This document shows positions 1-64,000 of a DNA stretch of 64,000 bases, piece by piece. Both the position numbers and the translations under genes were made by a program. Numbering within the stretch: position 1 is the stretch's first letter; the number at the start of each line of letters is the position of its first letter. The DNA comes from Natronolimnobius sp. AArcel1 (GTDB taxonomy: Archaea; Halobacteriota; Halobacteria; Halobacteriales; Natrialbaceae), in the NCBI RefSeq assembly GCF_011043775.1, contig NZ_JAAKXY010000001.1, positions 62,001-126,000 on the forward strand, in the 5' to 3' direction. The notes below the pieces were generated by a model. The model saw only the letters and a program-made list of their open reading frames with translations. It made no database searches and had not been told where the DNA came from.

Positions 1-640
1 GGATGATGTTATCGACGATTGGCACCTCGGCAACCTGTGGCGAGCGCGAGAGCGGGTTCAGGTCGATTACGAGTTCTGTCTTGCCCATTGCCTCGAGTGC
101 CTCGGCACGGTCGCCGTCCTCGAGTGGCACGAGCACCACATCAGCCGTGTAAATGCCGTCTTCGTCGACCTTTGCGCGCTGGTGGTCGAGGTTCGGGATC
201 CTTGCGTCGGCCTCGAGTCCCTTGACGTCCTCGGCACCGTGCTCTCGAAGATGGTCGGCGATGGCCGCGATACGCTCGTCAGTCCGGTTAAAGAGGTTGA
301 TCTCGAGGGCTGCGTCGACGGCGTCGGCCAGGGCGACCATCTCGCCGGGGACGAGGGCGGCGACGTTGCCGTTGATCGAGAGCACGGGGTGGTCAGCACG
401 CAGGAGATGAGCCGCTGCGGCACGTTCTGCGGCATCGGCGCTTGGAATCGTCTCCTCGCCCAGCAGGTAATCGAAGGCGCTGCCCCGGCCTTCGGCGTGC
501 ATCCCCTGGAGGTGCGTGATCCCCTTCTCGACGCCCGTCTCGATCCGATGGCGCGTGAGCAGATCCTGATAGCGCGGGTGGTCTTCGGGAATCTCCTCCT
601 CGTGTGCCACGTCGGCCGGAACGGTCTCGTCCTCGTTCAC
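1..640 (-). CDS. 4-phosphopantoate--beta-alanine ligase (partial, C terminus missing)
   Basis: Archaeal phosphopantothenate synthetase (DUF137 family). It joins 4-phosphopantoate to beta-alanine with ATP, giving 4'-phosphopantothenate in cytosolic CoA synthesis. Reading leftward from a GTG at 640, the N terminus runs VNEDETVPADVAHEEEIPED. It is followed by the family-like segments LLTRHRIETGVEKGI and GRGSAFDYLLGEE, and the visible end reads DLNPLSRSPQVADVPIVDN. The reading frame leaves the window at base 1, about 213 codons in. No ATG lies near the conserved N terminus, so the GTG is the likely start. Its pathway partner, pantoate kinase, lies at 9241-10068. Confidence 0.85.
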   Translation of the reverse strand, partial: MNEDETVPADVAHEEEIPEDHPRYQDLLTRHRIETGVEKGITHLQGMHAEGRGSAFDYLLGEETIPSADAAERAAAAHLLRADHPVLSINGNVAALVPGEMVALADAVDAALEINLFNRTDERIAAIADHLREHGAEDVKGLEADARIPNLDHQRAKVDEDGIYTADVVLVPLEDGDRAEALEAMGKTELVIDLNPLSRSPQVAEVPIVDNII

Positions 641-847
641 GCTCGAGCGATAGCGTGGGGCGATAAAAAGACGACCGATCCGTCACTCGAGGTGTGATCT
701 CTCATAACTTCTCAGTCCCGACACTGCTCTCGAGACAGTATCTATCAGTGAACAGTCCCTTCGAACTGGTTCTCTGGCAGACAGTTATATCAAGAAAACA
801 GGCGGTACGGTCGGGTTTAATGGATGAATCTGGCGTAGGAGAGTACT

Positions 848-2011
848 ATGACATCTGTCCGCATGGAGAATGTTAGCAAATACTTCGATGCGGGAAACAC
901 CGTTGCGAACTATCAGCTAAACCTCGAGGTCGAAGACGGCGAGTTTCTCGTCTTTCTCGGCCCGTCCGGCTGTGGGAAAACCACGGCGCTCAGGCTCATC
1001 GCAGGCCTCGAGCAGCCCTCGGAGGGAGCGATTTACTTCGGCGACGAACGCGTCGATGGGCGCTCCTCGAGTGATCGTAACGTCGCGATGGTGTTCCAGA
1101 ACTACGCGCTGTACCCGCATATGACGGTCGCAGAAAACATCGGCTATCCGCTGAAAGTCCGCGGGATGACGCCCGACGACCGTGATACGAAGGTCGAAGA
1201 GGTAACTGAGTTGCTCCACATTGAAGGCCAAGTCGAGAAGAAACCGGGTGCGCTGTCAGGTGGCCAGCGCCAGCGGGTTGCACTCGCCCGCGCAATCGTT
1301 CGCGAACCGACCGTCTTCTTGCTCGACGAGCCGCTGTCGAATCTCGACGCCAAACTCCGCCAGGAGATGCGAGTCGAACTCAAACGCCTGCAGAACGAAC
1401 TCGAGATCACGACGGTCTACGTCACGCACAATCAGGAAGAGGCGATGAGCATGGCCGACAGGGTCGTCGTGATGAACCGGGGAACGATCCAGCAGATTGC
1501 CCCGCCGGGCGAACTGTACGAGCGCCCGCGGACGGCCTGGGTGGCCCGCTTTATCGGCTCGCCGCCGATGAATCTCTTTCAGGGACAGCGCCGAAACGGC
1601 TCGCTCGAGGTCGGGTCAGCGGGAGCCGTCGACCTGACTAGCATTGCACCGACAGCAGAGTCCAGCCCACAACCGGGTGAGGAAGCCGTCGTCGAAGCCG
1701 GCCAACCCGATGCAGGCGCGGCGGGCATGGTCACGGACGCATCTCAGGCGACGGGCGACCTCTCGCTCGGTGTTCGGCCGGAGGATCTAACGGTGACGAC
1801 GTCGCCGCCATCCACTGGTCACGCGCTCGAGGGCACCGTCGACACCATCGAACCCTTCGGCGAGTACGACCTGATCAACGTCACCGTCAACGACCAACTG
1901 GTCAACGCGAAAATGGCGTCTGCAACGGTCAGTCGCGGCGACAGGGTCTATCTGACGTTCGAGGACGACGATGCATACCTGTACGACGAAACCGGCGAAC
2001 TGGTCGGGTGA
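848..2011 (+). CDS. Sugar-type ABC transporter ATP-binding protein (MalK/UgpC class)
   Basis: Cytoplasmic ATPase that powers the importer formed with the next two genes. Walker A GPSGCGKT is at residues 38-45, signature LSGGQ at 136-140, Walker B VFLLDE at 156-161 and the H-loop His at 194. A C-terminal TOBE-type region (about 240-387) fits the MalK/UgpC class that serves sugars or glycerol phosphate. An acidic, Ala/Pro-rich insert at about 250-300 splits the TOBE region. The gene is 387 aa, normal for the class. It starts the operon, with 6 bp to the next gene. The substrate cannot be read from the sequence. Confidence 0.92.
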   Translation: MTSVRMENVSKYFDAGNTVANYQLNLEVEDGEFLVFLGPSGCGKTTALRLIAGLEQPSEGAIYFGDERVDGRSSSDRNVAMVFQNYALYPHMTVAENIGYPLKVRGMTPDDRDTKVEEVTELLHIEGQVEKKPGALSGGQRQRVALARAIVREPTVFLLDEPLSNLDAKLRQEMRVELKRLQNELEITTVYVTHNQEEAMSMADRVVVMNRGTIQQIAPPGELYERPRTAWVARFIGSPPMNLFQGQRRNGSLEVGSAGAVDLTSIAPTAESSPQPGEEAVVEAGQPDAGAAGMVTDASQATGDLSLGVRPEDLTVTTSPPSTGHALEGTVDTIEPFGEYDLINVTVNDQLVNAKMASATVSRGDRVYLTFEDDDAYLYDETGELVG

Positions 2012-2017
2012 GCCGAG

Positions 2018-2983
2018 ATGAGCTTCCGAGACCGACTCGAGGACCTCGAGTTCGATACCGACCGCGGTGAGGGGGCGATGCTGTCGTTCGACCGGGAGAA
2101 AGCGCTCGCGATAGCGGTGTTTCTGATTCCTGGGCTCACGCTGTTTGGTATCTTCTCTGTCGGGCCGATTGCCTACTCGGCGGTTGGCAGTTTCTACTCG
2201 TGGGAGACGTTCACGATGGGCGAGTTCGTCGGGTTGGACAACTGGATTGACTCACTCACTGACCCGCTCATCGTCCACTGGTCGAACATCCAAGAGCTAC
2301 GGTATCCGATGGGGGCGCTGACGCACAACCTGCTGTGGGTCGTGATTCACGTCCCGGCGAGTACCTTCCTCGGATTGGGTTTAGCACTGCTCTTTGCGGA
2401 CCTTCGCGGGCGACGAATCCTCCGCGCGATGGTGTTTGCGGGCTTTACCGTCCCGCCAATCGTCATCGGGCTGGTGTTGCTGTTTATCTACGACCCGCAG
2501 GCGGGGATCTTCAACGAGTTGCTTCGAGTGATCGGCCAGGAGCAGTGGGTTCGCAACTGGACGCAGTCGCCACAGGTCGCAATCTACGCTCTCATCGCGG
2601 GTGGCATCTGGGTCCACACCGGCTTCAGCATGCTGCTGTATAGCTCGTCGCTCTCAGCAATCGATCCCTCCCTGATTGAATCGGCTAAAGTCGACGGAGC
2701 CGGCCCGTGGCGGCGATTCCGCGATATCATCTGGCCGCTGGTCAAGCCGGTGACTGCCGTGGTCGTCATCATGGGCATCATCTGGGTGATGCGCATGTTC
2801 GACATCGTCTACGCCGCTGGCGGCGCGGCAGGCGGTCCGAATCACGCCTACTCGGTCCTCGGAATCGAGGTGTATCGCGCGGCCTTCCGGCCGGATATCG
2901 ACTACGGGATGGCGATGGTCGTTGCCCTGTTGCAACTGTTCATCGTTGCCCCGCTCGCGCTGTACATCGCACGAATGAGGTAA
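2018..2983 (+). CDS. ABC transporter permease, MalF/UgpA type
   Basis: Inner-membrane permease of the sugar-type importer, 321 aa with about six membrane segments. The first lies at about residues 28-50, after a short acidic cytoplasmic N terminus. The EAA loop that docks on the ATPase is recognisable near residues 213-235, as ESAKVDGAGPWRRFRDIIWP. It follows the ATPase by 6 bp and precedes the second permease by 2 bp, so the three genes are almost certainly one transcript. Confidence 0.9.
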   Translation: MSFRDRLEDLEFDTDRGEGAMLSFDREKALAIAVFLIPGLTLFGIFSVGPIAYSAVGSFYSWETFTMGEFVGLDNWIDSLTDPLIVHWSNIQELRYPMGALTHNLLWVVIHVPASTFLGLGLALLFADLRGRRILRAMVFAGFTVPPIVIGLVLLFIYDPQAGIFNELLRVIGQEQWVRNWTQSPQVAIYALIAGGIWVHTGFSMLLYSSSLSAIDPSLIESAKVDGAGPWRRFRDIIWPLVKPVTAVVVIMGIIWVMRMFDIVYAAGGAAGGPNHAYSVLGIEVYRAAFRPDIDYGMAMVVALLQLFIVAPLALYIARMR

Positions 2984-2985
2984 TC

Positions 2986-3957
2986 ATGAGTAACGACGAC
3001 CCACTCGAGCCGACTGGCACCGGCCCACACGCAGACACGGCAGGCACAGACCGCTATCTACGCGTCGAGGACATCCCCGAGACGGCTCCAGCAGCGGATC
3101 TCACCTGGCAGGAGCGACTCGCTGATGCCATCCCGACGAAACGACGCGCGCTCAAATACGTGCTCGCCATCGCGATTGCACTCCTCTGGATCGTTCCCTT
3201 TATCGGCTTACTCATGGCCTCGTTCCGGCCGCTCTCGGAGATCATCGGCGGCTGGTGGCACGTCGAGGGGATGACGCTCACGCTCGAGAACTACTACGGC
3301 GCGTGGAACTACAGCACGGCACCGATGAGTCAGGCGCTGCTCAACACGTTCATCGTGACGATTCCAGCCGTGTTAGTTGTCATGCTGCTCGGCGTAATGG
3401 CCGCCTATCCGTTCGCTCGCTTCGAGTTCCCGCTGAAGACGACGCTGTTCTTCCTGATCTTGCTCGTGATGGCCGCGCCGCCAGAACTCGTTGCGATGGG
3501 CAACTACAACGCCCTACGCGAGTTTGGCCTGTTCGACACCTACATGGGGCTGATCCTGATCCACATCGGCTGGGGCCTTGGCTGGGTCGTGCTGTTCTTG
3601 CGCAACTTCCTGCTTAGCATTCCGACAGAACTCGAGGAGGCTGCGCGAATCGACGGTGCCTCACGCTACCAGATTTTCCGGACGATCATCCTGCCGCTGT
3701 CGACGCCGGCGCTGGTGTCGGTGGCGGTGATCCAGTTCACGTGGGTCTGGAACGCCTTCTTCTTCCCGTTGGTGTTCATGCGCTCGCCCGAACTGTACCT
3801 CGCGCCGCAGGTGCTCCCGCTGATGAGCGGGCGCGTGCAGGTCGAGTGGGGGATGATCGCGGCCGGCTCGATTATGACGATGGCAGTGCCCGTGATCCTG
3901 TTCCTCGTGCTCCAGCGGTACTACACGCGCGGAATGGTGGCTGCCGTGGCGGATTGA
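2986..3957 (+). CDS. ABC transporter permease, MalG/UgpE type
   Basis: Second permease of the importer, 323 aa. The ATG at 2986 lies two bases after the previous stop. A hydrophilic tail of about 55 residues precedes the first membrane segment (YVLAIAIALLWIVPFIGLL). The EAA loop LEEAARIDGASRYQIFRTII is clear near residues 212-232. The C terminus ends shortly after a short RYYTRGMVAA tail, typical of MalG-like proteins. A T6 run follows at about 3966. No binding protein is encoded on this strand; the likely partner is the convergent gene at 4689-5951. Confidence 0.9.
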   Translation: MSNDDPLEPTGTGPHADTAGTDRYLRVEDIPETAPAADLTWQERLADAIPTKRRALKYVLAIAIALLWIVPFIGLLMASFRPLSEIIGGWWHVEGMTLTLENYYGAWNYSTAPMSQALLNTFIVTIPAVLVVMLLGVMAAYPFARFEFPLKTTLFFLILLVMAAPPELVAMGNYNALREFGLFDTYMGLILIHIGWGLGWVVLFLRNFLLSIPTELEEAARIDGASRYQIFRTIILPLSTPALVSVAVIQFTWVWNAFFFPLVFMRSPELYLAPQVLPLMSGRVQVEWGMIAAGSIMTMAVPVILFLVLQRYYTRGMVAAVAD

Positions 3958-4336
3958 CTTCGAACTTTTTTCGCCTCGGGTTCGCTCGCGGTGCTCACGG
4001 GTCGCTCACGCTCCCCGTTCACAATTCCGCGGCGCTACGCGCCGCGTACCGCTCGCTCACCTCTCGGCGCAAAACGTCCTCAGAAGATCTGATGGGCCCA
4101 CAAACGCGAAGGTTTGTGGACTTCGATGAAAAAGGCCACTCGCTCCCTGACTCACGGCGCGAAGCGCCGCGCTTTCGGTCGCTCGCGGGTGCAACGCTTG
4201 CGACTCGACTGCAGCGGTAACGCCTCTGCCTGGTGTCTTTCGCTCCAAGTCTGCTGACGTTACTGACGCTTGCTAACGCGATCAAATCCGGTTGACACCA
4301 TCATACATTGGGGATCCGTGGTGCTGAATACGCGCA
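3958..4336. other. Hairpin-rich noncoding spacer between convergent transcription units
   Basis: This 379-base stretch separates the permease from the oppositely oriented binding-protein operon. I find no credible gene. It holds a T6 run just after the permease stop and several perfect inverted repeats. These are a 7-bp stem with a 3-base loop (4029-4045), an 8-bp stem CCACAAAC/GTTTGTGG (4098-4119) and a 6-bp stem CGGCGC/GCGCCG (4155-4169). The motif GCTCGCTC/CGCTCGC recurs around them. Both flanking units end here, so the stems may act as terminators or RNA-stability elements. Confidence 0.6.
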
Positions 4337-4681
4337 CTATAGCGGCATGTACCCGGCTCGAGTCACGACCACAGCCACACCAATCACGAGCATGTTCGTG
4401 AGGAAAAACAGCCGTGAGGACATCCACGCGAACGAGAGCAAGACGGCGATGGGGAGCAACGCGATGAGCGCCGGCCAGGTGCCCCGAATCGCGAGCGTCG
4501 CGAAAAACGCCGTCGTGAACACGTACAGGAAGTCGACGGCGACGGCGTTGGCACTACTTCGGCGAATCTCCTGTCCGACGATGACGAGCGACTCGAGGAG
4601 GCCACGGCTGTCCCCGGTGGCTGCCTCCGGCCCCGTCTGCTCGCTGCCATCGCCGTCGCTGCCGTCGGTGGGTGTCGCCAC
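4337..4681 (-). CDS. Small membrane protein of unknown function
   Basis: Unrecognised 114-aa protein with a GTG start. An acidic, Gly/Ser-rich N terminus of about 25 residues precedes two or three membrane segments between about residues 45 and 110 (FLYVFTTAFFATLAI, ALIALLPIAVLLSFAW, NMLVIGVAVVVTRAGY). It begins 7 bases after the stop of the solute-binding protein and is probably co-transcribed with it. It could be an accessory or anchor subunit for the importer, but nothing in the sequence proves that. Confidence 0.65.
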   Translation of the reverse strand: MATPTDGSDGDGSEQTGPEAATGDSRGLLESLVIVGQEIRRSSANAVAVDFLYVFTTAFFATLAIRGTWPALIALLPIAVLLSFAWMSSRLFFLTNMLVIGVAVVVTRAGYMPL

Positions 4682-4688
4682 GGGTCAG

Positions 4689-5951
4689 TTAGGCCTCGTC
4701 GTCCTCGTCGACGGTTTCCTGTAACACGTCGTCAAGCGACTCGAGCATCGGCTCGATGTCCTGTTCGGGTTCCGCCCAGAGGCCGAGCAGTTGCGACCAG
4801 AACTCCGCCTGGAACGGATCACCGAGTGCGTCATCTAAGTCGGGCACGAGTTCAACGTCGTCTGCTTGCTCGGAGATGTCTTGCATGACCTCGAGGTCGA
4901 AGGCATCGTCGGGCACGTCGAGCGCGGTGGGGACGAACCCGCCGAGCTCGGTCCAGACTTCCTGCCCGTCGGGTGAGATGATCGCCTCGACGGCCTCAGT
5001 CGCGGCGTCAACGTCGGGTGCGTAGGCAGGCACAGTGAACCAGTTGATACTCGTCACCATCGCCTCCGAGCCAGGCAGCATGAAGTAGTCTAAGTCCTCC
5101 GGATCCTCAATCGCGCCAAACGCTGGCGTCCACGAGCCCATAAAGTACAGCGGAATCTCGTTTTCCCAGAAGAACTCGTACTGGACGCCAAAGTCCCGAA
5201 CCTCACTGAAGTACCCCTCCTCGAGCAGTTCCTGTAACTCCTCGAAGGCGGTGACGACGCGGTCGTCGGTAAACGAGGCATCGCCCTCGATGAGATCAAC
5301 CTGTAACTCGGCACCGTCTTCTTGCCGAAGGATGAACGCCTCTGCCACGTCGCTCAATGGCCAGCCGTCGCCGTTGCCCGATGCAAGGGGCGCTTCGACG
5401 CCATCGATGTCGTCGATCTCGTCGAGCAAGTCGAGAAACTCGTCGTAGTCCTCGGGTTCCTCGAGATCGTGTTCGTCGAAAAACGACGGGCGGTACCAGA
5501 AGCCGGGTTTGATGTCCCCGCCGAAGGGGGCTGCGTACACCTCGCCGTCGACTTCGACCGCGCTGTAGTCAGTCGTGTAGTCGTCTTCGTCCCAGAGGTC
5601 ACCCAGTGGCTCGAGGTGGCCTGCGGCTCCATCCAGTCGAACACGCCCTTCGGTTGGCAAGACGACAATATCGGCGGTTGCAACGCCGACTTCGTAGTCC
5701 ATGAGCGTCTCCGTCAGGAGTGTTTCAGTGTCTCGAGGCGCATACGAAATCTCGAGGCCGGTTTCATTTTCGGCATAGTCGACGACCTCGAGGAAGTCTT
5801 CTTCCTCGTCGTCGGTCCAGACCGCGGTCACGGTGATCGCTTCCTGTGCGCTCGCCCCGCCGACGCTTCCCAGACCTGTTAGTACGACGAGTCCGCCACC
5901 TGCTCCTCGAAGGACCGTTCGTCGGCCGACATGAGTGTTATTCTCGCCCAT
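4689..5951 (-). CDS. Extracellular solute-binding protein with Tat signal
   Basis: Family-1 type sugar-binding protein, 420 aa, highly acidic. The N terminus has a twin-arginine motif (GRRTVL) and a hydrophobic stretch ending GGASA before QE, a signal-peptidase I style site. I see no lipobox Cys, which most haloarchaeal ABC-binding proteins carry. The lobed binding protein follows (WTDDEEEDFLEVVDY, then YAAPFGGDIKPGFWYRPSFF and MGSWTPAFGAIEDPE). It faces the ATPase/permease operon tail to tail, yet is the only binding protein near it. The ligand is unknown. Confidence 0.88.
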   Translation of the reverse strand: MGENNTHVGRRTVLRGAGGGLVVLTGLGSVGGASAQEAITVTAVWTDDEEEDFLEVVDYAENETGLEISYAPRDTETLLTETLMDYEVGVATADIVVLPTEGRVRLDGAAGHLEPLGDLWDEDDYTTDYSAVEVDGEVYAAPFGGDIKPGFWYRPSFFDEHDLEEPEDYDEFLDLLDEIDDIDGVEAPLASGNGDGWPLSDVAEAFILRQEDGAELQVDLIEGDASFTDDRVVTAFEELQELLEEGYFSEVRDFGVQYEFFWENEIPLYFMGSWTPAFGAIEDPEDLDYFMLPGSEAMVTSINWFTVPAYAPDVDAATEAVEAIISPDGQEVWTELGGFVPTALDVPDDAFDLEVMQDISEQADDVELVPDLDDALGDPFQAEFWSQLLGLWAEPEQDIEPMLESLDDVLQETVDEDDEA

Positions 5952-6107
5952 ATCAGCCGTATGCCGATCACATCCTTAATGGTTTCACACATGATTCTGT
6001 ATGTACAGTTACGTGTACTGTCAGTATCGATTCACACGTTTACAGGAAGCTGTGTTGAGTGCCGTCTATCCACTATAACTCAAAAAGAAGATAGCTGACG
6101 TCTTGCC

Positions 6108-9026
6108 TTACTCAGTGAAGGTGATCCAGCCGTCCGGCGCGTGGCTCTTGACGTCGTTCATTGCCTCGCGAGCGTCCGTTCGGCTCTCGTAGGTCTGCGT
6201 ACTTTCGGCCATCGTCGAGCCGTACTCATCGATGAGTTGCCAGACCCAGCCATCCTCGGCCGTATGCAACTCGAAGGAGACGCTATCGATCTCGAGGATG
6301 CTCGCGGAGTCGATCAGTTCACGGACGTTCTCGAGTGCCTCGCGGGCTCGGTCGTTCGACTCGTACGACTCTGTGCCGGTTGCGACCGCGCGGCCATCAG
6401 CATCGAGCAAGCGCCACTGCCAGCGGTCGTCCTCGTCGGAAACGAGTTCGAACGACGCCACGTCGAAGTCGACACGGCCGGCCATCGGCGCGAGTTGGCG
6501 GACCTCCTCGACAACCGTATAGAGGTCGTCTTTGGTCGCCTCGGTGTCAGCCGAGCCAGCGACAACCTCGCGGTCAGCAGTGATGAGATTCCAGCGCCAG
6601 CCATCCTCGGTGTCACCACCCTGCTCGAGTTGGACGACAGTGTCTTCAATTGTGAAGATCGGTGCCGATTCCGCGTGGTCAGTCAACGCTGCGACGCGTT
6701 CGCGAGCGTCTTCACGCGTGTCGTAGGAGACGCTCGAGTCGGCGATTTCCTCGCGGTCGCGGTCGAGGACGCGCCAGTGCCAGCCACTGTTTTCGTAGAG
6801 CTGGGCGGTTACGTCGCCAATCGTACAGCCACGTGCCGTTGCTGCAGCCTTCTTGATCTCCGGAACTCGCTCGGTGAGTTCGTCTCGAGTTGGATGTGGT
6901 TCGTCGTCGACGGCAACGGTCTGTCCCGACGGCAAGACGAATCGCCAGTGCCAGTCCTCTGCCGCAGAAAGCTGGAAGATGGCGTCGTCCATCGTCCGTA
7001 CATCGGACTCAAGGTGCTCGAGCAGTCGGTTCATCGCGTCTCGCGCGGCGCTGCGAGTTGGATGGGTTGTCGGGTCTTCGGCGACGAGCTTTCCGCCCTC
7101 GTCGATGAGCCGCCATCCCCACTCGTCGTCATCGTTGACGAACAGTTCGAACGCGGCGGTTTCGATCTCGAGCAGTTCGGCGTCGGGTGCCTGCTCTTTA
7201 AGCGTCATCATGGCCTCGGCGGCCTCGCCGCGGCTCGTGTGCTCTTCACCGCTGTCTGCGAGGACGTTGCCATCCTCGTCGATCAGCCGCCAGCGCCACT
7301 CACTGTCGTCGGCTTCGTAGACCTGAAACGCTGCGTTTTCGAACTCGATGAGATCCGCTTCGCGAGCCTGCTCGCGCATGCGCTGGATCGCATCTTTTGC
7401 CGTCTCCGTGCCCATGTGTCGCTCGTTGCTCGCTGCGATGATGTCTCGTTCTTCGGTGACGAGACGCCACTGCCACGGCGTCTGTGGCTCCATTTCGTCC
7501 TCGTTGTGCTCGAGGGTGACGCCACCGTCGGTCGTCGCTGTCGACGTATCGGCCGTCGCTGGGAGATCATCGTCTGGCGTCATCCCGTCACCGAGTGACA
7601 TCTCTCCGGCAGGGTAGAGTTCGTACTCTGCGCCGTCGATTTCGACGACATCCGCGTCGGTTGCGTGCTCGGCGAATTTGTCGGTTTCCTCGCTTGCAAT
7701 CGCGTGGTTCGCGTGGCCGTCCGGCGAGCGGGCAACGATACGTTCGGCACCGTCGATGAGTCGCCACTGCCACTCTTCACCGGATTGATAGCGTTCGTAC
7801 GTGGGTTCGCCAGCGACCGTTACGGGTGCCGACCCGAGGTCTGGCAGGAGCGTTTCAGCGGCTTCCTCAGCCTGACGGCGAGCATCGTAGGTCGCTGTCG
7901 CGGTCGCAACGACGCTGTCGGTGTCGTCGACAAATCGCCACGTCCATCCCTCATCTCGCTCGTACAGTTCGACGCCGAGGTGTTCGATATCGAGCACTCG
8001 AGCCTGTTCGAACCGTTCGGCGAACGATCGGGCAGCCTCCTCAGCACCGGCTTGGTCCGCGTGGCTCTCGTCGCTGGTTGCCAACACAGTGTGGTCGTCA
8101 TCAACCAGTTGCCAGTACCAGCGGTCGCGCTCTTCGGTGTAGGTGAACGCCGCGCCTTCGATTTCGATGACGTCTGCGTCTGGGCCGCGATCTTTCAGGA
8201 AGCTCACGGACTCTTCTGCACCATCGCGCTCGGCGAACTCGCCGCTGCAGGCACCGACGACACTCCCGTCATCGCGTGCAAGCGTCCACTGCCAGGTCCC
8301 ATCTCGGCCTTCGTATAGCCGGAACGCCGAGGTCGTCAACTCCATCAATCCCGCAGAACTGATCTGGGCTTTAACGCGCTCGATTCCTTCGCGCGCTTCC
8401 GGTCGCGTGACCGCACTCCCATCGCTCGTCGCCAGCGCCTCCCGGTGAAGCACGTTCCACTTCCAGTCACCGTTCTCGTCTCGGAACACCGCAAACTGGG
8501 CGTCCTCGAGTGCGTTCCCCGTCAAAATTGGTGGGTCATCGGTCGTTCCTTCCTCTTCGACGAACATCCCTTTCTGGCCGGTAAGGACGGGAACAAGTGC
8601 CATTACACCCGCAATAATCGCGACCCCGGCCGTGTAGACAACGATCACTTCCACGTCAAGCCCCTGACCCAGGTGTCGCCAATCGTGTGGGTACACGGAC
8701 GCGAACCAGCCGACGCCGCCGAGTGCTACGAGAAGACCGACGAAACTCGCCTGTATCCCGCGTTTTCGAACCGGCAGCATCAACCCGATGCCGAACAGGC
8801 AAATCGCCAGGCTTGTCGCTGCGGCGGTGCCCGAAATTCTGATAATCGTCTCCTCAGTGACGCCGCCCGCGTAGCCGATAACAAATGTGATCAGCGCCGC
8901 GGCGGCAATTGCATACCCCAAAATAAACAACCAGTACCCGTACACATCCTTCCCCGAATCCGGTTCTCCGACGTAGTGTTCGTACAGTCGGTAGAGCCGG
9001 CGATTAATTTCGCTCGTGAATGACAT
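6108..9026 (-). CDS. Membrane protein with 13 tandem DUF1508 repeats
   Basis: About 972 aa. The N-terminal ~165 residues carry four or five membrane segments (LFILGYAIAAAALITF, ATSLAICLFGIGLMLPV, FVGLLVALGGVGWF, IVVYTAGVAIIAGVMAL). The rest is thirteen units of about 55-60 residues, each with a W-x-W core such as WQWRLID or WRWRLID, then an Ala-rich helix and a closing E-I/D-F strand. This matches the YegP-like DUF1508 fold, normally one or two copies per protein. Unit six has an acidic insert. The start at 9026 is preferred over ATGs at 9044 and 9077, because a TATA-like element at 9059-9066 would place transcription near 9035. Function unknown. Confidence 0.85.
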   Translation of the reverse strand: MSFTSEINRRLYRLYEHYVGEPDSGKDVYGYWLFILGYAIAAAALITFVIGYAGGVTEETIIRISGTAAATSLAICLFGIGLMLPVRKRGIQASFVGLLVALGGVGWFASVYPHDWRHLGQGLDVEVIVVYTAGVAIIAGVMALVPVLTGQKGMFVEEEGTTDDPPILTGNALEDAQFAVFRDENGDWKWNVLHREALATSDGSAVTRPEAREGIERVKAQISSAGLMELTTSAFRLYEGRDGTWQWTLARDDGSVVGACSGEFAERDGAEESVSFLKDRGPDADVIEIEGAAFTYTEERDRWYWQLVDDDHTVLATSDESHADQAGAEEAARSFAERFEQARVLDIEHLGVELYERDEGWTWRFVDDTDSVVATATATYDARRQAEEAAETLLPDLGSAPVTVAGEPTYERYQSGEEWQWRLIDGAERIVARSPDGHANHAIASEETDKFAEHATDADVVEIDGAEYELYPAGEMSLGDGMTPDDDLPATADTSTATTDGGVTLEHNEDEMEPQTPWQWRLVTEERDIIAASNERHMGTETAKDAIQRMREQAREADLIEFENAAFQVYEADDSEWRWRLIDEDGNVLADSGEEHTSRGEAAEAMMTLKEQAPDAELLEIETAAFELFVNDDDEWGWRLIDEGGKLVAEDPTTHPTRSAARDAMNRLLEHLESDVRTMDDAIFQLSAAEDWHWRFVLPSGQTVAVDDEPHPTRDELTERVPEIKKAAATARGCTIGDVTAQLYENSGWHWRVLDRDREEIADSSVSYDTREDARERVAALTDHAESAPIFTIEDTVVQLEQGGDTEDGWRWNLITADREVVAGSADTEATKDDLYTVVEEVRQLAPMAGRVDFDVASFELVSDEDDRWQWRLLDADGRAVATGTESYESNDRAREALENVRELIDSASILEIDSVSFELHTAEDGWVWQLIDEYGSTMAESTQTYESRTDAREAMNDVKSHAPDGWITFTE

Positions 9027-9058
9027 TCGTAAATTCGAGTGCATAACTCGAACGTAAT

Positions 9059-9066
9059 ATGATAAA
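9059..9066 (-). promoter_or_regulatory. TATA-like promoter of the DUF1508-repeat gene
   Basis: TTTATCAT on the minus strand lies about 33-40 bases before the ATG at 9026, which gives a short leader. It argues against the two longer in-frame starts. Confidence 0.5.
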
Positions 9067-9240
9067 GGTTCGGCCAAGCGTTTGCTAAATTATGTGTATC
9101 GATAGATGTATTCGCCGGTTGCTACCCTGTGAACTACCGTAATCACACGACGGGACTGGGATCCAATCTGAACAGGTCTACAAAAGAGGAGGCTGGAATC
9201 GGGCGTTTAGGACCCTATATGGCCTGGTTTCTGTCGATTG

Positions 9241-10068
9241 TTACTGCAACATGGCTCCAGCGGGATGCGTCGCACAGACGTTCGGGTCGTAGCCTGCATC
9301 TGAGAGTCCAGTCCCCAGCGCGAACACCGTCTCGCCGAGCATCGCCATCGACGCGTGCCCGTTGACATCCGTAACATCTCCGATCGTTCTGGCAACCTGC
9401 TCAGTCACTAATTCAGCCTCCCGCGCGAATAGTCGGGATGCATACATCAACGACAGCAGCGTCGGCTCTTTGACCACTCGAGACAGCGCTTCTTTGCCGG
9501 CAGCAGTCAACTGCTCTGTGTCGCCCGAAAGCACGTCGGCCGTCGAAAGTTCGCCGAAGGTAACGTACTCGACGCGGGCGCGAGCCGGAATCGAATCCAA
9601 TACGTTCTCGTGAGGGCCGCCAGGCTCGAGGCGGATCGGAATGCCGCCGTGAGCCTGGGCGACGACATCGCCCAGACCGGTCCCAGCCTGTACCTCCGCG
9701 CCGTGTGCAATCGTCACGAGTTCGTTCGTCGAGAGGGTGCGCTCGAATACCCGGTTCGTCGCGAGTGCGGTACCGAGCGCCATCGCCCCCGACACGCCGA
9801 ATCCTGCCCCGAGCGGCAGGTCTGACTCCGCTTCGACGTGGGCCGTCGCCTCGAGCGTCTCGAGGACGGTCTGGACGGGTTCGATCTCGAGTTCCTCACC
9901 GTCGAGAACAATCGTCGTTTCTGCGGCCGGTTCAACCGTCACGGTAACGCCGTCGGTGAGTGTGAGTCCGGCTCCTCGAGAGCCCGCTTTCGTCGGATCG
10001 TCGGCCGGATGGGCGCTAAAAAAGCCCGTAATGTGGCCAGGAACGAACGCAGTCGCCTCATCGCGCAT
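9241..10068 (-). CDS. Pantoate kinase (GHMP kinase family)
   Basis: Archaeal pantoate kinase: ATP-dependent phosphorylation of pantoate to 4-phosphopantoate, the step before the ligase at 1-640. It is 275 aa. The N terminus AFVPGHITGFFSAHPADDP and the Gly/Ala-rich ATP loop LPLGAGFGVSGAMALGTALA (near residues 95-114) mark the GHMP fold. The C terminus holds the usual METVFALGTGL-like segment (MLGETVFALGTGL). A GTTATACC element near 10092-10099 fits a leaderless start at 10068. In Archaea this pair replaces pantothenate synthetase and pantothenate kinase. Confidence 0.9.
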   Translation of the reverse strand: MRDEATAFVPGHITGFFSAHPADDPTKAGSRGAGLTLTDGVTVTVEPAAETTIVLDGEELEIEPVQTVLETLEATAHVEAESDLPLGAGFGVSGAMALGTALATNRVFERTLSTNELVTIAHGAEVQAGTGLGDVVAQAHGGIPIRLEPGGPHENVLDSIPARARVEYVTFGELSTADVLSGDTEQLTAAGKEALSRVVKEPTLLSLMYASRLFAREAELVTEQVARTIGDVTDVNGHASMAMLGETVFALGTGLSDAGYDPNVCATHPAGAMLQ

Positions 10069-10236
10069 TACCTGCCGTTTCGGACCGAACGGTATAACAG
10101 TGTAGATTTCGGCCCTCGAGTCGGCATCGACGCCACCTGACTGGTCGTCACTAACGAGACGTGTTGTTTGGGTACACTCTCATCACACAGTGAATCTCAC
10201 GACATCGTATTTATGTAACTGCGTTGGATGGTACGT

Positions 10237-10656
10237 ATGAACACGGACCCCGATTCGAGCCCAAGTGACTCCGCTAGTCCACTCCACGACGGTGCCCACC
10301 TCAAGCACGAAGCAACACTCGAGACAGTCAGTCACGACGGCGTCGATCCACAGCCAGACGCGACCGACTCAGCAACCGCGAACACAGCGCTCTCCGAAGC
10401 GACCAGCCGATTCGAACCCCAGAGCGACCGCTGTCGAACCTGTGGCACGTCAATTGGTCCTCGAGAGTACCGCATCAGTTGGCGACAGAAAGGCGGTCAG
10501 GGGACACTCGAGGCCCACTACTGTAGCGAGAACTGTCTCCCGGACGACGCCCCCGGCGGGCACTCGCCAGACGGAGATGAGGCCGACATCGGCGAGACTG
10601 ACACCTCGAGCAAGGCCCACCGACACAGCCCACAGGACTGGTCGTACTGTCGCTGA
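10237..10656 (+). CDS. Small zinc-finger protein of unknown function
   Basis: 139 aa. A disordered acidic N terminus of about 60 residues precedes a treble-clef-like finger: CRTCGTSIGP, then HYCSENC about 30 residues later (two Cys pairs). The C terminus is again acidic and His-rich. A TTTATG element at 10210-10215 fits a leaderless start at the second ATG (10237), not the first (10228). Its TGA stop abuts the TGA of the convergent AAA ATPase, sharing the palindrome TGATCA with no bases between. Function unknown. Confidence 0.7.
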   Translation: MNTDPDSSPSDSASPLHDGAHLKHEATLETVSHDGVDPQPDATDSATANTALSEATSRFEPQSDRCRTCGTSIGPREYRISWRQKGGQGTLEAHYCSENCLPDDAPGGHSPDGDEADIGETDTSSKAHRHSPQDWSYCR

Positions 10657-12660
10657 TCAGCGCTGGCGTTCGATCACGTCGGGGATCTCGGTCAACCCCA
10701 TCTCGCCGCGCTGGGAAGCGGACTCGTGCCAGCCAGCAAGCGTCGCCTCGACACCGTCTGCCTCTGCAATGAGTCTGTCGGTTGTGATCTGTTCTTCCCG
10801 TCGAAGCGCCTCGCGAGCGACCCGTCCGGCGAGATGGCGAACATCTCGAATGCTAAAGCCCGCCGTCGCCTCGGCCACTGTCTCGAGGTCGATATCTGCC
10901 GCCAAAAAACCGTCCGGCAGCGACTTGGCGAGAATCGCCGCTCGTGTCGTCCCGTCTGGCGGTGGGACCTCGATGCGCTCGTCGAACGTCCCCGCATGGA
11001 GCACGTCGATGTTGACGCCATCCACGCTGCGCGTCGTTGCGACGACGAGCACATCGTCGCCGAGTGTCGGTAACAGCGTCTCGAGGCGCGTCGTAACTCG
11101 TCTGGTCGCTCTCGAACCGCCTGAGGTAGGAGCGAGTTCGTCGAGGTCATCCAGCATGAGCACACACGGGGCGAGCGACCGTGCATCTTCGATGATCTCG
11201 GCTGCGCGGTCTGCCGGCTCGTCGACGCCCTCCTGATGGAATCGGGCCGTACTCAGTTCGACGATTGGCCGATCCAGTTCTGCCGCGAGCGACTGTGCAA
11301 GCGACGTTTTCCCTGCATCGGGCGGGCCGTACAGCAGAACGCCATCGACCGCAGGCACCTCGTACCGTTCGTAGCCGTCGGGATTTCGAACCGGCTCGAG
11401 AACCCGCCGCTCAAGTTCGGCCCCGATATCCTCCATCCCGGGTAAGGAATCGAGCGCAACCGGCTCATCGGCAGACGACCGGCCCAGTTCTTCGCCGAAG
11501 TGATCTTCGTAGCGATCCAGCCAGCCCGCGATGCTGGTGTCAATCTCTGAGACGGCCTGCTGGAGGTGGCCCTGTTCCACCGGCGATTCGTCGCCGATTG
11601 CGTGTCTGATTGCGACATCCGCGACGAGCGTAACATCGCTCGAGGCGTAGCCCGCAGTCGCCTCGGCAATTGCCTCGAGACTTACCTCCTCGGAAACCGG
11701 CGCATCGGCGAGTTCGAGTCGGAGCATCTCGAGACGTGCCCGTCGGTCCGGCGGCGGGATCTCGATGCGCTCGTCGAACCGGCCAGATCGCAAGATGGCG
11801 TCGTCAACATCGTCGACGTAGTTCGTCGCCGCGAAGACGACAATGTCGGCGTCGGTTTGGGACTCGAGTTCGGTCAGAAGTTGGTTGACCATCTGCTGTT
11901 CGCTGTTTGCCATCCGCCCCGAACGGTCGCCCGCGATGGCGTCGATTTCGTCGATAAAGACGAGACAGGGCTCGTTCTCGCGGGCTGTCTCGAACAGTGT
12001 CGCGACGTTGTCTGCGGCCTCGCCGATGTACTTGCTCGTGATATCCGAGGGCGTCACCTCGAGGTAGTTGTAGTCCGTTTCAGCCGCGAGCGCGCTCGCG
12101 ACGAACGTCTTCCCACAGCCCGGTGGGCCATGAAAGAGCACGCCGTTGACCGCCCCAATCCCGTAGTAGTCATAGACGTCCTCGCGCGTCAATGGGTCGA
12201 TCACCCGGTCGTGAAGTGTCTCTTTTAACTCCATCATTCCGCCGACGTCCGAGAAGTCGTGGCCCGGTGGCTCTGTCTCGAGGTCGTCGCCCGCGAGTGC
12301 GGTTCCAGTTTCGTCCTCGCTGTCGTCTCGAGCGTGCGACGAGTCGCCATCGCCCGGTGCTCCCTGTATCTGGCGCGTTTGTGTCCCCCCGTCCGTGTGC
12401 CGGCCGACGAACTGCCAGGCCAGCGTCAGCGCTGGCGGCGCGAACACGAGTGCGGCGTCGCCGGTCGCGACGAACCCGCCGACGCCAACGACGTACGCAG
12501 CACCCAGAAATAGCCGATCCGCCTGTGCGGCGACCGCCCACGAGACCGTTCGGAGCGCGACCGCGACCGTTCCGGCCATCAGCACGACTGCAAGAAATGC
12601 GGTCGAGCCGGGAACGAGCGCACTCGCGTCGGTGAGCAGCGCCGGTGTCAAATCATTCAT
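10657..12660 (-). CDS. Membrane-anchored tandem AAA+ ATPase (Cdc48-like) with degenerate D2
   Basis: 667 aa. Two or three membrane segments lie in residues 20-85, then an acidic linker and two AAA modules. D1 is intact: GPPGCGKT at 178-185, Walker B FIDEID with D237/E238, and SGRFDERIEIP with the finger Arg. D2 is altered: GPPDAGKT at 445-452, Walker B MLDDLDEL with Asp where the catalytic Glu belongs, and HAGTFDERIEVP with no Arg before TFD. No Cdc48 N-domain is present. A membrane protein unfoldase or remodeller is plausible. The ATG at 12660 was chosen over an upstream TTG. Confidence 0.85.
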   Translation of the reverse strand: MNDLTPALLTDASALVPGSTAFLAVVLMAGTVAVALRTVSWAVAAQADRLFLGAAYVVGVGGFVATGDAALVFAPPALTLAWQFVGRHTDGGTQTRQIQGAPGDGDSSHARDDSEDETGTALAGDDLETEPPGHDFSDVGGMMELKETLHDRVIDPLTREDVYDYYGIGAVNGVLFHGPPGCGKTFVASALAAETDYNYLEVTPSDITSKYIGEAADNVATLFETARENEPCLVFIDEIDAIAGDRSGRMANSEQQMVNQLLTELESQTDADIVVFAATNYVDDVDDAILRSGRFDERIEIPPPDRRARLEMLRLELADAPVSEEVSLEAIAEATAGYASSDVTLVADVAIRHAIGDESPVEQGHLQQAVSEIDTSIAGWLDRYEDHFGEELGRSSADEPVALDSLPGMEDIGAELERRVLEPVRNPDGYERYEVPAVDGVLLYGPPDAGKTSLAQSLAAELDRPIVELSTARFHQEGVDEPADRAAEIIEDARSLAPCVLMLDDLDELAPTSGGSRATRRVTTRLETLLPTLGDDVLVVATTRSVDGVNIDVLHAGTFDERIEVPPPDGTTRAAILAKSLPDGFLAADIDLETVAEATAGFSIRDVRHLAGRVAREALRREEQITTDRLIAEADGVEATLAGWHESASQRGEMGLTEIPDVIERQR

Positions 12661-12765
12661 TACTGATACGTGAAACGAATTTACCAAAATAGTTCCGGTG
12701 ATCGGTGCGATAATTGATCGGTATCGACGGGGACAGAAAGGATCTGGAGCGTCGTCGTCGTCCGC

Positions 12766-13191
12766 TTACCGGACAACCGTCACGGGCACCGGCGCGCGCC
12801 GAGCGACCGTCTCGGCGACGCTGCCGAGTAGCAACCGCGCTGCGCCGTGTCGGCCCTGACTGCCGATAACGATGATATCGACGTCATCCGCGGCATCGAT
12901 GATCGACCGCGTCGGATCGCCAACGCCCGTTTTCGTCTCGAGTGCCGCCTCGTAGCTCGCCTCACTTGCAATCTCTCGTGCTCTATCAAACACCTCATCG
13001 GCCTGGCTCTCCATATCCTGCTGGACGTCGCTGTCAAACCCGAGGCCGTCACCGACCGACAGTGTCGAGCCCTCGAGTTCGACGACATGTAACACCGTCA
13101 CCGCAGCGTCAGGGTGGAATTCAAAGGCATGCTCGAGGGCGGTTTCGGCCGGTTCCGAGCCATCCATCGGAACGAGTACTCGCGTAGTCAT
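12766..13191 (-). CDS. Universal stress protein (UspA family)
   Basis: 141-aa single Usp domain. The start RVLVPMDGSEPAETALEHA and the ATP-binding signature near the C terminus (GSQGRHGAARLLLGSVAETV, a G-2x-G-9x-G-S pattern) are both present, so it is likely an ATP-binding Usp. It probably dimerises in the cytosol. It is one of four Usp genes in the window and seems monocistronic. Confidence 0.9.
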   Translation of the reverse strand: MTTRVLVPMDGSEPAETALEHAFEFHPDAAVTVLHVVELEGSTLSVGDGLGFDSDVQQDMESQADEVFDRAREIASEASYEAALETKTGVGDPTRSIIDAADDVDIIVIGSQGRHGAARLLLGSVAETVARRAPVPVTVVR

Positions 13192-13581
13192 ACGTCCTAT
13201 AGGTGTGCCCCGCAGATAGGCCTTAGCGATCTATGTGCGGCTACAGACAGCAGTCACATTGCTACTCGCGAGTCAGTTTCTGCAAAAAGTGGGTGTCGTT
13301 CGCAGTCTCGAGGATGCTCGAACTGGTTGCGTTCTCGCTTATGACGAAGACGTTGACGATCACGCGAAACTCGCTTCGCTCGTTTCGCTTGCTCCCAGAG
13401 ACTTCGCCCTTACGGGCTCAGTCTCTGGCGATCTCGCGGGAACACCGTTGGACTCGCGCTGCTCGTCCAACGAGCTCCCACTCAACGAACAGCGCTCTCG
13501 CTTATGGCGAGAGGCGCTGTCGGTCCTGCAAGACGGGGCTCACTCCGTTCGCCACGCCTTGCTGGCTCCCAGGTTTGTCGC
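13192..13581. repeat. Array of imperfect modules with perfect hairpins downstream of aspS
   Basis: 390 bases without a credible gene. From 13364 onward they are filled with inverted repeats: GCGAAAC stem (13364-13388), CCAGAGACT stem (13395-13428), CGTTGGAC stem (13446-13472), CAGCGC-TCTCGC stem (13490-13519), GCAAG stem (13528-13562) and TTTGTCGCC stem (13574-13594, covering the aspS stop). The flanks recur: GCTCCCA(G) at 13391, 13474 and 13565, and CTGGCGATCTCGYGGGAACA at 13425-13444 and 13597-13616. The last copy is the aspS 3' coding end itself. Confidence 0.75.
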
Positions 13582-14886
13582 CTATGGCGACAAACGCTGG
13601 CGATCTCGTGGGAACAACACAGCCTCTCGGATGTTGCTCAATCCAAGAATCGTCATGATGAGGCGCTCGCCACCGAGGCCGAAGCCGGCGTGAGGCGGCA
13701 TGCCGTACTTGAACATCTTCGTGTAGTACTCGAACTCGCTTGGATCGAGACCTTGCTGTTCAAAGCCTTCGATAAGCTTCTCGTGGCGGTGTTCACGCTG
13801 GCCACCGGAGACCAGTTCCATGCGCGGGTGCATCAGGTCGAACCCGGTCGAGAGGTCGGGATCGTCGTCGTGGTCCTTGATGTAGAACGGCTTGATCTCA
13901 CTTGGCCAGTCCGTGATGAAGTAGTGGCCGCCGACGTCCTGTCCGAGCGCCTCCTCGGCTGGCGTCGAGAGGTCGTCGCCCCAAACGAGTTGCTCGTCGA
14001 GTTCGCCCGTCGCGTTGATGCGCTCGAGGGCCTCCTCGTAGGAAATGCGTGGGAAGTCGCCTTCTGGCACTTCGAAGTCCTCGGCGAGGTCGAGGTCCTC
14101 GAGTACGTCACCGTACTGCTCCTCGACGGCTTCGTAGGCGGATTTGACGACGCCTTCGGCGACGTCCATCGCGTCAGTGTGGTCACAGAACGCGCCCTCG
14201 AAGTCGATCGAGGTTGCCTCGTTCAGGTGTCGCGGCGTGTTGTGTTCTTCCGCGCGGAAGATCGGGCCGATTTCGAAGACGCGTTCGACGCCCGAGCCGG
14301 CGATGAGCTGTTTGAACAGCTGTGGCGACTGGTTCATGAACGCCTCTTCGCCGAAGTACGTGATTGGGAACAGTTCCGTACCGCCCTCGGTACCCGTGGC
14401 GACGATTTTCGGCGTGTTGATCTCCGTACACTCGAAGTCACGGAACTGGTCGCGAACGGCGCTCAGGACGTCCGAACGGATTTCGAAGACCGTCTGGACC
14501 TCGTCCTTGCGGAGGTCGAGCGTGCGGTTGTCCAGTCGCGTCGAGAGTTCGGCGTCGACCTTTCCGGAGGGGTCGAGTGGCAGTTCGGGGTCAGCGGGTG
14601 CGACGACCTCGAGCGACTCGGGAGTCACTTCGACGCCGGTCGGCGCGCGCGGTTCTTCTTCGACAGCGCCGGAGACTTTGACGACGCTTTCACGAGAGAC
14701 GCCGAGGCCGGTCTCGACTAAGTCCTCGTCCATCTCGTCTTTCTCGAATTTGACCTGGATTTTCCCGGTCGTATCGCGGAGAATCAGAAAGGCGATGCCG
14801 CCGAGGTCGCGGATCTCGTGGACCCACCCAGCGACGGTTGCGTCGTCGCCTGGCTCGGCGTCCGCAGTGTAGGTTCTATCCTGCAT
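13582..14886 (-). CDS. aspS: Aspartate--tRNA ligase, archaeal type
   Basis: Charges tRNA-Asp, and possibly tRNA-Asn, with aspartate. 434 aa, the normal archaeal length. The N-terminal OB-fold ([19 protein letters not shown]) precedes the class II core. Motif 2 is [21 protein letters not shown] and motif 3 is [11 protein letters not shown], and the protein ends in [10 protein letters not shown]. The ATG at 14886 is used; a GTG two codons upstream is the alternative. A CTTAAG element at 14911-14916 fits a leaderless start. The 3' end coincides with a hairpin and with a sequence repeated downstream. Confidence 0.96.
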
Positions 14887-14975
14887 ACCCACTGCTTCAC
14901 GCAGGCGGAACTTAAGCGCAATCGTTCGGCCTCGTCAGCGTGTGTCGCAGTCTCGTGGCTGTCGAGTGTGCCCAG

Positions 14976-15347
14976 TTAGTACGACTGGGTCTCTGCCTGC
15001 GTTGGCTCGTACGTCTCTGGCTCTCGAGTCAGGATCGGCTCGTCGGCGATGATGGCCGTCGCAGCAACCATCAGATCGAGATTGTCAACGGATTTTTTGT
15101 CCTCAGCGAGTCGCTTGTGTTCCTGCAGGGCGCAGTGGCCCTCGTCGATCGTATACGGCACGACACCGACCTCGCGGAGGATCGAATCGAACTCCTCGTG
15201 TCTTTCCTCTGGGAGGCCGCGTCGTAACTCTGTGACCGTGATCAACGAGACGGAGGCATCGCGCCAGTCGAACGTCTCGAGGGCGGCGATTGCGTCGTTG
15301 TCCTCATCGAACAGGTCGAACAGAAACGTCCCATCAAGCAGAACCAT
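14976..15347 (-). CDS. PIN-domain ribonuclease toxin (VapC-like)
   Basis: 123-aa PIN domain. The conserved acidic residues are visible: the first Asp in MVLLDGTFLFDLF, Glu in TVTELRRG and the C-terminal Asp pair in NLDLMVAATA. The family cleaves RNA, often tRNA or rRNA, using Mg2+. The gene overlaps its upstream partner by 14 bases (15334-15347), so translation is probably coupled. The last residues EPTQAETQSY are unstructured. Toxin activity is inferred from family and arrangement. Confidence 0.85.
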   Translation of the reverse strand: MVLLDGTFLFDLFDEDNDAIAALETFDWRDASVSLITVTELRRGLPEERHEEFDSILREVGVVPYTIDEGHCALQEHKRLAEDKKSVDNLDLMVAATAIIADEPILTREPETYEPTQAETQSY

Positions 15348-15534
15348 CGTCGCCTCCGAGCAGTTCTGATTTAAGTTGGTCGACGGATTGCGGGCGCTGG
15401 TCGTTCTCGCCCCGAAGTTTTGAGCGGAATATGTGTGATTCGCGTTTGACTGCCTCGAGTTCGTCCCCCTCGACGAACCCAATCAGTTCGCGAAGCGGAT
15501 TGTCCTCGGCATCGGTGTGAGTCTCGTCTCCCAT
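15334..15534 (-). CDS. Antitoxin-like partner of the PIN protein (VapB-like)
   Basis: 66-aa acidic protein directly upstream of the PIN gene and overlapping it by 14 bases. The segment VEGDELEAVKRESHIFRSKLRG looks helical and could wrap the toxin. I do not recognise a standard AbrB or ribbon-helix-helix DNA-binding domain. A TTTATGAT element at 15561-15568 would start transcription near 15537, so the ATG at 15534 (MGDETHT) is preferred. A longer form would begin at 15549. Confidence 0.7.
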   Translation of the reverse strand: MGDETHTDAEDNPLRELIGFVEGDELEAVKRESHIFRSKLRGENDQRPQSVDQLKSELLGGDDGSA

Positions 15535-15560
15535 TGAACGCTCCGTCATAGGAATGCCAT

Positions 15561-15568
15561 CATCATAA
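15561..15568 (-). promoter_or_regulatory. TATA-like promoter of the VapBC-like pair
   Basis: TTTATGAT on the minus strand, within a short run of repeated CAT/ATG trinucleotides (CATCATAAAT, GTATGATGG). The repeats could also serve as a site for autoregulation by the antitoxin. Confidence 0.45.
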
Positions 15569-15621
15569 ATGTTGTATGATGGACTTACAGTGAGGGAGAT
15601 TCTCTCTGCCTGAACGCAGGG

Positions 15622-16968
15622 CTATCGCTCGCGAACAGTCATCGGTATCTCGTGTTTTGGCCGCGCAGTGATCGTCGCCCGCAGATCGAGGTCGACTCCG
15701 GGAACCAACTCGAGGTGATACTGCTGATAGATCGTCGCAAGCAACAACTGTGCCTCGAGCATCGCAAAGCGGTCGCCGATACAGCGCCGTGGCCCGGCAG
15801 CAAACGGGAAGTACGCCAGTTTCGGCAGGTCGGCTTCCATGTCGTCGCTCCAGCGGTCGGGCTGAAACGCCAGTGGATCGTCGTACCAGCGCGGATCGCG
15901 GTGGACAACCCACTGGTGCATGCGCACGGTCGCACCCGGCGGAATCGTGTAGCCGTCGATTACGTCCGGCTTAGTCGGCTCGCGGACGATGCCCGGCACC
16001 GGCGGATAGAGTCGCATTGACTCTTGGACCACCTGCTCCGTATAGGTGAGATCCTTGAGATCGGCCATCGTCGGTACCTCGCCCTCGAGAACGTCGTCTA
16101 ACTCCTCGACGAGTCGCTTCTCGGCGGCGGGATTTGTCGAAAGCAAGTAAAACGTCAGCGTCAACGCCAGCGCGGTCGTTTCGTGACCGGCTAGCAAGAG
16201 CGTGACAACCTCGTCGCGGATCTGTTCGGTTGACAGCGACTCCCCCGTCTCGTCGGTGACGTCCACCAGTTTCGAAATCACATCGTGGTCGGTCGGATTC
16301 GCCCGGCGCTGTTCGATCAGGTGATAGACGACCTCATCGAGTTGTTCTCGAGCGCGTTGAATCTGGCGGCGAGCGGGCGTCGGCACCTGCGGTGGGAGGA
16401 CGAGATGGCCAAGGTTCTCAGTCGCCGCCATGAACGTCTCGAGGGCATCCCCGATCCGGTCGACGTAGTCGTCGATGTCCGTCCCGAACAGCGCGCGGGC
16501 GACGATCCGCAGCGTCAGTTCCATCATATCCTCGTGGATCTCCCGTGTCTGGCCGCCCTGCCAGTCCTCGAGTGCTGACTCGGTGAAGTCAGTCATCATC
16601 GTCGCGTACTCCTGAATGCGCTCGGGATGAAACGCCGGTTGGATGAGATGGCGATTGCGCCGCCAGATTTCGCCCTCACTGTTCAGAATGCCGTTGCCGG
16701 TGATCGGCCGGAGAATATGCTGGAACTGTTCGCCTTTGACGTACTGTTCGTTTTTCTGGACCAGCACCTGCTCGATGTGGTCGGGGTGATTGAGCTGATA
16801 CACCGGCCCGCCGGGGTCCTCCCAGGCCGCGATATCGCCGTGCTCGCGGGCGATCCGTGTCATCGACTGATAGGGCTCGCGCAAAAACGTGAGTTGGTTC
16901 CCGACCAGCGGCAACCCATCGGGACCCGGCGGATGATCCTCGGGAAGTGACGGTGTATTGAAAGCCAT
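15622..16968 (-). CDS. Cytochrome P450
   Basis: 448-aa soluble bacterial/archaeal-type P450. The I-helix oxygen-binding motif AGHETT is at 260-265, the K-helix ExxR as ESMR at 316-319, and the haem loop FPFAAGPRRCIG at 387-398 with axial Cys396. There is no fused reductase, so it needs a separate ferredoxin. The substrate is not predictable; the fatty-acid-oxidising CYP102/CYP174-like groups look closest by eye. A CTATAAA element at 16999-17005 fits a leaderless start at 16968. It is divergent from the sirtuin gene. Confidence 0.94.
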   Translation of the reverse strand: MAFNTPSLPEDHPPGPDGLPLVGNQLTFLREPYQSMTRIAREHGDIAAWEDPGGPVYQLNHPDHIEQVLVQKNEQYVKGEQFQHILRPITGNGILNSEGEIWRRNRHLIQPAFHPERIQEYATMMTDFTESALEDWQGGQTREIHEDMMELTLRIVARALFGTDIDDYVDRIGDALETFMAATENLGHLVLPPQVPTPARRQIQRAREQLDEVVYHLIEQRRANPTDHDVISKLVDVTDETGESLSTEQIRDEVVTLLLAGHETTALALTLTFYLLSTNPAAEKRLVEELDDVLEGEVPTMADLKDLTYTEQVVQESMRLYPPVPGIVREPTKPDVIDGYTIPPGATVRMHQWVVHRDPRWYDDPLAFQPDRWSDDMEADLPKLAYFPFAAGPRRCIGDRFAMLEAQLLLATIYQQYHLELVPGVDLDLRATITARPKHEIPMTVRER

Positions 16969-17078
16969 CGGTTTCGTCCGTAGGTCAACGCGGGCGCGTT
17001 TATAGCCGCCGCTCGCTCGAGGCAGCGGACGAATCGAGTGACCTGTTCGCTTTTGTCGATCCACCTCGAGGAGTCGGT

Positions 17079-17915
17079 ATGGACGCAGTCCTCGAGCGAC
17101 TCGCGGACGAAATCAGGGAGGCAGAAACGGTGGTGGCACTGACTGGGGCGGGTATTTCCGCTCCCTCCGGCGTGCCGACGTTTCGCGGCGACGACGGCGT
17201 CTGGGAGCACTTCGATGAGGGCCAGTTCACCCATGGTCGATTTCAGCGCGATCCGGAAGGGTTCTGGGACGACCGCGTTGCCCTCCATCGCGAACTGTTC
17301 GGCGAGGAGTACGAGCCAAACGTCGCCCACGAGGCACTGGCCGAACTGGGCCGAGACGGCCATCTCGAGGCGATTTGCACACAGAACACGGACGGGCTCC
17401 ACCTCGATGCAGCGGCTGTGGTCGGTGAGAACGGCGACTCGAGTGTGAGTGACTCGAGCGCCGACGCAAACGTACCCGGAAGCGAGACGACAGTGCTCGA
17501 ACTCCACGGCAACGCTCGGCGTGTTCGCTGTCAGGACTGTGGCGCACGAACCGAAGCAGGTCCGATCTACGACCGTGCCGAGAACGGCGAACTACCGCCG
17601 ACCTGTGACTGTGGCGGCATCTACAAACCCGATGTCGTCCTCTTTGGCGAGCAACTCTCGGGGGCCGCGATACAGCGAGCGCAGTCACTCGCCCGCGAAA
17701 GCGACGTGTTCCTCGCGATTGGCTCGTCACTCATCGTCACCCCTGCGGCCTCGCTGCCCCGCACCGCCGCCTCGTCGGGCGCGACCGTTGCCATCGTGAC
17801 GCTCGAGGAGACGCCACTCGATGACGTGGCCGACGTGTGTTGCCAGCAAGACGTGACCGACCTACTCCCGCACTTGCAGGCGCTCGTCACCGGCGAGTCC
17901 TCGAGTACGGAGTAA
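17079..17915 (+). CDS. SIR2-family NAD-dependent protein deacylase
   Basis: 278-aa sirtuin that removes acyl groups from lysines using NAD+. GAGIS is at 23-27, QNTDGLH at 102-108 and the catalytic His143 lies in ELHGNARR. The zinc site is unusual: C151 and C154 form a normal CxxC, but the second pair is C176-x-C178 (PPTCDCGG), one residue short. A Ser/Asp-rich insert (about 115-137) precedes the catalytic His. It starts at the ATG at 17079. Acetyl-CoA synthetases, classical sirtuin targets, occur elsewhere in the window. Confidence 0.92.
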   Translation: MDAVLERLADEIREAETVVALTGAGISAPSGVPTFRGDDGVWEHFDEGQFTHGRFQRDPEGFWDDRVALHRELFGEEYEPNVAHEALAELGRDGHLEAICTQNTDGLHLDAAAVVGENGDSSVSDSSADANVPGSETTVLELHGNARRVRCQDCGARTEAGPIYDRAENGELPPTCDCGGIYKPDVVLFGEQLSGAAIQRAQSLARESDVFLAIGSSLIVTPAASLPRTAASSGATVAIVTLEETPLDDVADVCCQQDVTDLLPHLQALVTGESSSTE

Positions 17916-17976
17916 GGGACAGTTGGCAGTATAGTAGCCACTGCAAGTCAATGCGCACCTGTTCGCACGACGGGAG

Positions 17977-18012
17977 CGCGGTTCGGTGTGAGCGAAGCGA
18001 ACGAGAACCGCG
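17977..18012. repeat. Perfect inverted repeat downstream of the sirtuin gene
   Basis: CGCGGTTC (17977-17984) pairs with GAACCGCG (18005-18012) across a loop containing GAGCGAAGCGAACG. It resembles the hairpins after aspS and tRNA-Leu and sits between two convergent genes, so a terminator or RNA-end role is possible. Confidence 0.5.
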
Positions 18013-18104
18013 GAAAAGCGAACGGGTACGATGTGCCCGTGAGTCGGCTGTGCGATCAGTGTGTAAATCGTTGCAGTTGTTACTATAGAACAGAGTCGCT
18101 GGCG

Positions 18105-18779
18105 CTACTGATCGACACCGGGTGCAGCCGGAAGAACGTATTCCTCGATGAGCCTGGCTTGCCCACGCCGGAGTCGCTCGCTGACTGCCTGTTCCGAAAT
18201 ATTGAACGCGTCCGCGACCGCCGACAGTTCGGTTTCTCGCGGTACTGAAAAGAAGCCGTACTCGAACGCAAGGATCAGCGCCTCTCGCTGGGACTCAGTG
18301 AGCGTCTCAGTTGCGGCCTGTGGTGGCTCGACCTCGGCTCCAGTTGCAAGTCGATGCAGGTCGAACTCGACGCCATGATCCTCGAGATATGCGTGGTACT
18401 GTGCAAACGCCTCTTGATCCGGAAATCGCATCGTCATCGACCAGCGGCCATCACTCCCGTGGCCCTCGAGCAGTTGGCCACCGACAGACACCCACTCGCG
18501 ATAGGCTGACAGACTCTCGTCATCGCTGTGTCGGACCCGGTAGAGCGTCTGGTCTGGGGTTTGCTCGAGTTGTTGAAACGAAGTAATTGTTCGGTCCGTC
18601 GTGAGCAACTGCTCGAGGTGGGTACGGTCGGGACAGCGCACCCAGCAGAACGTAATCGGCTGTGCGGGATCGAGAGCGTACTGGCGCTCGATGGTGAGTT
18701 CGACCGACGGCATCGCTTGCAGCGTGGGACCGAGAACGAGGTCCGGCGATGTCACGTCGAACTCCGCACGAAGGCACAT
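18105..18779 (-). CDS. HTH-10 (bacterio-opsin activator type) transcription regulator
   Basis: 224 aa. The N-terminal ~155 residues form the Bat-associated sensor-like region. The C terminus is an HTH-10 DNA-binding domain: LTESQREALILAFEYGFF, then ADAFNISEQAVSERLRRGQ. A TTATTTTG element at 18800-18807 puts transcription near 18776, which favours the ATG at 18779 over 18785. Target genes are unknown. It lies 108 bp from the GGGP synthase and is transcribed in the same direction. Confidence 0.88.
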   Translation of the reverse strand: MCLRAEFDVTSPDLVLGPTLQAMPSVELTIERQYALDPAQPITFCWVRCPDRTHLEQLLTTDRTITSFQQLEQTPDQTLYRVRHSDDESLSAYREWVSVGGQLLEGHGSDGRWSMTMRFPDQEAFAQYHAYLEDHGVEFDLHRLATGAEVEPPQAATETLTESQREALILAFEYGFFSVPRETELSAVADAFNISEQAVSERLRRGQARLIEEYVLPAAPGVDQ

Positions 18780-18893
18780 AGCCATTCCAACGAGTCTATC
18801 AAAATAACTGTTGAGGCCACTCTGGTCAGCAGGGCCATAAGCGCTAATAGACGGAAGAATCGAAAACGGCCGCCACTCGAGAACGAATCCGGA

Positions 18894-19595
18894 TTAGGCG
18901 TCCGATGCTGCCTCGACGGTTTCACGAACTGCCTCGACACCCTCGTCGTGTGCGAGGTCACCAACGACGATGACATCTGCGTACTGGGCCATCTGATAGG
19001 CTGAGTCGTAGTCGTGGATGCCGCCACCGTAGAACAGCGTTGCCTCGTCGGTTGCGTCGCTTGCTGCCTCGACGATTGCTTCGTCGCCGAGCATGCCGGA
19101 GTACTCGAGATAGACGATATCCTGGCCAAACATGCGTTCTGCGACTTCGGTGTAGGCTGCAACGTCGTCGGCGTCTAAGTCGCAATCGGCCTCGGTGTAG
19201 GTCGCGACGTCGGCGTCGGGGTTCATCACGATGTACGCTTCCGTGCTCGTTCGATCCCAGTCGAGGCCAGTATCGAGGCGCACCCACTCTTTGTGTGCGC
19301 CGGTGATCCAGAACGGCGAGCCGGCGTTGAGCACCGTCGGAATCAGATAGCCATCCAGTGCGTCATCGTCGATGACGACGTCAGGACTCGAGGGTTCTTG
19401 ATAGAGTGCAACATCGTGTTCGGCACAGGCGCTCAGCACGTCGGCCGTGTTCTCCTCGGTAATGCCCATCGTGCCACCGATTTCGATCGCGTCAGTGCCA
19501 GTCGCACAGAGATCGCCATAGGTAATGCCGTCGGGGAGGTCCTTGTCCGGGTCGATTTTGAGAATGTGATCCCAGTCGGACCAGGGAGCAGTCAT
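18894..19595 (-). CDS. Phosphoglycerol geranylgeranyltransferase (GGGP synthase)
   Basis: Makes the first ether bond of archaeal membrane lipids, joining geranylgeranyl diphosphate to sn-glycerol-1-phosphate. It is a 233-aa PcrB-like TIM barrel. The recognised segments are [43 protein letters not shown] and the phosphate-binding [13 protein letters not shown] followed by [12 protein letters not shown]. The ATG at 19595 fits the family N terminus. It lies 32 bp downstream of the DUF488 gene, likely in the same transcript. Confidence 0.94.
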
Positions 19596-19627
19596 ACCGC
19601 CCCGTTTCCCGACAACCGGCAAAAACG

Positions 19628-20083
19628 CTACGAATCGGGTGTGCACTCGAGTCGGTCCCGACAGATCGTCCGGTGACACCGTTTCTTCTCGGTGTTTTCG
19701 TAGCAAACGAGTGCCAGCGACTCACCACGCTCGAGACGATTCTCGAGCGACTCGAGTGCCGCCCGCGCGTCGGCTGACTCCTCGAGATACTGGCGATACT
19801 GCTCGCCGAAGCCCACCTGTTCCCAGGCAGCGTTGTGTGCGCCTTCCTCACAGAGTCCCTGTATCTTCATGTCCGATTCGGTCTCGTGAACAGCCTCGAG
19901 CAGGTCTGTCGGCGGCCCAAGTTCGGGCAGATTCTCGTTGACGGCCGCGTGAAACCACGAGGTCGGCTGGCGAACGACCCCGACGAGCGTCGCGTCCGCG
20001 GGGAGGTCTGCCAGGTCGTGCTGGAGCGCGGCGACGTAGGTATCCGCGAGCGTCCCGCGCCCGGAATCCGATTCGGCAGCCAT
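19628..20083 (-). CDS. DUF488-family protein
   Basis: 151 aa, function not established. The family C-terminal signature is present: [18 protein letters not shown], with Cys and CHR in the expected spacing. The middle has [20 protein letters not shown]. It sits upstream of the GGGP synthase and divergent from uridine phosphorylase, sharing a 66-bp promoter region. Confidence 0.8.
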
Positions 20084-20107
20084 ACGTGTTGTGACGGTCG
20101 CCCCGCA

Positions 20108-20115
20108 TTTATATA
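20108..20115 (+). promoter_or_regulatory. TATA-box promoter of uridine phosphorylase gene
   Basis: TTTATATA lies about 42 bases before the ATG at 20150, giving a leader of roughly 11 bases. It is in the short divergent spacer shared with the DUF488 gene. Confidence 0.6.
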
Positions 20116-20149
20116 CGCCGCCAGTGCGAATCGTCGCGTCTCGATACCG

Positions 20150-20971
20150 ATGCCAGGGGACAGCGAAGACCCGAACGCGGACGTACAGTACCACCTCGAG
20201 GTCGGTCCCGACGACGTCGCCGACACCGTGCTCTTACCGGGCAATCCCGAGCGCCTCGAGAAGATCGTCGCCCACTGGGATGACCACGACATGCGCGCTC
20301 ACCACCGCGAGTACCGGACGGCAACGGGAAGCTACGAGGGAACGCCGATCTCAGTCACCTCGACCGGTATCGGCGGCCCCTCAGCAGCGATTGCACTCGA
20401 GGAACTTGCGCGCGTCGACTGTGAGACGTTCATCCGCGTGGGTTCCTGCGGCGCGATTCAGGAGGAGATGGCTGTTGGCGACCTCGTGATCACGACTGGC
20501 GCGGTTCGACAGGAGGGCACGAGCGACGAGTACGTCCGCGAGGAGTATCCAGCAAGCGCGGACTACGAAGTCGTGAGCGCACTCATCGCCGCTGCCGAGC
20601 GACTAGGCTATGACTATCACACCGGGATCACGATGAGCGCGGATTCGTTCTATCCGGGCCAGGGCCGACCCGGATTCGACGGGTTCGAGGCCGCCGGCGC
20701 TGACACGCTCGTCGACGACCTCAAGGAGGCGAACGTCGCGAACATCGAGATGGAAGCGAGCGCCATCCTGACGCTCGCAAACATCTACGGCCTTCGCGCG
20801 GGCGCAGTCTGTTCAGTGTATGCAAACCGGGAAACCGGCGAGTTCCGAACCGAAGGCGAGTCGCGCGCCGCAGAAACTGCGACGCTTGCAACGCACCTGC
20901 TCGCGAAAATGGATGCCAAAAAGCGCGAGGTTGGTGCCGACCGATGGCACGCCGGACTCTCACTCGAGTAG
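20150..20971 (+). CDS. Nucleoside (uridine) phosphorylase
   Basis: 273-aa PNP/UDP-family trimer or hexamer that splits nucleosides into base and (deoxy)ribose-1-phosphate, for pyrimidine salvage. Key segments are VLLPGNPERLEKI (phosphate site), TSTGIGGPSAAIALEEL, FIRVGSCGAIQEEMAVGDLVI and NIEMEASAILTLANIYGL, whose ME pair binds ribose. The order and spacing are closest to uridine phosphorylases. It converges with mscS with four bases between the stops. Confidence 0.9.
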   Translation: MPGDSEDPNADVQYHLEVGPDDVADTVLLPGNPERLEKIVAHWDDHDMRAHHREYRTATGSYEGTPISVTSTGIGGPSAAIALEELARVDCETFIRVGSCGAIQEEMAVGDLVITTGAVRQEGTSDEYVREEYPASADYEVVSALIAAAERLGYDYHTGITMSADSFYPGQGRPGFDGFEAAGADTLVDDLKEANVANIEMEASAILTLANIYGLRAGAVCSVYANRETGEFRTEGESRAAETATLATHLLAKMDAKKREVGADRWHAGLSLE

Positions 20972-20975
20972 CTGG

Positions 20976-21740
20976 TCAGTCACGGACGCGCGCGATTTCG
21001 TCGTCGAACACTCGCCGATTGGGAATAATGTACTCCTCGCCGTTGTTCTCGATTTTCGTGACAAACAGATCGACCTCCTGAACGATGCCCGTCTGTTCGC
21101 CGATTCGAATCTCGTCACCGATACCGTAGGGCTGGTTCAACAGCAGGTAAATCCCCGCTGCACTCGAGACGAGGAAGTCTTTGAACGCGACTGCGCCGAG
21201 GATGATAACGCCGACCGTATAGACGAGCAGCAGGATCAGCAGTGGCTGAATGTAGACGCCGATCTGGCCGAGTGCGATCAGAAAGGCCACGTACAGGACA
21301 GTGTATTTGACGAGTTTCGGGATAATTGCAACTTCCGGGAGTTTGACGCTACGGAGATACTCGCTGACGATGAGTTCGGCCTTATCAGCAACGATGAAGC
21401 CAAGAATAACGACAAGAACGGCGATGAACACCTGCGGGATGAACTCGGTAATACGAAACCAGAACTGGTCGGTGTCGAGCAACTGCGCGATATGAATTGC
21501 CGTCAGTACGGCGATGCCGTAGATGAACCACGAACTCAGTCGAGCAACGATTTCGACCGTCGACGTCCCAAGTGACTGGGCAGTCCGCTCGAACGGCGTC
21601 CCTTCGACCGCTTCCGGCACGCCCGAGGCAGAGAGCAGTTCCTGGTTCAGTCGGCCAACGAGGTAGCCCACGACAAAGCCAAGCGCTAACACCGCGGCGG
21701 CAATGACTGCTGGCTCGTCGAGAAACGTCTGCCAGTCCAT
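20976..21740 (-). CDS. Small-conductance mechanosensitive channel (MscS family)
   Basis: 254 aa with four membrane segments. The pore-lining segment LVYTVGVIILGAVAFKDF is followed by the beta domain (GIYLLLNQPYGIGDEIRIGEQTGIVQEVDLFVTKIENNGEEYIIPNRRVF). The protein stops after the beta domain and lacks the usual C-terminal alpha/beta cage. Its ATG follows the dacZ stop by one base, so the two are co-transcribed and probably translationally coupled. This ties osmotic pressure release to c-di-AMP. Confidence 0.93.
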   Translation of the reverse strand: MDWQTFLDEPAVIAAAVLALGFVVGYLVGRLNQELLSASGVPEAVEGTPFERTAQSLGTSTVEIVARLSSWFIYGIAVLTAIHIAQLLDTDQFWFRITEFIPQVFIAVLVVILGFIVADKAELIVSEYLRSVKLPEVAIIPKLVKYTVLYVAFLIALGQIGVYIQPLLILLLVYTVGVIILGAVAFKDFLVSSAAGIYLLLNQPYGIGDEIRIGEQTGIVQEVDLFVTKIENNGEEYIIPNRRVFDDEIARVRD

Positions 21741-21741
21741 C

Positions 21742-22554
21742 TCAATACGCCTCCGGGTCGACCTCGAAAATTAACTCGCCGGCTTTGAACGCGCGGACGA
21801 GTCCATCGCTTTCCGATAGCACGATCGTAATCGCGTTCGTATCACGCGTAATCGCCGCCCCGGCCATGTGACGCGTCCCGAGACCTTTCGGGATGTCGAC
21901 TCCCTCTGCGGAGGGCTCGAGGTAGCGATACGCCGAGACGATCTTGCCAGCGTCGGAGATGACGAACGCACCGTCGAGCCGCGAGAACTCCTTGAGCATG
22001 ACGTTGACAATTGGGTCGCCAACATGGACGTGGGACTTCTCGAATGGGTTGTACGACAGCGGGCGCGATTTGTTCATGACCTTGCCCGCGTCGCCGACGA
22101 CGAACAGCGCACCGACGGGTTTGCCTTTCTGTCCTTTCTGCCCGAGTTCGAGTACTAATTCAAGGACAGATTTGACGACCTCGGGGTCTGCACGGGATTT
22201 TGCGAAGAGATCGTAGATGCCAGTGTGATCGCCGGCATCAGCTCGCACGCGTGAGAGCGTATCAATATCGTCATCAAAAATGTTCGTTGCACACAGCAAG
22301 TCGTCGCCGTCGTCGATGACGCCTTGCCCGAGAGCGCCCTCGAGTGCGAATCGAACTCGCTCTGAAACATCGCTGAACTCGAGGGGGAGTTCCACGAACG
22401 TCTCTGCGCCGACGTCGTTTTCCGTTCCGACGACGATCACGTCGAGGTCATCAACGGCAGCGATCTGCTCATAGTACGACCCACTCGGTGCAAAGAGCAT
22501 GACCGCATCGACTCCCGAAAAGAGTTCCCCATACACGTCGTCTAACCCGGCCAT
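21742..22554 (-). CDS. dacZ: Diadenylate cyclase (archaeal DacZ, c-di-AMP synthase)
   Basis: Makes cyclic di-AMP from two ATP. 270 aa. The DAC domain is C-terminal (about 120-260), with the DGA motif at 194-196 (RLDGAFVISDAG) and GTRH at 226-229 (GLGTRHMAGAAIT). The N-terminal ~115 residues resemble a regulatory domain. A TATA-like TTATTC near 22579-22584 fits a leaderless start at 22554. It is the first gene of a two-gene operon with mscS. Confidence 0.93.
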   Translation of the reverse strand: MAGLDDVYGELFSGVDAVMLFAPSGSYYEQIAAVDDLDVIVVGTENDVGAETFVELPLEFSDVSERVRFALEGALGQGVIDDGDDLLCATNIFDDDIDTLSRVRADAGDHTGIYDLFAKSRADPEVVKSVLELVLELGQKGQKGKPVGALFVVGDAGKVMNKSRPLSYNPFEKSHVHVGDPIVNVMLKEFSRLDGAFVISDAGKIVSAYRYLEPSAEGVDIPKGLGTRHMAGAAITRDTNAITIVLSESDGLVRAFKAGELIFEVDPEAY

Positions 22555-22684
22555 TGCTCATACAACCCGTTTGCGCGCGAATAAGCGTTATGGACGTGTC
22601 TGACATGTGTCTGCCGATTCTCAACGAGTTCACTCGAGTTTAATTAGTTCAGAGACGGAAGTATCGAACGGTGCAATCGTTTCA

Positions 22685-22729
22685 GTGCTCGAGCACACCC
22701 AATGAATCGTTCACTGGGCAATCCCAGTG
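22685..22729. repeat. Palindrome and hairpin in the dacZ upstream spacer
   Basis: GTGCTCGAGCAC (22685-22696) is a perfect 12-base palindrome. CACTGGG-CAAT-CCCAGTG (22712-22729) is a perfect 7-bp stem with a 4-base loop. They lie between the dacZ start and the end of the small zinc-ribbon gene, which reads toward dacZ. They could terminate that gene or bind a regulator. Confidence 0.45.
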
Positions 22730-22806
22730 TCCAATCAGCTCTGAACGAGGGGTGTCACGCCTCGAGGCTGTCGCTACACCAGTGACTAACCGCAAATTAG
22801 GTCGAC

Positions 22807-22980
22807 TTATTCCGACGTGCCCGTTTTGGTGATTGGGCGGAATTCGCCGTCACCACACGTACAGTCCTCCGAAACGCCGATTGGCCGAATCGATCCATCT
22901 GCTCTGATCTCGGAGACGAAGACCGACTCACAGGAGCGACACATGACGACGGTCTTCGAATGCGCTGATGACTTGCTCAC
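22807..22980 (-). CDS. 57-aa zinc-ribbon microprotein
   Basis: Short reading frame from a GTG at 22980; an ATG at 22944 would give 45 aa. The protein begins with a basic/polar tail, then VVMCRSCESVF and, 18 residues later, EDCTCGDGEF: four Cys as CxxC and CxC, enough for one zinc ion. Such tiny zinc proteins are common in haloarchaea and mostly uncharacterised. It stands between dacZ and the nucleobase permease, all on the same strand. Confidence 0.6.
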   Translation of the reverse strand: MSKSSAHSKTVVMCRSCESVFVSEIRADGSIRPIGVSEDCTCGDGEFRPITKTGTSE

Positions 22981-23124
22981 GACAACTGGTACATGCTATG
23001 ATCGTATCACCATTCCTCCAACCTGTTTTGGTACGGCCGCTCGTGACTGTCATAGCCACTTGAACGTTGGTAATCGTCTCCTGCAAGCGCCACAACTATA
23101 TGCGTATTTCAAAAAGCGCGCCGA

Positions 23125-24756
23125 TCAGTTGTCCTGCTCTTTCGAGGAGTCGTTACTGCCGACCCAGCGCTCCCAGAACGGCTCGAACTCCGCATCGTCC
23201 TCAGCAATTCGATTCCACTCTGCGAGGCCGCGCTCTTTGCGCGTCCCGGGAATCGTATTATCCAAGAAGAGTGCAGCCAATCCGCCAACTGCCATGCCCG
23301 TCGAGCCGATGATGTAGACCGTATCGACGACGGCGTATCCGGCAGCCTCGAGCCACGCTGTTGCGTCCGCACTCACGAGCCCTAGCGGCTCGAGCACCGA
23401 TACCAGCGACGCAATCGCCCCCTCGAGTCCAACGGCGTCGCGGAACTCGAGCGTCGTCTCGAAGTTGCCCATGTACGCCGGAATTGCGAGCCCGACGAAC
23501 AGCGCAAACCCGATGATGAAGACATTTCTCGAGGACTCGAGGTCGACGTGTCTGAGGTTGCCGATACCGACGGCGACGATCTGGGCGAACATGGCGATAA
23601 AGAGGCCGCCGATGATCGGGTCGGGAATCGTTGCGATGAGTTGGCCGAAGTAGCCGATGAAGCCGAAGATGAGCATGAAGACGGCACCGATCTGGACGAC
23701 GTAGCGCGAGGCGACGCCGGTGAGCCCGATTGCGCCGATGTTCTCGGAGTAGGAGGTCGAGCCGCCGGTGCCCATGATGCCCGAGAAGACGTTCATCAGC
23801 CCTTCCATCCCGATACCGTGGTTAATTCGTTTCTCGCTCGGTGCGGCTGAACCGGTGATGTTCGCGACGGCGTAGTAGTCACCAATGCTTTCGACAATCG
23901 AGGCGAGCACGCCGGCGAACATGCCGATAACGAACGCTGCAGTCACTTCGGGTATTCCCCACTGGAGCGGGTAGATCGGCATGAGCAACGAGGCGTCCGT
24001 CACCTCGCCAAAGGAGATGTAGCCGGGGTGGCCGTCACCAATCGTGCCGGTTGCTGAGAGCATCGCAGCGACAGCCCAGGCGAGACCAATTGCAATGATA
24101 ACTGGATAGAGCCGGAACGCGCGGTGTTTGACGTCGAGATACTGCGAAAAGAGGACAATGAGCCCAAGCGTGAAGCCGAGCAAGAGCCAACTCTGGTCCG
24201 TCTGCGTTACCTGATCGACGTTGAACAGCGCCAGTCCGATCAGGGCAATCGTCGGCGCGATCACGACCGGCGAGAGGAAGCGACGAAGCTTCCCGACCAG
24301 TCCGAAATACCCCATCGCGACCTGCACCGTCGCGGCGACGATGATTGCGCCCTGTAACTGTAACAGGGCCGTTTCCCAGTCACCAGCACCGACGCCACCC
24401 GCAGTCACGACCGTGATGATCGCCAGCGCGGGTGCGAGCATCGAGAACGGTGCCCCCTGAACGATTGGATACCGGTTCCCGAACGTCGTCTGGGCGAGCG
24501 TCGCGATCCCGCTCACGACGAAGAAGGTGCCGATAAATCGCGCCGCAACATCACCCGGCATCTCCATCGCACCCGCCAAAATCAGCGGGACTGCGATGTT
24601 CGCCCCCACCATCGTCAGGTAGTGTTGAATGCCAAGCACCGCCGATTCGCCCATCGGCGGCCGGTCGTCGATCCCGTACTCGATGTCGTCGTTTTCCTCG
24701 ACGGCCCCTGATGAACCGTCGCGATTCCCCGCCGCCGCTGCATCGTCCCCCGTCAT
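23125..24756 (-). CDS. Xanthine/uracil permease (NCS2 family)
   Basis: 543-aa nucleobase transporter with about 12-14 membrane segments after an acidic ~35-residue tail. Family segments are GIQHYLTMVGANIAVPLILAG, FGNRYPIVQGAPF, SIVESIGDYYAVANITG (the conserved ESIGDYY) and MGTGGSTSYSENIGAIGLTGVASR. It probably works with H+ or Na+. The exact base transported cannot be told. It could feed the salvage enzymes nearby (uridine phosphorylase, amidohydrolase). Confidence 0.93.
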   Translation of the reverse strand: MTGDDAAAAGNRDGSSGAVEENDDIEYGIDDRPPMGESAVLGIQHYLTMVGANIAVPLILAGAMEMPGDVAARFIGTFFVVSGIATLAQTTFGNRYPIVQGAPFSMLAPALAIITVVTAGGVGAGDWETALLQLQGAIIVAATVQVAMGYFGLVGKLRRFLSPVVIAPTIALIGLALFNVDQVTQTDQSWLLLGFTLGLIVLFSQYLDVKHRAFRLYPVIIAIGLAWAVAAMLSATGTIGDGHPGYISFGEVTDASLLMPIYPLQWGIPEVTAAFVIGMFAGVLASIVESIGDYYAVANITGSAAPSEKRINHGIGMEGLMNVFSGIMGTGGSTSYSENIGAIGLTGVASRYVVQIGAVFMLIFGFIGYFGQLIATIPDPIIGGLFIAMFAQIVAVGIGNLRHVDLESSRNVFIIGFALFVGLAIPAYMGNFETTLEFRDAVGLEGAIASLVSVLEPLGLVSADATAWLEAAGYAVVDTVYIIGSTGMAVGGLAALFLDNTIPGTRKERGLAEWNRIAEDDAEFEPFWERWVGSNDSSKEQDN

Positions 24757-24892
24757 CTACGAGTCACTCACGGAGTCACGAGTGGGCATGCCAAAAGGCG
24801 TATTGATCCATTCCGACCAGTACAGTTGCTATCGTGACAGTTCCTGGCGCTCGAGGACAGTCTCCCTGCTCACAAGCGGTGAGACGTGGGCC

Positions 24893-25375
24893 CTACTCAA
24901 CGGCGACCTGTGGCTGTTCGCCCTCCATCGGCTCCTCGGGTGCGTTCGTGCCTACCTGGACGGTGAGGACGGGAACCTCGGCACAGCGGACGACGCGTTC
25001 GGTGACGCTGCCGAGCAGGAGGCGGTCAATGCCGCCGCGGCCGTGTGTTCCCATGACGATGAGATCACACGCGTCGGGGCCGGCTTCCTCGACGATGACG
25101 CGACTCGGTGAGCCATCGAGGATTTTGGTGTCGACCTCGACGCCCTCCGGAGCGAGTTCTTCGACGCGCTCGACTGCCGACCGGCCTTCCTCGCGCAGCG
25201 CCTCGCTGATCCCTTCCCAGGCGGTCTCCATCGGGAGGCCACCATAGCCTGCTGCGTTGACGACGTAGACGGCCCGAATCGTCGCGTCGTGTGCGAGTGC
25301 AAGATCGAACGCGTACTCGAGTGCACGTTCACCCTTCGGTGAGCCATCAGTTGGGACGACGATGCAATCGTACAT
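24893..25375 (-). CDS. Universal stress protein (UspA family)
   Basis: 160-aa Usp domain: MYDCIVVPTDGSPKGERALEYAF at the start and the ATP-binding loop MGTHGRGGIDRLLLGSVTERV near residue 120. A short acidic tail rich in Glu/Pro follows the domain. TATTATAG at 25403-25410 fits a leaderless start at 25375. Confidence 0.92.
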   Translation of the reverse strand: MYDCIVVPTDGSPKGERALEYAFDLALAHDATIRAVYVVNAAGYGGLPMETAWEGISEALREEGRSAVERVEELAPEGVEVDTKILDGSPSRVIVEEAGPDACDLIVMGTHGRGGIDRLLLGSVTERVVRCAEVPVLTVQVGTNAPEEPMEGEQPQVAVE

Positions 25376-25402
25376 GGTTATGTGATAACGTTTCTCACCC
25401 AC

Positions 25403-25410
25403 CTATAATA
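25403..25410 (-). promoter_or_regulatory. TATA-like promoter of the Usp gene
   Basis: TATTATAG on the minus strand about 28-35 bases before the ATG at 25375, ideal spacing for a leaderless message. Confidence 0.5.
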
Positions 25411-25469
25411 ACGTTGTCGTAGTTCTGACCGACCATCAACTGGCGTGATAGGACTCGAAACGGTTCCTT

Positions 25470-25485
25470 CTGACTGATCAGTCAG
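25470..25485. promoter_or_regulatory. 16-base perfect palindrome, possible operator
   Basis: CTGACTGATCAGTCAG reads the same on both strands. It lies between the Usp promoter and the end of the amidohydrolase gene. Sixteen perfectly symmetric bases are the size of a dimeric regulator's site, but no regulator is identified. Confidence 0.4.
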
Positions 25486-25602
25486 GACGCGATTCGCAAA
25501 TAGTCCGAACAAAGACTAATTTTGCCCTGCTCATTCCGGCCGGAACCGCTCGAGAAAAACTGAGCACACGACTCGAGTCAGTGTGTTCTCATCCGTAACT
25601 GG

Positions 25603-26634
25603 TCAGTTCGTGGCTGGCTCGAGGATCGTCTCCTGAATGTCATCGACACCAGCGCGGCGGACGACCGCCCGAACGGGGTCTCGCGCGCCCGCAAGATTGT
25701 GCGAGTCGCCATCGAGCACCAGCAGTCGTGCCTCGCGACCCGGCTCGAGGACGCCGTACTCGAGGCCGGCGATTTCAGCGCCGTTGATCGTCGCCATCCG
25801 CAACACTTCGTCGGCTGGGAGATCTGAGCATTTCGCCATGAACTCCATTTCGCGGAACATCGACGGCGAGTTGAGCATCACGTTATCCGTGCCGAGTGCG
25901 AGCGTCGTCCGCTCGGAAAGTTCTGTGTACGGCGAGAGCCCAACGTTCGTGACGAGATTCGACCGCGGGCAGACAACGATGGGCACGTTCTGGTCGGCAA
26001 CGCGCTCGAAGTGGTGTTCTTCGGGGTGGACCATATGGACGAGAAACTCCGGCTCGAGGTCAAGCGCGGGGTCGATGTCGGTCGCGTTGACCTCGCCGGC
26101 GTGAATCCCGAACGGCTTGCCCGCCTCGCGGGTGGCCTCGCGTTCGGCGTCGAACGTGTTGTCGTTCGCGCCGCTGGCACCGAAGCCGTCGCCGGCGCGC
26201 ATGGCGTCGACCGAGCCCCGGGCGAACGCGAGCGCCTCGAGCGGCAGTCCCTGCTGTGCCTCGGTGAGCATCTCGACGCCCGCCACGTCGCCCTCGCGGA
26301 AATCCAGACAGGCCGCCGTTCCGCTTCGCTGCATGAATCGCAGTGAGCGACGCATTTCGCGGACGAGGTCTTCGCGGTCAGCGCTGCGAAGCAGGCGATG
26401 TTTTAGCCCGTCCGGCGGCGCAACCAACTCCTCGAGCGAGAGCCCGCGTCCGGCCTCTTTCGCAATCGAGTCACCGATATGCGTGTGTGCGTTGACGAAC
26501 GCCGGACAGATGATGTCGTTACTCTCGACGGACGCCTCCTCGATGGCTTCGATTCGCCCCGCCTCATCGATCACGATCCGTCCCTCGACTGGCTCGAACT
26601 CCCGCCCGCGTAGAATCGTCCCCGTGCGTTCCAT
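25603..26634 (-). CDS. Amidohydrolase-superfamily deaminase/hydrolase
   Basis: 343-aa metal-dependent hydrolase. Metal-site motifs of the cytosine/adenosine deaminase-like branch are present: VNAHTHIGDS (first HxH), GIHAGE, VHMVHPEEHHFE and LALGTDNVMLNSPS (catalytic Asp). The C terminus has the family tail GLEYGVLEPGREARLLVLD. The substrate is uncertain: a base or modified nucleoside such as cytosine, guanine or 5'-deoxyadenosine is plausible. It is divergent from hisC. Confidence 0.85.
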   Translation of the reverse strand: MERTGTILRGREFEPVEGRIVIDEAGRIEAIEEASVESNDIICPAFVNAHTHIGDSIAKEAGRGLSLEELVAPPDGLKHRLLRSADREDLVREMRRSLRFMQRSGTAACLDFREGDVAGVEMLTEAQQGLPLEALAFARGSVDAMRAGDGFGASGANDNTFDAEREATREAGKPFGIHAGEVNATDIDPALDLEPEFLVHMVHPEEHHFERVADQNVPIVVCPRSNLVTNVGLSPYTELSERTTLALGTDNVMLNSPSMFREMEFMAKCSDLPADEVLRMATINGAEIAGLEYGVLEPGREARLLVLDGDSHNLAGARDPVRAVVRRAGVDDIQETILEPATN

Positions 26635-26745
26635 GCGACGGTGTTCGACAGCGGTGTTTTCAACGCCATCGGTTCACGTTCCGAAGGGGTCTCGAGCCCG
26701 GAACAGGTAAGCAACCTTAAGAGCCGCGACGAACTGGGTTGGCGT

Positions 26746-27912
26746 ATGCAACCGCGCGACCTGTCCGATCACGTCGCTTACGAGGCGGGTCGGGGCATCG
26801 AGGAAGTCGCCCGCGAACTTGGGCGCGATCCCGACGAGTTCATCAAACTCGCCTCGAACGAGAACCCACACGGCCCCTCACCGGCGGCCGCTGTCGCCCT
26901 TCGCGACGCCGCCTCGAGTGTGAGTTCCTACCCGAAATCCACCCATACGGACCTCACCGATGCGATTGCCGAACAGTGGGCTGTCGACTCGAGTCAAGTC
27001 TGGCTCGCAAACGGCGGCGACGGCGCGCTCGATTACCTCTCGAGAGCCATGCTCGAGCCTGACGACACCGTGCTCGTCCCCTCACCCGGTTTCGCCTACT
27101 ACGGGATGAGCGCGCGCTATCACCACGGCGACGTCCGCGAGTATAGTCTCGAGCGCACCGAGGACTTCGAACAGACGGCCAAGGCCGTTCTTGAGGCCTA
27201 CGATGGCGACCGAATCGTCTACCTCACGAGTCCACACAACCCATCCGGCTCGACGATCTCGCTCGAGGCAATCGAGCAAATCGCCGAGGAAACCGACGAG
27301 GAGACGCTTGTTGTCGTCGACGAGGCCTACGGGGAGTTCGCCAACGTCGACAGCGCCGTCTCGCTGCTCGAGGGTCGCGATGGCTTCGACGCACGAGACG
27401 ATATCGCTGTCTTGCGGACGTTCTCGAAAGCCTACGGGCTCGCCGGCGTCCGACTCGGCTACGCTGTCGTTCCCGACGCGTGGGCGGACGCCTACGCGCG
27501 TGTGAATACACCTTTTGCCGCCAGCGAACTTGCCTGCCGGGCCGGACTGGCTGCCATCGGCGACGACGAACATGTCGCCCGAACCGTGGAAACGGCTCGA
27601 AACTCCCGCGCGTACATGCGAGAGCACATCGACAGCCACGTCTGGGAGAGCGAGGGGAACTTCGCTCTCGTCGACGTTGGCGATGCCAGTGCCGTCGCTG
27701 CGGAGTTACAGGAACGCGGCGTTATCGTCCGCGACTGCACGAGTTTCGGCCTACCGGGCTGTATCCGCATCACCTGTGGCACCGAGGAGGAAACCGAACG
27801 CGCCGTCGAAACCCTCAACGCTGTCCTCGAGGACTTCGAGGTCGACCCTGGACTCGCAACTGACGGCAGCGGCAGGGCGGCAGACGCTAACCCTGAGGTG
27901 CCCGACGCGTGA
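26746..27912 (+). CDS. hisC: Histidinol-phosphate aminotransferase
   Basis: PLP enzyme of histidine synthesis, 388 aa, fold type I. ASNENPHGPSP binds the substrate end. The PLP lysine lies in RTFSKAYGLAGVRLGYA, with YLTSPHNPSG and VVVDEAYGEF before it and RITCGTEEETERAVETL at the end. CTTAAG at 26716-26721 fits a leaderless start at 26746. The last four bases overlap the next gene, which starts GTG within the GTGA. Confidence 0.92.
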   Translation: MQPRDLSDHVAYEAGRGIEEVARELGRDPDEFIKLASNENPHGPSPAAAVALRDAASSVSSYPKSTHTDLTDAIAEQWAVDSSQVWLANGGDGALDYLSRAMLEPDDTVLVPSPGFAYYGMSARYHHGDVREYSLERTEDFEQTAKAVLEAYDGDRIVYLTSPHNPSGSTISLEAIEQIAEETDEETLVVVDEAYGEFANVDSAVSLLEGRDGFDARDDIAVLRTFSKAYGLAGVRLGYAVVPDAWADAYARVNTPFAASELACRAGLAAIGDDEHVARTVETARNSRAYMREHIDSHVWESEGNFALVDVGDASAVAAELQERGVIVRDCTSFGLPGCIRITCGTEEETERAVETLNAVLEDFEVDPGLATDGSGRAADANPEVPDA

Positions 27913-28433
27913 GGGTCGCCGTCACTGGCACGCCGGGAACCGGCAAGACGACCGCAACCGAGCGACTTGCAGAGCGATTTGCCGACGGCGAGTTCGAAGT
28001 CATCCACCTCAATCGAGTCCTCGAGGACGAGAAGCTCTATACCGAGGTCGACGCCGACCGCGAGAGTAAGATCGCCGACCTCGAGGCCCTCGCAGAGTGG
28101 CTCAAGGGCCGCGACGATGTCGTCATCGAATCGCACCTCGCACACCACTTCGACGCTGACCGCGTAGCCGTTCTCCGGTGTGCGCCTGCAACACTCGAGC
28201 AGCGATTACTCGAACGCGGCGAGACCGAGGCCAAAGCCCGCGAGAACGCAGAAAGCGAAGCGCTCGATGTCATCCTCGCCGAAGCAGCCGAAGAACACGG
28301 CCTCGAGTCGGTCTACGAAATCGACACGACCGAGCGCGAACCCGACGCCGTTGCAGATGCGCTCGAGGCGGTTGTGACGGGCGCACGCGAACCGAGTGCT
28401 GGTGGCGTTGACTTTGTGGGGTATCTCGGATGA
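27909..28433 (+). CDS. Adenylate kinase-like NMP kinase (AK6/Fap7 family)
   Basis: 174-aa P-loop kinase. Walker A GTPGTGKTT is at residues 7-15, and VIESHLAHHF and VLRCAPATLEQRLLERG follow the AK6 pattern. Family members in other Archaea and eukaryotes act as broad adenylate kinases and in small-subunit ribosome maturation. The GTG start overlaps hisC by four bases, and its TGA overlaps the next ATG, so the three genes are translationally coupled. Confidence 0.88.
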   Translation: MRVAVTGTPGTGKTTATERLAERFADGEFEVIHLNRVLEDEKLYTEVDADRESKIADLEALAEWLKGRDDVVIESHLAHHFDADRVAVLRCAPATLEQRLLERGETEAKARENAESEALDVILAEAAEEHGLESVYEIDTTEREPDAVADALEAVVTGAREPSAGGVDFVGYLG

Positions 28434-29044
28434 CGCTTGATCAACTGCGACCATACGTTTCACCGTTTCTTGACCCGTTCGTCAATGGGTTCGACCGTAT
28501 TGGATTGACGCCGGATGGCGTGAGTGTGATCGCGTTCGGCATGGCAGTGCTCGCTGCCGTTGCCTTCTTCCTTGGCGGGCAGGCACACGAAATCTGGTAC
28601 GTCGTGGCTGCTGCGTTGGTCTTTCTGAACGGCTGGCTTGACATTGTCGACGGCGCACTCGCGCGCGAGCAGAACGTCGCCTCCGCCGGTGGTGACCTGC
28701 TTGATCACGTTCTCGACCGGTACGCGGATATTGTTATCATCGCCGGGCTCGCCGCGGGCGTCGAGAACTACTTCCTCGGCTTTCTCGCCGTGACGGGCGT
28801 CATCATGACCTCGTATCTCGGCACGCAGGCCCAAGCTGTCGGCCTCGACCGCGTCTACGGCGGCCTCGTCGGCCGTGCCGACCGACTGGCGATCATCGGC
28901 ATCGTCGGCTTTCTGGCCTACCCGCTTGCAGCCATGGATCCCGGCGGACTTACCGTGATCGGCTGGCTGCTCGTCTTCCTCGCCATTGTCGGCCACCTGA
29001 CCGCTCTCCAGCGATTTGCGCACTCCTGGTCGGCACTCGAGTAA
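28430..29044 (+). CDS. CDP-alcohol phosphatidyltransferase (archaeal phospholipid synthase)
   Basis: 204-aa membrane enzyme with about five or six helices. The catalytic signature DG-x2-AR-x8-G-x3-D-x3-D is present in DIVDGALAREQNVASAGGDLLDHVLD, starting near residue 71. It transfers a head group to CDP-archaeol; archaetidylinositol phosphate or archaetidylglycerol phosphate synthase are the likeliest roles. It overlaps the upstream kinase by four bases (ATGA). Confidence 0.88.
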   Translation: MTLDQLRPYVSPFLDPFVNGFDRIGLTPDGVSVIAFGMAVLAAVAFFLGGQAHEIWYVVAAALVFLNGWLDIVDGALAREQNVASAGGDLLDHVLDRYADIVIIAGLAAGVENYFLGFLAVTGVIMTSYLGTQAQAVGLDRVYGGLVGRADRLAIIGIVGFLAYPLAAMDPGGLTVIGWLLVFLAIVGHLTALQRFAHSWSALE

Positions 29045-29094
29045 GCCGCCGCCGCTTGAATGAGTTTCTGTCGATTCGAGAGCACGCCGCATGC

Positions 29095-29100
29095 TTTATA
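29095..29100 (+). promoter_or_regulatory. TATA box of the aMBF1 gene
   Basis: TTTATA begins 30 bases before the ATG at 29125, the spacing expected for a leaderless haloarchaeal message. Confidence 0.6.
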
Positions 29101-29124
29101 GCTCGTCACGATATAGCTACGTGC

Positions 29125-29679
29125 ATGGTTCAGTGCGAGATGTGTGGCGCCGAGACGTCGTCTCCGAAGACCATCAAAGTCGAGGGAGCAGAACTCGACG
29201 TGTGTTCGAACTGTACGGACTTCGGCACTGAAGTGAAACAGACCTCGAGTTCGAGTTCCTCGAGCAAATATTCAACTACCTCGAGTTCGTCGGGGTCCTC
29301 AAGTTCAAGTGGGGGTGCAAGCGGCACGAGCGCTGGAAGCTCCGCATCCTCCTCGAGTTCCTCCAGCCAATCGCGAACCGATATGTTCGACGATATGGAC
29401 GAACTCGCGACGGACTATGATGAGCGGGTTCGACAGGCTCGTGAGAGCAAGGGCCTCAGTCAGTCCGACCTCGCGAACGAACTCAACGAGAAAGCAAGTC
29501 TCATCCGCAAAATCGAACGCGGTGATACCCTTCCGAGTGACGGCGTGCAGTCGAAACTCGAGCGCAACCTCGATATTTCCCTGAGCGCGGAGGGCAGTTC
29601 CGGTGATGACTCGGAGTGGTCGGGCGGGTCGTCCTCCGGCAGTTACACGCTGGGCGATGTCGTTAAACGCAAAGACTAG
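29125..29679 (+). CDS. Archaeal multiprotein bridging factor 1 (aMBF1)
   Basis: 184-aa transcription cofactor-like protein. An N-terminal zinc ribbon (CEMCGAE ... CSNC, residues 4-31) is followed by a Ser/Gly-rich linker of about 45 residues (about 41-85) and a cro/C1-type HTH (YDERVRQARESKGLSQSDLA, then LIRKIERGDTLP). The C terminus is another Ser/Gly stretch ending in TLGDVVKRKD. The HTH matches MBF1, which in eukaryotes bridges activators and TBP. The unusually Ser-rich linker encodes many AGT/TCG codons in a row. Confidence 0.92.
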   Translation: MVQCEMCGAETSSPKTIKVEGAELDVCSNCTDFGTEVKQTSSSSSSSKYSTTSSSSGSSSSSGGASGTSAGSSASSSSSSSQSRTDMFDDMDELATDYDERVRQARESKGLSQSDLANELNEKASLIRKIERGDTLPSDGVQSKLERNLDISLSAEGSSGDDSEWSGGSSSGSYTLGDVVKRKD

Positions 29680-29807
29680 ATCGAGCAGGTGTCGCCAGCA
29701 GTTTGGTTGCTGGCCCACCACCAGCGGCGTCGGTATCGGCTGTCTTTTTGCTGTCGACGCGACACTGACTCGCAAGCTATTTCTTTGCCGGGGCAGGGGT
29801 TGCATAT

Positions 29808-30452
29808 ATGTTCGTTCTCGTCAACCTGAAGACGTACCCGTGTGACCCGGTCGAGGTCGCAACGGCCGTTCGCGATGTCAACGATACCACTGACGCCCGA
29901 CTAGCGGTTGCTCCACAGGCAGCCCACTTAGAGCGCGTCGCCGAAACGGGCGTCGAGACGTGGGCCCAGCACGTCGACCCAATCGACTACGGGAGCAACA
30001 CCGGACACACGCTCGCAGAAACCGCCGCGGACGCGGGCGCGGTCGGGACGCTCATCAACCACTCCGAGCAGCGCCTGAAACTGGCCGACATCGACGGCTC
30101 TGTTCGCGCGGCCGAGCGCGCCGGCCTCGAGACGGTCGTCTGTGCGAACAACCCGGAACAGATTGGCGCGGCCGCAGCTCTCGGCCCGGATGCTGTCGCC
30201 GTCGAGCCACCAGAACTCATCGGCACTGGCACGCCGGTCAGTCAAGCAGACCCTGATGTCGTCGAAGACGCTGTTACTGCAGCTGAACACGTCGATAGCG
30301 ACGTGTCTGTTCTCTGTGGAGCCGGTATCAGCACCGGCGACGATGTCGTCGCAGCCGGAGATCTCGGGAGCGAGGGCGTCTTACTCGCAAGCGGCGTCGC
30401 CAAAGCCGACGACCCTGAAGCCGCACTCGAGGACCTGGTCGCTCCGCTGTAA
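29808..30452 (+). CDS. tpiA: Triosephosphate isomerase
   Basis: Interconverts dihydroxyacetone phosphate and glyceraldehyde-3-phosphate. 214 aa, the short archaeal form. The N terminus [10 protein letters not shown] holds the catalytic Lys, INHSEQR the catalytic His, [11 protein letters not shown] the catalytic Glu, and [12 protein letters not shown] the phosphate loop. CTATTTCT at about 29777-29784 fits a leaderless start at 29808. Confidence 0.95.
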
Positions 30453-30577
30453 GCCTCAGACCACACTCGTCGATCATCCCTATTGTTCTGCACAGACCGC
30501 GGTTCAACGGGAACTTGACGGCTATTGAATTCTAACAATCGTCCCTTGAACAGATGTCTTGGTCAAGCGAAACCAGG

Positions 30578-30587
30578 TAAATTAATA
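30578..30587 (+). promoter_or_regulatory. TATA-like promoter of the TIR-like gene
   Basis: TAAATTAATA, AT-rich in an otherwise GC-rich spacer, 26-35 bases before the ATG at 30613, so the message is probably leaderless. Confidence 0.5.
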
Positions 30588-30612
30588 GTGCATCGGTTAC
30601 GTATCGGAGACG

Positions 30613-31233
30613 ATGACGGGGGAACAGCTATACGTTTCACACGCACCCGGCGACCTCGAGCTCGTCCAAGAGCTGTTCTCCACAGTGAAGAATTTCCCGA
30701 TTGGTGTCCACATCGCCCTCGAGGAGATCGAGTCTGGCCGCTCGCGGACGCGACTCACAGGTCGAATTTCGAACAGTGATGTCGTCGCCGTTGTCTTGAC
30801 AGAGCAGTCGGCGACGAATCAGTGGGTCAATCAGGAAATCGGCTACGCACAGGCGAAAGGAATTCCGATTTTGCCACTGTACGATCACGAGCAACTTCGA
30901 GGCGGCTTCGTCGGCGATATCGAAGGCGTGACGATTGATCGCCAGAATCTGTCGGTGACGGTGTTCAACTTGCTCTGTCGACTTCGCAGTGAACTCGCCC
31001 CGCTCGGGGCGCTTTCGGTACCGAACTGGTATGTCGAGTTCCCGTGTACCAGCCCGGGCTGTACGCACTCGGTGACACTCGAGATCGAGCGTGCACAGAC
31101 GAAACTCTGGAAACTCCACCGGCGTGGTCGCCACCTCACTGCTGACTGTGCCGAGTGTGAGACGCGATACTACTTCGATCCGGGAACGATCGGGTTCGTG
31201 GGCCGTGAGGACCGACATCGCCAGCGTCACTGA
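30613..31233 (+). CDS. TIR-like domain protein with C-terminal zinc finger
   Basis: 206 aa. Residues 4-110 have a TIR/SEFIR-type pattern: QLYVSHAPGDLELVQEL at the first strand, IALEEIESGRS, SDVVAVVLTEQSATNQWVNQEIGYAQAKG and IPILPLYD. Glu75 in NQEIGYA is where the NADase glutamate sits in catalytic TIRs. The C terminus has a four-Cys zinc site (C145, C150, C179, C182). No signal peptide or membrane helix is seen. It could be an NAD-cleaving defence or stress effector. Neighbours are tpiA and a J-domain protein, not an obvious defence island. Confidence 0.7.
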   Translation: MTGEQLYVSHAPGDLELVQELFSTVKNFPIGVHIALEEIESGRSRTRLTGRISNSDVVAVVLTEQSATNQWVNQEIGYAQAKGIPILPLYDHEQLRGGFVGDIEGVTIDRQNLSVTVFNLLCRLRSELAPLGALSVPNWYVEFPCTSPGCTHSVTLEIERAQTKLWKLHRRGRHLTADCAECETRYYFDPGTIGFVGREDRHRQRH

Positions 31234-31269
31234 GGCGGGTACCTCTGGCGTACTGCGAAAAGTAGCGTA

Positions 31270-31971
31270 CTACTCCGAAGAGTCCGTTTGCAGCCGGTCG
31301 TAGGCATCGGTCACGAGCTGGAACGCAGATCGACTGCCGCTCGGGCGGTCGGGGTGTGCGCGTTTGACTTGCTGGTGGTATGCTGCCCGGACGTCGTCTG
31401 CCGTCGCGTCCTGCTCGACATCAAGCACCTCACGCGCTCGCGCGGCCCGCATCTCGACGTGTTTGATGATTCCGTTCTCTGCAAAGCGGTCCTTACAGGT
31501 CGGACAGAGCTGTTCACTGCGGTCATCGACGGTCGTCACGCGAAACAGTTCAGCGCCAACCTGTTCAGTACACTGGCTACAGCGGTGTGTCTGTGCCGCA
31601 TCTTGGGTGGTGTCGCAGTCGTCCGTCTCAGTGTTCGTAGTCGTTGTCGTCGTCTCGTCTGTGTCGGCTCGAGGCGCTTCGCTTGCACACGAAGCACAAC
31701 ACGCGAGGACGGTGCCGTCTTGCAGCACGAGTTGCTCGAGTTCGGACTCGAGGACGGTGCGACGACAGCCATCACAGGCGCTGCGTCGCTGGTCGAGTGT
31801 GGACTGGCTGTCGGTCGTTGTTTCCGCAGCATCGCCACCAATCGAACGAGCGTGTGGCTCACACTCCGGGCAACAACAGACTCGGTCGCCGGTGGGTAAG
31901 ACGACAGTCGTCGACTCCTCGCTCGCCATCGTACACCCACAGCCATCACAGCCAATTTCACCCGCGGCCAT
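31270..31971 (-). CDS. Triple zinc-ribbon protein with C-terminal J domain
   Basis: 233 aa. Three putative Cys4 sites come first: C8/C11 with C34/C37, C66/C69 with C91/C95, and C131/C134 with C156/C159, separated by Thr/Asp-rich linkers. The C-terminal ~55 residues look like a J domain (AREVLDVEQDATADDVRAAY, HPD at 206-208, SAFQLVTDAYDRL), which would stimulate DnaK ATPase. Standard DnaJ has the reverse order and a different zinc pattern. It converges with the TIR-like gene (36 bp apart). Confidence 0.75.
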   Translation of the reverse strand: MAAGEIGCDGCGCTMASEESTTVVLPTGDRVCCCPECEPHARSIGGDAAETTTDSQSTLDQRRSACDGCRRTVLESELEQLVLQDGTVLACCASCASEAPRADTDETTTTTTNTETDDCDTTQDAAQTHRCSQCTEQVGAELFRVTTVDDRSEQLCPTCKDRFAENGIIKHVEMRAARAREVLDVEQDATADDVRAAYHQQVKRAHPDRPSGSRSAFQLVTDAYDRLQTDSSE

Positions 31972-32113
31972 CGGCGCTGTAATTTGTAGTCGCCCCCTTT
32001 ATTTCTACCGTCATTTGTGTTCGGTGTCACGTTTGTCGCCCTGGCTGACCGTTGTCACAGACACAGCCGCGGGTTTCAACGAGTACTAGACCCTCCCATC
32101 CCAAGAGACAGCA

Positions 32114-32545
32114 ATGACTGCTGGCGTTCACACTGAGCAGACGGGTGCACTGAGATCGCAGACGACGCTCCGGCTGGTTGCGGGCGATAGTCTCTTGCTC
32201 GTTGGCCTGCTGGCAGTTGGTCTCTACGAACACGAAACCAATCCACTCCTCGAGCCGCTGACATCGCTCGAGACGATGATTCCGTTTCTGTTCGGCTGGG
32301 CGGTTGCAGGCGTGCTTGCTGGCGTCTATACGCGGACTGTCGCGACCTCGCCGCGCCACGCTGCCCGTATCGTTGCGGTTGCCTGGCTCGCGGCGATGAA
32401 CGTCGGACTCCTCTTGCGGTCGTCGCCGCTGTTCGATGGCGGGGCCGCCTGGCAGTTCAACGCCGTGATGACGGGACTTGGGCTGGCTGTCTTGCTCATC
32501 TGGCGCGTCGGTTACGCGGCACTGGTTGGTTCGGAATCGCCGTAG
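32114..32545 (+). CDS. DUF3054-family membrane protein
   Basis: 143 aa with four membrane segments (LVAGDSLLLVGLLAVGLY, IPFLFGWAVAGVLAGVYT, RIVAVAWLAAMNVGLLLRS, AVMTGLGLAVLLIWRVGYA). The layout matches the DUF3054 family of haloarchaea and actinobacteria. Function unknown; it stands alone. Confidence 0.8.
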   Translation: MTAGVHTEQTGALRSQTTLRLVAGDSLLLVGLLAVGLYEHETNPLLEPLTSLETMIPFLFGWAVAGVLAGVYTRTVATSPRHAARIVAVAWLAAMNVGLLLRSSPLFDGGAAWQFNAVMTGLGLAVLLIWRVGYAALVGSESP

Positions 32546-32790
32546 CGGGATCTGTAGCCCGGCGTCGATGGATTGGCCCGCGATCAGTGTTAGTTTTCGA
32601 ACGAGTTGTTCACTCGCCCTCATGCTAACTTCACCCTCGGGTAATGGCACCAATTGTCTATCTAAAATACCAGAGACATCACCAACACCTCACAATTGAA
32701 AGATGTTTGTGGATGGAATTCGCGCCTCGAGCGAGCCACTCTCGTCCGCCATTAGTTCCACTATGGCCAAAGTAAAGGAGGAATAGAAAC

Positions 32791-32868
32791 ATGTGCTTCA
32801 CAATTTCCGTCAAAATAGCTAATATCTGTCCAACAATCCCTGAATTACTGTGTACGGCTCATAAATGA
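32791..32868 (+). CDS. Possible 25-aa mini-ORF with a strong Shine-Dalgarno
   Basis: ATG at 32791 follows AAAGGAGG (32774-32781) at a good distance, the best ribosome-binding site seen in this window, where most genes are leaderless. The 25 residues (MCFTISVKIANICPTIPELL, then CTAHK) contain three Cys and match nothing I know. It could be chance. Confidence 0.25.
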   Translation: MCFTISVKIANICPTIPELLCTAHK

Positions 32869-32971
32869 GATGGCGGATTTGCGCCAAATAACATTCTCGT
32901 AAGTTATGAGTAACCAGTGCTCTAAATATGGGTTACGAACGAATCCAGTATCGGCTAATTATGGGAAACAC

Positions 32972-32978
32972 TTATATG
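32972..32978 (+). promoter_or_regulatory. TATA box of the 71-aa membrane protein
   Basis: TTATATG 28-34 bases before the ATG at 33006. It selects that start over longer in-frame ATGs at 32928 and 32961. Confidence 0.55.
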
Positions 32979-33005
32979 CCTATTCGTCATACTATAGGAT
33001 ACATT

Positions 33006-33221
33006 ATGACTGGATATTACGACATTGTTCTTGGTCTTATCCCGGTCGCACTGCTCGGAATCAGCGCTGCCCTTACGGTCGTTGGCCTGTCGTTGACAGC
33101 GGCAATTCCGGTCGGTGCGTTCGTCGCAATGGCAATTATTGGCCACGCAATGTTCGTCAATACACCTGCAGACGCCTCCGACGACGCCCGCTCGGCACGC
33201 CCACCAATCAACGCGGACTAG
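33006..33221 (+). CDS. Small two-helix membrane protein
   Basis: 71 aa. Two membrane segments (YYDIVLGLIPVALLGISAAL and LSLTAAIPVGAFVAMAIIGHAMFV) and an acidic tail with Arg and Pro. I recognise it only as a type of conserved haloarchaeal small membrane protein. The start is set by the TATA box at 32972-32978. Confidence 0.65.
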   Translation: MTGYYDIVLGLIPVALLGISAALTVVGLSLTAAIPVGAFVAMAIIGHAMFVNTPADASDDARSARPPINAD

Positions 33222-33322
33222 GCATAATCCAGTCTCTCTCTCTTTGCGCTCTGTGTGCCGTTTTCCCTGTTTGTTTCCCTTCTGGCGCTAGCTTTTCCTT
33301 TCCTGTCTCCGAACGTCCCGGT

Positions 33323-34321
33323 ATGACCACTGCGTTGTTTCTCACCAGCGACGACGTTACCGACCTTGCATCGCCAGTAGCGTACGTTGACGCGGTCCGT
33401 GACGGCTATCGCCAGCGTGGTGCGGGTGCACCCGCCCAGCCACGGTCGAAGTTTGTCCGCGCTGACCCCGGCGGAATGCTGACCAGCTACGCCGCTATTC
33501 TCCCCGAGACCGGTGTCATGGGCGGCTACATGTACAGTGCCGGATTTGGTGCCAAAGATGCCTGGTTCATGACACCACTTTTCAATGCCGACTCCGGTGA
33601 GCCACTCGCCCTGCTCGATGGCGCAAGCATGAACCCGTTCAAAACCGGCGCTGCTGGCGCTGTCGGCGTTGACACCCTCGCTCGAGAAGATGCCGAAACA
33701 CTTGCGATCATCGGCAGTGGTGCACAGGCTCGCGGCCAACTGCGCGCAACGGCGACAGTCAGATCGCTGACTGATGTACGCGTCTACTCGCCAACGCCGA
33801 CCAACCGCAAGGCGTTTGCCGAGGAGTTCAACGAGTGCCTCGAGGCCGAGGTTCGAGCCGTCGACTCGAGTGCAGCGGCACTACAGGGTGCCGATATCGT
33901 CATCACGGCGACGCGGGCCAGCGAGCCGGTGTTCGATGGCGAGGACCTCGAGCCAGGCATGCACGTCACGGCGATGGGCCAGTACGCGACTGACAGGCGC
34001 GAACTCGATACGACGACGATCGAGCGTGCGACGTACGTTCCGGATTTGCGTGAGCGGGCGACGTTCGACGCGGGGGCGTTTCTGGCAGCGCTCGAGGACG
34101 GCGCCATTACCGAGGCGGACATTCACGCCGAACTCGGCGAGGTCGTCGCCGGACAGGCACCTGGTCGGACGAGCGATGACGAGATTACGGTGTTCGATAG
34201 CGGCGGGACAGGGATCGAAACCGTCGCCGCGGCACACATGCTGTACGAACGCGCACTCGAGTCGGGCGTTGGCACGGACATTGAGTTTGCACCGGCGAGT
34301 GAGGCATTGACTGGCGAGTAA
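33323..34321 (+). CDS. Ornithine cyclodeaminase / alanine dehydrogenase family enzyme
   Basis: 332-aa mu-crystallin-family NAD(P)-dependent enzyme. LAIIGSGAQARGQLRA is the dinucleotide loop (near 135-150), preceded by PFKTGAAGAVG. The acidic ADIVITATRASEPVF and FDSGGTGIETVAAA segments are typical. Members deaminate ornithine to proline or reduce/oxidise alanine and imines, and sequence alone does not choose between them. ATG at 33323. Confidence 0.88.
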   Translation: MTTALFLTSDDVTDLASPVAYVDAVRDGYRQRGAGAPAQPRSKFVRADPGGMLTSYAAILPETGVMGGYMYSAGFGAKDAWFMTPLFNADSGEPLALLDGASMNPFKTGAAGAVGVDTLAREDAETLAIIGSGAQARGQLRATATVRSLTDVRVYSPTPTNRKAFAEEFNECLEAEVRAVDSSAAALQGADIVITATRASEPVFDGEDLEPGMHVTAMGQYATDRRELDTTTIERATYVPDLRERATFDAGAFLAALEDGAITEADIHAELGEVVAGQAPGRTSDDEITVFDSGGTGIETVAAAHMLYERALESGVGTDIEFAPASEALTGE

Positions 34322-34445
34322 CTCACTTTCACCGACTCAGTGGCCGGCTGTATGGTCGCCATAGCTGGTCACACTCGCTCGTTGGCTGTCCTTACGATGC
34401 TGTACTCGCCCGTGATTCAAGCGTCTCGGTGCTGTAGCCGACGGT

Positions 34446-35456
34446 ATGACCCGCGCGGCCGACCTCGTGTCCGTCCTCGAGACGGCCGATTCGTTGGCAA
34501 TTGTCTGTCACGACAATCCCGATCCTGACTGTCTCGCGAGCGCGTTGGCTCTCGAAGCGATTGCACTCGAGGCCGACGTCTCGTCGGTGACAATCGTCTA
34601 CGGGGGTGAGATTTCTCACCAGCAGAATCGGGCGTTCGTCAACATGCTCGAGATTACGTTAGAAAGCGTCACGGATTCGGCGGTCGAGGAGTTTGATTGT
34701 ATCGCGTTCGTCGATCACACACAACCTGGTGCGAATACGGAAGTCGCCGCCCACATCGACCCAGATATCGTCGTCGATCATCATCCCGGCGAGCCAAGCG
34801 ACGCGCGGTTCCAAGACGTTCGAACGAAATACGGTGCGACAGCAACTATTTTCATCGAGTACCTTCAGCAACTCGAGACCCATCTCACGACGCGACTCGC
34901 CTCAGCCTTGCTGTTTGCACTCCATCGCGAACGCCTCGATTTCGTCCGCGAACCGACCCGCCGCGAGTATGAAGCCGCCCTCGCCGTCTATCCCGATGCC
35001 GACCTCGAGATGCTCGAGCAACTGTATGGAAGCGCCTTCTCACCGGGGACGATTGACGCAATCGGGCGAGCAATCGCGTCTCGCGACCGACGAGGCTCCT
35101 CGATGGTTGCGAGCGTCGGGGTGACTGGCGAGACTGATGCCTTGCCACAGGCGGCAGACTATCTGCTCAATCTCGAGGGCGTCGATACCGTCCTTGCCTA
35201 TGGCATCGTCGGCGACGCAATCCGGCTAAGCGGTCGCTCGATCGATCCACGCGTACATATTGGTGAGACGATTGCCGATGGCTTCGACGAGTTGGGTGCC
35301 GTTGGTGGCCACCATGATATGGCCGGCGGTCGGATTGGGCTCGGACTGTTCGCAGACACGGCTGGAGACGAGGACGCACTGCTCGAGTTCGTCGGCGAAC
35401 GCGTCACTAAACGATTCTTCGAATCGTTAAATCTCGACGACGATCGAGATCGATGA
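34446..35456 (+). CDS. DHH-family phosphoesterase (RecJ/NrnA-like)
   Basis: 336 aa. DHH motifs are in order: CHDNPDPDCLASALAL (first DxD), AFVDHTQPG, VVDHHPGEP (the DHH), and a C-terminal DHHA1 GGHHDMAGGRIG. It lacks the OB domain of RecJ, so nanoRNA or oligonucleotide 3'-phosphatase activity, or cleavage of linear di-AMP, is plausible. The window also encodes the c-di-AMP synthase DacZ, but a link is speculation. Confidence 0.9.
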   Translation: MTRAADLVSVLETADSLAIVCHDNPDPDCLASALALEAIALEADVSSVTIVYGGEISHQQNRAFVNMLEITLESVTDSAVEEFDCIAFVDHTQPGANTEVAAHIDPDIVVDHHPGEPSDARFQDVRTKYGATATIFIEYLQQLETHLTTRLASALLFALHRERLDFVREPTRREYEAALAVYPDADLEMLEQLYGSAFSPGTIDAIGRAIASRDRRGSSMVASVGVTGETDALPQAADYLLNLEGVDTVLAYGIVGDAIRLSGRSIDPRVHIGETIADGFDELGAVGGHHDMAGGRIGLGLFADTAGDEDALLEFVGERVTKRFFESLNLDDDRDR

Positions 35457-35506
35457 TCCACCGGATGGGATCCTCAATCACCGGAAACACGTACTACCAC
35501 TTCGTC

Positions 35507-36010
35507 TTACTCGATATCGATCGGCGTCGTCTCATCCGGGTGCGTTGACTCTCGCTTCGGGAGTCGAACCGTGAGGATCCCGTTGTTCACGGTTGCCGTC
35601 ACCGCGTCCGTTTCGACCGGTGCTGGCAGTGGCACCTGCCGGCTAAACGACTGAACCGACCGTTCGGTGCGAGCGTGCTCAGGGGACGAGTCAGTATGAA
35701 TCGCTTCCTGCTCGCGATTACCCGTAATGAGCAGTGACGGGCCGGTGAGACGAATCTCGAGGTCGGCTGCCTCGTAGCCGGGTGCGTCGACCGTGACGCG
35801 AAACTCATCTCCCTCGTCGACGAGATCGAGACTCGTCAGTCCCGACTGAAGCGACGGAATCGGCGTTCGCCTCCACGTGTGACGGCCGATCCGTCGATCA
35901 CTGTGATCGGAGCGATCGCCCTCGAGCAATCGAGCCATCGCCTCAAAACGTCGCGTGAGTCGCTGGATAGCTGTTCGCAACTCGTCGAACGGTCCAGTTC
36001 GGTCGGTCAT
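35507..36010 (-). CDS. Small heat-shock protein (Hsp20/alpha-crystallin)
   Basis: 167 aa. The alpha-crystallin domain runs from about residue 58 to 155 (LDLVDEGDEFRVTVDAPGYE to the end strand NNGILTVRLPKRE). A basic N-terminal tail is followed by an ATP-independent holdase core. The C terminus ends in PIDIE, an I-x-I anchor used for oligomer contacts. Confidence 0.93.
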   Translation of the reverse strand: MTDRTGPFDELRTAIQRLTRRFEAMARLLEGDRSDHSDRRIGRHTWRRTPIPSLQSGLTSLDLVDEGDEFRVTVDAPGYEAADLEIRLTGPSLLITGNREQEAIHTDSSPEHARTERSVQSFSRQVPLPAPVETDAVTATVNNGILTVRLPKRESTHPDETTPIDIE

Positions 36011-36151
36011 ACGCGAGTAGAGGCGTGCAAGCGCGAAAAAGCCACTGTGGGGATGGCCTGACTCTCACGAAGGCCGACCCGTCAGGCGAAACTACCGGCA
36101 GCATCGATGGCAGGGCTGGGAGTTTTGACGTTGCCGTTCGTAGCTGGAACT

Positions 36152-36832
36152 ATGACGAGCGCATTGTTTATCGTCAGCGAAGAAGGGTATTGGGGAGAAG
36201 AGTGTATCGAGCCGCTCGAGACGCTCTCAGATGCCGACTTTGAGATCACTGTCGCGACGCCCTCGGGCGATCCACCCGTCCTTGATGAAACGTCGGCTGA
36301 TCCAGACGAGGTCGGCGAGGAGACTGCCGAACACGTGCGTGAGGTCCACGAGAACGACGAGCGACTGAACGATCCGATTCCGACCGCTCGAGCGGATGCC
36401 AACGACTACAATGCGGTTGTCTTCCCCGGCGGCCACGGCACCGAGTGGGACATTAATCAGGACCACGATGCGCGACGACTCCTCCGAGATGCTGTCGAAG
36501 GCGACAGTGGAAAAGCACTCGTCGTCTGCCATGCCGTTGGCATCCTCGCGTTCGCGCGCGACAGCCAGGGCGCGTTTATCGTCAACGGTCGCGACGTAAC
36601 CGGCTTCCCCAACGAATGGGAAGAGGGCATCGTCGATGACGACGATCTGATGCCCACCGGGCGAAAGCTTCCCTACTGGGTCGAAGACGAAGTCATCGCC
36701 GCCGGCGGCAACTGGGACGCCGAACTCGAGGCCGACACGAGCGTCACCGTCGACGGCGACCTCCTGACCGCCAGAGGGCCGGAATCCTCGAGTGCTGCAG
36801 CCGAGACGCTGCTCGAGGAACTGAACGTATAG
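36152..36832 (+). CDS. DJ-1/PfpI family protein (Hsp31-like)
   Basis: 226 aa. The flavodoxin-like start TSALFIVSEEGYWGEECIEP, the Gly-rich VVFPGGHGTEWDI and the nucleophile Cys in ALVVCHAVGIL are as in Hsp31/YajL-type enzymes, reported to act as glyoxalase III or in protein deglycation. The ATG at 36152 opens the conserved strand. An earlier in-frame ATG at 36107 would add a non-conserved tail. Confidence 0.9.
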   Translation: MTSALFIVSEEGYWGEECIEPLETLSDADFEITVATPSGDPPVLDETSADPDEVGEETAEHVREVHENDERLNDPIPTARADANDYNAVVFPGGHGTEWDINQDHDARRLLRDAVEGDSGKALVVCHAVGILAFARDSQGAFIVNGRDVTGFPNEWEEGIVDDDDLMPTGRKLPYWVEDEVIAAGGNWDAELEADTSVTVDGDLLTARGPESSSAAAETLLEELNV

Positions 36833-36961
36833 ACTGCCTGTTCGCTTTCGTGGTTGCGCTATTTTCGCGGTATCACCGTCGAGTAGCCATCTCGCTGGTC
36901 AGTACCGGCACAACTGTTCCTCGTGCGAAGGACTAACATCCACCATCGCAAGACGACAGCT

Positions 36962-38053
36962 ATGGAAATTACGATACTCGAGACGTTTACCAGCCGTCGA
37001 GTCGGATTCGTCCGTGTTCACACATCGGACGGTGACACTGGGATCGGGCAACTCTCACCCTACAACGCCGATATCGCCGCGACTGTCTTTCACCGACAAA
37101 TTGCTCCCCAGGCGCTGGGTCGCGACCCGCTCGAGATCGAGTCACTGGTCGAGGAAATCATCACGGGCCAGTACAAATTTCCCTGGTCCTACGTCTGTCG
37201 GGCGGCCTGCGGGCTCGATACGGCGCTCTGGGATCTTCGCGGCAAGCGGCAGGAGGAACCAGTTGTCTCGCTGCTCGGTGGCGAACCGACCGCGGTCCCT
37301 GTCTATGGTTCGAGCATGCGCCGTGATATCGAGCCTGAAGCCGAGGCTGACCGGCTTGTGCGTCTGCGCGACGAGGACGGGTACGACGCGTTCAAGATCC
37401 GCATCGGCGGCAGCAACTCGCTGGGCGACGACGAAGACGAATGGGACGGGCGCAGTGAGCAGATCGTTCCCACCGTCCGGCAGGCAATCGGTGACGATGT
37501 CGACCTCTACGTCGACGCAAACGGCGCATATACGCCAGAAAAGGCAATCGAAATCGGGCAAGAGGTTCTCGAGCCAAACGATGTCGTCCACTACGAGGAA
37601 CCCTGCCCGTTCTGGGAACTCGAGCAGACCGCCGTGGTTACCGAGCGACTGGACATTCCAGTGACAGGGGGCGAACAGGACAACGACCTCGCGCAGTGGC
37701 GACGGATGCTCGAGATGGGTGCAGTCGACGTTGCCCAACCGGATGTGTGCTATATCGGCGGGCTCAGTCGCGCGAAACGCGTCGCAGAACTCGCCGCTGA
37801 CGCCGGACTCCCCTGTGTCCCCCACTCGGCGAACCACTCGCTGGTGACCGTCTTCGCGTTGCACTTACTCGGCGCGATTGACAACGGCGGTCGCCTTGAG
37901 TTCTCGATCGAAGACCACTGGGCGACTGGGCTGTACGACCCCGAACTCACTGTCGAAGACGGCGCTGTCGAGATTCCGTCTCGTCCGGGTTGGGGTGTCA
38001 CCCTCGATCCTGACTGGCTCGCAACGGCGCAGTACGAGGTGAGCGAACCGTGA
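36962..38053 (+). CDS. Enolase-superfamily enzyme (mandelate racemase/muconate lactonizing type)
   Basis: 363 aa. The capping domain comes first. The barrel has FKIRIGG (a K-x-R where many relatives have K-x-K), metal ligands in YVDANGAYT, YEEPCPFWE and TGGEQD, and the general base His in VPHSANHSLVTVF. These fit a sugar-acid dehydratase or racemase; the substrate is open. It is 73 bp upstream of a Gfo/Idh/MocA oxidoreductase on the same strand, suggesting a sugar-acid pathway. Confidence 0.87.
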   Translation: MEITILETFTSRRVGFVRVHTSDGDTGIGQLSPYNADIAATVFHRQIAPQALGRDPLEIESLVEEIITGQYKFPWSYVCRAACGLDTALWDLRGKRQEEPVVSLLGGEPTAVPVYGSSMRRDIEPEAEADRLVRLRDEDGYDAFKIRIGGSNSLGDDEDEWDGRSEQIVPTVRQAIGDDVDLYVDANGAYTPEKAIEIGQEVLEPNDVVHYEEPCPFWELEQTAVVTERLDIPVTGGEQDNDLAQWRRMLEMGAVDVAQPDVCYIGGLSRAKRVAELAADAGLPCVPHSANHSLVTVFALHLLGAIDNGGRLEFSIEDHWATGLYDPELTVEDGAVEIPSRPGWGVTLDPDWLATAQYEVSEP

Positions 38054-38126
38054 AAAACGACGAAGCGCCCGACAGCTATCACTATCCAGAACCGTTATTG
38101 TCCGTGTTATCCGTGCGAATAACCCA

Positions 38127-39098
38127 ATGACGCTTTCAGTCGGACTCATCGGCGCTGGCGGCATCGGCGAGACGCACGCGACGAATATCGACGCACATCC
38201 AGACGCGACGCTGCAAGCCGTCTGCGACCTCGAGCGTGACCGTGCCGAGGCGGTTGCGGAGGCAGCCGGTGCGGAGGCCACCGTCTACACGGACTACCGC
38301 GACGCACTCGCAGAGTTGGCACTCGACGCGGTGTACATCACGGTTCCACCCCAGATTCGAGTCGACGTGATCCGAGACGTTGCAGCGGCGGGTGCGGCGA
38401 TCTTCTGTGAGAAACCGCTCGCGACGACGCTCGAGGACGGCCGCGAGATCGCCGATATCGTCGAAGAAGCCGAGATACCGTTCATGATGGGCTTTTGCCT
38501 TCGTTTTGCGAAACCACTGCAGGATCTTCACTCGCTCGTCGCAGACGGTGCAGTCGGCGAGCCGATCTGTCTGTTCAGCACGCGGCGGGGCTGGGGCGTC
38601 CCCGATGGCGATAACTGGCGGACGAATCCTGAGCACGCGTGTGGCATTACAATCGAATCCACCTCCCACAACATCGACCTGCTGCGCTGGCTTGGCGGCG
38701 ATATCGAGACCGCCGGTGGCGCAACGACCAACGTGACACATCCCGAACTCGAGGCGTTCGACGACACCATGGTCGCCCACGTCACCTTCGAGAACGGCGC
38801 GATCGGGACGATACTCAACAGTTGGACGGCTCACGTCGAGGCGTTTTGTCATGGTGTCATCGGCACCGAGGGCACCGCCGTTGCGTCGGGCGACGGCTGG
38901 TGGCAACTCGACCGCCTCGAGTACGCGTGCGGAGGCGAATCGACGATGACCGAGTACGACAGCGACGTTGCAACAGCAATGGGCTATCAGGGCGAAACTG
39001 CTGCCTTCCTCGAGTCGGTCGCTGCCGGGACGGAGCCACCAGTCGAGATCGAGGACGGACTGCGCGCGCTCAACGTGTCCCACGACATCCTTGGGTGA
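38127..39098 (+). CDS. Gfo/Idh/MocA family oxidoreductase
   Basis: 323-aa NAD(P)-dependent sugar dehydrogenase type. The Rossmann loop GLIGAGGIGETHA is at residues 6-18. FCEKPLATT carries the conserved EKP Lys, and GITIESTSHNIDLLRWL carries the conserved catalytic His. CGTTATTG near 38088-38096 fits a leaderless start. The substrate is unknown, perhaps the same sugar as the upstream enolase-superfamily enzyme. Confidence 0.9.
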   Translation: MTLSVGLIGAGGIGETHATNIDAHPDATLQAVCDLERDRAEAVAEAAGAEATVYTDYRDALAELALDAVYITVPPQIRVDVIRDVAAAGAAIFCEKPLATTLEDGREIADIVEEAEIPFMMGFCLRFAKPLQDLHSLVADGAVGEPICLFSTRRGWGVPDGDNWRTNPEHACGITIESTSHNIDLLRWLGGDIETAGGATTNVTHPELEAFDDTMVAHVTFENGAIGTILNSWTAHVEAFCHGVIGTEGTAVASGDGWWQLDRLEYACGGESTMTEYDSDVATAMGYQGETAAFLESVAAGTEPPVEIEDGLRALNVSHDILG

Positions 39099-39305
39099 CC
39101 ACGTCTCGGTGGCCGGGCACAGAACGTAGCGATTCAAGTCACTTACCCGATCGCAGGACGGCGTTGCGACCGGGTGTACATCGTTTCAAACACTCCTGTA
39201 GGATCCTTTTGGGCTGAATATGGCTGGCCTACCGCGATTACGGGTGGCCGAGATAGAACTGGCTCGAGGCGGAATTACGACTCATCCGATAGAGTCCATT
39301 GCGAG

Positions 39306-39614
39306 TTACCAGCGTGGCGGCTCGAGGCCCGCCCGCTCGAGAATATCCTTCCAGCGCTGTTGGATCGACAGTCGTGAGACGTCGGCAGCGTCGGCGACGG
39401 CACGCTGGGTGCGCCCATCGCCGGCGACGAGCGACCCGGCGTAGACGCTCGCCGCGAGGACGACCCGCTTGGAGCGGTCAGCGTCTGGAACGTCGGTTAG
39501 AAAGAGGTCGATGGCACACGAGCGAGCATCATCCTCGAGTTCGAGTTCCGTTGCGATCTCCTCGAGATCCTCGAGCCAGGGCTCGTACTCGAGGCGGTCT
39601 CGTGCACTGTGCAT
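39306..39614 (-). CDS. Single-cyclin-fold TFIIB-like protein
   Basis: 102 aa. The C-terminal half is one cyclin-like repeat (SKRVVLAASVYAGSLVAGDGRTQRAVADAADVSRLSIQQRWKDIL), like half of the TFB core. There is no zinc ribbon and no second repeat. A full TFB has ribbon plus two repeats, so this protein might bind DNA or compete with TFB. A TTTATG element at 39638-39643 selects the ATG at 39614 over upstream starts. Confidence 0.75.
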   Translation of the reverse strand: MHSARDRLEYEPWLEDLEEIATELELEDDARSCAIDLFLTDVPDADRSKRVVLAASVYAGSLVAGDGRTQRAVADAADVSRLSIQQRWKDILERAGLEPPRW

Positions 39615-39637
39615 ACCTGCTGTAAGTGCTCGCATCG

Positions 39638-39643
39638 CATAAA
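39638..39643 (-). promoter_or_regulatory. TATA box of the TFIIB-like gene
   Basis: TTTATG on the minus strand, 24-29 bases before the ATG at 39614, consistent with a leaderless message. Confidence 0.45.
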
Positions 39644-39734
39644 CATACGTGGCTGTGTACTGGTACACGTAGTAGCTATTGGTGATGGTGTATGGACCTA
39701 GCATCTGATTATCGAATTGTTCCCATTCAGTCAT

Positions 39735-40144
39735 TGATTCTCAGACCAACGAGTAAATTAGCTTAAAACGATCACACAGGCCGTTTGTTTGGCTTGTCTA
39801 ACTGCCATATTGTATTCTCTGGAGCAGATAATTCGGCGTAGATGCGCTCTCTTGTCGGCAGATTCAACAGAGTATCTATCATGTGTCTGTGGTGAACAAT
39901 CGCCTCGACGTTCAAGTGAGACTGTCACCAGCAGGGGTGAATATATCGCCGTATTTGAACACTGTCTGTGTGTACGCCGTCCCGAGCGATACCCAATACT
40001 GTGCTACCGAATCCAACGTTCAGCTAGTACTGAGTCGGTATACCGGCCGTTCTCGTCCGGTTCCGCTAGGAGACGACTACTAAAGCCCTCTGACGACCCA
40101 GTGATGAATATGCCACCGCCCGGCAGCGATCGGGCCTGTTCGCC
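39735..40144. other. Gene-poor spacer
   Basis: 410 bases, more AT-rich than average at its left end. Open frames of 60-120 codons exist (for example 39883-40083), but their composition is not acidic and nothing is recognisable. No convincing coding signal. It may hold decayed sequence next to the tRNA locus. Confidence 0.45.
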
Positions 40145-40318
40145 ATGAAGGAACCAACTTGCAAACTCGTCTGTACTGGGTGCGGCCTCGAGATGCCATA
40201 CCGAGATCGTTCGCTGGCCGAACAGGCTGCGGAGCTGCATCAGCTTCGAGATCCAGAGCACATCACGTTTATTGTGCCGCCGGATTGGTCGCCTGAGGAG
40301 CCGGTCAAGCATCAGTAA
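40145..40318 (+). CDS. 57-aa Cys-rich small protein
   Basis: Begins MKEPTCKLVCTGCGLEMPYR and ends PPDWSPEEPVKHQ. Three Cys (6, 10, 13) and several His (e.g. His36 and His43 region, LHQLRDPEHITF) could bind zinc. The length and pattern are those of conserved haloarchaeal zinc-finger microproteins. It stands 66 bp upstream of tRNA-Leu. Function unknown. Confidence 0.6.
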   Translation: MKEPTCKLVCTGCGLEMPYRDRSLAEQAAELHQLRDPEHITFIVPPDWSPEEPVKHQ

Positions 40319-40384
40319 TTGTCTCTCGCAGCGGATAGCTCGGATCGACAGGTTCTTACTCGATTCGTGAAAACGAACAGATGC

Positions 40385-40469
40385 GCGCGGGTAGCCAAGC
40401 CAGGCCAACGGCGCAGCGCTTAGGACGCTGTCCCGTAGGGGTCCGCCGGTTCGAATCCGGTCCCGCGCA
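40385..40469 (+). tRNA. tRNA-Leu (anticodon UAG)
   Basis: 85 bases. The acceptor GCGCGGG (40385-40391) pairs with CCCGCGC, followed by discriminator A at 40469. Anticodon stem CAGCG/CGCTG encloses loop CTTAGGA with anticodon TAG at 40421-40423. A long variable arm makes it type II, as for Leu. The T arm contains GGTTCGAATCC. CCA is not encoded. No intron. Confidence 0.95.
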
Positions 40470-40804
40470 TGAGCGAACGAAGTGAGTGAAGAGCAGGCCG
40501 GATTCGAACGAGAGAAGACGCGCGCAGCACCGCGAGCACGTCTTCGCGTTGTTCGAATCCGGTCCCGCACACCGTCGACTGTTCACACGTTCACTCGAGC
40601 GCAACGCCCCGTCGAGACTCGAGCGGACACCAGAAGTTCCTCCTCGAGCGGACACTGACTGTCCAGATTCGAGGATCAAGTTCTACTCGAGTATCTTACC
40701 ACCATTCGAGCACCCGTGCACCGCTCGAGCAGCGGCTATCGAGAATCGCCAGCCGATGGCAACTGGACCGAACCTTTACCTCGTCGGTCAGCAGAGAACG
40801 GTGT
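40470..40804. other. Spacer holding inverted and direct copies of the tRNA-Leu 3' end
   Basis: 335 bases without a gene. GTTCGAATCCGGTCCCGC of the tRNA (40449-40466) recurs exactly at 40551-40568. CCGGATTCGAAC at 40498-40509 is its inverted copy and forms a 12-bp stem with 40551-40562. An inner stem GAAGACG/CGTCTTC sits at 40514-40520 and 40539-40545. From 40575 to 40804 I see nothing recognisable. Confidence 0.75.
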
Positions 40805-41290
40805 ATGTCACTACTCGTTCCCTTCGATGCCTCCCAGCTCGCAACGACTGCACTCGAGCGCGCCGTAATGTTCGGGTCGGTACTCGAGGAAGATGTTGTT
40901 GTGCTGACTGTAATTCCCGATGATCCGGCCTACGCTCGAGAGCGGGGCTGGATCACGGAGGGTGAGCCGTTCGAGATGGATGCCATCGAGTCGGGACTGA
41001 CAGCTCGAGCGAACGATGTGGCTCCGGCGGCGACGGTGCGGACGGTTCGGGTCAGCTCCGATGAGCCGACGGCGACGTCGACGACGAACGTGGTGCGAGA
41101 GATTCGTCGCGTTGCTGGCGAGATTGATCCAACAGTGTTGTTTATCGGGTCAGAAAACGCGGGCTCGGTCATTGCGCCCCAATCGAGCGTTGGCAGCCCA
41201 GTGGCAAACGACCAACGATACGATGTGTACGTCGTTCGTGAGAGTACGAAAACGGACGCAAGCGATCTCGAGTCGACAGCGGAGTTCTAA
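40805..41290 (+). CDS. Universal stress protein-like (divergent UspA)
   Basis: 161 aa. Begins SLLVPFDASQLATTALERA, with Usp-like strands (VVVLTVIPDDP, TVLFIGSENAGSV). The ATP loop G-2x-G-9x-G is replaced by a degraded segment (SENAGSVIAPQSSVGSPVAN), so ATP binding is doubtful. It lies 230 bp upstream of the cation/proton antiporter on the same strand, with a T7 run between, so it may be transcribed separately. Confidence 0.8.
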   Translation: MSLLVPFDASQLATTALERAVMFGSVLEEDVVVLTVIPDDPAYARERGWITEGEPFEMDAIESGLTARANDVAPAATVRTVRVSSDEPTATSTTNVVREIRRVAGEIDPTVLFIGSENAGSVIAPQSSVGSPVANDQRYDVYVVRESTKTDASDLESTAEF

Positions 41291-41424
41291 GGCGCGACCG
41301 ACTCGAGCGAGTGGTCTCGTCCGGCTGTAGTGTGTCCCATACTGCCCGCAACACCTGTTTGAGTGCGTGTATAATGCGGTACTGGTCTGAATAGGCCGTT
41401 CGTACGGCTGGAACCGTCAACGCC

Positions 41425-41431
41425 TTTTTTT
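41425..41431 (+). terminator. T7 run, likely archaeal terminator after the Usp-like gene
   Basis: Seven T flanked by GC-rich CGCC and GCGGCG. Haloarchaeal transcription commonly ends at such U tracts. Confidence 0.45.
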
Positions 41432-41520
41432 GCGGCGACACGAACGCGGTGTTCGTGGACAGGCGTGTGCAAGCGAAGCGAATCGCAGTAATAGGCGGTA
41501 CAGAGCCGGTGTACTAAGCG

Positions 41521-43557
41521 ATGGTGTCGGGATGGCCGGTCGACGATCCAATACTCGTCTTCGGTATTGCGATCGTCGTTTTCTTGACGGCACCGCTTGT
41601 GATCCGGCGGGTTCGACTGCCAGGAATTATCGGTATTATTGTTGTCGGTGCAGCTATCGGTCCCAACGGGCTGGGGGTGCTCGAGCGCGATGCGACGATT
41701 ATCCTGCTCGGCGAGGTTGGAATCGTCTACCTGCTCTTTGTGGCCGGCCTCGAGATCAATCTCTCGCAGTTTATTCGGTACACAGACCGCAGCATCGTCT
41801 TTGGGGTGCTGTCGTTTCTCGTCCCGCAGACAGTGGGGATGGTCGTTGGCTACAGCGTACTCGGGCTGTCGCTGGGAGCAGCATCGCTCTTTGCGGCGAT
41901 TTTCGCGTCGCATACGTTGCTGGCCTATCCGGTTGTCGCCCAGTTGGGGATTGCAACTCGCGAGAGCGTGACGGCGACAATTGGGGGGACGATCATCACC
42001 GATACGCTCGCATTACTCGTGCTTGCGGTCGTGATTGCCGCTGAACAGGGGACGCTCGGGCCGACGTTCTGGCTCGAGTTGAGCGTCGGGTTGGCGCTGT
42101 TTTTCGGCGGTGTCTGGGTGATTGTGCCGCGACTCGGTCGCTGGTTCTTTCGGACGGTCGAGCGGGAGAGCTACGTTGAGTTTCTGTTTGTCATGGCTGT
42201 CCTGTTCGGCTGTGCGTATCTCGCGGAACTTGCCCGCGTCGAGCCGATTATCGGGGCGTTTCTGGCTGGTCTTGCGCTCAATCGCCTGATCCCAGAAAGC
42301 GGGCCGCTGATGAATCGTATCGAATTCGTCGGAAACGCGCTTTTTATCCCGTTTTTCCTCCTGTCGGTCGGCATGCTCGTCGATGTTCGCGTGCTCGCTG
42401 CAGGCCTCGAGACGGTAGTTCTCACCGTCACCCTGCTCGTTCTCGTCATCACGACAAAGTACGCGGCTGCGTGGCTGACGGCTCGGAAATTCGGCTACTC
42501 GCATGCAGAGACGATGACGATGTTCGGACTTTCGGTCGGGCAGGCCGCTGCAGCGCTGGCAATCGTTCTTATCGGCTTCGATGCGGGTCTTCTCAGTGAG
42601 GCGATGCTCAATGCGGTCGTGCTCATGATTCTGGTTGTCAGCGTGCTCAGCCCGATTGTCGTCGACCGCTACGGGAGCGTCCTCGCGCGTCGCTCCGATC
42701 GGACCGCATATGACCCTCGAACCGTACCCCAGCGCGTCGCGGTTCCGTTCGCGAGTACGCTTCCGACCGTCGAACGCGATCGCCTTCTCGAGTGTGGGCT
42801 ACTCGTCCGTGACCAGCGGGAAGAACAGCCACTAATACTGCTGAGCGTCGCACAACCCGGCGAAGAGACGACGACAGAGTTGGCGGCGATCGAGGAGGCG
42901 TTCGAGGATGCGGCTGGTGTTGCTGCTGGTGCCGAGGTTCCAATCGAGCGCGAGACACGCATTGCCGAGCGGCCAGCATCAGGCATCGTTCGTGCAGCCT
43001 ACGAAAACCGCGCGACGACACTGCTTTTGGGGTGGGATGGCGCGTCGCCACCACGCGGGCGACAGGTCAGCACTACTATCGACGACGTGCTTGCCCGGAC
43101 GACTCAACAGGTGCTGGTGACGACGCTCCGCCAACCGCTCAATACGACGACCAAAATTGCGGTGATCCTGCCGCCGGCGATCAACCGCACCGACGGGTTT
43201 TACGATACGATTCGGATGCTCGAGCACCTCGCGGTCGGCGTTGGTGCGTCGATCCATGCCGTCGCTGTCGGCCACGAACCCGACCGCTACGAGCAACTGT
43301 TCGACCTGATTGAACCGGCCACGTCAGTGACTGTCGATGCCGTCGACGGCTGGCGTGCACTCGAGGCGTGGCTTCACTCGCTCGAGGCGACGACGCTTGT
43401 CGTGGGGGTGTGTCCGCGCTCCGGAGCAGCGGGCTGGCATCCCGAATTACGCGATGTTCCGCTTCGACTCGTCCAGCACGCACCTGGTTCAGTTATGCTC
43501 GTCTATCCACCAAGCAGCGACCGCGAGGATAACAGACAGTTCCTGCAGTTCGGGTGA
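41521..43557 (+). CDS. Cation:proton antiporter (CPA2/Kef type) with Usp-like tail
   Basis: 678 aa. Twelve or so membrane segments fill residues 10-390. [15 protein letters not shown] and [19 protein letters not shown]-like segments ([16 protein letters not shown]) match Kef/CHX antiporters that move Na+ or K+ against H+. The C-terminal ~290 residues are soluble, with two Usp-like halves ([18 protein letters not shown], then [19 protein letters not shown]), as in plant CHX proteins. The usual TrkA-N domain is absent. A Usp-like gene lies just upstream. Confidence 0.9.
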
Positions 43558-43604
43558 ATTAGTCGAAAATCGCTAGCCCCTATGGCGGTGTCTCCGGAGG
43601 AACG

Positions 43605-43610
43605 TTTATT
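43605..43610 (+). promoter_or_regulatory. TATA box of the first acs gene
   Basis: TTTATT, 30-35 bases before the ATG at 43640, the leaderless spacing. An ATG at 43633 is followed by a stop after four codons and is not the gene start. Confidence 0.5.
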
Positions 43611-43639
43611 CGGCTGACTCTCGTCGGTTCGAATGAGAC

Positions 43640-45616
43640 ATGGTTGATCGGAGCGGGTGGGGACAAGATCGGACCGTTCCGACCGGGTCGCCACACAGCC
43701 CCCCAGCGTGGTTCACCGAACAGGCAAACGTCGCTGACTCGAGTATCTACGAGACGTTTGATACCTCCTGGCCAGCGTGTTGGGAACAGGCGGCTGACTT
43801 GCTGTCATGGGACCGTGAGTACGACAGCGTCCTCGAGACGGACGACGCGCCGTTTTACGAGTGGTTTTCCGGCGGGCAACTGAATGCCGCGTACAACTGC
43901 GTCGACAGACACCTCGAGTCGGGGCGAAAAACTCAGGTTGCGATTCGCTGGGAGGGCAAACACGGCGAGCGCAAGACGTACACATACCGGGATCTGTACG
44001 TGGAAGTCAACGAGTTCGCCGCTGCGTTGCGTGGACTTGGGGTCGAGGAAGACGACGTCGTGACGATCTATTTGCCGATGATCCCCGAGTTACCGATTGC
44101 AATGCTCGCGTGTGCGCGTATCGGCGCACCACACAGCGTGGTTTTTGCAGGACTCTCGGCGGACGCGCTCGCGACGCGAATGGACGCCGCAGACAGCGAA
44201 TTTCTTGTCACCTGTGACGGCTACTACCGCCGCGGCGATGCGTTCAACCAGAAGAGCAAGGTCGATAACGCACGCCTTGCACTCGAGGCGGACATCGAAA
44301 CGGTGGTCGTCGACCGACTCGGCGATGATCTCCCGCACGTCCTCGGTGAGAACGAACACGACTATCACGAGTTGCAGGCCGCCCATGCCGGCGAGACGGT
44401 CGATCCGGTTGCTCGAGACGCCGAGGAGATGCTGTTTCTGATGTATACCTCGGGGACGACGGGCGAGCCAAAGGGCGTGGTGCACACGACCGGTGGCTAT
44501 CTGGCCCACGTCGCCTGGACGAGTCAGGCAGTCCTCGATATCGAGCCCGAAGACACCTACTGGTGTGCGGCTGATATCGGCTGGATTACCGGCCACTCTT
44601 ACATTGTCTACGGGCCGCTTGCACTGGGGACGACGACGGTCATGTACGAGGGGACACCGGACTACCCTGACCGGGATCGGCTCTGGGAAATCGTCGACAG
44701 AAACGCTGTCGACATCTTTTACACCGCCCCAACCGCGATTCGTGCGTTCATGAAGTGGGGCTCAGAGTACCCTGACAAACACGACCTCTCGAGTGTGCGC
44801 TTGCTTGGGTCGGTCGGGGAACCGATTAGCCCACGCCCGTGGCGCTGGTACCGCGAGCATATTGGCAACGGAGAGTGTCCGGTTGTCGACACCTGGTGGC
44901 AGACAGAAACGGGAGCCGTCGTTGTCTCGACGTTGCCGGGTGTGGACGAGATGAAACCCGGCTCGGCCGGACCGGGGCTCCCTGGCATCGAAGCCACCGT
45001 CGTTGACGACACCGGAACCCCCGTCGACCCGGGGGAAACCGGTTATCTCGTTCTCGAGCAGCCATGGCCAGGGATGGCTCGAACGTTGTACGACGGCGAC
45101 GAGCACTATCGCACGGAGTACTGGGAGCGCTTTTCCGACCCAGCCGACGATGAGTGGCGCTACGCAAGCGGCGACGCCGCAGCGGTCGATGCCGACGGCT
45201 ACATCACCGTGCTTGGGCGCATCGATGACGTGATCAACGTCTCCGGGCGGCGACTGAGTACGATGGAGATCGAGAGCGCAATTACCGACGTTGCCGGCAT
45301 CGCAGAAACCGCCGTCGTCGGGCGCTCGAGCGATATCGGCGACACGGAGATCTACGCATACGTTTCGACTGAAAGCGGCTACGAAGCCGACGGGGAGATT
45401 CGAGCGGCGATCATCGACAACATCGACGCGACAATTGGGCCGATTGCCAAACCGACCGAAATTGTGTTCACACCAGAGTTGCCCAAAACACGCTCGGGCA
45501 AGATCATGCGCCGCCTGCTCGAGGATATCGCCAACGGCGCGGAGTTAGGTGATACGAGCGCGCTCCGGAACCCAGAAATCGTCGGCGAGATTCAGGCCGA
45601 ACGCAGCGACGACTGA
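43640..45616 (+). CDS. acs: Acetate--CoA ligase, AMP-forming (copy 1)
   Basis: 658 aa. Activates acetate to acetyl-CoA through acetyl-AMP. YTSGTTGEPKGVVHTTGGYL is the phosphate loop, DTWWQTETG and YASGDAA/DGYITVLGRIDDVINVSGRRL the adenylate core, and PKTRSGKIMRRLLEDIA the C-terminal lysine (the acetylation site in homologues). It differs from copy 2 most at the N terminus and in ISGHR-equivalent residues (SGRRL here, SGHRL there). Confidence 0.93.
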   Translation: MVDRSGWGQDRTVPTGSPHSPPAWFTEQANVADSSIYETFDTSWPACWEQAADLLSWDREYDSVLETDDAPFYEWFSGGQLNAAYNCVDRHLESGRKTQVAIRWEGKHGERKTYTYRDLYVEVNEFAAALRGLGVEEDDVVTIYLPMIPELPIAMLACARIGAPHSVVFAGLSADALATRMDAADSEFLVTCDGYYRRGDAFNQKSKVDNARLALEADIETVVVDRLGDDLPHVLGENEHDYHELQAAHAGETVDPVARDAEEMLFLMYTSGTTGEPKGVVHTTGGYLAHVAWTSQAVLDIEPEDTYWCAADIGWITGHSYIVYGPLALGTTTVMYEGTPDYPDRDRLWEIVDRNAVDIFYTAPTAIRAFMKWGSEYPDKHDLSSVRLLGSVGEPISPRPWRWYREHIGNGECPVVDTWWQTETGAVVVSTLPGVDEMKPGSAGPGLPGIEATVVDDTGTPVDPGETGYLVLEQPWPGMARTLYDGDEHYRTEYWERFSDPADDEWRYASGDAAAVDADGYITVLGRIDDVINVSGRRLSTMEIESAITDVAGIAETAVVGRSSDIGDTEIYAYVSTESGYEADGEIRAAIIDNIDATIGPIAKPTEIVFTPELPKTRSGKIMRRLLEDIANGAELGDTSALRNPEIVGEIQAERSDD

Positions 45617-45737
45617 TTCGGCGTTTCAAATCACGCGAAACTGGATCGATTAGTCAATATTTTGTAGAGCCTCAAACGCACATTCTTGGGTCTCTCTGTC
45701 GATACTATTATGTTCGTCTCTGCTGAAACCGCGAACT

Positions 45738-47975
45738 ATGTCGCTCGAGGAGGCAGGCGAAGAGCGAGTGGGACTCTCGAAACGCCAGTACGAGTCACTA
45801 CTCGACGCTGCTGAAACCTATCGCGAGGCGCTCGTCGTCCAACTTTGCGGTGCAGTTGGCCTTCGACCGGCCGAGTTGGCGCGGCTCACGGTCGGCGATA
45901 TCGAGCAAGTTCGAATGGACCCGCCGCGCTATCTCGTTCGGATTCCTGACGGTGAGGATCGTGACGGTCGAACAGCGTACCTGCCGACGACTGTCGAGCG
46001 AGAGCTGCGACGTTACGCCCGCAGTAACGACCTTTCTGCTGATGACCGGCTGTTCGGCGTGACGCCGCGTCGCCTCCAGATGCTCGTCTCAGCGGTCAGC
46101 GATCGAGCGGCCGAACACACCGACGACCCCGCGCTTGCTGACGTCTCGACAAGCGATCTGCGGCAATACTTTGTGGCTCAAGCGCTCGTTGAGCACGATA
46201 TCAACCCGCGGATCGTCAAAGCCGCAGGTGGCTGGCAGAGTTTCGAAGCGCTTGAGCGCTATCTCGAGGAGCCAACGGATACCGCGCTCGTCGACGCGTT
46301 CGGGGCTGTCGAACGGCCCAGGCCGGGCGAGCAACAGAGCCACGAGGAGTCACGAACGGAGAGCGTCCTCGGTGACAGCGTTATTCGACTGTTGCTCGCT
46401 GCGAGTGATCGCTATGCCCTCATCCGCCTGGATGCGGAGGGCTACGTCGAGCGCTGGAATCGCAGTGCAGCCAGTCTCTTCGGCTACCGGGCTGGCGAAA
46501 TCGTCGGCACGCATCTCTCGACGTTCTACCCCGACGACGCCGTCGAGGCGGGCGACCCCGACCGAACGCTGTCAGCCGCACTCGAGGATGCTGGAACGGA
46601 AGTCGACGGCTGGCGTGTCCATAAGGATGGCTCGCGATTTCGCGCGACAGAGGTCGTCTCGCCGCTTCGAGATGATCGAGGTCGCCACCGCGGGTTCGTC
46701 GTCTTCGTCCGTGACGGAACCGCCACACAGGACGAACTCGAGGAAATGCGTGCCGAGAGAGATACGCTGGCGTCCCGACAGACGATCGCACAGCGGTATC
46801 GAGCGCTGACACAGGGGCTGCTCGAGGCAACAGACCACGAGACTGTCGAACGAAAGGCCTGTCGGGCGCTGGCAGCGGGTGACCCCTACGTCGGTGCCTG
46901 GATTGACCGGACGACGATCGCACAGCGCCAGGGGAAACGGACGACTGCGGGGTTTGCAGCAGCAGCAGCCGAGAGACTTACTCCAGACGAGTGGCCCGTG
47001 GACGGACCGACTACTGCGTCGACGGGTGTGCTCACGCGCGACGTACAGGCGACGATCGATGAAACCTCGTTTACCGGCACGCTTGCAGCTGTCGAACTCA
47101 CTTACGGCGACACGACGTATGGGACTCTCGCAGTTGTGACGTCCCGTCCCGAGGCGTTTGACGACGACGAGTGCGCGTGGCTCGAGACGATCGGTCGCCA
47201 CATCGGCGCGGCAATCGCAGCCGTTCGTCGTCGCAACCTGTTGCTCTCCGATCGGGTCGCCGAACTCGAGATTGTCTGCAAAGACAGCGGTTCGTTCTTC
47301 GTTGAGACCTCTCGGAGCCTCGGCTGTCGATTCGAACTCGAGACGCTGGTACCCGTCGCCGAGTCGACACAGTTGTACTACGTTCGACTCGAGGGGAGTT
47401 CGCCAGCCGAGGTTTTCGAACGTGCGGAGGCCACCGAGGGCATCGCTGACTGCCGGTTAGTCGAAACCGATGCCGAGGGCTGGCGACTCGAGTTCGTCGT
47501 CGACGGCGCTGCGCCGACGCTGACGCTAACGGAGTACGGCGTGACCGTCCTCGAGGCAGTCATCGAAGACGGAACAGCGACGATCACCGGCGAGTGTGCA
47601 GCCGATACCGAACTTCGAACCGTTGTTGACGGGCTGCGAGCCGTCTTCCCCGACAGCAAACTTGTTGGCAAACGCGAGACCGAACGTACCGTCCAGACGG
47701 CTCGAGAGTTTCGGACAGGACTCGAGGATCAGCTTACTGACCGGCAGGAGGCAACGCTTCGAGCGGCCTACTACGGCGGCTACTACGACTGGCCACGCGA
47801 GAGTACGGCCGAAGAGATCGCTGATGCGATGGACGTCTCCTCACCGACCCTGCACAATCACTTGCGAAAGGCCCAACACGAGTTGCTCCAGACCTTTTTC
47901 GACCGGTCAACAGGTGACGGAGAGGCCGGCCGCGAGCGCCTTGAATCGACAGCTGACACAGCTACCCAGAGCTGA
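45738..47975 (+). CDS. Bat-like regulator: integrase-like domain + PAS + GAF + HTH-10
   Basis: 745 aa. Residues 11-190 resemble a tyrosine-recombinase core: GLRPAELARLTVGDI with Arg43, then DLRQYFVAQALVEHDI with Arg142, GGWQS and ERYLEE with Tyr175. The His of the normal HxxR box is absent, so recombination is unlikely. A PAS domain spans about 213-328, a GAF-like domain about 350-500, a Bat-associated region follows, and HTH-10 is at the C terminus (ESTAEEIADAMDVSSPTLHNHL). It lies between the two acs genes and is a good candidate for their regulator. A TACTATTA element at about 45703-45710 fits a leaderless start. Confidence 0.87.
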   Translation: MSLEEAGEERVGLSKRQYESLLDAAETYREALVVQLCGAVGLRPAELARLTVGDIEQVRMDPPRYLVRIPDGEDRDGRTAYLPTTVERELRRYARSNDLSADDRLFGVTPRRLQMLVSAVSDRAAEHTDDPALADVSTSDLRQYFVAQALVEHDINPRIVKAAGGWQSFEALERYLEEPTDTALVDAFGAVERPRPGEQQSHEESRTESVLGDSVIRLLLAASDRYALIRLDAEGYVERWNRSAASLFGYRAGEIVGTHLSTFYPDDAVEAGDPDRTLSAALEDAGTEVDGWRVHKDGSRFRATEVVSPLRDDRGRHRGFVVFVRDGTATQDELEEMRAERDTLASRQTIAQRYRALTQGLLEATDHETVERKACRALAAGDPYVGAWIDRTTIAQRQGKRTTAGFAAAAAERLTPDEWPVDGPTTASTGVLTRDVQATIDETSFTGTLAAVELTYGDTTYGTLAVVTSRPEAFDDDECAWLETIGRHIGAAIAAVRRRNLLLSDRVAELEIVCKDSGSFFVETSRSLGCRFELETLVPVAESTQLYYVRLEGSSPAEVFERAEATEGIADCRLVETDAEGWRLEFVVDGAAPTLTLTEYGVTVLEAVIEDGTATITGECAADTELRTVVDGLRAVFPDSKLVGKRETERTVQTAREFRTGLEDQLTDRQEATLRAAYYGGYYDWPRESTAEEIADAMDVSSPTLHNHLRKAQHELLQTFFDRSTGDGEAGRERLESTADTATQS

Positions 47976-48198
47976 CACAGTGCTCGAGGCAGGCAACTCG
48001 TCTGTAAGCCAATACTAATTCTCTAGATGAGCGCGTAATCTGCCCTTACAGCGGCGAAACAAACGGCTTTCGGACAGGCATTTTCGATATGAGAGTGATC
48101 GTGGACGGACTGTCTTGCACAGGTAGCCCGATAAACCGGTGCTCGGCCGCACACTCATGCTTCGTTCACGCGCTCAATTTTGCACACCTAGAGCGCCC

Positions 48199-48206
48199 TT
48201 TTAGTA
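48199..48206 (+). promoter_or_regulatory. TATA-like promoter of the second acs gene
   Basis: TTTTAGTA, 29-36 bases before the ATG at 48235. The 260-bp spacer upstream is long enough for regulator sites, but I see no clear palindrome. Confidence 0.45.
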
Positions 48207-48234
48207 TCATGGTTATTCATTGACTGTGTGTACC

Positions 48235-50211
<1,977 letters not shown>

Positions 50212-50268
50212 CTGAGCTGTTTCGTTCCAGTTTTCCGACTACTGGGACGGAACCAAACGCAATCAACT

Positions 50269-50691
50269 ATGGCAGATAATACCACTCACGATTCGACAGA
50301 CGCCGCGGAGACGGATGGTGGCGTCACGACGGAAGCGTACCTCGATAAGGAAATAAACATCTTCAAGCCCGCGACGCCGTTCATGCGGGACCATCTTCGG
50401 GTGATCTGGCTGTCGTTTGCCGCGTGGGCTATCGTCGTTTTCGGCCCGACGACCGCGCTACTGATCGAAGCCGAGTTCCTCGACTCGAGCGTGATGACCG
50501 GGACGACGGTGTTGGGCGGCTTCCCGCTGCACTTTTTCCTAGCGGCGATTGTCACGCCGCTTGGCGCGTTGTTGCTCTCGGTCGCATACGCCATGCAGCG
50601 TGACCGCCTCGACACCAAGTACGGCATCTCACACGACGACGATGACCCCGACTCGAGTAGCACCGTTGCTGCTGACGGAGGTGAGAACTGA
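50269..50691 (+). CDS. DUF4212 small subunit of a sodium/solute symporter
   Basis: 140 aa. An acidic tail, then two membrane segments (VIWLSFAAWAIVVFGPTTALLI and FPLHFFLAAIVTPLGALLLSVAYAM) and a YAMQRDRLDTKYGI motif typical of DUF4212. These proteins sit next to and with an SSS-family permease, often for acetate or other short carboxylates. Its TGA shares one base with the ATG of the permease. Confidence 0.9.
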   Translation: MADNTTHDSTDAAETDGGVTTEAYLDKEINIFKPATPFMRDHLRVIWLSFAAWAIVVFGPTTALLIEAEFLDSSVMTGTTVLGGFPLHFFLAAIVTPLGALLLSVAYAMQRDRLDTKYGISHDDDDPDSSSTVAADGGEN

Positions 50692-52391
50692 TGTTAGGAT
50701 TGCTCGAGCCAGTGCTCCTCGAGACGGCGCTCGATGTTGGTGACTTTAAACTCGTTCCGGCGCTGACGGTGGCTGCAATGCTGGCACTGTTCCTTGGTGT
50801 TGGCTACTTCTTCCGCGTAGCTGCAGTCGACGAACTATGGGTTGCCGGTCGCTCGATCGGGTCGATTGAAAACGGGATGGCGATTGGGGCTAACTGGATG
50901 AGTGCAGCCTCGTACCTCGGCGTCGCAGCATTAATCGCGACGCTTGGGTACTTCGGGCTTGCCTACGTCGTCGGCTGGACGACAGGGTACTTCATCCTCC
51001 TGATCTTCATGGCGGCGCAGTTCCGCCGATTCGGGAAGTACACCGCGCCCGACTTCGTCGGCGACCGATTCTACTCCGACTGGGCGCGCGGCATAGCCGC
51101 GTTCACCACGCTCGCCATTGCGTTTACCTACGCGATTGGGCAGGCAAGCGGCATGGGACTGATGGCCCAGTACATCTTCGGCATCTCCTACGAGATGGGC
51201 GTGATTCTGCTGATGGCCGTCACCATCGGCTACGTCGCTCTTTCCGGCATGTTGGGGACGACGAAGAACATGGCCATCCAGTACATCATCCTCATCATCG
51301 CGTTCACGCTCGGTCTCTACGCGACCGGCTGGACGGAAGGCTGGTCTACTGCCCTTCCGTATCTGGAGGCCGGTTCCCAGGTCGCTGAGGCAGCCAGCCT
51401 CGAGGCACAGTTCGTTGAACCGTTCGCGAGTGTGGGCTACTACGGCTGGATCGCACTGGCCTTTAGCCTGATCGTTGGTACCTGTGGACTCCCGCACGTC
51501 CTCGTGCGTTTCTATACGGTCGATAACGAGCGGACCGCCCGCTGGTCGACCGTCTGGGGCCTGTTCTTCATCTGCCTGCTGTACTGGGGTACTGCGACGT
51601 ACGCCGCGTTCGGTGGGCTACTCTACGATAGCGAAGTCAGCGGCGGCGACGGCTTTACCGGTATGGCTGGTGAGGAGGCCGACGCGCTGGTCGTCCTCAC
51701 GACCCAACTCGCGGGACTGCCAGAATGGCTCGTTGGTCTGGTCGCAGCAGGCGCGGTCGCAGCCGCGCTGGCGACGACCGCAGGGCTGTTCATCACGGCC
51801 TCGTCGGCAGCAGCTCACGACATCTACACGAACCTTTACAAGGACAACGCAACCCAGCGTGAGCAGATGGTCGTCGGTCGTTTGACGATCCTCGGTATCG
51901 GTGTACTCGTGACCCTCATCGGGCTCAACCCGCCAGCGCTGATCGGTGAACTCGTCGCGATGTCGTTCGCCATCGCTGGCTCCGTCTTCTTCCCAGTCTT
52001 CTTCCTCGGGCTCTGGTGGGAGCACACGACTCGAGAAGGTGCTATCACCGGCATGCTCACCGGCATCGTCATCTCGTTCGGTGCGATTCTCAACGACACC
52101 GCGATTCCGATGTACACGGGCGTCGAAGAAGCCGTGATCCCGGCACTTGCGACGTGGCTCCCAGGCACGTCCTCTGCACTCGTGGGCGTGCCGGTCGTCT
52201 TCGCCGTGATCATCGTCGTCTCGATTCTCACGGAGGAGCCACCGGAGGATGTCAAACGCCTCGTCCGGCAGTGTCACAGCCCAGAACCGATGAGCCGCAT
52301 GGAAACCGCCGAAGACGTGGCAACTGACGGCGGCACCGACGATTCCGTCGCCACTGACGGCGGCGTCGACACCGACACGGAGGCTGAGTAA
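50691..52391 (+). CDS. SSS-family sodium:solute symporter (acetate/short-acid permease type)
   Basis: 566 aa with about 13 membrane segments. VDELWVAGRSIGSIENGMAIGANWMSAASYLG is the family start (quoted in two parts: VDELWVAGRSIGSIENGM; AIGANWMSAASYLG), and GTCGLPHVLVRFYTV is the SSS signature of ActP-like proteins. The position after acs and DUF4212 points to acetate or propionate uptake. The acidic tail repeats VATDGG twice. Confidence 0.92.
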   Translation: MLGLLEPVLLETALDVGDFKLVPALTVAAMLALFLGVGYFFRVAAVDELWVAGRSIGSIENGMAIGANWMSAASYLGVAALIATLGYFGLAYVVGWTTGYFILLIFMAAQFRRFGKYTAPDFVGDRFYSDWARGIAAFTTLAIAFTYAIGQASGMGLMAQYIFGISYEMGVILLMAVTIGYVALSGMLGTTKNMAIQYIILIIAFTLGLYATGWTEGWSTALPYLEAGSQVAEAASLEAQFVEPFASVGYYGWIALAFSLIVGTCGLPHVLVRFYTVDNERTARWSTVWGLFFICLLYWGTATYAAFGGLLYDSEVSGGDGFTGMAGEEADALVVLTTQLAGLPEWLVGLVAAGAVAAALATTAGLFITASSAAAHDIYTNLYKDNATQREQMVVGRLTILGIGVLVTLIGLNPPALIGELVAMSFAIAGSVFFPVFFLGLWWEHTTREGAITGMLTGIVISFGAILNDTAIPMYTGVEEAVIPALATWLPGTSSALVGVPVVFAVIIVVSILTEEPPEDVKRLVRQCHSPEPMSRMETAEDVATDGGTDDSVATDGGVDTDTEAE

Positions 52392-52393
52392 CG

Positions 52394-52852
52394 ATGTACG
52401 ACACCATTCTCGTCCCCACCGACGGCAGCGACGTTGCAGAGAACGCAGTCGACCACGCAGTCGACCTCGCGAGACAGTACGATGCCGACATCCACGCGCT
52501 GTACGTCGTCGACCTGGATGCAATGGACGTCGCCGTCGGCACCGAACAGATCGACCGCTTTAAACAAGGCAATCTAAGCGACCTGCCCGAACTCGAGCAG
52601 CGAGCCACGGACGCGACTGGCAGCGTCGCCCAGCAGGTCAGCGAGAGCGGCATCGACGTCACGGAGGCGATCATCGCTGGCAACCCGCACACGCAAATCG
52701 CCAACTATGCTGACGACCATGACGTCGACCTGATCGTCATGGGATCGGCAGGCCGTGGCGGCGTCCGCCGGGTGCTGCTCGGGAGCGTTGCTGAACGAAC
52801 GCTGCGCTCGACGCAGAAGCCAGTACTGGTCGTTGACATCGACCGAGAGTAA
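52394..52852 (+). CDS. Universal stress protein (UspA family)
   Basis: 152 aa with a full ATP loop: MGSAGRGGVRRVLLGSVAERTL. It starts two bases after the symporter stop, so it belongs to the acetate-uptake transcript. Usp proteins next to symporters are common in haloarchaea and may modulate transport, but that is inference. Confidence 0.93.
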   Translation: MYDTILVPTDGSDVAENAVDHAVDLARQYDADIHALYVVDLDAMDVAVGTEQIDRFKQGNLSDLPELEQRATDATGSVAQQVSESGIDVTEAIIAGNPHTQIANYADDHDVDLIVMGSAGRGGVRRVLLGSVAERTLRSTQKPVLVVDIDRE

Positions 52853-52894
52853 CGAACTATACGCAGCCGTTTCGTTTTTATTGTTCAGTCTGTC

Positions 52895-53119
52895 TCACTG
52901 CTCGCGCTCCGACGAGCGTGCCAGCTCGAGGCTCGCGAAGAAGCCAAAGTACGCGATGATACCGGCAAGCATGAACATGTAGTACGCCCAGTCTGGGCCC
53001 TCGAGCACGCGAAAGAGCAGATCGACCATCGTTACCCAGGCGACGGCAAACGCGAGGTCGACGAGCAGTCCCCACCGCTCTTCTCGAGCCGTTGTGATCC
53101 ACTCGCGAACGCCGCTCAT
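52895..53119 (-). CDS. Small membrane protein, unknown
   Basis: 74 aa with two membrane segments (VDLAFAVAWVTMVDLLF and WAYYMFMLAGIIAYFGFFASLEL) joined by RVLEGPD. It converges with the Usp gene; a T5 run (52874-52878) lies between. I do not recognise the family. Confidence 0.7.
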   Translation of the reverse strand: MSGVREWITTAREERWGLLVDLAFAVAWVTMVDLLFRVLEGPDWAYYMFMLAGIIAYFGFFASLELARSSEREQ

Positions 53120-53232
53120 TGGCCACCCACCCGGTGACTGCGTCTGCCACTCACCCGTTCGAGCATTACGGTACTGTTTCGCACACCACCGAAAAAAGCT
53201 ATCGACAGCGGCTGGCGACAGGCTGCACCCGG

Positions 53233-53718
53233 TCAGCCGTCCCAGTAGTCGACGTCGTCCTCGAGACGATAGGTGCCCTCAAGCGAGCGCTCATCACGCC
53301 CGCCCGGTGGCGAGCCGACGTAGACCCCGAACGTCTCGTTCTCGGGGTACACAGTGATATCCGGTTCATTCATCGTCGAGAGCAGGAGATATCGCAGCGG
53401 GTCGTCGCTATCGTTGACGATCCGATGGCCACCACGTTCACTTGCGGGGAACGTGACGTAGTCTCCAGTCTCGAGCGGCTGCTCTCCGTCCGCTGCGATC
53501 AACAACCCGTCGCCGGAGAGGACGTACAGCGCTTCCTCGTTCGCCGTGTGATAGTGATAGGGCCACGACCGCGCTCCCGGCGGCAGTTCGTAGAGGCTGC
53601 AACCGATGTCGGCTGCGTCAACAGCGTTCGAGAGTTCTTTCCGGCGAAACTCCGTTTCATCGTCGGCCTCGGGATCGTATCGCTGCCACTCGAGGTCGTG
53701 CTCGTTGCGTTTGTCCAT
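53233..53718 (-). CDS. Cupin-domain protein
   Basis: 161 aa, double-stranded beta-helix. Metal-site motifs are PYHYHTANEEALYVLSGDG (H-x-H with Glu) and DYVTFPASERGGHRIVN (His of motif 2). Small cupins of this type may isomerise or bind sugars or act as sensors. The C terminus contains VGSPPGGRDERS. Specific role unknown. Confidence 0.87.
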   Translation of the reverse strand: MDKRNEHDLEWQRYDPEADDETEFRRKELSNAVDAADIGCSLYELPPGARSWPYHYHTANEEALYVLSGDGLLIAADGEQPLETGDYVTFPASERGGHRIVNDSDDPLRYLLLSTMNEPDITVYPENETFGVYVGSPPGGRDERSLEGTYRLEDDVDYWDG

Positions 53719-53855
53719 ACAGAACCCATTCGGTGTGGTACCATTGAACTATTGAACGCCCGTCACTGACTGCGGCCTGGACTCTCGGTTTGACCGTGAA
53801 ACTCCGCCCAAGCGAAAGCGAAACCACCTAACCGCCGCCGGGACTGCACTCGAGT

Positions 53856-54407
53856 ATGCACACCGAATCGACGGTCGCCGTCCTTCGACTCGGCCACCGG
53901 CCCGGCCGGGACGAGCGGATGACGACCCACGTCGGACTTACAGCGCGGGCACTCGGCGCTGACCGGGTCTGGATCCCGGACAACGCGGGCCAATCGCTCG
54001 AGACGGTCAGCGATATCACGGACCGCTTTGGGGGTCCCTTCGAGGCGGAGTTGACGGATTCGCCGAAGGGAATTATCCGAAACTGGGATGGGCGGGTCGT
54101 TCACCTCACGATGTACGGCGAGCGCGTGCAGGACGTTGAAGCCGATATCCGCGACGCACACGCAGACGGCGAGGACCTACTCGTCGTCGTCGGCTCCGAG
54201 AAAGTCTCCTTCGACGTCTACGAGGAGGCCGACTGGAACGTCGGCGTCACTAACCAACCTCACTCCGAAGTGGCCGGCCTCGCCGTCTTTCTCGACCGAC
54301 TATTCGAGGGACGCGAACTCGAGCGCGAGTGGGAGAATGCGGATCGGCAGGTAATCCCGATGGAGACAGGCAAACGAGTTGAGCCAGCCGACGACGAGGG
54401 ACAGTAG
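53856..54407 (+). CDS. tRNA (cytidine(56)-2'-O)-methyltransferase (aTrm56)
   Basis: 183 aa. SPOUT-fold enzyme found only in Archaea that methylates the ribose of C56 in the tRNA T loop using SAM. It begins VAVLRLGHRPGRDERMTTHVGLTARALGA. DLLVVVGSEKVSFDVYE and NVGVTNQPHSEVAGLAVFLDRL form the knotted SAM site. It acts on the T arm, the same tRNA part that is echoed after tRNA-Leu in this window. Confidence 0.93.
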   Translation: MHTESTVAVLRLGHRPGRDERMTTHVGLTARALGADRVWIPDNAGQSLETVSDITDRFGGPFEAELTDSPKGIIRNWDGRVVHLTMYGERVQDVEADIRDAHADGEDLLVVVGSEKVSFDVYEEADWNVGVTNQPHSEVAGLAVFLDRLFEGRELEREWENADRQVIPMETGKRVEPADDEGQ

Positions 54408-54502
54408 TCGAGTCTCGGACAGAGCGACCGATGGGGCTAATTGCCTGCCGACTTGCCTGTTCGTAGCCAATCTATTTGTGTCCATCCGGTGGCAGATGTC
54501 CT

Positions 54503-54757
54503 ATGGCTGAAACCACGGCAAACACGGACGACCTCTCACGCGACGAAGCAGCAGACCTCCTCCAGGGACTTGCACACGAACTCCGTGGCACCGGTGATGC
54601 AAACATCCGAATCGGCAACAAGACGCTGACACTCCAGCCCAGTTCAACAGTCGAGTACGAAATCGAAGCCGAAGAGCGCTCGCCGATGCTCGGTGGCAAC
54701 CGCGAGGCGGTGTCGGTGACCGTCAGCTGGGAACTTGAGGACACCGGGGCGGAGTGA
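54503..54757 (+). CDS. Amphi-Trp domain protein
   Basis: 84 aa. The N-terminal acidic helix (LSRDEAADLLQGLAHELRG) and beta strands (NIRIGNKTLTLQPSSTVEYEIEAEE ... VSVTVSWELED, quoted in part) match the amphi-Trp domain seen in many haloarchaeal small proteins. Function unknown. The ATG at 54503 begins the conserved helix region. Confidence 0.8.
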   Translation: MAETTANTDDLSRDEAADLLQGLAHELRGTGDANIRIGNKTLTLQPSSTVEYEIEAEERSPMLGGNREAVSVTVSWELEDTGAE

Positions 54758-54802
54758 CACACCCACCCGCACTGGGTTTCCGTGCGGGCAGAAGTTGACA
54801 AG

Positions 54803-54810
54803 ACTTAATG
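54803..54810 (+). promoter_or_regulatory. TATA-like promoter of the tfe operon
   Basis: ACTTAATG, 25-32 bases before the tfe ATG at 54835. It likely starts a tfe-DUF2110-lipoprotein transcript. Confidence 0.5.
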
Positions 54811-54834
54811 GCTGCATGGCGTTAGTGGTAGGTA

Positions 54835-55365
54835 ATGGCTTTTGAGGACCTGCTCGAGGATCCGGTCGTTCAAAAGTATCTTCACGAGCTTGTCGGTCCC
54901 AAGGGGATGCCGGTTGCAGCGGCACCACCTGACGGGGAAGTGACCGACGAGGAGCTTGCAGAAGACCTGGATCTCGAGCTAAACGATGTACGACGGGCGC
55001 TGTTTATCCTGTACGAGAACGATCTCGCAACCTACCGACGGCTGCGAGATGAAGACTCGGGGTGGCTCACCTACCTCTGGACGTTCCAGTACCAGAACAT
55101 CCCGGAGAATCTCGAGGAGGAGATGCACCGTCTCCATGACGCCCTCGACGATCGACAGGAGTACGAACGCACCCACGAGTTCTACCTCTGTGAAATCTGT
55201 TCCATCCGATTCGAGTTCGGCGAAGCCATGGACTTTGGCTTTGAATGCCCCGAATGTGGCTCGCCACTCGAGTCGATGGATAACGACCGCCTCGTCACCG
55301 CGATGGAAGACCGCCTCGCGGCGCTCGAGGACGAACTTAATCTCGATACGAACGCGGACGCCTAA
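54835..55365 (+). CDS. tfe: Transcription initiation factor TFE (alpha subunit)
   Basis: 176 aa. The N-terminal winged helix spans about residues 1-95 (VTDEELAEDLDLELNDVRRAL, LTYLWTFQYQNIPE). The C-terminal zinc ribbon has CEIC at residues 119-122 and CPEC about 15 residues later. It helps open promoter DNA with TBP, TFB and RNA polymerase. It overlaps the next gene by one base (TAATG). Confidence 0.95.
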   Translation: MAFEDLLEDPVVQKYLHELVGPKGMPVAAAPPDGEVTDEELAEDLDLELNDVRRALFILYENDLATYRRLRDEDSGWLTYLWTFQYQNIPENLEEEMHRLHDALDDRQEYERTHEFYLCEICSIRFEFGEAMDFGFECPECGSPLESMDNDRLVTAMEDRLAALEDELNLDTNADA

Positions 55366-56036
55366 TGGTCGTACTCGCAACGAAACTTTACGTCGACGGT
55401 GATGCACAGGACCGAGCGCTCGATTCGCTGCGCTCGCTCGTCGGAAACGAAATTACAGATCTCGATGTCGAATACGAGGTCGGCTTGCGCCACGATGACT
55501 TCCCTACCGTCACCATCGACGGGGACGACGCCGTCGTCGCGCGAAACGTCCTCCGCGAGGAGTTCGGCGAAATCGTCACCGACCTCGAGGACGGCGAAGT
55601 CTATACGGGCACGCTGATCTCGTGGGACGAAGACGGCTTCGTCCTTGATGCCGGACAGGCAATCGAACTGTCGACGGACGACCTCGGGCTTGGCCCCGGG
55701 ACAGGCATCCAGATTCGCGACCGCTACGGACTGGTTCAGCATATGCCGCTGCGATTCGTCTATCACGAGGACGGGCCGGCGACGCTGGCTGAGGAGGAAG
55801 TCGACCGCCTCTACGAGTGGACACGCGGTGATGGCCGACTCAACGTCAACAGTGCAACGCGTGCGGAGGTTCGAGCGACACTGAATCGCGCGGGCCACGC
55901 ACAGGACTACATCACCGTCGAGCGACTTGGCCTCTTAGAACAGAGCGTCATCTGTACCGAAGGCACCGATCCGCCGGGGCTGCTCGCAAGCGTCGGCGAG
56001 TACCTCCCTGCGGAACTGCGGTGTGTCGTCCCGTAA
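55365..56036 (+). CDS. DUF2110 family protein
   Basis: 223 aa. The N-terminal half is an acidic alpha/beta domain starting MVVLATKLYVDGDAQDRALD. The C-terminal half has GDGRLNVNSATRAEVRATLNRAGH, a possible RNA- or DNA-binding segment. It is commonly found next to tfe in Archaea. Translation is coupled to tfe through a one-base overlap. Function unknown. Confidence 0.85.
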   Translation: MVVLATKLYVDGDAQDRALDSLRSLVGNEITDLDVEYEVGLRHDDFPTVTIDGDDAVVARNVLREEFGEIVTDLEDGEVYTGTLISWDEDGFVLDAGQAIELSTDDLGLGPGTGIQIRDRYGLVQHMPLRFVYHEDGPATLAEEEVDRLYEWTRGDGRLNVNSATRAEVRATLNRAGHAQDYITVERLGLLEQSVICTEGTDPPGLLASVGEYLPAELRCVVP

Positions 56037-56037
56037 T

Positions 56038-56814
56038 ATGAATCGCCGACTCGTTCTCGCAGTGATCGCGGTCGGCTTCCTTGTCGGCTTAGCTGGCTGT
56101 TCGATGATCTTCGGCGGCATCTCCGACGAGGACCTCGATCAGGAGCAAGACTACGACGACCTGCGCGACAGCGACGCCGACGTGGCGATCGATATCGAAG
56201 GTGGCGGCCTCATCAGCAGCAGTGAGTTCCGCGCCGTTTACGATCTCAACGAAACTGACGACCTCTCGCTGTATCGGACCAGTTTCTATCGGGACGAAGC
56301 ACTCGACATCCACAGCGTCCGGTATTGGTACCCTAACAATGGCACCGAAGTAACCGGCTCGGACCTCGAGATAGATCAAGGCCGCTCGAGTACGGACGTA
56401 CAGGTTCCAGATGGGAACGGGACGCTTGCGTTCTCGGGGAGTGGCGGCAGCCAGACGTTCCAGTTGCCGGCGTACACCCACGGCTCGTACGAACTCACGT
56501 TGCCCGAAGACCATCGAACGTCGAACTTCCTGTTCGGCGACGTGAATCCGGGTGGCTATGACCGCGACATTAGCGATAATCGCGAGCAGTTGACCTGGGA
56601 TCACGTCGATAGTACGCTCTCAGTGCGATTCTATCAGACGCGGGATATCCCACTGTTCATCGGGCTGGTCGTCACTGCTGTGGTCCTTGGCGGAATCGGG
56701 GTCGCCTACTACTACCGAAAGGTACAGCGACTCCAAGAAGAGCGCAAAGAGATGGGCCTCGATATCGATATCGACGACGATTCTGACGATGGTCCGCCGC
56801 CCGGACTCCGGTAG
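56038..56814 (+). CDS. Membrane-anchored lipoprotein (DUF5803-like)
   Basis: 258 aa. A Sec-type signal is followed by the lipobox LAGC at about residues 18-21, so Cys21 is the likely lipid anchor. The outside domain is acidic. A second membrane segment at about 210-228 (LFIGLVVTAVVLGGIGVAYYY) leads to a basic then acidic cytoplasmic tail. It starts one base after DUF2110, in the tfe transcript. Function unknown; assignment to DUF5803 is tentative. Confidence 0.75.
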   Translation: MNRRLVLAVIAVGFLVGLAGCSMIFGGISDEDLDQEQDYDDLRDSDADVAIDIEGGGLISSSEFRAVYDLNETDDLSLYRTSFYRDEALDIHSVRYWYPNNGTEVTGSDLEIDQGRSSTDVQVPDGNGTLAFSGSGGSQTFQLPAYTHGSYELTLPEDHRTSNFLFGDVNPGGYDRDISDNREQLTWDHVDSTLSVRFYQTRDIPLFIGLVVTAVVLGGIGVAYYYRKVQRLQEERKEMGLDIDIDDDSDDGPPPGLR

Positions 56815-56887
56815 TCTGAGCGTTGGTTCCATCTTGCACGATAGGTCCTTTTTGTACTGAATAACGAGGGCGCGACAGCAGACCGAA

Positions 56888-57343
56888 TTAGCCGTGAATT
56901 GCTGTTTCGTCGAGTAAAATTGCGCCACCGTCATCGAATTCGAACCGGCCAGCGATGTACTGGGTTGGTGCCTGTGTCGGCTCGAGTGACGAGGCCTGGA
57001 CCGTTCTCGTGACATCGACGCCGTCGACCAGCCAGCCGTAGTACGTACCACTATCATCAGGTTCGCTCAGCACGAGCAACATTGGATCGTCGATTCGAGC
57101 GGTAGTTTTTGTCACACCGGCAAACACCCGTGGTAGGTCGACAATGCGAACGCGAGCGTCGCCAACCGAGACCGAACCAGCGTTCCACGGATCATCAGCA
57201 TTCTCGAGTTGGGTTGTCTCTGAGACGGCGCGAACGGTCGCAACGGCGTCAGTGCGGACGCAATAGCGGTCATCCGCAAGCTCGAATGTAAGGACAGAAA
57301 ACTGCTCGTCGGGAGGTGGATCAGTATTAGAAGCAGGGGGCAT
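56888..57343 (-). CDS. CheW-like coupling protein (small)
   Basis: 151 aa. CheW-like domain: FSVLTFELADDRYCVRTDAV, the GDARVRIVDLPRVF segment and MLLVLSEPDDSGTYYGWLVDGV. Coupling proteins link chemoreceptors to CheA. It is divergent from the larger CheW at 57477, with a 133-bp spacer, and the conserved CheW loop is not obvious. It may be a variant adaptor. Confidence 0.75.
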   Translation of the reverse strand: MPPASNTDPPPDEQFSVLTFELADDRYCVRTDAVATVRAVSETTQLENADDPWNAGSVSVGDARVRIVDLPRVFAGVTKTTARIDDPMLLVLSEPDDSGTYYGWLVDGVDVTRTVQASSLEPTQAPTQYIAGRFEFDDGGAILLDETAIHG

Positions 57344-57476
57344 CGTTTGCGAAAGCGGGAACGAGACGCCGAAAAATAAACTCCTCGCTTTGCCAGATTG
57401 CGTGAGCGAGTCACACGCCACAGCGAACTCGAGGGGATCAATGTTTTATCGCTGGACTTGGATACTCGAACAGAAC

Positions 57477-58190
57477 ATGGCTCCGGACCTCCCCGACAAA
57501 CTACTCGGTATCGACCTCGACGAGGCTCAATCGACGCGCGAGACAGATCGTTCCGACGACGATGACGTTGACGAGGAACATATTCGCGTCGTCCGGTTTC
57601 TGGTCGGAGACCACCGTCTCGCGGTGCCGGTCGACGACGTGCGGACGACGATGGACGTTCCCGGCGACCTCACTGAAGTCCCACGAACGCCCGAGGCTGT
57701 CGAGGGCCTCACTGACCTTCGCGGCGAGATCACAGCCGTTATCGATCCAACTGTTCACTTTCCAACGGAAACTGCCGGCTCCGAGCGCGAGCAACTGCTC
57801 GTCTTCGACCGCTCGAGTGAGGGCCAACCAGCAGCAATTCGCGTCGACGAGATTCAACAGGTCGCGTCGATCCCAGAACGCGACGTACTCGACGCCGACG
57901 AGGCAACCAAACGCGACCTCTCTGCCGACGCCCTCGAGCATCCACTCGTTCAGTCGCTCGTCGTACAGGAACACCGCCGGTCGCGTCGATTTGGGTCGGC
58001 AGTTGTCTCGCCGACAGCAGCAGACGAGTCAGAGACGGAGATCACAGCGACAGACGACGAGAGCGGTCAAACGGATGATTCGGTGTCGCGAGGGGAACCT
58101 ACAGGGCCACAGACGGTTATCGAAGTTACGCCGGTGATTGATACGGATCAGTTGCTTGCGGCGGCCGGGCCCACAGTCCACAGTCGATAA
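57477..58190 (+). CDS. cheW: Chemotaxis coupling protein CheW
   Basis: 237 aa. CheW domain at about 35-165: VRFLVGDHRLAVPVDDVRTTMDVP, PEAVEGLTDLRGEITAVIDPT and LLVFDRSSEGQPAAIRVDEI. It has an acidic ~30-residue start and a long disordered acidic tail (about 175-237), longer than a typical CheW of about 150 aa. It is first of the chemotaxis genes in line with cheY, cheB and cheA. Confidence 0.88.
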   Translation: MAPDLPDKLLGIDLDEAQSTRETDRSDDDDVDEEHIRVVRFLVGDHRLAVPVDDVRTTMDVPGDLTEVPRTPEAVEGLTDLRGEITAVIDPTVHFPTETAGSEREQLLVFDRSSEGQPAAIRVDEIQQVASIPERDVLDADEATKRDLSADALEHPLVQSLVVQEHRRSRRFGSAVVSPTAADESETEITATDDESGQTDDSVSRGEPTGPQTVIEVTPVIDTDQLLAAAGPTVHSR

Positions 58191-58392
58191 TGGCGATTGA
58201 GGCAGTTCATTGGAGAGTCAAGAGTGGAATCACCCGGCGGACGCGGCCGGGTGACAGTGACGTGTGCTGGAGTGCCTTCTAGATCGGGAGTCATCGAGAG
58301 TTCTTTTGGTAACAACCGCTCGAAATAGGACGTCTGAGCAGGCTCTGACGGCAATTATGCCGCTTATCAGAGGTGATAATTGAGAGACAGCA

Positions 58393-58398
58393 TTTATG
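58393..58398 (+). promoter_or_regulatory. TATA box of cheY-cheB-cheA
   Basis: TTTATG, about 40 bases before the cheY ATG, giving a leader of about 12 bases. The 245-bp spacer (58191-58435) holds no clear gene. Confidence 0.5.
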
Positions 58399-58435
58399 GT
58401 AGTTCTATGGCAATCAGCAGTTGGTGTACTAGTGA

Positions 58436-58798
58436 ATGTCGACAGGGGTGCTCATCGTAGACGACTCACATTTTATGCGGAATCTATTGCGGCAGATTCT
58501 CGAACAGGACCACCGCATTCTGGGTGAGGCGTCGAACGGGGCTGAGGCAGTCAAGTTGTACAAAGAACACGAACCCGATATCGTGATGATGGACATCGTC
58601 ATGCCCAAATGCAACGGCATCAAGGCAACGGCAGCCATCAAGAAAATAGACCCGAGCGCCCGTGTGATTATGTGCACGAGCGTCGGACAGCGCGAGAAGA
58701 TGAAACTCGCCGTCAAAGCCGGGGCGGACGGCTACGTGACGAAACCCTTTGAGGAGCCAAGCGTCAGGAAAGCCCTCACGGACGTCGTTGCTGCATGA
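58436..58798 (+). CDS. cheY: Chemotaxis response regulator CheY
   Basis: 120-aa receiver. The acid pair is in VLIVDDS (D9, D10), the phosphorylation site is D53 in MMDIVMP, and T/S and K are in MCTSVGQ and VTKPF. The phosphorylated form tells the archaellum motor to switch. Stop and start of cheB overlap by four bases (ATGA). Confidence 0.96.
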   Translation: MSTGVLIVDDSHFMRNLLRQILEQDHRILGEASNGAEAVKLYKEHEPDIVMMDIVMPKCNGIKATAAIKKIDPSARVIMCTSVGQREKMKLAVKAGADGYVTKPFEEPSVRKALTDVVAA

Positions 58799-60003
58799 CG
58801 CGAGTACTCGTTGTCGACGACTCGCAGTTCTTCCGAACAGTCGTCGGCAACGCGCTCACTGAAACCGGTTACACGATTGAAACGGCTGACGACGGTCTCG
58901 AGGCTGTCAAAACGGCTGCAACGTTCGATCCCGACGTAATCACGATGGACGTCAAGATGCCCGAACTAAACGGCATTGACGCTCTCGAGCGAATTATGCA
59001 AACCTCGCCGGTTCCCGTGATCATGGCCAGTGCATATACCGAAGCAAACGCGGATGCGACCTTCGATGCACTCGAGGCCGGCGCCGTCGACGTCATCGAG
59101 AAACCCGACGGCTCGGGCTCGAGAAATATCGCCCACTTCGTCGACGAACTCGAGGAAACGATCGAGCGACTCTCGGATGCGGATATTTCGGCACTCGCAC
59201 TCGAGCAAACCGCAGCGACGGCACAGTTGACCCGTGCGCGAATGCAGGGGTCCTCAGAGCCGGCGACGTCGCCGACATCGGCGCGTGCCTCGGCCGCTGG
59301 CACTAGCTCGACACAGACCGACGTTGGAACGGCCGGTCCAACCGGCGCTGACGTCTCGGTTGAACAGCCAGCAGCGCCACTCGAGGACCAGACGACAGTG
59401 GCAGACGACGACGCTGTACCACCGACGATCATCATCGGGGCCTCGACCGGCGGCCCGAAGATTGTCGAACGAGTCTGTGCAGAACTCCCACGAACGCTTC
59501 GTGCGCGAGTGGTCATTGTACAGCACATGCCTGCGGATTTCACGGCACGATTCGCAGAACGACTCGATTCACGGACGACGTACGACGTCACCCACGCTAC
59601 CGATGGCGACTGGGTCAGTGCCGGCGAGGCTGTTGTCGCACCTGGCGACGCAGACCTCGAGATTACGACCGACGCCGACGGTGCGTTTCGGGTTCGACTG
59701 GTCGATGGCGGCGAGACGATCCAGCCGTCGATCGATGTAACCATGAAAAGCGCCGCCACGACGATTTCGGCGTCGCTCTGTGGTGTCGTCTTGAGCGGCA
59801 TGGGGAGCGATGGCGCGGCCGGTATCGAGGCAATCGCCGCTGCCGGCGGCCAGACGATTGCACAGGATGAGTCGACGAGTCCCGTGTTCGGAATCCCCTG
59901 TCAGGCGATCGAAACCGGGTGCGTCGACACAGTCGCACCCGCCGGCGACCTCGTCGACGAACTCGTCGAAGCAACCACAACGACAGGTGACAGTGATGAC
60001 TGA
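58795..60003 (+). CDS. cheB: Chemotaxis protein-glutamate methylesterase CheB
   Basis: 402 aa. The receiver (VLVVDDS, D52 in TMDVKMP) spans 1-125. A Ser/Ala/Thr-rich linker follows (about 145-200). The methylesterase has the catalytic Ser in GASTGGPK, His in VQHMPADF and Asp in SGMGSDGAAG. It removes methyl groups from receptors for adaptation. It overlaps cheA by eight bases. Confidence 0.96.
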   Translation: MTRVLVVDDSQFFRTVVGNALTETGYTIETADDGLEAVKTAATFDPDVITMDVKMPELNGIDALERIMQTSPVPVIMASAYTEANADATFDALEAGAVDVIEKPDGSGSRNIAHFVDELEETIERLSDADISALALEQTAATAQLTRARMQGSSEPATSPTSARASAAGTSSTQTDVGTAGPTGADVSVEQPAAPLEDQTTVADDDAVPPTIIIGASTGGPKIVERVCAELPRTLRARVVIVQHMPADFTARFAERLDSRTTYDVTHATDGDWVSAGEAVVAPGDADLEITTDADGAFRVRLVDGGETIQPSIDVTMKSAATTISASLCGVVLSGMGSDGAAGIEAIAAAGGQTIAQDESTSPVFGIPCQAIETGCVDTVAPAGDLVDELVEATTTTGDSDD

Positions 60004-63000
60004 GTACTGGGCAGATTTTGTTCGCGAAAGTCGCGATCGGATTACGGAACTCAACAACGCACTGTTGACCCTCGAGCGCAATCCAGATGACTCCGAAGCG
60101 ATGGAGGAAGTGTTCCGGATCGCACACACGCTCAAAGGGAACTGCGGTGCAGCGGGTCTCGAGGGCGCAAGCGAACTCGCACACGCCATCGAGGACCTAT
60201 TAGACGCTGTCCGTGCCGGCCGACTCGAGGTCTCGCCGGAGTTGATGGACGATATCTTCGACGCCGTCGACGACCTCGAGACAATGGTCGAGCGCGTTGC
60301 TGACCACCAAGAGCGTGGCGAGGTCGATGTGACGGCGCTCCAGACTGCGCCCTCTGCGTCGATCCAATCGTTGCGCTCCCATCTCGAGGGACCAGCACCG
60401 ATCGATGTGCCGACCGACGAGGAGATCGAAGAGGTCCTCTCGCGGTTCGAACAGCCAGCCGGCGACCAGAACGTCTATCTGGTTCGTATCTCGGTCGCCG
60501 AGAGCGAAGTCGAGGGCGAAAACGCCGGTATTCTGGTTGTCAAAGCCCTGATCGACGCGTTCGACCTCATCGGGACGGCTCCGCCACGACACGCAATCGA
60601 AGCACACGCGTACAACGGCCGATTCGACGCTGTCTTCGCGAGCGCGGTGACGAAAGCCGCGATCGCCTCCGGCCTCGAGCCGGTTGATGAAGTGGCTGAC
60701 TTCGAACTCGTTGACGTGACCGAGCAGTTCGATGACATCGCCGCGATGGATACGGACGAATCAGAGTCCAGCCTCTCGGACCCAGATATTAGCGCGGACG
60801 AAGCGAAAGACCTCGAGGTCGACGAACTCCTCGGCGAGTTCGACCAGTACGATGACCTCGATAACCTCGTCGAGGAAGTCGAAGACGACGATGATCTCGA
60901 TGCGTTCGACAACATGGGGAAAGCAGGGTCGTTCGAGGACCTCCTCGGCGACGACGATGTCGAAATTGAATTCGACGAAGCGAACGATGTTGACGCCGAT
61001 GCCGACTCGGCAGCCGACGCGGACGTCACTCCAGCGGACACCCAAGCCGCAACCGACTCGAGTGCCGCCTCAGAGGCGTCCGACACTGGGGCTGCAGCCG
61101 ACGAGGACTCTGAAACCGTTGACGACGCCGAAGCGGTGTTCCAGGAACTCAAAGACGAAGTCGAGATGGTCGGCTTCGACGAACTGCAGGAAGAACTCGA
61201 CGAGCTCGAGTTTGACGAGTTCGATACCGACGACGAGGTCGGCATGGACGAACTGCTCGGCGACGACCTCGAAACAGACAGCGATGAGACGTTCCTCGGC
61301 GAGCCGCCTGCTGATTCCGATACTGTCGAGACTGACGAGTCCGACGCAGCCCTTGAGGACGATCTCGAGGACCTCGTCACCGGCGACGAGTCGGCAGACG
61401 AGGGAGATCCGGTACCCGACAACAACGATGCCGACGCCGACGATAGCGCGACCGACGTTGGAACGGCTGGAACCGGGCTCGAGACGGCACCTGATGCAGA
61501 TGCTGAGACAGACGGTCAGGACGAGTCCGAGCAAAGCGATGTGTCCGACGATGTCGAACATGGCGACGACTCACTCGAGGAAGACGTCGACCGCGAGTCG
61601 ATCGAGGACGAGCCGTCCGCCGAAGAAGACGACACAACGGACGTCGACGAAGACGGCTTCGGCGACGATCCGAGCGTGTCCGAGTTCACTGAGACAAGCG
61701 ACGAAGACACGGCTGCCGTCGTCGAGCAGGAAGACGACACTGTTTCCGAGGAGATCGATGAAGACGACTCTGACGAGTCAGATGCTGATGACGACTTCGC
61801 GACCGGTGGATTCGAGCCAGCGACTGACAGTCTCGAGCCAGTGACGACTGATACGGACGATAAAGTCGACACCGACAACAACATCGTGGACTTCAGCAAG
61901 TTCGGCAGTGAAATCGGCGCGACCGTTGCCGACGAGGGTGGCCTCGAGGCGGGCGACACGGAGACAGCGGATGCGTCGGCGGCTGACGAAGCTGGCGATC
62001 CAGAGGCGGCAGACGCGTCGACTGCTAACGAGACTGGTGACGAAACAGCGTTCGGTGACGGTAAAACCCACGACGACTCGCTCGAGACCGACGACGAGTG
62101 GACCACACCCGATGCTGATTCGGTCGACTCGTTTACCGATGCCGACACTCTCGACGAATCGGCGTTCACGGATGATGATCTTTCGGACTCATTCGAGACG
62201 ACAGTCGACACTGACGCCGCTGCGTTCGACCAAGACCTCGAGTCCGGCGTCGAATCGGAACTCGATGATGATCGCTTCGACGACGCGGCCGATGAGTTCG
62301 AGACGCCAGACGACGACACGGCGGCGTTTGAGGCCGTTAGCGACACCTCGGATGCGGAGGCGTTTGAAATCGATGACGATGCCTCCTTCGATGCACTTGA
62401 GGCGTCGACGAACGCGACTGTCGAGACCGATTTCAACGAGTCCGATGCGGTGTCCGTCGACACGGAGGCATCACTCGATGACACAGCGGACTCCCTCGAG
62501 TCGCTCGAGGATACGCTCGACACCGATGACGCGGAATCCTTCGAGGATACCTTCGGTGACGATGCGTTCGGCGAACTCGAAGACGGCAAGTTCGATATCG
62601 CTGATACCTTCGAAGCGGACGACAGCGAGGGCTTTGGCGACGACGCAGCCGACCGTGATGGTGACCGCTCGGACACCGCAGCCGACGACAAAGCGGTTGA
62701 ACCCGAGATCCGCATCGACGAGCCGTCACTCGAGATACCGGACATCGATCTGCCAGACGATTCGCGTGTCCGCGAGACCGACGACGGGCCCGATGAAATG
62801 CAATCCGTTCACGTCGATGTCGAACAGATCGACGAACTGCTCACGCTCGTCGAGGGACTGGTGACCAGCCGTGTTCGGCTCCGACACGCTGTTGACGCCG
62901 ACGAGGATCGCCAGGCACTCGAGAGTGAACTCGACGCACTCGAGGACCTCACGGGTGAGTTACAGGAGACGGTCATGGACGTTCGCCTCGTCCCGCTTGG

Positions 63001-64000
63001 GACCGTCACGAACCGTCTCCCGCGGGTCGTCCGCGATATCTCGCGCGAACAGGACAAAACTGTCTCGTTCGAAATCACGGGCGAAGACGTCGAACTCGAT
63101 CGGACGATTCTCGATCGCATCAGCGATCCGCTGATGCATCTGGTTCGAAACGCCGTCGACCACGGCATTGAAGCGCCCGACGAGCGAGCGGACACGGACA
63201 AGCCTGAAGCGGGATCGGTCGAGGTTACTGCAACGCGGACGCGCGATCGCGTCGAACTCACTGTCGAAGACGACGGAAGTGGCCTCGATCCGGACCGCCT
63301 TCGATCGGAAGCGATCGACGCAGGCGTAATTGGCGAAGACGATGCTGAAGCGATGTCTGACGAACAGGTCTACGACCTCGTCTTCCACCCCGGGCTCTCG
63401 ACAGCCGATGAGGTCACTGATGTCAGTGGCCGCGGTGTGGGGATGGACGTCGTCAAACGAACCGTCACTGAACTCGACGGCTCGGTCTCGGTCGACAGCA
63501 CCCCTGGCGACGGGACGACCGTCACGATGATGCTGCCCGTCTCGATCGCGATCGATGACGTGCTGTTCCTCGAGATCGCAGGCCAGGAGTTTGGCATCCC
63601 GATCGACGTGGTTCACGATGTTGAATCGGCCACGCTGATCGAGACGGCAGACGGCAAACCGGTGTTGCCCGTTTCCAACGAACCCGACGACGGCGTCGGT
63701 GCTGGTTCCGGAGCGACAGCAGTACAATCCACTGTCAGTGCTGGCGCCGAAGAGTCCGGCTCCGGGCACGCTGGAAGTGTCCCAGTCGTCTCACTTACAG
63801 ATGTTCTCGAGACAAAGGCTGAGACTGAGACGGATGCTGAGCCGGCAGCCGATGGTGATACCAAGAGCGGTGTCGTCGTGCGAATTCGCGACGACGTTCG
63901 ACAGGTCGCGTTCCAGTGTGACCATGTCTACGGCCAACAGGAGGTCGTCGTAAAACCCTTTGAGGGCTTTATGAGCGGCATTCCGGGCCTCAGTGGCGCA
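59996..64000 (+). CDS. cheA: Chemotaxis histidine kinase CheA (partial, 3' end missing)
   Basis: 1335 codons to the window edge, open throughout. P1 carries the phospho-His at residue 44 (FRIAHTLKGN), and a P2-like domain is at about 148-240. An acidic linker runs from about 245 to 930. P3/P4 begin at about 935 (SVHVDVEQIDELLTLVEGLV; HLVRNAVDHGIE; DDGSGLDPDRL; DVSGRGVGMDVVKR). P5 begins near 1185, with its own acidic Gly/Ser-rich insert. Typical CheA is about 650-700 aa; here the linker more than doubles it. Starts inside cheB. Confidence 0.95.
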   Translation, partial: MTEYWADFVRESRDRITELNNALLTLERNPDDSEAMEEVFRIAHTLKGNCGAAGLEGASELAHAIEDLLDAVRAGRLEVSPELMDDIFDAVDDLETMVERVADHQERGEVDVTALQTAPSASIQSLRSHLEGPAPIDVPTDEEIEEVLSRFEQPAGDQNVYLVRISVAESEVEGENAGILVVKALIDAFDLIGTAPPRHAIEAHAYNGRFDAVFASAVTKAAIASGLEPVDEVADFELVDVTEQFDDIAAMDTDESESSLSDPDISADEAKDLEVDELLGEFDQYDDLDNLVEEVEDDDDLDAFDNMGKAGSFEDLLGDDDVEIEFDEANDVDADADSAADADVTPADTQAATDSSAASEASDTGAAADEDSETVDDAEAVFQELKDEVEMVGFDELQEELDELEFDEFDTDDEVGMDELLGDDLETDSDETFLGEPPADSDTVETDESDAALEDDLEDLVTGDESADEGDPVPDNNDADADDSATDVGTAGTGLETAPDADAETDGQDESEQSDVSDDVEHGDDSLEEDVDRESIEDEPSAEEDDTTDVDEDGFGDDPSVSEFTETSDEDTAAVVEQEDDTVSEEIDEDDSDESDADDDFATGGFEPATDSLEPVTTDTDDKVDTDNNIVDFSKFGSEIGATVADEGGLEAGDTETADASAADEAGDPEAADASTANETGDETAFGDGKTHDDSLETDDEWTTPDADSVDSFTDADTLDESAFTDDDLSDSFETTVDTDAAAFDQDLESGVESELDDDRFDDAADEFETPDDDTAAFEAVSDTSDAEAFEIDDDASFDALEASTNATVETDFNESDAVSVDTEASLDDTADSLESLEDTLDTDDAESFEDTFGDDAFGELEDGKFDIADTFEADDSEGFGDDAADRDGDRSDTAADDKAVEPEIRIDEPSLEIPDIDLPDDSRVRETDDGPDEMQSVHVDVEQIDELLTLVEGLVTSRVRLRHAVDADEDRQALESELDALEDLTGELQETVMDVRLVPLGTVTNRLPRVVRDISREQDKTVSFEITGEDVELDRTILDRISDPLMHLVRNAVDHGIEAPDERADTDKPEAGSVEVTATRTRDRVELTVEDDGSGLDPDRLRSEAIDAGVIGEDDAEAMSDEQVYDLVFHPGLSTADEVTDVSGRGVGMDVVKRTVTELDGSVSVDSTPGDGTTVTMMLPVSIAIDDVLFLEIAGQEFGIPIDVVHDVESATLIETADGKPVLPVSNEPDDGVGAGSGATAVQSTVSAGAEESGSGHAGSVPVVSLTDVLETKAETETDAEPAADGDTKSGVVVRIRDDVRQVAFQCDHVYGQQEVVVKPFEGFMSGIPGLSGA

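Follow-up and report, generated by a model that had tools for sequence, protein, structure and literature searches.

What is a membrane protein with thirteen copies of one small domain built for? The question is raised by a gene in the window (the whole stretch of 64,000 nucleotides that was analysed) that encodes 972 residues, a DUF7139 membrane anchor followed by 13 DUF1508 units (Table 1). Structures of DUF1508/YegP proteins have been solved, and we know of no role for them. Pfam recognised no catalytic domain in this reading frame. A first-pass annotation, made from the sequence, had described an acidic rod of diverged units behind four or five membrane segments and had considered it a new architecture. 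We analysed the make-up of the protein, the constancy of its units in relatives and its neighbourhood, and weighed the explanations that these allow.

Table 1. Features of the locus, in window positions. Residues refer to the 972-residue protein; percentages are conservation in the family alignment.
Feature	Positions	Strand	Residues	Remarks
Phosphopantothenate synthetase (PPS)	1..640	minus		runs off window start; conserved downstream neighbour; family assigned via homologue P0003
13-unit gene	6108..9026	minus	972 aa	DUF7139 membrane anchor and 13 DUF1508 units; ORF reading, Pfam, NCBIfam, unit HMM
Unit 13	6111..6305	minus	908-972	90%
Unit 12	6306..6479	minus	850-907	
Unit 11	6480..6665	minus	788-849	least conserved, along with unit 6
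Unit 10	6666..6833	minus	732-787	
Unit 9	6834..7004	minus	675-731	
Unit 8	7005..7181	minus	616-674	89%
Unit 7	7182..7358	minus	557-615	central; most conserved (93%); nearest to single-domain HVO_2922
Unit 6	7359..7652	minus	459-556	variable low-confidence loop insert at ~474-513 (7488-7607)
Unit 5	7653..7826	minus	401-458	
Unit 4	7827..8000	minus	343-400	
Unit 3	8001..8177	minus	284-342	
Unit 2	8178..8351	minus	226-283	89%
Unit 1	8352..8522	minus	169-225	80%
DUF7139 (PF23600) four-helix anchor	8568..8999	minus	10-153	N and C termini predicted cytoplasmic; Pfam, TM prediction, K+R counts, AlphaFold2
Pantoate kinase (PoK; GHMP family), presumed	9241..10068	minus		conserved upstream neighbour; Pfam GHMP, synteny

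A membrane anchor and thirteen diverged units

The reading frame starts with ATG, and an alternative TTG lies 17 codons upstream, at 9077. We prefer the ATG because, in our reading of the sequence, a TATA-like element (CCTTTATCAT, ~9058-9068) sits between the two candidate starts. Pfam matched the protein to DUF1508 (PF07411, gathering score 22) with E=3.5e-69 and 228.9 bits, nine stretches passing alone, and a genome scan placed eight units singly above the cut-off. The domain identity proposed at first pass, for which an HMM search had been named as the check, is thus borne out. The NCBIfam model for HVO_2922 found 12 stretches and an iterated unit HMM found all 13 units. The W-x-W cores lie at residues 188, 245, 303, 361, 419, 518, 577, 636, 692, 749, 810, 869 and 927, a period of ~58 residues, and most units end in the closing acidic strand (e.g. 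ADLIEFE, AELLEIE); number, core and strand hence agree with the earlier description. The units are also as diverged as it had said, with 15-42% identity between them. Unit 6 is the sole much longer one, owing to a variable loop of ~40 residues that is missing in family f7. Every unit has a net acidic charge (-3 to -18). This acidity, which had been singled out as a feature of the protein, is typical of haloarchaeal proteins and uninformative here.

Several further assignments were tried and rejected. The FtsQ/DivIB C-terminal domain (PF03799) reached a whole-protein E=6.9e-6 by the summing of weak stretches, none of which passes alone, and a SPOR match was likewise a sum of weak stretches. A viral origin was rejected, as there was no IMG/VR match to P0001; the PHROG matches are to families of unknown function, hit via the DUF1508 units. 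A role in anti-phage defence was set aside, PADLOC giving no match for the protein at E 0.1.

AlphaFold2 modelling of the full chain with 21 orthologues gave four transmembrane helices and a beta-beta-beta-alpha pattern that recurs along the 13 units and is clearest in units 3-5 and 7-13; the inter-domain layout of this model is not interpretable (pLDDT 51.8, pTM 0.24). A four-unit model from a repeat-shifted alignment has well-folded units and undefined packing between them (pTM 0.33). Because inter-domain confidence is low in both models, a rod, a globule and a superhelix are indistinguishable. A modelled unit superposes in Foldseek on 6q2z (HVO_2922) and on 3bid (NMB1088; ~1 A).

The anchor matches DUF7139 (PF23600, gathering score 30) at E=8.2e-38 and 129.8 bits. 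Of the four or five membrane segments counted earlier, TM prediction and AlphaFold2 uphold four and not the fifth. Across 63 long-form reading frames, which include some duplicate loci, the mean number of K+R is 1.6 at the N-terminus, 0.9 in loop1, 2.7 in loop2, 1.0 in loop3 and 1.6 at the C-terminus, a bias that is clear for loop2 and small for the tail. On the positive-inside rule, these counts place both termini inside, which suggests that the repeat chain is in the cytoplasm. The DUF7139 paralogues of the same genome either end in a Cys-rich tail (DUF7140) or have their gene next to that of an actin homologue, and their tails are consistent with a cytosolic placement of the chain. Inspection by eye found no cleavable signal or TAT motif in the protein. 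The suggestion that the units face one side only is therefore supported, the predicted side being the cytoplasm.

Constancy of number and order in relatives

The first-pass annotation had proposed counting units in orthologues to see if their number varies. It does not: every intact long-form orthologue scored by HMM has exactly 13 units, in families f1, f3, f7 and f10 of the Halobacteria, and variable copy number was rejected. The loci scored comprise 20 from named Natrialbaceae genomes (Natronorubrum, Natrialba, Natrinema, Halobiforma and others) and those of the Halobacteria sample; independent genomes are somewhat fewer than loci, and some named genomes may duplicate sampled ones. The same genome encodes a paralogue (L059 8199-11156, C3) of 985 residues that also has 13 units and a membrane part reduced to one or two segments. 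Among five relatives of this paralogue, three have 13 units and two have 12, one of these with an additional weak unit. The paralogue's neighbour, on the opposite strand, is a sugar transferase gene of exopolysaccharide type.

The units also keep their places. We compared each unit with position profiles built from Natrialbaceae units, for which chance expectation is 1/13. In 16 of the 17 proteins tested, 9-13 of the 13 units chose the HMM of their own position, the remaining protein, from f3, reaching 6/13. By group, same-position matches were 12/13 in f10, 11-13/13 in f7, 6-11/13 in f3 and 12-13/13 in the paralogues. Unit spacing in relatives differs solely through loop insertions. The simplest reading of these matches, made from unit positions rather than from a tree, is that the full array predates the split of the families, its number and order having been kept since. 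With 13 units across four families, an old paralogue and positional orthology, the sequence comparisons indicate that the expansion is old, as had been proposed, and its copy number frozen. A constraint on number only, such as that on a spacer or an acidic brush, is disfavoured because the units preserve their positional identity.

Conservation is distributed very unevenly along the chain. Within the family, identity is highest in unit 7, around 90% in units 2, 8 and 13, and ~49% in units 6 and 11. Unit 7 is the exact middle of the chain, and its identity still amounts to 60-78% when other families and paralogues are compared. Because of this unevenness, specific contact sites or surfaces are suggested rather than a uniform spacer, and the chain may thus bear particular contact surfaces.

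DUF7139 occurs in 143 of the 145 Halobacteria genomes, elsewhere with other tails, and weakly in some families outside the class. The long form is present in 36 of the 145 by our count, and its absence from the other 109 makes the gene dispensable at class level. One of the 36, G025, has a long form that breaks into two overlapping frames around units 5/6 (L110 5696-8738), by frameshift or sequencing error. Other Halobacteria have a second architecture, in which DUF7139 precedes five DUF1508 units spaced 1 + 2 + 2 (L100-L109, L116). Nearly all of these units are nearest to unit 7 of the long form. In the genomes sampled from the rest of the phylum, DUF1508 was seen only in small proteins with one or two units.

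Genomic neighbourhood and competing explanations

The gene upstream is a GHMP-family kinase that we take to be pantoate kinase, given its pairing with PPS; the PPS homologue P0003 matches PF02006 at E=4.8e-74. The order PoK, 13-unit gene, PPS is found in most gene-carrying f1 genomes and in members of f3 (G058, G086), f7 (G031, G127) and f10 (G135), with all three genes on the same strand wherever it is kept. PPS often starts just ~45-180 bp downstream of the 13-unit gene, making co-transcription plausible. In genomes without the gene, the distance between PoK and PPS is commonly 44-191 bp, though several f3 and f4 genomes have them far apart. In the window, sugar ABC transporter genes (ATPase, two permeases and solute-binding protein, 848-5951) lie between the 13-unit gene and PPS; the PoK-PPS distance is similar in a genome of the same genus (G062). 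Further along, at 10657-12687 on the minus strand, is a Cdc48-like double AAA+ ATPase with hydrophobic N-terminal segments, possibly membrane-anchored. In G130, a remnant between PoK and PPS (L118 ~5760-6620) fuses membrane helices 1 and 2 to units 12 and 13 and has an in-frame TAG. The gene is in the course of being lost there, this decayed remnant occupying the same place.

The DUF7139 anchor has a second conserved setting. Elsewhere in the same genome (C6, L061), a DUF7139 gene (6529-7431) is directly upstream of an actin homologue (7530-8552) of the volactin/salactin type (Pfam Volactin PF25216, E=7.9e-138). Of the 48 pairs with coordinates that we checked, 41 have the DUF7139 gene immediately upstream of actin, across families f1, f3, f4, f5, f7 and f9; the arrangement was not found in f4 genus g20. 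Synteny is termed poor in the salactin paper (PMC10746226). We regard this DUF7139 protein as a candidate membrane partner of archaeal actin.

Our leading explanation, which we hold tentatively and at a little less than even confidence, is that the 13-unit protein serves as a fixed-length scaffold in the cytoplasm, tethered to the membrane and bearing docking faces in a set order. The anchor, the 13 units, their frozen number, their positional orthology and the high conservation of unit 7 are directly supported; the cytoplasmic side and the scaffolding are what we infer. The four DUF7139 helices would span the cell membrane, keeping both termini on the inner side, and from them the 13 YegP-type beta-beta-beta-alpha domains would reach as a chain into the cytoplasm. 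The distinct conserved identity of each position would provide these ordered faces, or a single composite surface with unit 7 at its centre, on which partner proteins would be held at defined points close to the membrane. A bolder version, which we consider improbable, makes the protein a device with a precise count of units: a molecular ruler, or a superstructure that is either closed or paired (6 + 1 + 6 around unit 7), setting a distance or building a fixed platform beneath the haloarchaeal membrane, within a wider family of DUF7139 platforms that also serves archaeal actin.

Other explanations draw on the neighbourhood and on the anchor. The chain might organise CoA synthesis by holding or regulating the two enzymes, PoK and PPS, at the membrane, as the shared strand and order in f1, f3, f7 and f10 and the plausible co-transcription would have it. 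Yet the many genomes with adjacent PoK and PPS and no 13-unit gene indicate that CoA synthesis can do without it. The gene lies elsewhere in three f3 genomes (G050, G089, G137), the paralogue is unlinked to PoK and PPS, the ABC gene set intervenes in the window, and the TATA-like box right before the ATG suggests a promoter of its own. Widespread as it is, the linkage is no proof that the protein takes part in CoA synthesis, and we judge such a role unlikely. About equally doubtful is a cytoskeletal or cell-shape element, with DUF7139 as the membrane base of actin-linked structures and the 13-unit protein as a member with its own structural arm. The DUF7139-actin pairs speak for it, and most long-form genomes also carry a volactin/salactin-type actin, partly by phylogeny; but the DUF7139 gene adjoining actin is a different paralogue, the 13-unit gene is not beside actin in the loci examined, and G058 has the long form without an actin match at the cut-off.

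We give still less credence to an extracellular rod, whose repeats would act at the surface, e.g. in adhesion or in contacts with the S-layer. Cell surfaces often display small beta domains in long tandem arrays, and the orientation of the protein is a prediction, but the charge bias, the lack of a visible export signal and the cytosolic-type tails of DUF7139 paralogues all go against it, as do the single-domain DUF1508 relatives, which are small, soluble and without signal peptides. A stress-response binder, in which the array multiplies the ligand or nucleic-acid binding of single DUF1508 proteins such as HVO_2922 and YegP, seems to us just as improbable. Unit 7 is the best match to HVO_2922, which is listed among perchlorate-induced genes (PMC12175516), and in 57 cases a YegP homologue comes after capK-capS genes that are under DNA-damage control (PMC13373217). 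Against this, the acidity of all units suits nucleic acid poorly, and copies of one identical site would have stayed similar, which these units have not. We know of no ligand for any DUF1508 protein.

These results suggest that the 13-unit protein is better seen as a fixed-length scaffold than as a flexible repeat tail. Thirteen distinct and constant positions across haloarchaeal families suggest that DUF1508 can be selected for position-specific contacts, and such a chain would make the function of the domain testable in a tractable archaeon. The shared anchor suggests a membrane partner of archaeal actin that has gone unnoticed, a gap in haloarchaeal cell biology.

Comparison with known systems

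Both component domains, DUF7139 and DUF1508, are already catalogued, and our literature search found no paper describing long membrane-anchored DUF1508 arrays and none mentioning DUF7139. The architecture that had been thought new is so in its combination, as far as we found described, and not in its parts. Members with solved structures (6q2z, 3bid, 2k8e, 2k49) have one or two units. HVO_2922 of Haloferax volcanii (NF041908, PDB 6q2z) shares the DUF1508 domain; unlike the 13-unit protein, it is a soluble single domain of 60 residues without a membrane part. Its best match is unit 7 (sequence E=1.6e-9); the profile match has E=3.7e-11, and Foldseek aligned a modelled unit to it with TM 0.76 over the 60 residues. 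The protein falls outside the HVO_2922 equivalog, its best single unit scoring 55.6 bits against a cut-off of 90; the 274.9 bits of the whole protein arise solely by summing 12 stretches. E. coli YegP and Shewanella SO3888 (2k8e, 2k49), which are among the top Foldseek matches to the four-unit model, also have DUF1508 units in tandem. They have two units only, are soluble and are more closely spaced than the 57-59 residues of the 13-unit protein. The packing between units, as modelled at low confidence (pTM 0.33), scores TM 0.42 against 2k8e and differs from the two-unit packing there.

Several DUF1508-like repeats in one long chain are also seen in All3315, a baseplate protein of the Anabaena contractile injection system (PDB 7b5h chain AD; PMC8894136). 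The resemblance is weak (sequence E=4e-4, with no single stretch passing; fold E=4e-3 in Foldseek), and the baseplate paper does not mention YegP (PMC8894136). All3315 belongs to a phage-tail-like machine, unlike the 13-unit protein, near whose locus we noticed no injection-system genes. Tandem DUF1508-like repeats may thus also occur in another large assembly, which we take as a lead rather than as proof of homology.

The haloarchaeal proteins with DUF7139 and five DUF1508 units have the same anchor and the same domain, but fewer units and no conserved neighbours that we could find. The volactin-adjoining DUF7139 protein and the DUF7139-DUF7140 protein, encoded in the same genome as the 13-unit protein, have the same four-helix anchor without DUF1508, and carry in its place tails of ~140-200 residues, one of them with a Cys-rich motif.
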